Positions 1 to 34,743 of a DNA stretch of 34,743 bases are shown here, in pieces. The stretch is taken from contig CAIJYR010000202.1 of NCBI GenBank assembly GCA_903824965.1, forward strand, positions 1 to 34,743. Reading direction: 5' to 3'. Positions within the stretch are counted from its first letter, which is position 1, and every line of letters starts with the position of its first letter. The DNA comes from an uncultured Thiotrichales bacterium. GTDB taxonomy: Bacteria; Pseudomonadota; Gammaproteobacteria; CAIRSR01. The translations under genes and the position numbers were made by a program. Below the pieces are notes generated by a model that had not been told where the DNA came from, did no database searches, and saw nothing but the letters and a program-made list of their open reading frames with translations.

Positions 1-2161
1 GCAAGTGAGCCTGGAACAAAGTGCCAAGCCCATTCCAGGGATGAGCAAATTTTGGATCCAGTTCAATGGCCTTCCGATAGGCGGCCTCTGCTTCCTCATA
101 TCGGTGCACGTGATCCTGGAACAAATTGCCAAGCCCATTCCAGGGATAAGCAAATTTTGGATCCAGTTCAATGGCCTTCCGATAGGCGGCCTCTGCATCA
201 TCATGACGCGACAATTTATCGGTTAGTAATACAGCGAGTACATACCAACTTTGTGCAGTAACCGTTGTATCAGTGCTCAGGACTATTACTTTCCGCAGGA
301 CTTCCTCAGCGAGAGAAAACCAAGTGGAATGATTACTTAACTTCCAACCCAACCTCAAAAGATTGTATGGGCTTGTGCTTTCATCACTCGCTTTCTGAAC
401 CAGTGGTTTAATACGTTCAAAAAGTACCCGTTCTAGTTCCGGTAGTAAACTTCTTGTCGTCGAAGTATCCACCAAGGCCATTGCCACTCCGTCCGGTTGC
501 CCTACTTGTTCGGCACGATCGAAGGCACGCTGAGTAAGTCTACCACGATCATAGACACTACTCTGAAACTCAGGCCATACATCTACGCCTAACCATACCC
601 AGTAATCGGGCCATGTCTCCATGCTATGGAAAAGTGGTTCTCTATCATCCTTACGAATCGGCGCACATAGGAAACGTAGCAGTCCCTCACGAGGAGACTC
701 GTTGACGATCTCGGCCCATTCCCGTTGAGATTTATAGAGGCGCTCAAGAATCATCCGATTGTCTTCGTAAAGCTTCTCAAACTCATCCGATGCTTCATCA
801 AAGGACTTCATGAGTGCATTCACTTGGAATTGACTCATGGTTGGCAATGCGTTCAATACGCTTCGTTTCTCTTCCTTTAATAACGATATGGAATAACATA
901 ACTTTGTAATGAACAAATCTTCGTCTAACTCTACACCAGGAGACGGGCGCAGAATCTCAAGCCTTCGTGCTTTGATTCGCTCATGAGTTTGGTCTACTGG
1001 TGCCAAAGGCCAGTACCACGGCGGCAATGCTGTCAAAGGTGCTTGCATCGTAGAAGAAGGCGCGGATTTAGACAGCGACTTTCTGCTTGAGGGTGGCATC
1101 TCCTTGGGATCTGGCCTACTCTCTACTTGGGCCAGAGAGAGAATCCGACGACGCGAGCGGTGAATTGCCTCATCCATCAAAGCTTCACGATCTGCGTCGG
1201 ATATATTGCGAAGTTCGATCCAATCTGTGACAAGCTTGACCTCACGAGCATAGATAGAGTGAGGTCGCTGGAGGATCAGCGGTTTGTCACTGATGGCGAG
1301 TACCGAGGAATAGTGTAGGTAAAACATTTCCGGTGGCCGTTCCTGGATGCCACTTTGTGTATGTTTTCCAGATTGTTCAACCAGTGCATGTGCTCTATCC
1401 AAAGCGTCTAGAGTCTCGCCGTCATCACTGTTGGGAATGGGCGAGAATACCACTGCAAGTTGTTTCCGGTAGCTGTATAGCGGGATTTTATGATGGCGCA
1501 ATGCGTCTAGTGTCTGTTTTAGGCCAGCTTGGTTCTGTTCGTTCAGGCCAGCAACCGTAACGATACGATTCGGCAGATAACCAAGGCCAATATCCACCAT
1601 TTCTGGATAGCCCGTGCGACAATCAATAAAAACGTAGTCGATCTCTTTGCCATTGTGTTTGTACGAGAGTAGATCCTCGTGAATGGCTTTGGCAAGGGTA
1701 CGCAGACCTTTTTGATTGGCGGATTCTGATTGATCAGACGGTTCTGTATCCCAGCCGGATGGGATTTTGTGCAACAATGGCGTGAGTGTGGTATCAGTCG
1801 GACGAAACTTCGAACTACCCGCATCGATCACGAGTAACTGTCCAGACCCTGAGAAAGCGATACCCGCTTCTTGAAGACGCACCTCTCGCAATAACTTGGA
1901 GGGTGGTAAAAAACGGAAGTATTTTTCGTCGGATTCTTCCTGGTCATAATAGAGATCCAGTAGGTCACTCATGCCAAAACCGTGAGCCTCTGGGTCCACC
2001 CACGGGCCAAGGATGGGCATCAGCGACAATCCAGGTGCTGATAGATCTAAATCAATCAAGACAATGGTTTTTCCCCGTTCAGCGAGTTGTACCCCAACAT
2101 TGGTCAACAACGCTGTCCGTCCCACTCCGCCCTTGAAAGAGAAAAAGCTGATAATCTCCAT
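1..2161 (-). CDS. KGGVGR-variant ParA/MinD-like P-loop ATPase with C-terminal TPR repeats (partial, runs off left edge)
   Basis: Reverse complement from ATG at 2161 reads MEIISFFSFKGGVGRTALLTNVGVQLAERGKTIVLIDLDLSAPGLSLMPILGPWVDPEAHGFGMSDLLDLYYDQEES..., a deviant Walker A (KGGVGRT). The C-terminal end reads AEAAYRKAIELDPKFAYPWNGLGNLFQDHVHRYEEAEAAYRKAIELDPKFAHPWNGLGTLFQ (TPR). Codon phase was checked at 1636, 1048, 838 and 25 and is constant with 2161. Not in the ORF track because no stop lies inside the window. Confidence 0.88.
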   Translation of the reverse strand, partial: MEIISFFSFKGGVGRTALLTNVGVQLAERGKTIVLIDLDLSAPGLSLMPILGPWVDPEAHGFGMSDLLDLYYDQEESDEKYFRFLPPSKLLREVRLQEAGIAFSGSGQLLVIDAGSSKFRPTDTTLTPLLHKIPSGWDTEPSDQSESANQKGLRTLAKAIHEDLLSYKHNGKEIDYVFIDCRTGYPEMVDIGLGYLPNRIVTVAGLNEQNQAGLKQTLDALRHHKIPLYSYRKQLAVVFSPIPNSDDGETLDALDRAHALVEQSGKHTQSGIQERPPEMFYLHYSSVLAISDKPLILQRPHSIYAREVKLVTDWIELRNISDADREALMDEAIHRSRRRILSLAQVESRPDPKEMPPSSRKSLSKSAPSSTMQAPLTALPPWYWPLAPVDQTHERIKARRLEILRPSPGVELDEDLFITKLCYSISLLKEEKRSVLNALPTMSQFQVNALMKSFDEASDEFEKLYEDNRMILERLYKSQREWAEIVNESPREGLLRFLCAPIRKDDREPLFHSMETWPDYWVWLGVDVWPEFQSSVYDRGRLTQRAFDRAEQVGQPDGVAMALVDTSTTRSLLPELERVLFERIKPLVQKASDESTSPYNLLRLGWKLSNHSTWFSLAEEVLRKVIVLSTDTTVTAQSWYVLAVLLTDKLSRHDDAEAAYRKAIELDPKFAYPWNGLGNLFQDHVHRYEEAEAAYRKAIELDPKFAHPWNGLGTLFQAHL

Positions 2162-2223
2162 GACTTATAGCATCCAATGTTTGGTGAATGGTCGTCGAAG
2201 GCGCTGAGTATAACGGGTGTAGT

Positions 2224-3165
2224 CTATGCGGCTCTTTGCATTAGTATGGCCATCTTCGATCTGCGTGGGCGTTCTGCGGTTTTTCTGAGTTCTTGATACT
2301 CTTCAAGTAGAGGAATAGCGACATCTTCTAAAAACTCAAGAGAACAGGTTAGGTCGTCGTTCTTGTTTTTAGGGTCTACACAACATTCTTTTAATCCGCC
2401 CAAGAACAACTTTGCCCATGCAGGATCTGTTTCGAGGACGCACCCATGACGCCAGCACATGCCCCGCCAGCGGGAAAGAAATGCTTTGTCGGTACACATG
2501 CGGTGCATTTGGATAAAATACTTTTTCCCAGCTTCTTCGGGCATGACCTTTACGGCAGCGTTGTACAGCGTGAACAAGAGATCCAGGTTTTCGGGCTTGG
2601 CTTTTAAAACCGCGTCGAGTGTTTTTCGGATGACTGAGACTTGGTGTGGGGGCAACTCGTTTCCCAGATTAGGGTGAGAGGTGGCTACCCACAGTTCCAA
2701 TACTGCGTATGCCATGGATCGCTTCGATGCTTCCCTGATCAGAATCTCTTCCAAAGGCGGGGGCAAAGTCATCAAATACCCCCACAAGCTACCGAGCAGT
2801 TGTCGCGCAAGAGCGGGCGTATCCGTGACATGGCAGAATGCGACCAAACGGGCCAGATCATCAAGACGTGGTGTGGGTGCGTCTGTTTCGTGGAGCGTCT
2901 GTAAATACTGTTCCATGATCAACCGACGAAAACATTCCAATGCCTGAGGTGCATTGTCCTGTTTTGGGGTCAGATCCCGATAGAGATGGTAGAAGAGGAG
3001 GAGATGGTTCGGCTCGTGCGTGAGAAGTGACGGTGATACCAGGCCATGGACGGATTCGCTCTTGCCATCCAGACGTGCAAGCAAGACCTCCCGTGCCTGA
3101 CCGGTGCAGCCCCCCTCCATGAGGCGACGAAAACCCTTGACATAAGCATCAGCAGCATTGGCCAT
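2224..3165 (-). CDS. hypothetical helical protein, middle gene of the KGGVGR-ATPase operon
   Basis: 313-aa ORF whose ATG overlaps the upstream stop as TAATG at 3167-3163; same strand as the ATPase gene, with a 62-bp gap to it. No family recognised. Confidence 0.8.
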   Translation of the reverse strand: MANAADAYVKGFRRLMEGGCTGQAREVLLARLDGKSESVHGLVSPSLLTHEPNHLLLFYHLYRDLTPKQDNAPQALECFRRLIMEQYLQTLHETDAPTPRLDDLARLVAFCHVTDTPALARQLLGSLWGYLMTLPPPLEEILIREASKRSMAYAVLELWVATSHPNLGNELPPHQVSVIRKTLDAVLKAKPENLDLLFTLYNAAVKVMPEEAGKKYFIQMHRMCTDKAFLSRWRGMCWRHGCVLETDPAWAKLFLGGLKECCVDPKNKNDDLTCSLEFLEDVAIPLLEEYQELRKTAERPRRSKMAILMQRAA

Positions 3166-4028
3166 TAGACGCGATCCGGTTTCCAGGGGGGATAATAGGT
3201 GAGCTGGACGAAAGTGTCCTCTTCAAGATCGGCGTAGGGTATCGATTGAGAGATTAACTCCGGTCGTCCTTCATGCTTTGCACTGCTGGAAGCAACATCT
3301 GCTTCCTCTTTTGGAGCGGTGGGATCAGTATAGCCGTAGGGACGCTCGGTTAGATCGGGTGTAAAACGAGAATGCGCACCATAACCATCGATACTGCTTG
3401 GCTTATATAAACCCACAGGCAAATCGCTGACTTTAAGTGTAATTTCTACTGCGCCGTACCGTTCGGCAGCCTCAATGGTACCTTTCAACAGAGCCAATTC
3501 CTCGACATAGCTCTCTCCATCGGTGGGAGCACCCCGCAGCTCCGAAGACGTCCACCAGGTCCACCAGCACGGAAATCTCTCATTATGCATACGTCCTTGA
3601 AAAGCGAACTTGCCTACGCTGGCTTTTCCGTTCACGACCAATTTAGCCAACAGGTCATCTGCTCTCTCAAGATCCTCAGGAGTGTCCCCGAAATGATAGG
3701 CCGTGAAAGCATCCCCAGCTACTACCCTGCGCAACCATGTATCGCCTGGTAGGGTACATTGCTTCCCCGCTGCTTTTGGGCGAAAGGAATAGTGATCGCG
3801 CACCACCCCTTCAAGATGGCCTGTTGCATCTGCAACCTCCTTGCTGCAAGCCGCCTCGATTGACTGCTGGGCGCTCTGGCTGATGTTTCCGTGTTGACAC
3901 CACATAACAGGGTTGTGACGATCACGCCTGATGTTGTCCAGTGTACGCCGATACGTCCCCGCAGGGGTACCGTTCGAGTTCAACGCTTCTAACTGCCGCA
4001 AGAAAGAATCCATCAGGAATATTCTCAC
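3165..4028 (-). CDS. hypothetical protein, first gene of the KGGVGR-ATPase operon
   Basis: 287-aa ORF (GTG at 4028 or ATG at 4013), TAATG-coupled to the downstream ORF, preceded by a good sigma70-like promoter. No family recognised. Confidence 0.78.
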   Translation of the reverse strand: MRIFLMDSFLRQLEALNSNGTPAGTYRRTLDNIRRDRHNPVMWCQHGNISQSAQQSIEAACSKEVADATGHLEGVVRDHYSFRPKAAGKQCTLPGDTWLRRVVAGDAFTAYHFGDTPEDLERADDLLAKLVVNGKASVGKFAFQGRMHNERFPCWWTWWTSSELRGAPTDGESYVEELALLKGTIEAAERYGAVEITLKVSDLPVGLYKPSSIDGYGAHSRFTPDLTERPYGYTDPTAPKEEADVASSSAKHEGRPELISQSIPYADLEEDTFVQLTYYPPWKPDRV

Positions 4029-4088
4029 TGTTCAGATAGTTATGTGAGATGCACAAGTTCGCAAGGTTCGATGCCGATTTATCCCCCT

Positions 4089-4118
4089 ATTTTATCAAGC
4101 TTTGTTCTGGTTTGTCAA
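4089..4118 (-). promoter_or_regulatory. putative sigma70 promoter of the three-gene operon
   Basis: On the minus strand: TTGACA (4118-4113), 18-nt spacer, TAAAAT (4094-4089), about 60 bp upstream of the 4028 start. Confidence 0.6.
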
Positions 4119-4131
4119 CTGCATTGTCAGT

Positions 4132-6218
4132 CTAGTCCCGAACCCAGTCTTCTACCAATCGACTCGGTTCATGGGGTGATTCGGTCAGCGGAGGGACTGG
4201 CAAACCACGCAAATGACGCAAACTCATTCGTACCATATCGAAAATCACCACCCACAGTACCAACACGAAAAAGACAGTGAGACCGGCATCCAGACGTTGA
4301 TTAAAGATCAATTTCTCCGCGATGGCTGCTTTTTCTGGAGGCAAAGTGCCAAGGGCCAATTTGTCGGCTAAGTTGCTGGCTGCCGTCAGAAAACCAACAC
4401 GCACATCCTCGCTCATGATCTTTTCCCAAGCTGCGCTCGTCGTCACAAGGGCGAGCCATCCGAGTGGCAATCCCGTGATCCATGCGTGACGTCCTTGCCC
4501 AGATTTCACCAAGATACCGGTTGCGACCGAGAGCGCAATGGCCGCAAGCATCTGGTTAGAGATCCCAAACAGCGGCCAGAGAATATTCACCCCACCATTG
4601 GGATCGATCACGCCAATGTACAGAAAATAACCCCAAGCGGCCACAATCACCCCACTCGTCAACATCACAGACGGATACCAAGAAGTCCGACCCAAGGGTG
4701 CCCATAGGTTTCCGAGAAAATCCTGAAGCATGAATCGCCCGACCCGTGTACCGCATCCAAAGTCGATAGGATAAAAACCGCCTCGAACATAATGGCAAAG
4801 TGGTACCACAAAGAGAGCACCCCTTTTCCAAAGGCACTGCTAAAAATCATGGCCATCCCAATCGCAAGCGACGGTGCCCCTCCCGTGCGGGCAAAAAGAC
4901 TGCTTTCACCGGCCATCTGGGCGAGCTGATTCATGTGAGCAACGGTCACGGGAAAGCCCCACGAAGCAATGGTGGCCACCGCACTCGCTGCCGTTGTACC
5001 CACCACGCCCGATGGGCTGTTGATGGCAAAATAGACACCAGGCTCCAGAAGGGTAGCCGCAATCAATGCCATAATGGCCACAAACGATTCTAGTACCATG
5101 CCACCGTATCCAATGGGCCGAATGTCGCGCTCGTTGGCAAGTAATTTTGGCGTTGTGCCCGATGCAATCAGGGAATGAAAACCAGAGATGGCACCACAAG
5201 CAATCGTAATAAAGACAAAAGGAAACAGTTTTCCACCGAAGATAGGCCCAGTCCCATCCGTGAACCGCGTGAGCGCGGGCATTCGGATCTCCGGATGCAA
5301 AACGACAATGGCCACCGCGAGCAACAAAATGGTACCCAATTTCACAAAGGTAGAAAGATAATCACGCGGTGCCAGCAACAACCACACTGGCAAAACCGCA
5401 GCAAAAAAACCATACACAATCACAGCCCACGCAAGCGACAGGCCATCCTGATCAAACCAAGGACGCAACAGCGGTGAATGATCCACCCAACCACCACCAG
5501 CCACAGCAACGAGCAACAAAACCAGACCCAAAAGTGAACCCTCGATGATCCGTCCAGGGCGGATATCCCGCAAATACACGCCTACCAGCATAGCAATGGG
5601 AATGGTAGCCGCCACGGTAGACGTCGCCCAGGGGCTGTGTTTCATGGCATTGACCAACACCAACCCAAGCACTGCGATGAGAATCACCATGATCACGAGC
5701 GTTCCCACCAGGGCTGCGGCCCCTCCCATTGGGCCTAATTCATCGCGTGCCATTTGGCCAAGGCTGCGACCATCACGACGAGTGGAAAAAAACAGGATCA
5801 CCATATCCTGCACACAGCCTCCCAACACCGAACCGACTAAGATCCACAAGGTTCCCTGCAAATAACCAAACTGTGCTGCGAGGGTCGGCCCAATAAGGGG
5901 GCCAGGGCCAGCAATGGCCGCAAAATGATGCCCAAAGACGATCCATCGGTGGGTCGGCACAAAATCTCGAGCATTGTCGAAGCGTTCCGCAGGGGTCGCC
6001 CTGGTTTCATCGATCGCCAAAACCCGTGCCGCAATCCAAGCACTGTAAAAGCGATAGGCCAACGCATGGGTGGCAACTGCTGCGACGACAAACCATAGTG
6101 CATTGATGGTTTCCCCGCGAGCACTCGCAATCCCTCCCAGGGCGGAGGCTCCCGCAATGGCCACGAGTATCCAAAGCGTGTGACGTAACCAGCCCACGCT
6201 GGTCAGTGGCTTGATCAT
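4132..6218 (-). pseudogene. cstA: CstA-family carbon starvation / peptide transporter, split by a frameshift
   Basis: ORF 4665..6218 gives CstA N-terminal and central parts ([56 protein letters not shown]). ORF 4132..4809 continues in another frame ([21 protein letters not shown]...GVNILWPLFGISNQMLAAIAL). The junction is TTGGATGCGGTACACGGG, where TTG GAT GCG GGT ACA CGG would restore LDAGTR. Confidence 0.85.
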
Positions 6219-6859
6219 GGATTTTCGCCTCTTGATTCGGGGTTTTCAGGACTGGGTTTTTCAGTACGGTTGCGGTGACGGTAGACATACACTCCCACAA
6301 CGGTTGCCGCAAAGGCCAACGCGCCGAGGACAATCCAGAACCCATGGGCCATCATCCAATCACGACGATCGCCGATGAAGTACCCAGACACCAACAGGAT
6401 CGCATTCCAGAGACCCGCTCCAAAGAAGGTGTACAGTAAAAACCTCTGTTGGTTCATGCGTGCGAGTCCTGCTGGCAGAGAAATCAGGTGACGCACCCCA
6501 GGCACAAACCGTCCGCTGAAAATAGAAATCTCTCCGTGATCACGGACGAAGCGTTCGGTTTGGTGCAAATGATGCTCGCGGATGAGAAAAAAGCGTCCAA
6601 AGCGCAACAACACCGGTCGACCCAGCCACCGCGCAAGATGGTAGCTGCCGAGGGAGCCTACAAGGGAACCCAGATTGGCCGCGATGAGCACCCATCCGAG
6701 GGTTAAGTGTCCCGTCGCAACCAGGTAGCCTGCTGGGGCCATCACCAATTCGGAGGGTACGGGAAACACAGAACTCTCTAGGGCCATGAGGACAAAGATG
6801 GCCGAGTAATCCAGTTGTCCCAACAGAGACAACACATCCTGGGTAAAAACTTCGCTCAT
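6215..6859 (-). CDS. DedA-family membrane protein (SNARE-associated/VTT domain)
   Basis: ORF 6215..7177 trimmed to [46 protein letters not shown]...; the E-S-x-x-P-VPSE and [22 protein letters not shown] motifs are typical of DedA. Confidence 0.88.
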
Positions 6860-6918
6860 AAAAGAACCGTCAGGCCGTGTGGTATGGTAGAAACCGATTC
6901 TAACGCAAGAGGCTTTGT

Positions 6919-7440
6919 ATGCGCATTGGTCATGGTTTTGATGCCCATCGTTTCGCGGCGGGTCGACGTTTGGTGCTAGGTGGCGTGGACATTCCCTTCG
7001 ATCGCGGTTTGGTGGCCCACTCGGATGGAGATGTCGTGATCCACGCCTTATGTGATGCCCTCTTGGGGGCGGCGGGTTTGGGAGACATCGGACGGCATTT
7101 TCCAGACACTTCGACGGAATTTGCGGGTATTGACAGTCGGATCCTGCTAGACAGAGTGATGCACACACTGCACGCACAATCGCTGTCTGTGGGGAATGCC
7201 GATGTGACCATCGTGGCCCAGGTACCCCGCCTTGCCCACTATGTCGATGCGATGCGCGTCAACCTAGCACAGGACATGGGGGTTACGGTGGGTCAGGTCA
7301 ACGTGAAGGCGACGACCACCGAGCGGATGGGATACACCGGCCGTGAAGAGGGCATTGCGGTACACGCGGTGGTGTTGCTTGTCAACGGATCAGGGACATC
7401 CGAGGCTGCTGTCCCAACGGTTCACCACGGCACAGAATAA
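6919..7440 (+). CDS. ispF: 2-C-methyl-D-erythritol 2,4-cyclodiphosphate synthase
   Basis: [12 protein letters not shown]...[44 protein letters not shown]...[25 protein letters not shown]. Confidence 0.95.
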
Positions 7441-8010
7441 ATCTGCCGTACACTCTGCGTCGTACAGGGCAGAGTGTGCCTCATCGGAGTGCCAGGGCAA
7501 TCCCGCTGCTTGGACGGCCTTGGCCAGCACGGTTTGACCAAAGGCAAGTCCTGCCAAGGTCGCCGTGTCAAAGGTCGTAAAGGCATGAAAAGGATTCTGC
7601 TTGATGCCACTGCGTGCGGCGGCTGCCTTCAGAAAACTGATGTCAAATGCAGGGTTGTGTCCCACCAGGATCGCACGGGTGCATCCCGCCTCACGGATGG
7701 CCTTTCGGATCGGCACAAAGATGCCCTCCAATGCCTCTCGTTCCGGTACCGCAAAACGAAAGGGATGAAAGGGATCGATCCCCGTGAACGCCAGGGACGA
7801 AGGCTCTAGGTTGGCGTTGGGGAAGGGAATCACATGGGCACTCAGGGTCTCACCGCGTTCTAAGCGTTGGTTCGCGCCCATCCGCAACGGTACCGCCGCG
7901 ATCTCTAGGAGTGCATCGGTGTGGGGGTTGAAGCCTGCGGTTTCTACGTCGATGACGACCGGCAGAAAACCACGAAAACGGGTCGCAATGGTGTGTGTTC
8001 GTTCTAACAT
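7390..8010 (-). CDS. rnt: Ribonuclease T-like DEDD 3'-5' exonuclease
   Basis: [32 protein letters not shown]...[52 protein letters not shown]...[14 protein letters not shown]. Confidence 0.9.
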
Positions 8011-8124
8011 GGGTGTGCATCATACGCAAAGCAGTGGCGTATGCGATAGCGTTTTTTTATGCAAAACGGTATATTGAAAAACAGAACCTTATGATTGATC
8101 TACCGATAGAACAAGAGACCGACA

Positions 8125-9225
8125 ATGCGTTTTACCATCCAAAGAGAGGCACTGCTCAAACCCCTCCAAGCGGTAGCCAGCGTAGTCGAGCGACGGCAGG
8201 CGTTGCCGATCCTGGGGAACCTGTTGTTGTCCGTGACAGAGCATGAACTGTCGGTGACGGCCACTGACCTCGAAGTAGAACTGGTGTACAGAATTCCCCT
8301 GATGTGGGCAGAACCGGGCCGTACCACCGTGCCTGCGCGTAAAGTGTTGGATATCTGCCGTGCGCTTTCTGAGGGGTCGGAACTCAGCATGGTCTTAGAG
8401 AAAGATCGGTTGTTGCTGCGTGCGGGGAAAAGCCGTTATACCCTGGCCACTTTGCCCGCCGATGAGTTTCCGAACGTTGAGGAAATACAGGGCGGGATGC
8501 GATTGACACTTCCCCAAAGTGTCCTAAAAGGCATTGTTGCAAAAACGCATTTTGCAATGGCGGTTGCGGATGTGCGCTACTTTTTGATTGGGTTGTTGCT
8601 CGAAGTCGAGCGTGGTTGGTTGCGAACGTGCGCAACCGATGGACATCGTCTTGCTTTTGCCGAAGTCGAATCGGAGGTACAGCCAACCACGCCCCTGCAG
8701 GTGATTGTTCCACGCAAGGGTGTGGCGGAGCTTTTGCGGTTGTTACAAGATTCGCCCGTGCCTGTGGAAGTTGTGTTGGGCACGAACCATATTCAGGTCA
8801 TCTTGCCTGACGCGACGTTTACTTCCAAACTCATTGATGGTCGTTTTCCCGATTATCGGCGTGTCATTCCAAACGCAGTCACCAAGGTGGCCACGGCAGA
8901 TCGAGAAGAACTGCGCAGAGCACTGAACCGAGCCGCCATTATCTCAAACGAAAAGTTCCGTGGCATTCGTTTTCAAGTGTCTGAAAATAAAATTGTGATC
9001 CTGGCTGCCAATCCCGAACAAGACGAAGCAGAAGAAGAAATCGCCGCAGAATACCAAGGCGATGCTTTGGAGATTGGTTTCAATGTGGGCTATCTCTTGG
9101 ACGCCCTCGGTGCTATTGAGGCAGATCGGGTTACGATAGGATTTGTCAACGCAGACAGCAGCGCACTGCTCCAAGGCGTGGGGAATGAGTCCTGTCGCTA
9201 TGTGGTGATGCCGATGCGGTTATGA
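8125..9225 (+). CDS. dnaN: DNA polymerase III beta sliding clamp
   Basis: MRFTIQREALLKPLQAVASVVERRQALPILGNLLLSVTEHELSVTATDLEVEL...; C-terminus SCRYVVMPMRL. Confidence 0.97.
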   Translation: MRFTIQREALLKPLQAVASVVERRQALPILGNLLLSVTEHELSVTATDLEVELVYRIPLMWAEPGRTTVPARKVLDICRALSEGSELSMVLEKDRLLLRAGKSRYTLATLPADEFPNVEEIQGGMRLTLPQSVLKGIVAKTHFAMAVADVRYFLIGLLLEVERGWLRTCATDGHRLAFAEVESEVQPTTPLQVIVPRKGVAELLRLLQDSPVPVEVVLGTNHIQVILPDATFTSKLIDGRFPDYRRVIPNAVTKVATADREELRRALNRAAIISNEKFRGIRFQVSENKIVILAANPEQDEAEEEIAAEYQGDALEIGFNVGYLLDALGAIEADRVTIGFVNADSSALLQGVGNESCRYVVMPMRL

Positions 9226-10256
9226 CCAAACAACCGAGCGTTGTCGTGGTTGGGTGCGGCAAGGTCGGGTCGCGTTGGGACGAAACCGACCGCAGGGACG
9301 CTGTGTTGACGCACGCGGGTGCTTGGAATCGTTTGGGGGTCTTGTGTGCCTTGGTCGATTCCGATCCTGTGCGCCTTGCGAGTGCCGGTCGTCATTGGGG
9401 GATTGATGCCCTCTATACCGATTACCGTACTGCATTCCTGGAGACACGGCCCGACATCGTGAGCATCGCGACCCCTACGGCGTTGCGCTTGCCCGTGGTC
9501 GAGGCAGCATTCGCAGCGGGTGCACGCACCCTTCTCCTAGAAAAACCTGTGGCGGCGACGTTAGAGGAGGTGCAAGCGATTCGTGCAGCGGTAGACGGCG
9601 CAGGGGCAGTGGTGGCCGTAAACTACCTGCGCCGCTACGATCCCACTTTGCGTACCCTTGCAGAAGAAATCTCGACGGGTTGTTTAGGGACGATCCAGCA
9701 CATCGTCGGCCGCTACGGAAAAGGCGTGTTAGAAAATGGATCCCACCTCATCGACTTGGTGCAGGGGTGGTTTGGTGCGGTGCAGCGGGTACAGGTCTTG
9801 CGGTGTGTGCAAGACGATCGCCTTAACCAAGATCCGACCCTGGATGCTGTGCTAGAACTAGGCACGATCCCGTTCTACCTGCTTGCGGTGGATCACCGCC
9901 AGTATGCGTTGTTCGAGCTAGACCTTGTGGGTACACAGGGTCGTATTACCCTAACGGATCGATGTGCGTCGATCGAGCGTTGGGAAGCCATGCCAGATCC
10001 GCTTTTTCCGAGCTACCGTGTGCTGCGTCCGAGGGAGGCATTGCATGTGGATCTGGGACATGCGCTTCTGCGAACGGCACAAGAGGTACGTGCCGTGTGG
10101 CGGGGTGAGCAATCAGCGCCAAGCTGTACATTGGACGATGGTATCGCTGCATTGCGCACGGTGTTGGCTCTGCGAGAAGCCAGACATGCCGTTGATGGCC
10201 GAATGCAGGTAGAATTAGGGATTCCTACACCGTTCAAGCGGAAGAACCCTCTGTGA
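9222..10256 (+). CDS. Gfo/Idh/MocA-family oxidoreductase
   Basis: N-terminal Rossmann VVVVGCGKVGSRW, DIVSIATPTALR, LLLEKPVAATLEEV; 4-nt ATGA overlap with the dnaN stop. Confidence 0.85.
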   Translation: MTKQPSVVVVGCGKVGSRWDETDRRDAVLTHAGAWNRLGVLCALVDSDPVRLASAGRHWGIDALYTDYRTAFLETRPDIVSIATPTALRLPVVEAAFAAGARTLLLEKPVAATLEEVQAIRAAVDGAGAVVAVNYLRRYDPTLRTLAEEISTGCLGTIQHIVGRYGKGVLENGSHLIDLVQGWFGAVQRVQVLRCVQDDRLNQDPTLDAVLELGTIPFYLLAVDHRQYALFELDLVGTQGRITLTDRCASIERWEAMPDPLFPSYRVLRPREALHVDLGHALLRTAQEVRAVWRGEQSAPSCTLDDGIAALRTVLALREARHAVDGRMQVELGIPTPFKRKNPL

Positions 10257-11359
10257 GTCGTCCTACACAGGCCATCATTGACCGTGCTGCTTTGCGTAAC
10301 AATGTAGCGCAGGTTCGTGCCAATGCACCTGGTCGCCGGATTATGGCGATCATCAAAGCCAACGCCTACGGTCATGGCCTGGTACGAATCGCACAAATGC
10401 TGAGCCGTCCCTCCGAAGAACAGCATGAGACAAAGGTGGATGCCTTTGGCGTTGCCTGTCTAGAAGAGGCAGAAAGGTTGCGTGGGGTCGGCATACAATG
10501 TCCCATCACGCTCCTTGAGGGGGTTTTCGAGCCGAGCGAATACGAGGACGCCGCCCGTCTTGGACTCACGGTCGTCATCCACCACCTTTGGCAGATCGCA
10601 GCCTTAGAATCGATTAGGGTGTCTGTGCCGCTGTCGGTTTGGCTCAAAGTGGACACCGGAATGCATCGCTTGGGTCTGCCACTCGCAGATACCCGGAACG
10701 CCTGGGATCGTCTGTCTGTCTGTCGGAGTGTCCGTCCACCCATCGGACTCATGACCCACTTTGCGTGCGCCGATGTGCGTTCTTCCTTCATGACTGCACA
10801 TCAAATGGCCTCTTTTCGGGGCGTGATCGCAGGACTGGAGGGCGCATCATGCCTTGCCAATTCTGCAGCCATTCTGGGCCACCCCGCGACCCATGGCCAA
10901 TGGGTGCGACCCGGGCTTATGCTCTACGGCGTTTCTCCTTTTGTGGATCAGTCTGCCGCCAGCCTGGGGCTTCATCCCGTGATGCAATTCTCCTCTCGCC
11001 TCATCGCACTCCGTCGCGTGCGTGCAGGCGAAACCGTTGGGTACGGTGGCGCTTGGGTCAGTCCTGTAGATACCATGGTCGGCACAGTTGCGGTCGGTTA
11101 TGCCGATGGCTACCCACGCCACGCCCCCTCTGGAACACCGGTGTTGGTCAACGGACAGCGTGCACCCCTGGTGGGTCGTGTGTCGATGGATATGCTCTGT
11201 GTGGATCTCAAAGACCAGCCCAACGCACGCATCGGCGATCCGGTGCTGTTATGGGGCAAGGATCTGCCCGTCGAAGAGATCGCGACCGCTGCCGGCACTA
11301 TCCCCTACGAACTACTCTGCCACATTGCACCACGGGTAGCCGTCCAAGAACAAAACTAA
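10253..11359 (+). CDS. alr: alanine racemase
   Basis: IIDRAALRNNVAQVRANAPGRRIMAIIKANAYGHGL (PLP lysine), VGRVSMDMLCVDL; GTGA overlap with the upstream stop. Confidence 0.93.
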   Translation: MSRPTQAIIDRAALRNNVAQVRANAPGRRIMAIIKANAYGHGLVRIAQMLSRPSEEQHETKVDAFGVACLEEAERLRGVGIQCPITLLEGVFEPSEYEDAARLGLTVVIHHLWQIAALESIRVSVPLSVWLKVDTGMHRLGLPLADTRNAWDRLSVCRSVRPPIGLMTHFACADVRSSFMTAHQMASFRGVIAGLEGASCLANSAAILGHPATHGQWVRPGLMLYGVSPFVDQSAASLGLHPVMQFSSRLIALRRVRAGETVGYGGAWVSPVDTMVGTVAVGYADGYPRHAPSGTPVLVNGQRAPLVGRVSMDMLCVDLKDQPNARIGDPVLLWGKDLPVEEIATAAGTIPYELLCHIAPRVAVQEQN

Positions 11360-11374
11360 GCCCAGGAGACATTG

Positions 11375-11605
11375 ATGAAGAACAAACGAAACCAAGGCAT
11401 CTCGCTCAACAAGCCCCGTGTGGTGTCTCAGACAACCGCACAAGCAGTGTCAGAAAAACCCGCAAGAGAAGGGTCAGCCCAGCCGATAATCCCACACGAA
11501 AGCACCAATCAGCAAGAACCGAGGGAACAGTATGCAGCCGCCATCCAAGCCTTGAGGGGGATTTTGGAAGACTTCAAGAAAAGCTACTCAGGCCACCCTC
11601 ATTGA
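11375..11605 (+). CDS. small hypothetical protein downstream of alr
   Basis: ATG with upstream CAGGAGA; 76 codons; no recognised family. Confidence 0.35.
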   Translation: MKNKRNQGISLNKPRVVSQTTAQAVSEKPAREGSAQPIIPHESTNQQEPREQYAAAIQALRGILEDFKKSYSGHPH

Positions 11606-11659
11606 GCACCTAAAGCACCACATGGCTGAAACTGGCGACTACCTAAGACCCATTCTGTC

Positions 11660-12440
11660 ATCCACGCGCCTCAGGGCGAGGTTTCTCGGAGATATCGATG
11701 ACGTTTCTGCCACACAGGTGGAAAGTATTTCTTTTTTTTATCAGAAACGACAGTTACCATCGGTATCTACGCCATCACGAAATGGCACATGCTGATACTG
11801 CACCGATGAGTCGGCGCGATTTTTATCTACGGGAACAAGAACGCAAGTGGAGCGGAATACGTCGTTGTTGCTAACGCACAGCATAACGATACACGCCAGA
11901 TCCGTGATGAGCACGCAACGGCCACTCCCTAAACCTCACCATGTGATCCGACCCCAATTTCTCTGGACACGAATTTGGTGTTACATCGTGTCTGAAGAGG
12001 AGGAGTCAGCGATGTTAAGAGAATCGGAGGCAGCTGCACCAACCTGTGGCACCATGCACGACCGCGACCTCAATGCAGCAAAAAGCCTTGAGAAAGGGGC
12101 CGCAAGCTCTGCGGTCTCAGCCTATGGAGAGGACGGCGCTGGCCTTCGACGGTCGTTGAAGGTGAAACCAGCCTCTGTGAAGCAGGAACCGAACACCGGA
12201 TGTCTCGGCGGTTGTGCTGCAAAATAAATGGGTAAGTTTCGGAGAACGGTTTGACATGAGCGTGTGACGAAGGCGATACTACCTCCATATTCGCGCTGTT
12301 TGCCTAGCATTCAGATTCACTCTAAGTGCGCTTCCTCAATAGCCCCGTAAGGGCTTGTTTTGTAAAGGGGAAAGGAGATGGTGAAAAGCGTCTCTTTTCC
12401 TCCTCGTCCTGAAGGGCGGGATTTCTCGGAGGCATTGATG
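11660..12440 (+). mobile_element. Degraded IS200/IS605-type element (tnpB remnant with putative fold-back ends)
   Basis: tnpB C-terminal remnant bracketed by two similar hairpin-containing motifs: GCGCCTCAGGGCGAGGTTTCTCGGAGATATCGATGAC (~11669) and GTCCTGAAGGGCGGGATTTCTCGGAGGCATTGATGAC (~12405). Outer boundaries are approximate. Confidence 0.6.
12012..12227 (+). pseudogene. tnpB: tnpB (IS605 OrfB) C-terminal remnant
   Basis: Reads ...APTCGTMHDRDLNAAKSLEKGAASSAVSAYGEDGAGLRRSLKVKPASVKQEPNT, the characteristic CG-x-x-HDRDxNAA and VSACGEDGAG...KPASVKQE tail of IS605-family TnpB. The upstream RuvC body is missing. Confidence 0.82.
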
Positions 12441-14513
12441 ACTCTTCGCAAGCCTGCACTCGACCTTGATACCCTTCGCCCTCGACTCATCAGCAGTGTC
12501 GTGCTTTCTGGCATCGATCCAGGTTACGTTTTTCTCAAAAATGCAGTCAATGCAACCTACGTCAAGCTCTCCAGGGAGACAGAGTTGCTTGCACAGGAAT
12601 GGGATGGGACACGTACACTTCATGATATCTTGCAAGCACAAATCGGTGAGAGTGGCACCGATCGTTTCAAGAACACCATCGATACCATTGAACTACTCCA
12701 TAACGCCGGATTTCTGGCGGACGGTCCAAGTGTCGACTCCCCCCCCCCTCAAGCGAGGATCTCTGGATCTACACGCTTTCAGAACAAACTGTCCACTGCT
12801 CTTGGCTCTCTCTTCGTATCGACCCCTTGGCTCGTACTGCTTACGGTCTCCGGATTGCTTGGTGTGTTCTTGCACGTTGTTTTGAGCGGAGGCAATGCTC
12901 TGTTGGCATTTACCACTTCGCCTACCGCTGGTGAAGTACATCGTTTACTGTCCTACGGTTTGGGTCTCGTCATTTTGTGGGCGGGCGTTTCGCTGATCAT
13001 CACCCTAAAGAATCTGGTATCTGCATGGATTCTTTCTTATTATCATTGTGAAGTGTTAGAACCACGCCTACGGTTTAGCTACGGCTTGGTTTTCTTTGAC
13101 TGCAGGCTCGACGACATCGTGAGTGCAAAAAGAGATGCCGTTTCCCTGCTTTTCTTCACGCGGATGTTACTCCCCCTCTTGCTTGCGCCGTGGTGTGTTG
13201 CGCTGGGTCATTATTTTTCCTTTCTAGAGATCGTATGGCAGGCGGGTTGGGCGGTTTTTCTATTCGGGTTGTCACCCCTTTTCCAGAGTGAATTGACGCA
13301 GTACGTGTACTATGTTACCGGGTTTGGTGACCCTCAACAGCCGCTTGGAAAATTTCTGCGTAGAAAGTTCTTGAGTGGCTTATTCAGTGGTACACAAAGT
13401 ACGCCTGTGCAAGAATACTTTGTGTGGATGTCGGCTGCCACCCTGGTGTGGATGTATTTTGTCTATAGCACCTTCTGGCACATCCTGCTTGCAAGCTCTA
13501 CAGGCCTTGCCGCCGATTTCATGGTCTGCGGATGGGTCATGAAAATATTGGTGCTCGTTTATTTCGCAGTCCTGACTACACCCCTGATCGTTGTGCTGGC
13601 ATTGTTTTTTTCCATTGGCATATCGAATACACTCGCAGTGACAGGTTCTCCGCTGCGTACGCTTGCGAAACTCGGTAGAAAAATAGCATACGGCAGTACA
13701 CCCGCACAGGAGGACATGGCAGAATTTTTGCACGCCATTCCATTGTTTTCACAATTGACTGGTCAGGAAATCAGTGTACTCATTTCCCGATCTCGCATTG
13801 TACATGTGCGATCGGGTACCGTTGTCGTCGCTCAAGGCGAGCAGGGGGATGCGTTTTATTGCGTCCTTTCCGGAAGATTGCGCGTCATGCGTGAGGATGA
13901 ATATTGCCAAGAGCATCTGCTCAATGAGCTTGGGCCTGGCAATTCTTTCGGAGAGATCGCGCTGGTTGAACGCATCCCACGAACGGCTACGGTTGTGGCA
14001 CTGGAACAATGCACGCTTATCGAACTCGGTCGAAAGGATTTCGAAGAGTTTGTGATGCGTTCGGTAGGTGGTGGTGAGAAAGTAACCAACATGATCCGCA
14101 TTGGTAGGATGTTCATGGAGAAGGGTGGCATTTTTTCGACCCTTGCATCCCACCGGATCAGCACGCTGGTGGCGATGCTCAAGCGCGAGACCCATGTTGC
14201 GGGTACTGTCGTCTTCCACCAGGGAGAGCCGGGCGACCGATTTTATATTATTCACAAGGGAGAGGTGTTCGTCGATCAAGTAGACGCCGATGGAACATCA
14301 CGCCGATTCGTGTTGGGCGTGGGGGGGTTCTTTGGGGAAATAGCACTCCTCCGAAACGCTCCAAGAGTAGCCACCATTACGGCGGTGGGAGAGGTTGAAT
14401 TGCTGTACCTAGAAAAAACAGAATTCTTTGATTTCTTAAAGCATAATGTGCTCTTTGGTGTGCAACTGAGTGAGTTTATGGACAATCGAATGGCTACGAT
14501 TAAGAACAAATAA
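12438..14513 (+). CDS. Multi-pass membrane protein: PqqD-like N-terminus, degenerate M50-like membrane core, two C-terminal cyclic-nucleotide-binding domains
   Basis: Start ATG at 12438 is preceded by CGGAGG (the ORF track starts at 12378). N-terminal NATYVKLSRETELLAQEWDGTRTLHDILQ; multiple hydrophobic segments; two cNMP-binding signatures (GEQGDAFYCVLSGRLRV...GPGNSFGEIALVERIPRTATVVA and GEPGDRFYIIHKGEVFV...GVGGFFGEIALLRNAPRVATITA). Confidence 0.8.
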   Translation: MTLRKPALDLDTLRPRLISSVVLSGIDPGYVFLKNAVNATYVKLSRETELLAQEWDGTRTLHDILQAQIGESGTDRFKNTIDTIELLHNAGFLADGPSVDSPPPQARISGSTRFQNKLSTALGSLFVSTPWLVLLTVSGLLGVFLHVVLSGGNALLAFTTSPTAGEVHRLLSYGLGLVILWAGVSLIITLKNLVSAWILSYYHCEVLEPRLRFSYGLVFFDCRLDDIVSAKRDAVSLLFFTRMLLPLLLAPWCVALGHYFSFLEIVWQAGWAVFLFGLSPLFQSELTQYVYYVTGFGDPQQPLGKFLRRKFLSGLFSGTQSTPVQEYFVWMSAATLVWMYFVYSTFWHILLASSTGLAADFMVCGWVMKILVLVYFAVLTTPLIVVLALFFSIGISNTLAVTGSPLRTLAKLGRKIAYGSTPAQEDMAEFLHAIPLFSQLTGQEISVLISRSRIVHVRSGTVVVAQGEQGDAFYCVLSGRLRVMREDEYCQEHLLNELGPGNSFGEIALVERIPRTATVVALEQCTLIELGRKDFEEFVMRSVGGGEKVTNMIRIGRMFMEKGGIFSTLASHRISTLVAMLKRETHVAGTVVFHQGEPGDRFYIIHKGEVFVDQVDADGTSRRFVLGVGGFFGEIALLRNAPRVATITAVGEVELLYLEKTEFFDFLKHNVLFGVQLSEFMDNRMATIKNK
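12739..12748 (+). repeat. C10 homopolymer inside coding sequence
   Basis: gtcgact-cccccccccc-tcaag within the PqqD/cNMP membrane-protein gene (VDSPPPQAR). Confidence 0.9.
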
Positions 14514-14547
14514 GATGCCCATGTCTAATTGAAGGGGATTGTGGCCG

Positions 14548-14928
14548 ATGTTCATGAGACTTATTTTTATTATTACGGTCGTTATTGTCTTCGGGGCTAT
14601 CGCTCGGATGGGCACGCAGCTGCTTGGTTTTTTTGGCAATAACGGCGAGATATTTGAAGCATCCAGCGAAGTGCATGAAATCGTTCGAGTGATTTATATC
14701 GATTTCATCGCACCCGGCCGCAGACTTACTATGGATCAGTCGTCGTTCATGGATTATTTGCGCACACGCGTCAAAGTTACCGAGAGCAAACGGGATCCTT
14801 CCCTGGATCCATGGTCGATGCCATATCGCATCACCATTAACCCTGATGGTAGCTACGAAATACGCAGTGCAGGGCCAGACCAAGAGTATTACACCAGTGA
14901 TGATATCGTTGCCGAGGGAGGCACCTAA
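14548..14928 (+). CDS. Small protein with an N-terminal TM segment and GspG-like C-terminal motif
   Basis: MFMRLIFIITVVIVFGAIARMG...; C-terminal SLDPWSMPYRITINPDGSYEIRSAGPDQEYYTSDDIV resembles the DPWGxPY...GxYxIxSxGxDxxxxTxDDI end of T2SS major pseudopilin-type proteins. RBS-like AAGGGG upstream. Confidence 0.6.
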   Translation: MFMRLIFIITVVIVFGAIARMGTQLLGFFGNNGEIFEASSEVHEIVRVIYIDFIAPGRRLTMDQSSFMDYLRTRVKVTESKRDPSLDPWSMPYRITINPDGSYEIRSAGPDQEYYTSDDIVAEGGT

Positions 14929-14957
14929 ATCACCCTATGGGCTAAGGCCAGTAGGTG

Positions 14958-15611
14958 TTATCTAGGGTGCGAGGCTACATGGCCACCATAGAGCGTTGTT
15001 TCTACAAGTGAACAAAGGACATGCCCGATAAAAATATGACCTTCTTGGATGCGTGGTGTACTGGTAGACGGGACAGCGATAAGGTAATCACAGTGGTGCA
15101 GCATGGCGTGTCCGTTGGCACCCGTAAGACCGACGGTCGTGAGACCCAAAGCGCGTGCTTCGGCCAATGCACTGAGGATATTGCGGGAACTGCCTGAAGT
15201 GGAAATCCCCACAAACAAATCTCCAGGGCGTCCGTGCGCTTGGATCTGGCGCAAGAACAAGGCTTCGTACCCGTAATCGTTGGCGATGGCGGTTAGAATC
15301 GAGGTATTGGCTGTCAGCGCAATGGCTGCGAGTGCGGGGCGATCGAACGAGAAACGACCCACCAATTCTGCGGCGATGTGTTGGGCATCAGCGGCTGATC
15401 CGCCATTGCCTGCCAACAGGATTTGGCCACGGGCGCGGTACACGGCCACTATTTTCTCAGCCACGGCCAGCACATTGGTCAGCAACGCTTCGTCTGTGAG
15501 CATGGCTTGTTTGACCAACACCGATTCTTCGACTTGGCGGCGTATCGATTCGATCGCCAAAACATCGAGTGATCCATGCAGAGGATCTGTATTTCTTTTA
15601 TGGTCTATCAA
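14958..15611 (-). CDS. gmhA: D-sedoheptulose-7-phosphate isomerase (SIS domain)
   Basis: IRRQVEESVLVKQAML...RGQILLAGNGGSAADAQHIAAELVGRFSFDRPALAAIALTANTSILTAIANDYGYEALFLRQIQAHGRPGDLFVGISTSGSSRNI. Confidence 0.93.
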   Translation of the reverse strand: MIDHKRNTDPLHGSLDVLAIESIRRQVEESVLVKQAMLTDEALLTNVLAVAEKIVAVYRARGQILLAGNGGSAADAQHIAAELVGRFSFDRPALAAIALTANTSILTAIANDYGYEALFLRQIQAHGRPGDLFVGISTSGSSRNILSALAEARALGLTTVGLTGANGHAMLHHCDYLIAVPSTSTPRIQEGHIFIGHVLCSLVETTLYGGHVASHPR

Positions 15612-16183
15612 TGGTTTCTCCTTTCCTTGCGCTTTTGAACAGAAATCACTGTATTGCCACGCAAGAAATCCTGGAAGCGGTCTTTTTTCGCATGATAAAG
15701 ATAATTATCAGTACCAAAACATCCCTTCAGCAGTTTTTGGTCGTGAATATGTTCATGTGGTGCTGTTCCATGGTGTGCAATCAAGAATGCTTTTACAGCA
15801 TAGCGATGACTAGAAAAATCGATGCTTTGCTTGATGGATTCATACGTACTGATAACCTGCTGCGCTGCATGATGGAGATCCTTAGCATTGTCTTTTAATT
15901 CTACGAAACAAAGAACCCTTCTACCTGTTCTCCGATGCTCATAAAAAACGACGAGATCGCAAATGCTATACCCCTCTTGGTCGCCCCATAATTTATCCCG
16001 CAGATGGCAACCACGACACTTTTCGTGTCCTTTTGAATGATTGTCGATACAAAAGAATAATATCGTCTCATCCGGTTGTTGATCAATCCTAATACTGGTA
16101 TTATTTTCCTTGAAAGTAGTGAGTCCATGTAAAAGACATGATTCTAATAACCTGCCAAGTTCGCCAAGATTATCCAGTGACAT
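15608..16183 (-). CDS. Putative PD-(D/E)XK nuclease-like protein, partner of the ATPase
   Basis: SICDLVVFYEHRRTGRRVLCFVELKDNAKDLHHAAQQVISTYESI fits a D-(X)n-ExK core; also CIDNHSKGHEKCRGCH cysteines. 10-bp gap to the ATPase gene; ATGA-type overlap with the gmhA start. Confidence 0.65.
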   Translation of the reverse strand: MSLDNLGELGRLLESCLLHGLTTFKENNTSIRIDQQPDETILFFCIDNHSKGHEKCRGCHLRDKLWGDQEGYSICDLVVFYEHRRTGRRVLCFVELKDNAKDLHHAAQQVISTYESIKQSIDFSSHRYAVKAFLIAHHGTAPHEHIHDQKLLKGCFGTDNYLYHAKKDRFQDFLRGNTVISVQKRKERRNH

Positions 16184-16193
16184 AGGCGTACCT

Positions 16194-17606
16194 TCACGCT
16201 ATATGAGAGTAGATTTCTGATATCTCTCTTGATACATCACTAAACGTATCCCAGTCAATCACCTTGTCCTCGGAGAGCATGTTTTTTACCTCGCCCTTCT
16301 CATTGAATAGATAAACGGATACGAGTTCTTTAGGTACAAAGGCATCTTCTCGTCCAAGATAGAAATGGTCTTTTATCGAAGACTTATCTGGCGAATCGAA
16401 TGCACTCATCAAATTGGTGAGATGATCCACAATATAGGGACTGTGGGTCGTGATCAAGAGAGACAATCCAGCGTTTACAAGCATTCCCATGAACTCTGTC
16501 ATTTTTGCCTGCGCAGAGGGATGCAAATTCATTTCTGGTTCGTCAATCACAATTAGATCGCGTGGGTTTGCAAGATACTTTAAGTAGATAGAGAGTGAAG
16601 CTATATCTTTGATCATGGAAGAGGCAACATGGATCTCCAGGCTCTTTGCCCCTGCTGGAGTATATAAAATATCTGTACCTCCCTCGCGATCTTCAAAATC
16701 TACTTTTCCATCAAGGACGTTTTCTTCGAGGAAATGGGCAAGTTTTATTAGCTTGTTAATCTCTGGGTTGTCACGGCCTTCTTTTTCTCGATCGAAATAC
16801 CGACTCTGCGCAGTATTGATCATTGCAAAGAAATACCTTACCGGCTCAGAAAGAACGACATATCTTGATTGGTTCACCTCTTCCTCGTCTTGCATCACAT
16901 CCACTTTTTGCTGATCTTTTGTATCCTTCTTTTGTGTCACAGGCAAAGTAACCCATGCAGTTCTTTCAACAGGGAACACAGGGGTATTATGTGCTAACAG
17001 CATAGATAGGGTGCCAAATAAAGCATTTACAACGAATACTCGCGCCTCTCTGTTCTTGATAAGAGATGGTATATCGACCGACTCATTGGTAATATAAAAA
17101 TAGAGATTTTCCTTATCTTGTACCGCTTTTAATGCCAATAAGATATTCTGGTTTTTACCAACGGAGCGTTTCGCTTCTATGCCAGTCTTCTCCAAGACCT
17201 TCATGATCTTTCCCATGTCAAGCATGGTAATCTCTACAGATACAACCGTCTTATCGAAACGTACCCTTTTGGTTGCCATGAAAATACCCAACCATTCAGG
17301 AATCAGTCGGGCGATTTCATTGATGTAACGCTCCAGATGATCAACAACGAATTTCCTTAGATCAATCGTCACAGCACCCTTGTCAGTAAGGGTCTCGATG
17401 GCATCCTCTACAGCCTCGAAGGTAGCAGTCTTGCCGTTGAGGTACGCTTCTAGATATCTCTGTCGTCCATAAGGGCCGAGCAGCCCTGCAATGGTGTACG
17501 CGGCCCACGTTTTACAGGTACCGTTTTCACCTAGGAATACAGTAAAAGGCTTTAGCTCAATCTGTGCATGTTTAATTATGCCCAAATGAGAGATATTGAT
17601 CTTCAT
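16194..17606 (-). CDS. AAA_21/OLD-like ABC-type ATPase
   Basis: MKINISHLGIIKHAQIELKPFTVFLGENGTCKTWAAYTIAGLLG...; Walker B and H-loop: NPRDLIVIDEPEMNLHPSAQAKMTEFMGMLVNAGLSLLITTHSPYIVDHLTNLM. Start set at the internal ATG 17606 because the ORF-track N-terminus (to 17738) comes from REP-like sequence. Confidence 0.85.
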   Translation of the reverse strand: MKINISHLGIIKHAQIELKPFTVFLGENGTCKTWAAYTIAGLLGPYGRQRYLEAYLNGKTATFEAVEDAIETLTDKGAVTIDLRKFVVDHLERYINEIARLIPEWLGIFMATKRVRFDKTVVSVEITMLDMGKIMKVLEKTGIEAKRSVGKNQNILLALKAVQDKENLYFYITNESVDIPSLIKNREARVFVVNALFGTLSMLLAHNTPVFPVERTAWVTLPVTQKKDTKDQQKVDVMQDEEEVNQSRYVVLSEPVRYFFAMINTAQSRYFDREKEGRDNPEINKLIKLAHFLEENVLDGKVDFEDREGGTDILYTPAGAKSLEIHVASSMIKDIASLSIYLKYLANPRDLIVIDEPEMNLHPSAQAKMTEFMGMLVNAGLSLLITTHSPYIVDHLTNLMSAFDSPDKSSIKDHFYLGREDAFVPKELVSVYLFNEKGEVKNMLSEDKVIDWDTFSDVSREISEIYSHIA

Positions 17607-17639
17607 AATGACAGCAGACCTGTTGATTAAGATTCTGAC

Positions 17640-17828
17640 TTTCAGATCGCCCCTCTCCTGGAAGGAGAGGGGTTGGGGAGAGGAGGGGGCTGGTTCTGAT
17701 TTGTCTTTAGATTTGATGATTTTAAAATTAAGATTCAAGATTAAAATCAGTATTCAAGATCAAGTTCAAGATCAAGATAAGATCAACCCATCCCCCAGCC
17801 CCTTCCCGAATCATCGGGAAGGGGTTTA
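17640..17828. repeat. Composite REP-like repeat, left inverted copy (downstream of gyrB)
   Basis: Two palindromes (cccctctcctggaaggagagggg; ccccttcccgaatcatcgggaagggg) separated by an AAGATCAAG-rich stretch. Confidence 0.75.
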
Positions 17829-17852
17829 TCAAAGGCTAAAGGCGTCGTGTGT

Positions 17853-22261
<4,409 letters not shown>

Positions 22262-22296
22262 TACATTGCGCTGACGCCAATAACTGCTTTTGTACT

Positions 22297-22500
22297 AAAC
22301 CCCTTCCCCGAAGATTCGGAGGAGGGGCTGGGGGAGAGGGTTGATCTTTTGACTGTGATCATTAAGTAATTAAGTAATTAAGTAATTAAGTAATAAATGC
22401 TCAGGTATCCAGAATGGGAAGGTCTTTGGCTTTGGCGTAGGGTGGTTTGATCTTGCTTCTTGATCTTGAAAAGACAATTCAAAACCAGCCCCTTTTCTTT
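22297..22500. repeat. Composite REP-like repeat, right inverted copy (downstream of parE)
   Basis: aaaccccttccccgaagattcggaggaggggctgggggagagggttgatc matches the reverse complement of 17780-17828; its far end AAGACAATTCAAAACCAGCCCC matches the reverse complement near 17690-17715. Confidence 0.7.
22361..22392. repeat. 8-bp tandem repeat (ATTAAGTA)x4
   Basis: attaagta attaagta attaagta attaagta, followed by ataaa. Confidence 0.95.
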
Positions 22501-22573
22501 TTTTAGCACAAAGTCAGCAGCTTGCTTTACCTGAACAATTACAATGCAACCATTTATCTCATTGGAGCGTATC

Positions 22574-23620
22574 ATGTCCCTAGGGCCTGTCATGATAGAC
22601 CTCGAAGGCACGGGGTTGACCGCCGAGGATCGTGTATTGCTATGCCACCCGCAGGTTGGGGGGGTCATTCTTTTTTCGCGCAATTACGAGTCGGTGGAGC
22701 AACTGAGGCAACTCATCGGGGAGATCCACGCCCTGCGGAGTCCGCGCCTGTTGGTGGCTGTGGATCACGAAGGGGGGCGTGTACAACGCTTTCGCACGGG
22801 TTTTAGCCGTTTGCCAGCGGTAGGGCGCTTGGGCGAAATCTATGATCTCGATCCGCGTCGCGCCCTACGTTTGGCCGAGCTTGCCGGTTGGTTGATGGCG
22901 GCTGAGTTGCGATCGGTTGGGGTCGATTTTAGCTTTGCGCCTGTTTTGGATCTCGGCAGAGGAATCAGTACGATCATTGGGGATCGTGCGTTTCACGCCA
23001 CACCACAGGGGGTCGCACGACTGGCCCAAGCCTATGTACACGGAATGCAACGTGCGGGGATGGCGGCGACGGGCAAACATTTTCCAGGACATGGATCGGT
23101 TGCGGCGGATTCGCACGTAGCCTTGCCAGTAGATGATCGTCCCTTGGAAGAAATCACCGCAGAAGATATTTATCCTTTTCGGGCGCTCATTGGCCAGGGG
23201 TTGATGGGAATCATGCCAGCCCATGTGGTGTATTCGCAGGTGGATCCGCTGCCTGCGGGTGTGTCTCGTTTTTGGTTGGGCGAGGTACTGCGTACACAGT
23301 TGGGATTCGGGGGGGTCATTTTCAGCGACGATCTGTCGATGGAAGGGGCGGTCGGCATAGGCAGCTACGGGGAGCGTGCTCACGCTGCCTTGGCGGCGGG
23401 TTGTGACATGGTGCTGGTGTGCAACTGTCGTACGGGTGCGCTAGAAACATTGCGTGCCCTCGAACGCTATGACAACCCCCTAACCCACCTCCGCTTGGTG
23501 CGTATGCACGGACGAGAAGGGGTTTCGCCTACGGCACTACGCCACGACCCTGCTTGGCGTACCGCCGTCGTTGAATTGACCCACGCATTCGAGGATCCTG
23601 GCCTTGCACTGGATCTGTAG
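22574..23620 (+). CDS. nagZ: beta-N-acetylhexosaminidase (GH3)
   Basis: MSLGPVMIDLEGTGLTAEDRVLLCHPQVGGVILFSRNYES...LLVAVDHEGGRVQRFR...TGKHFPGHGSVAADSHVALP...GVIFSDDLSMEGA. Confidence 0.95.
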   Translation: MSLGPVMIDLEGTGLTAEDRVLLCHPQVGGVILFSRNYESVEQLRQLIGEIHALRSPRLLVAVDHEGGRVQRFRTGFSRLPAVGRLGEIYDLDPRRALRLAELAGWLMAAELRSVGVDFSFAPVLDLGRGISTIIGDRAFHATPQGVARLAQAYVHGMQRAGMAATGKHFPGHGSVAADSHVALPVDDRPLEEITAEDIYPFRALIGQGLMGIMPAHVVYSQVDPLPAGVSRFWLGEVLRTQLGFGGVIFSDDLSMEGAVGIGSYGERAHAALAAGCDMVLVCNCRTGALETLRALERYDNPLTHLRLVRMHGREGVSPTALRHDPAWRTAVVELTHAFEDPGLALDL

Positions 23621-23633
23621 AGTACGGAAATGA

Positions 23634-23820
23634 TTATTTTATTTGTGATTTTATGCGGTGCCCGTGTCGTGTAACATCCGTGTGGCGGTTTTTTTTGTGT
23701 CCCTGTTGAACTATTTCTAAAATCTGGAGCCGAACCCGAGTTTTGTGCGTTGTCCGAATGGAACGGGATGCAGGGGTCAGGGTACAAGAAACCGTTCATG
23801 CTGATGGTGGGTAGCAACCC
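23634..23820 (+). pseudogene. Decayed 5' region of the L,D-transpeptidase locus (direct repeat of 26590-26870)
   Basis: ATTATTTTAT..TTTTATGCGGTGCCC...CATCCGTGTGGCGGTTTTTT...TGTCCCTGTTGAACTATTTCTAAAATC..., then, after a deletion, GAAACCGTTCATGCTGATGGTGGGTAGC, matching coding sequence GAGGAACCGTTCACGCTGGTGGTGGGCGGC at ~26835. Confidence 0.72.
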
Positions 23821-23893
23821 TTGTTCTTGCTGCGCCACCCTTAGCGTCAGCCTCACTACCATTCACCCATCCTCGTAAAATCGGAGACGTGTC

Positions 23894-26506
23894 ATGCTCA
23901 AGCAAATCAGGGTCGGTTGGCTTATCGTTGACGGTTTTGGTTTGATGCTCGCGTTGTTAGTCGCCATGGCTCTCGTGGCCGAGAGCCGCATGGATCTGCT
24001 TAACGCAGATACGCGTGCACTCGCTAAGGATCGCTACCCAAAAACAGTATTGGCCAACGAAGTAGCCTTCCTATCGATGGACAAGGCACGCGTTGTGCGC
24101 AACTTGATTCTTTTGACAGATCAGGCAGCACTAGCAAAAAACCAGGATGTACTGGATAAAGACAGCGCAAGAATCGATGCTATTTTTAACGAGCTCGAAA
24201 AAACCGTCACGGGAGATGCTGTGCCTCTCTTAGATGCCATGCGCACAACCTATGCTGCCTATAGCAGCTATACGAATGAAGTCGTCGCACTCGCCCTCCT
24301 CAACAAAGATGCAGAAGCAACCAGTGTATTGTATGGCGAGAAATACAAAACCCAAGCAGCCTATCTCGCAGCCATCCAGAAAATGGTTGAATACGAGAAC
24401 AAAATGGTAGCAGCAACGGCCGCATCTGCTGATGCGGAGTATGCTTGGGCCCATACTGTAATGATTTATTTCTCGATCGCCTCTCTTTTGCTTGGGCTTA
24501 TCACAGCTTTTCTGATCACCCGCGTCATTACCAGACCATTGCAGAAGGCAAATGACTTGATCAGTCGTATTGGTCGTGGTGACATCCCTGACCCTGTGCA
24601 AGAAAGTTGGCAGGGGGAATTTGACATGATTAGGCATAGCCTTAATAACACGACTATTTCTATTCATACCCTGCTCTTTGGAATGAATCACATGTCTACA
24701 GAGCACGAAAAGGGGGATATCGATGTTAAGATGGACGTAACCGCGTTTCAGGGTAGTTTCAAGACCATGGCGGAAGGCGTCAACAATATGGTGTTTGGGA
24801 ACATCGATGTGAACAAAAAAGCCATGGCCTGCGTCAAAGGCTTTGGTGAAGGAGACTTTGATGCTGCCATGGAAAAATTGCCAGGCAAAAAAGTCTTTAT
24901 CAACGACACCATTGAACTTGTACGCGGTAACTTAAAGAACGTCATGGCCCAAACCGATTTCATCATCAGTGCGGCGGCTAACGGTGAACTCGATAAACGC
25001 GCACATGCCGAATTGTTCCAGGGAGGATGGAGGCAATTGGTCGTAGGCATCAACAAAACGCTAGACAATATCATTCTACCGGTCAATGAAGCGGTTTCGG
25101 TACTCACGGCAATGGAGAAAGGTGATTTAAGCAAAACAGTGCAGGGAGACTATAAAGGGCAGCTCAAGCATTTTAAGGACACGGTCAACAATACGACCGC
25201 GAAGCTTTCACAAGTGGTTGGTGAGGTGCGGGGTGCAACCGAGCGTATGGGTCGTGGGGATCTCCCTGAGGCCATGAAGAGCCCTTGGCCGGGTGAATTC
25301 GACAACATTCGTGAGAGTCTCAATGCGGCGGGTGTTGCGATCCGTGCACTCATTGAGGATGTGCAGATTCTTGCCAAGGCGGGTGCAGAAGGACGCATGA
25401 CGGTGCGTGTGGAGGCAGCTCGTCATCAGGGTGACTACCGCCGTATCGTGGAGGGATTCAATGCCACATTAGATGCCGTGGTAGGCCCCATGACAGAGGT
25501 CATGCAGGTCATGTCAGCGGTCGAAAAAGGGAGGCTTGATCAACAGATCGCGGCCCAATACCAGGGGATGTTGGGTCAATTGCGTGATTCAGTCAACCAT
25601 ACGGTGGCCAAACTTGCCGAGACCATTGCGGAAGTACATCACACAAGCAGTGAACTGGCGAATGCTGCCAACCAAGTGGAAGCCACCGCACAGGCATTGA
25701 GCCAAGTGAGCAGTGAGCAAGCAGCAAGTGTTGAGCAGACGAGTGCTGCCATTGAGGAGATGAGCGCATCGATTACGCAAAACGCTGAAAATGCAAAAAC
25801 CACGGACATGAAGGCACTTCACGCAACGGAACAGGCCCGTGAAGGGGGAACTGCAGTAAGTGGTACGGTGGATGCCATGAAGCAAATTGCCAAAAAGATT
25901 AGCATCATTGACGACATTGCCTACCAAACGAACCTGCTTGCACTGAACGCAGCCATTGAAGCAGCACGGGCTGGTGAGCACGGAAAAGGCTTTGCTGTGG
26001 TGGCCGCCGAGGTACGCAAACTGGCAGAACGCAGCCAAGTGGCCGCACGCGAGATTGGAGAATTGGCAACAGGCAGTGTTCGGCTGGCTGAAAAAGCGGG
26101 CACGCTTCTTGGCGAGATTGTCCCATCTATTGCAAAGACCTCTGAACTGGTGCGAGAAATCGCGTCTACCTCCAGAGAGCAGTCTGGCAGTGCTGGGCAG
26201 ATAAATACTTCTATGCTGCAGCTATCCCAACTGACCCAGCATAATGCAAGTTCCGCAGAGGAACTGGCCGCCACCGCCGAAGAGTTGGGTGCACAGGTCG
26301 CGCAACTCCAGGAACGGGTCTCATTCTTTCATTTGGCAGAACAGACGTGGGCACGCGAACAACCAACCCACAAAACGCGCTCCCACAAGACGGTGCATGC
26401 TGTCCAGGGATTGCCCGTACGAACCGAAAAACGTGCAACCTCACCCACTGTCAGAGTAAAGCTGGGTGGTGCTGGCGCTTCGGATGGTTTTGAGGCATTC
26501 TCGTAG
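23894..26506 (+). CDS. Methyl-accepting chemotaxis protein, 4HB-like sensor with multiple HAMP modules
   Basis: N-terminal TM, periplasmic helical region, second TM ([24 protein letters not shown]), repeated HAMP-like EKGDLS.../SLN units, MCP hairpin core [44 protein letters not shown]. Confidence 0.93.
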
Positions 26507-26719
26507 AAGTCCCAGCGAACCGATCTCGCCAAAGAGCAAGCTTGATACAATCCGCCCAAGCGGTGGATTGCGGTTGTGCCACCCGACCCATTATTTTATA
26601 TGGTTTTATACGGTGCCTAATGTGGTGTACCATCCGTGCGGCGGTTTTTTGTGCATGCTGCGGTTTTTTCCGTGTCCCTATTGAACCATTTCTGAAATCC
26701 GGAATCCACACCAAGAACC

Positions 26720-28543
26720 ATGCGTTGTCTCAAGATTGCTCTTTTGTTTGCGCTGATGATTTCTGCTGCTGCGGTGGCAGCCGATGTGCCCATGACGTCC
26801 CAGCAATGGATCAGGGATCATGTGGCCGGATATGAGGAACCGTTCACGCTGGTGGTGGGCGGCGAGCCTTTGCGAATCTGTGTGGCGTTGGTCCAATTTT
26901 ACCGCAACCGCGATTATGCACCTGCATGGACAGAGGGGCGTACAGCGTTGTCGCGTGCCAGTCAGTTGTTGCACGCCCTGAAGGAATCGCCGCGTGAGGG
27001 GTTGAATCCTGCTGACTATTCTGTGGATCGGGTAGAGAAGAGCCTCGATAAGGTGCTGCACACGACAGACGGTGCCGATCCGGTGGCCATGGCAGAATTG
27101 GATGTACTGTTGAGCCAGGTATTCTTGCGCTATGCGGCCCACCTTGGGGGGTGGCACTTTGAGCGGTTGGGCACTGTCGATCCTGAGTGGGTGGTACAAC
27201 GTCCCTCTTTCGATTTCTCTGGGGTATTGGCGCAGGCCATTGCTTCAGATCGCGTCGAAGAGACGCTTTTAGGGCTGTTGCCTACCCAACCGTACTACGT
27301 GCGGTTGCGTGAGGCGCTGGCGCGTTATCGTGCCATTGCAGCCAGCGGAGGTTGGCCACAGCTCAGCGCCAGAAGCACTGAGGGCGATTGGCGTAAGCGG
27401 CTGGTCATGGAAGGTTTTCTGTCATCTACAGAAGAAAGTGTTCCGATCAATCAGGCGATTGTGGCCTTTCAGGGGGCCCATGGCCAGAGGGTGGATGGTA
27501 CGCGAAGTGCTGCGGTGTTGGCGGATCTCAACGTCCCTGTAGAAGAGAGAATACAACAGATTGAAGTCAACCTAGAACGCTGGCGTTGGTTGCCACGTGA
27601 CTTGGGGCAGCGCCATATTGTGGTCAATGTGGCCGGTTATGACTTGAAAGTCATTGAGAATGGTCATCCTGTGGCTGACATGACCATGCCTGTGGTGGTG
27701 GGGACACCCAAACCGTCTCGACGCACCCCAGAGTTCAGTGCGGATCTGAAATACTTGGTGATCAACCCAAACTGGGATGTACCTGTCAAGATTGCTTCCA
27801 AGGAGATTTTGCCAGCCTTGCGCAGGGATCCGACATACCTGGCGCGTCATAACATGGAAGTGAGGTATCATGGAGGGAGGGTAGATCCTGCGGGTATTGA
27901 TTGGTCACATGTGGATGGGGGCCACTTCCCTTATGCGCTACGCCAAAGGCCTGGCCACAAGAATCCTTTGGGTACGGTAAAGTTTCCACTCCCACATACG
28001 GCGCCGTTTGACAATTTGTATTTGCATGGGACTTCGCAACCATGGCTTTTTAAAAGTACAGAGCGTGTGTTCAGCCATGGCTGTATTAGAATCCAAGATC
28101 CGATCAAATTGATGGCCTATCTCCTTGCGCCGGATGAGAGCTGGAAAAAGGCCATGAATGTTCCCAACAGGCAGATGTTGCTTGCAAACCCTATCCAGGT
28201 GTACGTTTTGTATTGGACAGCTTGGGTAGACGAACAGGGGACAGTGCAGTTTCGCAAGGATGTCTATGGGCGGAACACGCTTTTGCAGGAGACTTTGGTG
28301 CCCTCTGTCCACTTTGCAGACGGTGTCAAGCCGTCGAATCAACAACAGAGTGCGGATGCTCTGCCGAGTGTAGTCAAAGTTCGTCACAAGGCACATAAGG
28401 CACACAAGATACACAGGGTACCTAAGGTTGTGCAGACTCCCGCACCTCAGGACGAGAACGCGAACCCGGGCATGACACCCATCCCCAAGAGCGGAGACGA
28501 TGCGCCCGTGATAACACCCGCTCCCGAGAGCAGTGGGTTGTAG
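26720..28543 (+). CDS. YcbB-type L,D-transpeptidase with signal peptide
   Basis: Scaffold-type N-terminus; peptidoglycan-binding segment; catalytic HGTSQPWLFKSTERVFSHGCIRIQDPIKLMAYLL (HGT...SHGCxR). A YcbK-like gene follows, matching the E. coli ycbB-ycbK order. Confidence 0.92.
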   Translation: MRCLKIALLFALMISAAAVAADVPMTSQQWIRDHVAGYEEPFTLVVGGEPLRICVALVQFYRNRDYAPAWTEGRTALSRASQLLHALKESPREGLNPADYSVDRVEKSLDKVLHTTDGADPVAMAELDVLLSQVFLRYAAHLGGWHFERLGTVDPEWVVQRPSFDFSGVLAQAIASDRVEETLLGLLPTQPYYVRLREALARYRAIAASGGWPQLSARSTEGDWRKRLVMEGFLSSTEESVPINQAIVAFQGAHGQRVDGTRSAAVLADLNVPVEERIQQIEVNLERWRWLPRDLGQRHIVVNVAGYDLKVIENGHPVADMTMPVVVGTPKPSRRTPEFSADLKYLVINPNWDVPVKIASKEILPALRRDPTYLARHNMEVRYHGGRVDPAGIDWSHVDGGHFPYALRQRPGHKNPLGTVKFPLPHTAPFDNLYLHGTSQPWLFKSTERVFSHGCIRIQDPIKLMAYLLAPDESWKKAMNVPNRQMLLANPIQVYVLYWTAWVDEQGTVQFRKDVYGRNTLLQETLVPSVHFADGVKPSNQQQSADALPSVVKVRHKAHKAHKIHRVPKVVQTPAPQDENANPGMTPIPKSGDDAPVITPAPESSGL

Positions 28544-28709
28544 CGTTCGTTTTGTGGGTCGTTTTCAGCACAGAGAATCATCAACCGATGGCGGGATGCA
28601 CGTCGGTTGATTGGTCTGTTGCCGTGCACAGGCACTTGAACGCAGGTGGACGGCGTAGGAGCGTTGGGATACTCAGCGACTGAGCACTCGGTATCACTGC
28701 GCTCAAAAA

Positions 28710-28780
28710 CCGCCCGTTGTCCTCCCCATACCCACGGGCGGAGGCATCTCGCGGGCATTGGTTGAAGCATCAACGCGAGA
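28710..28780 (+). promoter_or_regulatory. Two consecutive leader hairpins upstream of the YcbK-like gene
   Basis: CCGCCCGT (28710-28717)/ACGGGCGG (28734-28741) and TCTCGCG (28747-28753)/CGCGAGA (28774-28780). The second right arm overlaps the putative SD GAGAGG (28777-28782) before ATG 28791. Confidence 0.5.
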
Positions 28781-28790
28781 GGTATGATCG

Positions 28791-29612
28791 ATGCTAGAAT
28801 TGTTGGAAAAGTCTCTATTGACAGAACAAGATCGGCTTGTAAGTCGGCGCCAGTTTTTAAAATTCAGTGGTGCGGTACCGTTGGGTGTTCTAGCGGGTAC
28901 GGTGGGATTGTCCGCTGGTGTACTTTCAACAGACGTTTTGGCACGGGGCAATCGTCACCCCACACGCGATGCACATCATCATGCTGACAAGCACGATCAA
29001 CATCATGAAGATCGTCACCATGCTCGCGATCAACACCATGAAGATCGTCACCATGCTCGCGATCAACACCATGAAGATCGTCATCAGGCACGAGATCACC
29101 ATCATGAGGATCGTCATCAGGCCCATGCAGCGGATCATCACCGCAACGAGCGTGTGCGTCATGTGCGCCGCGAACGTTCTTTGCACCTGTATAGCATCCA
29201 TACCGATGAGAGTGTCAATGTCGTGTATTGGTCAGAAGGGCGTTATCTCCGTGGTGGGCTGAAGGCGCTCAATTACCTGATGCGTGATCACTATACGAAC
29301 CAGGTTCGGGATATTGATCGCCGTCTGTTTGACCTTTTGTATGTGTTACGCAACCAGGTAGAGTATAACAAACCATTGCATGTGCTTTCTGGCTACCGTT
29401 GTCCGAGCACCAATGCCATGCTACGTGAGCAGAGTGATGCGGTAGCGTCCCACAGTTTGCATATGGACGGGATGGCGATCGATATACGCACCCCTGGTTT
29501 ACATACGAATTACTTGCGCAAGGCAGCCGTAGCATTGCGTGATGGTGGTGTTGGTTATTACCCCGATTCTGATTTTGTGCATGTGGATACAGGGCCGATC
29601 CGCTATTGGTAG
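28791..29612 (+). CDS. YcbK/DUF882 (MepK-like) periplasmic peptidase with a Tat-like signal and His-rich linker
   Basis: SRRQFLKFSGAVPLGVLAGTVGLSAG (twin-arginine type), His-rich repeats, then SLHLYSIHTDESVNVVYWSEGRYL...LHVLSGYRCPSTNAMLRE...VASHSLHMDGMAIDIRTPG...GVGYYPDSDFVHVDTGPIRYW. Confidence 0.92.
   Translation: MLELLEKSLLTEQDRLVSRRQFLKFSGAVPLGVLAGTVGLSAGVLSTDVLARGNRHPTRDAHHHADKHDQHHEDRHHARDQHHEDRHHARDQHHEDRHQARDHHHEDRHQAHAADHHRNERVRHVRRERSLHLYSIHTDESVNVVYWSEGRYLRGGLKALNYLMRDHYTNQVRDIDRRLFDLLYVLRNQVEYNKPLHVLSGYRCPSTNAMLREQSDAVASHSLHMDGMAIDIRTPGLHTNYLRKAAVALRDGGVGYYPDSDFVHVDTGPIRYW
28995..29126 (+). repeat. 33-bp tandem coding repeat (11-aa DQHHEDRHHAR), about 4 copies
   Basis: gatcaacatcatgaagatcgtcaccatgctcgc repeated in frame with few substitutions. 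Confidence 0.93.
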
Positions 29613-29636
29613 TCACTGCTTGCGGGGATATTGGGC

Positions 29637-30599
29637 ATGATCATTGTCACGGGTGGTGCCGGTTTTATCGGCAGTAATCTCATCAAGGCACTCCATGCCG
29701 AAGACCCTGCACGGGCCATCCTTGTGGTGGACAATCTCAAGAATGGGATGAAGTTCAAGAACCTAGTGGATTGCTCCCTCCGTGATTTCATGGACAAAGA
29801 CGAGTTTCTTGTCCATGTGCAGCATGGTGCCAATTTCGAGGAACCCATTGAGGCGATCTTCCATTTGGGGGCTTGTTCATCGACCGTAGAGTGGGATGGC
29901 CGCTATATGATGGCCAACAATTATGCCTATTCTCGGACGTTGTTGAATTATTGCCTGTTGCGACGCATACCGTTTATTTACGCATCCAGCGCGTCTGTGT
30001 ATGGCAAAGAGACTTCGGTGTTCCGAGAAGATCCGGCCCATGAAGCACCTCTGAATGTGTACGGCTACTCGAAACTTTTGTTTGATCAGTATGTCCGGCA
30101 CCACAGTACCCGCGCTCGCAGTCAAGTGGTCGGATTGCGTTATTTTAATGTGTACGGCCCGCGAGAGATGCACAAGGGTACGATGGCCAGTGTGGCATCC
30201 CACCTACGTCGCCAGTTGCTTGCGGGGGAGTCGTTGCGTTTGTTCGAGGGGAGTGCTGGCTATGGCCCTGGAGAGCAGCGCCGTGACTTTGTGCATGTGG
30301 CGGATGTTTGTGCAGTCAAGCTTTGGTTTTTGCAGCATCCCCACCAATCGGGTATTTTCAACGTAGGGACAGGTCACGCCCAGACCTTCAACGAGGTAGC
30401 CCAGGCCGTGATGGGGTACTACGGGCGAGGCGAGCTTACGTACATTCCGTTTCCTGAGTCGTTGCGTGACCATTACCAGAGCTATACCCAGGCCGACATT
30501 TCCAGTTTACGGGCGCAGGGGTACGATGCACCCTTTCGTACCGTAGAAGAAGGCGTTCCCAGCTACATGGCGTGGTTGGATCAGAACGCAGTACGCTAG
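29637..30599 (+). CDS. hldD: ADP-L-glycero-D-manno-heptose 6-epimerase
   Basis: [45 protein letters not shown]...[29 protein letters not shown]...ASSASVYG...[14 protein letters not shown]. Confidence 0.95.
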
Positions 30600-30617
30600 C
30601 GTGCTTCTCCGACACCC

Positions 30618-31913
30618 ATGACCCTTTCTCGGCGCCTCTACTCGGTGGTGGTATACCTTTTGGTACCGTTGGTCATGGTGCGCCTGTTCTTGCGTGGTCT
30701 GCGAACGCCTGCGTATCGTCTACGTCTTGGAGAGCGTTTTGGGTTTGGTGTTTCTTTACCACGGTCGCTGCCTGTGCTGTGGGTGCACGCGGTTTCTTTG
30801 GGAGAGGCACAGGCGGCGGTGCCGCTTGTCCGAGCGTTGCGAACGCGGTATCCGCAGGTCTTGATCGCCTTTACCACAACGACCCCGACGGGTGCGGGTT
30901 GTGTGGAAGGTGCGTTTGGTGCCGACCCTTTGGTGATGCACCAATACGTCCCCTATGATCTGTTGGGAGCCGTGCGTCGTTTTTTGGATCGTATCCATCC
31001 GCAATGGGGGGTGGTCATGGAGACCGAGTTGTGGCCCAACCTCATGCACGCCTGTCATAAACGTGGGATGCCCCTCTTGCTTGCGAACGCTCGACTCTCG
31101 GAACGATCGGCGCGGGGATACGGGCGTTTTTCTGCCCTCACGCAGGAGACATTGCAGTGCCTAGACGCCATTGCTGCCCAGACCGAGGCCGATGCAGAGC
31201 GTTTTAGGAAACTGGGTACGCCCCAGGAGCGCGTTCGGGTAACGGGCAACCTCAAGTTTGATCTGCAATTGCCTGCCAGCCTCTGGGAAGAAGCGGCCGC
31301 CTTGCGACGCGACTGGTGCCCCAACCGACCTGTTTGGATTGCCGCAAGTACGCACGAAGGCGAAGAAGAAGCGGTGATCGCAGCCCATGCAGCACTGCGC
31401 AAAACGATTCCCAATGCCTTATTGTTGATTGCACCGCGCCATCCCGAGCGATTTTCCCGTGTAGCGGCCCTGTGTCGACGCATGGGTTTTCCGGCGGTGG
31501 CTTGGAGTGAACATACCCAAGTACCGGAGTCCTGCGCGATCTATTTGGGCGATACCATGGGACGTTTGCCTTTGTTTTATGCGGCTTCCGATGCGGCTTT
31601 TGTGGGGGGCAGTCTTGTTCCGATAGGAGGGCATAACCCCCTGGAACCCGCAGCGTTGGGGATTCCGGTGGCGTTTGGCCCACACTGTTTTCATTTCGTG
31701 GAGATTACGCAGCTGCTGTTGGAGGCAGAAGCGGCACAAACGGTACAAGACCGCTCAGCCCTCACCGACACGATGATCCGTTGGCTTCAAGATGCCCATC
31801 TACGGGACACCGTGGGGCATCGTGGGCGACGTGTCGTGGAGAGCCATCGGGGTGCGCTCCACACGTTGCTAGAAATGCTCGATCGCAACATGCGGGATGT
31901 TTCCCCGCCATAA
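30618..31913 (+). CDS. waaA: 3-deoxy-D-manno-octulosonic acid (Kdo) transferase
   Basis: LWVHAVSLGEAQAAVPLVRALRTRYP...TTTTPTGAGCVEGAFGADPLVMHQYVPYDLLGAVRRFLDRIHPQWGVVMETELWPNL...IAASTHEGEEE...VGGSLVPIGGHNPLEPAALGIPVAFGP. Confidence 0.95.
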   Translation: MTLSRRLYSVVVYLLVPLVMVRLFLRGLRTPAYRLRLGERFGFGVSLPRSLPVLWVHAVSLGEAQAAVPLVRALRTRYPQVLIAFTTTTPTGAGCVEGAFGADPLVMHQYVPYDLLGAVRRFLDRIHPQWGVVMETELWPNLMHACHKRGMPLLLANARLSERSARGYGRFSALTQETLQCLDAIAAQTEADAERFRKLGTPQERVRVTGNLKFDLQLPASLWEEAAALRRDWCPNRPVWIAASTHEGEEEAVIAAHAALRKTIPNALLLIAPRHPERFSRVAALCRRMGFPAVAWSEHTQVPESCAIYLGDTMGRLPLFYAASDAAFVGGSLVPIGGHNPLEPAALGIPVAFGPHCFHFVEITQLLLEAEAAQTVQDRSALTDTMIRWLQDAHLRDTVGHRGRRVVESHRGALHTLLEMLDRNMRDVSPP

Positions 31914-31914
31914 T

Positions 31915-34500
31915 TCACGACAGGCGGGGTCTGCGTTTTTGCGCAGCGTGTCCCGTCGATGCTTCTGTTCTTTGGAAAAACGCAATCAATGTCTGCAAGC
32001 GTTGCACCTGTTCCCCCAGTTCTTCTGCAGTTGCGGCCATTTCTTCGGCGGAGCTTGCATTGTGTTGGGTGATGTGGGCCAATTGCACCATGGCACCGTT
32101 GATCTGCGAAACACCGATCGACTGTTCTTGAGAAGCACTTGCAATCTCTTGCACCAATTCCGAGGTCTTGGAGATGCTCGGTACGATTTCCCCCAGAAGA
32201 GTACCCGCTTTTTCGGCGAGTTGTATACTATTCGTCGCAAGATCTCCGATTTCTTCGGCTGATGCACGGCTGTTCTCGGCAAGCTTGCGCACTTCAGACG
32301 CCACCACCGCAAAACCCTTTCCGCGTGCACCGGCTTGTGCCGCTTCGATGGCCGCATTCAAGGCCAGCAGGTTGGTACGGTAGGCGATCTCGTCGATGAT
32401 CTTCATTTTGTTTGCGATCTTTTTCATCGCAGTGATCGTCTCCGCAACCACACGGCCTCCTTCGCCAGCCCTAGAGGACGCTTGGGTTGCGTGAACGCCC
32501 GTTACCTTGGCATTGTCGGCATTCTGGGAAATCGATGCGCTCATTTGCTCCACAGCGGCGCTGGTTTCCTCGGTACTCGCCGTCTGATTGCCAGTAGCCT
32601 CATTCAGAGCTTGGGCGGCTGCCCCAACCTGAGAAGCGACATTGGCCAATTCGCCGCTCATCTGGTGGATTTCTTCGATGGTTTGGGCGAGCTTGGTTAC
32701 GGTGTTGTTCACCGAGTCGCGTAATGCACTGAAGCGTCCTTCGCATTGTGCGTTGGCCCGTTGCCGTAAATCGCCCTGTTCGACGGCGCTCATGACCCGT
32801 GCCACCTCTTCGATGGTCGCTGCGAGTTGGGTGACGGTATTGTTCACGGAGTCGCGCAGTTGGCCCAAGCGTCCTTGGCATTGTGCGTTCACACGTTGCT
32901 GTAAATCACCTTTTTCGACGGCGCTCATGACCCGTGCCACCTCTTCGATGGTTTGGGCGAGTTGGGCGACGGTGTTGTTCACGGAATCGCTGAGTTGACT
33001 CAGGCGTCCCTGAGATTGTGCGTTGACCCGTTGCTGTAAATCACCCTGTTCGACGGCGCTCATGACCCGTGCCACTTCTTCGATGGTGTGGGCGAGTTGG
33101 GTGACGGTATTGTTCACGGAGTCGCGCAACTGGCCGAGCATTCCTTGGTATTGTGCGTCAATGGTTTGGGAGAGATCGCCTTTCTCGATGGCGGCCATCA
33201 CCCGCATAACCTCTGTGACGGGGCCAACCACGGCATCGAGTGTTGCGTTGACGCCTTCTAGGATCCGGCGATAATCCCCCTGGTGGCGGGAGGCATCGAC
33301 CCGTACCAAGAGTTGGCCTTCTGCGCCTGCTTTGGCCAGGAGATTCACATCCTGAATCAGGGCGTGAATGGAAGTCCCTGCGTGGTTGAGGCTCTTGCGG
33401 ATTTCGTCGAATTCTCCTGCCCATGTTTCTTGGACTGGATCGGGGATGTCACCCCGTACAATCCGCTGGAGTAGGGAGACGGTTTTACCCAATGATTGGG
33501 CGATCTGGGTTCCCATCCACCATGCCAGCCCCAATGCGAGGAGCGTCATCAGGATCGTGAAGTTCAAGGTGATCCAAAAGGCGTGGCTGGCCGATTCGGA
33601 CAGCGCAAGGGTACGTTTTTGTAGATCCGCAGAAAGACGGTCTTCGACTTTTTTGAGGAGATCCATTTTGGCGGTCATGGTGTCGAACCATACGCCTGGG
33701 TCGATGCCGAAGTTTCCTGAGGCAGCTTTCTCGAAAGCAACCTCCTGCATTTCTTCTACGCGCCCTACCGCTGGATCCTTCAGTTGTTGTTTGAGAAACG
33801 CGATCTGCGATTCTTCCGCCAGCATGGTGAAGACTTTAAAATAAGTATTCTGCTCTGAAACAAGCGAGGTGAAGCGTTTGAACATGCCTGGCGCGAATGC
33901 ATTGTTTGAGAAGGTATTGCTTAGGACAGCGCGTTCGATGCCTGCGCGTTCTTTTCCTTGTAGGAAATTGACATAGGCGGAGGCCATGGTGGTCACGGTG
34001 GGGTCGGGTGAGATCATGGGCATTTTCTCGAGGATTTTCAAGAAAACGCCGATGGTTTCGGTGTAGAACAGGATGGCATCGGGGCCGGAGATACGCAGAT
34101 CCTCTACTCTGGCCCGAACGTCTTGGAATTGATCCAGGCGTTTCATGCCATCGTCAAGCGATGGTTGGAGTTCGCGGCCTAGACCCTGGAGATCAAATGT
34201 CTGTACAAAGGTACGCAGGGCTTGTAGGCGCTGATTGGTGAGTGTGCGCTGCTCTTCGAGTTCGTTTTTGAATTTGGTGCCTTTGCTGCCGAGGTATCCT
34301 GCGGAACGTCCGCGTTCTTTTTGGGTTTCATGGACGAGTGCGCTGATTTCTACGCCAAGACCCGCCAAACGATCAAGAAACTCCATTTTTTGATACACAT
34401 TCCGTTGATCCACAATGTTGAAGGTACCAAAGAGGATCATGCCGAACAGGGGAACCAGCAGCATGATCACAAAGCGTGTACGCAAGGAGAGGGTGTTCAT
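31915..34500 (-). CDS. Methyl-accepting chemotaxis protein with NIT-like sensor and poly-HAMP array
   Basis: [20 protein letters not shown] and similar features fit a NIT (nitrate/nitrite-sensing type) domain; tandem HAMP-like repeats; MCP core [44 protein letters not shown]. Confidence 0.93.
32672..33220 (-). repeat. 135-bp tandem coding repeats (45-aa HAMP-like units), about 4 copies
   Basis: Anchor cgacggcgctcatgacccgtgccac at 32781, 32916 and 33051, with a diverged copy at 33186; spacing exactly 135 bp. Confidence 0.92.
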
Positions 34501-34533
34501 TGAAGGTTTCTTTTGGGGGGATCAGGTTGTTCC

Positions 34534-34555
34534 TGGATTCAAGTTTGAAGTGCAA
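34534..34555 (+). repeat. IS30-like terminal repeat, isolated copy
   Basis: ggattcaagtttgaagtgcaac, near-identical to the copy at 34606. Confidence 0.6.
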
Positions 34556-34605
34556 CAGTGCAGTGTTCGGATTGTAACGCATTACTAAACACATTAAAAG
34601 GGGGC

Positions 34606-34743
34606 GGATTCAAGCTTGAAGTGCAACTTCTGATGAAACAGTTGGTTGGGTGTGCCAGATAGCGTATATTTGTTGGCAACTTGCCTGCCCAAGCACCCCA
34701 TTTGGAGTTGATAGATGAGCTACACAGACCTCAGCACAAGTGA
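34606..34743 (+). mobile_element. Left end of an IS30-family insertion sequence (truncated by window edge)
   Basis: Terminal ggattcaagcttgaagtgcaactt, followed at 34715 by ATG AGC TAC ACA GAC CTC AGC ACA AGT GA (MSYTDLSTSE...), resembling the MSYxxLTxxERYxI start of IS30-family transposases. RBS-like TTGGAG upstream. Confidence 0.68.

Follow-up and report, generated by a model that had tools for sequence, protein, structure and literature searches.

A candidate conflict operon pairing a KGGVGR-type NTPase with two near-orphan proteins in an uncultured Thiotrichales bacterium

Two genes whose products match no described family precede a gene for a variant NTPase, which raises the question of whether the three act together and in what process. 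They lie at the left end of a contig of 34,743 nucleotides (C202, analysed over its full length and called the window here), which is part of a 3.22-Mb draft genome of an uncultured Thiotrichales bacterium in 265 contigs. The genes, designated A, B and C, form a minus-strand operon that is read leftwards from a sigma-70-like promoter at 4089..4118 (−). The boxes of this promoter, TTGACA (4118-4113) and TAAAAT (4094-4089), are separated by an 18-nt spacer (TTGACA-N18-TAAAAT) and accompanied by an extended TG, with 11 of 12 matches; in mononucleotide shuffles, an equally good promoter was expected by chance in the 103-nt gap with p ~0.0007. Position 4118, given in an earlier note on this DNA as the edge of the trio, does mark the promoter, but the reading frame of A starts at 4028. 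The stop codon of A and the start codon of B share bases as TAATG, and B is followed after 62 bp by C, with no terminator-like site in the B-C gap. Codon usage favoured the annotated frames of A, B and C (+0.10, +0.15 and +0.12 bits per codon, respectively), and the other five frames of each gene scored −0.02 to −0.25 bits per codon. The genes of the host score 0.155-0.325, and the three genes are thus somewhat atypical. Because their codon usage departs only somewhat from that of the host and the GC content of A and B is close to the host's, a recent import is not obvious. The consensus-like promoter, the three minus-strand genes and their order, a 287-aa protein TAATG-coupled to a 313-aa protein and then a KGGVGR ATPase-TPR protein, were all described in the earlier note and are confirmed here. 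Its proposal that A, B and C form a functional unit is supported by their own promoter, the A/B overlap and the common strand; the unit centres on an NTPase whose family recurs in defence and conflict loci.

Gene C (1..2161, −) encodes the first 720 residues of the KGGVGR-ATPase/TPR protein and is truncated by the contig end. Residues 1-221 (1499..2161, −) make up the ATPase domain recognised with the NCBIfam model AAA_KGGVGR (NF047398), residues 222-634 (260..1498, −) a linker with no recognised domain, and 1..259 (−) the start of an array of 102-bp units identified by TPR matches and as repeats. The KGGVGR motif occupies residues 10-15 and is present as SFKGGVGRTALLTN at residues 8-21; the ATPase is further characterised by its SFKGGVGRT P-loop, VLIDLDLSAPGL and YVFIDCRTG. 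The score against NF047398 was 100.8 bits (104.4 bits at the genome level, in the same place), and with a curated cut-off of 90 bits C is, as judged from its sequence, a member of the AAA_KGGVGR domain family. An assignment of C as a ParA/MinD partition or division ATPase orthologue was rejected, since the protein fails every curated MinD/ParA cut-off by a wide margin (~22-29 bits versus cut-offs of at least 180).

The operon had previously been taken to end at the window edge, a view that did not hold. The right end of another contig of the same genome (G000:C265) carries the 102-bp TPR units of the window in the same orientation, as found with TRF. The repeat phase equates C265:9445 with window position 72 and implies an in-frame gap between C202 and C265 of 30 bp plus a multiple of 102 bp; the two contigs share no exact overlap. 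We infer, rather than read from sequence across the junction, that C continues onto C265 and stops at L012:8121, directly before rpmH, which is followed by rnpA and yidC. The joined protein would have at least about 1,170 residues: after the ATPase and the linker come eight or more full TPR units, and a tail closes the C-terminus. No counterpart of this tail was found in 94 other genomes, nor did the other genomes searched contain the same combination of a linker, a tandem array of near-identical TPRs and a tail. The eight complete units over both contigs are on average 79% identical in DNA and 72% in protein; 16 of the 34 positions in a unit are invariant, the most variable being 19, 21, 28 and 31-34, and dN/dS between units is ~0.43. 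These values agree with a recent expansion of the array in which the scaffold was conserved and the surface varied, and because of that pattern we read the array as probably sensor-like.

The products of A and B gave far less to work with. Gene A (3165..4028, −; 287 aa) has a GTG start, with an alternative ATG at 4013, and its frame is backed by codon usage. No match to Pfam, NCBIfam or PADLOC was obtained up to E=1, and the PDB held no credible match to a solved structure. Its sole detected relative consists of two frame-broken pieces in G003, a genome of the same family, with 36% and 34% identity. This relative, recognised by sequence match, stands alone at L013:912-1921 (G003:C241, −) next to a short unknown and then a protein that we read as EVE-like, and neither B nor C is beside it. 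A 37% identity alignment with L013:915-1253 delineates a conserved C-terminal region of A (residues 141-265; 3234..3608, −) with the motifs R-[FL]-P-x-W-W-T ... Y-x-E-E-L-A-L ... L-Y-K-P-x-x-x-D ... F-x-P ... P-x-G-x-T. No further relatives appeared in 95 related genomes, plasmids, phages and viral contigs, and a profile search of 398 genomes of the phylum found none. Two pattern scans of genome contigs, limited to two short patterns each and so liable to miss relatives, also returned nothing. A match in G088 (E 8e-4) was put down to chance, since it overlaps the fragment of a LysR-type regulator, and the KPxxxD likeness of a 247-aa protein of G050 was unsupported by BLASTP. An AlphaFold model of A computed without an alignment was unusable (mean pLDDT 34).

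Gene B (2224..3165, −; 313 aa) is likewise an orphan. It is predicted to be all-helical: the AlphaFold model without an alignment was helical throughout at low confidence (mean pLDDT 52.5), and a fold search with this model gave no match below E 0.08. Pfam, NCBIfam and PADLOC yielded nothing for B up to E=1, the PDB offered no credible solved-structure match, and no homologues were found in the relatives, the class or phylum samples, plasmids or viral contigs. A match in G443 (E 0.0045) was discarded, as a transporter-like ORF occupies the other strand there, and BLASTP gave no support to a likeness with a 346-aa protein of G050. Within the data searched, A and B therefore appear from sequence to be near-orphans, in agreement with their initial description as two unrecognised partners.

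If the trio is so rare, how did it come to this site? The gene next to the promoter is cstA (4132-6218, −), which the earlier note had called decaying. The adjacency is correct, but the decay was overstated, because cstA has a single frameshift near 4752-4755, possibly a sequencing error, and the halves on either side are 82-86% identical to intact relatives, such as the 703-709-aa cstA of G001 and G003. In these two genomes a dedA-like gene and cstA are kept together; what follows cstA differs, and the trio is absent. Upstream of rpmH the sequence is likewise different in G002 and G003, and in G001 this region meets a contig end. Neither B nor the tail of C occurs in the other member of the genus, in the two other members of the family or in the class sample. 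Since the matching sites examined in close relatives have no trio, it looks, from these comparisons, like a lineage-specific insertion. A second copy of A-B-C was not found in anything searched, an outcome that the earlier note had listed as counting against its own reading; the searches covered samples of genomes that could have missed a distant trio, and rarity would also explain its absence.

The ATPase family offers the main context for the operon. NF047398 exceeded its cut-off in 14 of 369 genomes of the class, so that the family is sparse. By profile, PDC-M28 components (in PADLOC M28A, the KGGVGR ATPase M28B and the ATPase M28C) occur as B and C in G001 and as A, B and C in G092, and inspection showed a PDC-M28-like layout in G073, G138, G268 and G705. 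The set of G092 (L050) sits among type I R-M genes, and a BREX locus on a Thiodictyon plasmid has a PDC-M28-similar set between pglX and a phage-resistance gene. Other KGGVGR genes neighbour TIR, FRG/SIR2, caspase and SAV_2336, or MqsA-like regulators; that of L046 is fused to REase-like (Mrr-like nuclease), WD40-like and, in our reading, NACHT-like regions, and that of L047 to an ORC-CDC6-like region. Several follow one or two small variable genes, in the same layout as here. On plasmids, the ATPase part of C alone matched 33 records, and the whole window part of C gave no match at 1e-10. Among the papers searched, none names the KGGVGR motif. At L047:4311-9859 (G050:C19), two unrecognised overlapping genes (247 aa and 346 aa) lie directly upstream of a 946-aa KGGVGR/ORC-CDC6-like NTPase, with a further unknown 321-aa gene; this locus may represent another undescribed KGGVGR set. 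It shares with ours the two unrecognised genes upstream of the NTPase, but the partners have no sequence similarity to A or B, and the C-terminal part of its NTPase is ORC-CDC6-like rather than TPR. The NF047398 proteins as a group have the ATPase domain in common with C, and its linker, TPR and tail combination was not found in those of the other genomes searched.

Because of this family context, the best single reading of the operon is a conflict role, most likely against phages or mobile genetic elements. We give about even chances to a rare, lineage-specific conflict system based on a KGGVGR-type MinD/ParA-like NTPase. The conflict role is drawn by analogy from the family of C, which recurs in defence and conflict loci, and to that extent the defence function suggested earlier is partly supported; the contributions of A and B are conjectural, and the trio was not found elsewhere in the data searched. 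Its patchy occurrence and the differing neighbourhoods would suit conflict genes that move as a set. Kaur et al. (2020; PMC7159879) placed MinD/ParA-like domains, predicted to be inactive, among the effector domains of NTP-dependent conflict systems. Our operon has in common with these systems a variant MinD/ParA-like NTPase, TPRs and rapidly diverging partners, but their MoxR, vWA and VMAP components were not detected in A or B. A VMAP/MoxR-vWA ternary system was accordingly set aside, as no MoxR AAA+, vWA or VMAP domain of Pfam or NCBIfam was present in A, B or C. So was a STAND/AVAST-type sensor: the repeats of C accompany a MinD/ParA-like NTPase, and no STAND domain is present in the protein. 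Counting against a conflict system is that neither A nor B has a recognised effector domain, that the sole relative of A lies apart from any B or C, and that housekeeping genes surround the trio; since no intact second A or B was found, their co-occurrence with C cannot be shown.

Could the operon instead be a divergent version of a known system? PDC-M28 is the nearest candidate, being likewise a three-gene unit with a KGGVGR ATPase, coupled frames and a small variable upstream partner, and its genes are present in the same genus (G001; PDC-M28B and C at L048:4663-7387 on G001:C24). The match of C to PDC-M28B is confined to the ATPase (62.6 bits, residues 4-255), whereas genuine M28B proteins reach 407-582 bits along the full sequence and have M28A or M28C alongside. 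M28A and M28C are unrelated by profile to A and B, which have no PADLOC match at E<=1, and the next genes on C265 are rpmH-rnpA-yidC. C also differs in having an N-terminal ATPase followed by a linker and a long TPR array, as does the gene order. A divergent PDC-M28 system is thus largely refuted and very improbable.

Of more weight is the view that the operon is a host regulatory or scaffolding unit with no part in defence, for instance MinD/ParA-like positioning combined with a TPR scaffold that lies near rpmH by chance. Housekeeping genes on both flanks, the MinD/ParA fold and the common use of TPR proteins as scaffolds speak for it. Against it, B and the tail of C do not occur in the other genus member, the two other family members or the class sample, C falls far below the MinD/ParA cut-offs while exceeding that of KGGVGR, and KGGVGR relatives are in conflict loci; we regard the host unit as rather unlikely, yet the most serious of the rivals. 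The TAATG overlap, compared with the 62 bp that separate C, and the occurrence of a broken A alone in G003 could alternatively mean that A and B are an effector-antitoxin-like pair next to a C that acts separately. The single promoter and a B-C gap free of terminator-like sites argue otherwise, and a search of G003 revealed no B, so that A was not retained in that genome together with a partner B; we hold this pairing to be improbable. Orphan proteins, the broken relative of A and the frameshifted cstA next door might also suggest a decaying, non-functional insertion of foreign genes; three open frames with coding-like codon usage, a dN/dS of the TPR units of ~0.43 and the retention of a good promoter make decay more improbable still.

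Returning to a conflict system, a more specific version would be an undescribed three-component defence system in which two undescribed families are controlled by a KGGVGR NTPase that acts as a switch and bears a rapidly evolving array of TPRs as its sensor, A being a new type of effector. We advance this version tentatively, as a possibility well short of an even chance. For the conflict system in general, we propose that the tandem-TPR superhelix of C senses, or offers a docking site for, a cue that comes from an invader or from damage; binding of the cue might change how the variant NTPase dimerises or which state it adopts. An arginine replaces the usual lysine of the P-loop, for which reason the NTPase would switch slowly and not act as a motor. 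B, helical and encoded on the same message, may be an adaptor or brake that tethers A to C, and A, which has the conserved C-terminal motif region, might then be released or activated as the effector. What A and B each do, and in which sequence the steps follow, we infer from the layout only, and each step is held with low confidence. KGGVGR NTPases recur in defence loci, and a variant with a single sensor-like array and two small partners would be a compact case for probing how the variant NTPase functions. The operon is a one-genome example, and its weight hinges on a second copy or a phenotype.

The surroundings of the trio were also inspected. Rather than a defence island, housekeeping genes flank it on both sides; the closest genes of defence-like type lie some 12 kb off (16194-17738) or towards the far end of C265. 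The gene at 16194-17738 (−) encodes an AAA_15 ATPase (Pfam AAA_15) that matches PADLOC PD-T4-4_A at 1.1e-50; at 10 bp from it, 15608-16183 (−) encodes a 191-aa partner with only a weak match to PDC-M29B (7e-5). This pair, at 15608-17738, is possibly a PD-T4-4-like two-gene defence system. On C265, L012:1459-3240 (+) encodes a 593-aa DrmB-like protein (PADLOC DrmB, 8.6e-54; MZB domain), with no other DISARM genes seen on that contig. Finally, window positions 11761-11877 are ~80% identical to DNA that follows cstA in G001 (L060:3777-3893) and, in part, in G003, a pattern that a small mobile element or repeat would explain.
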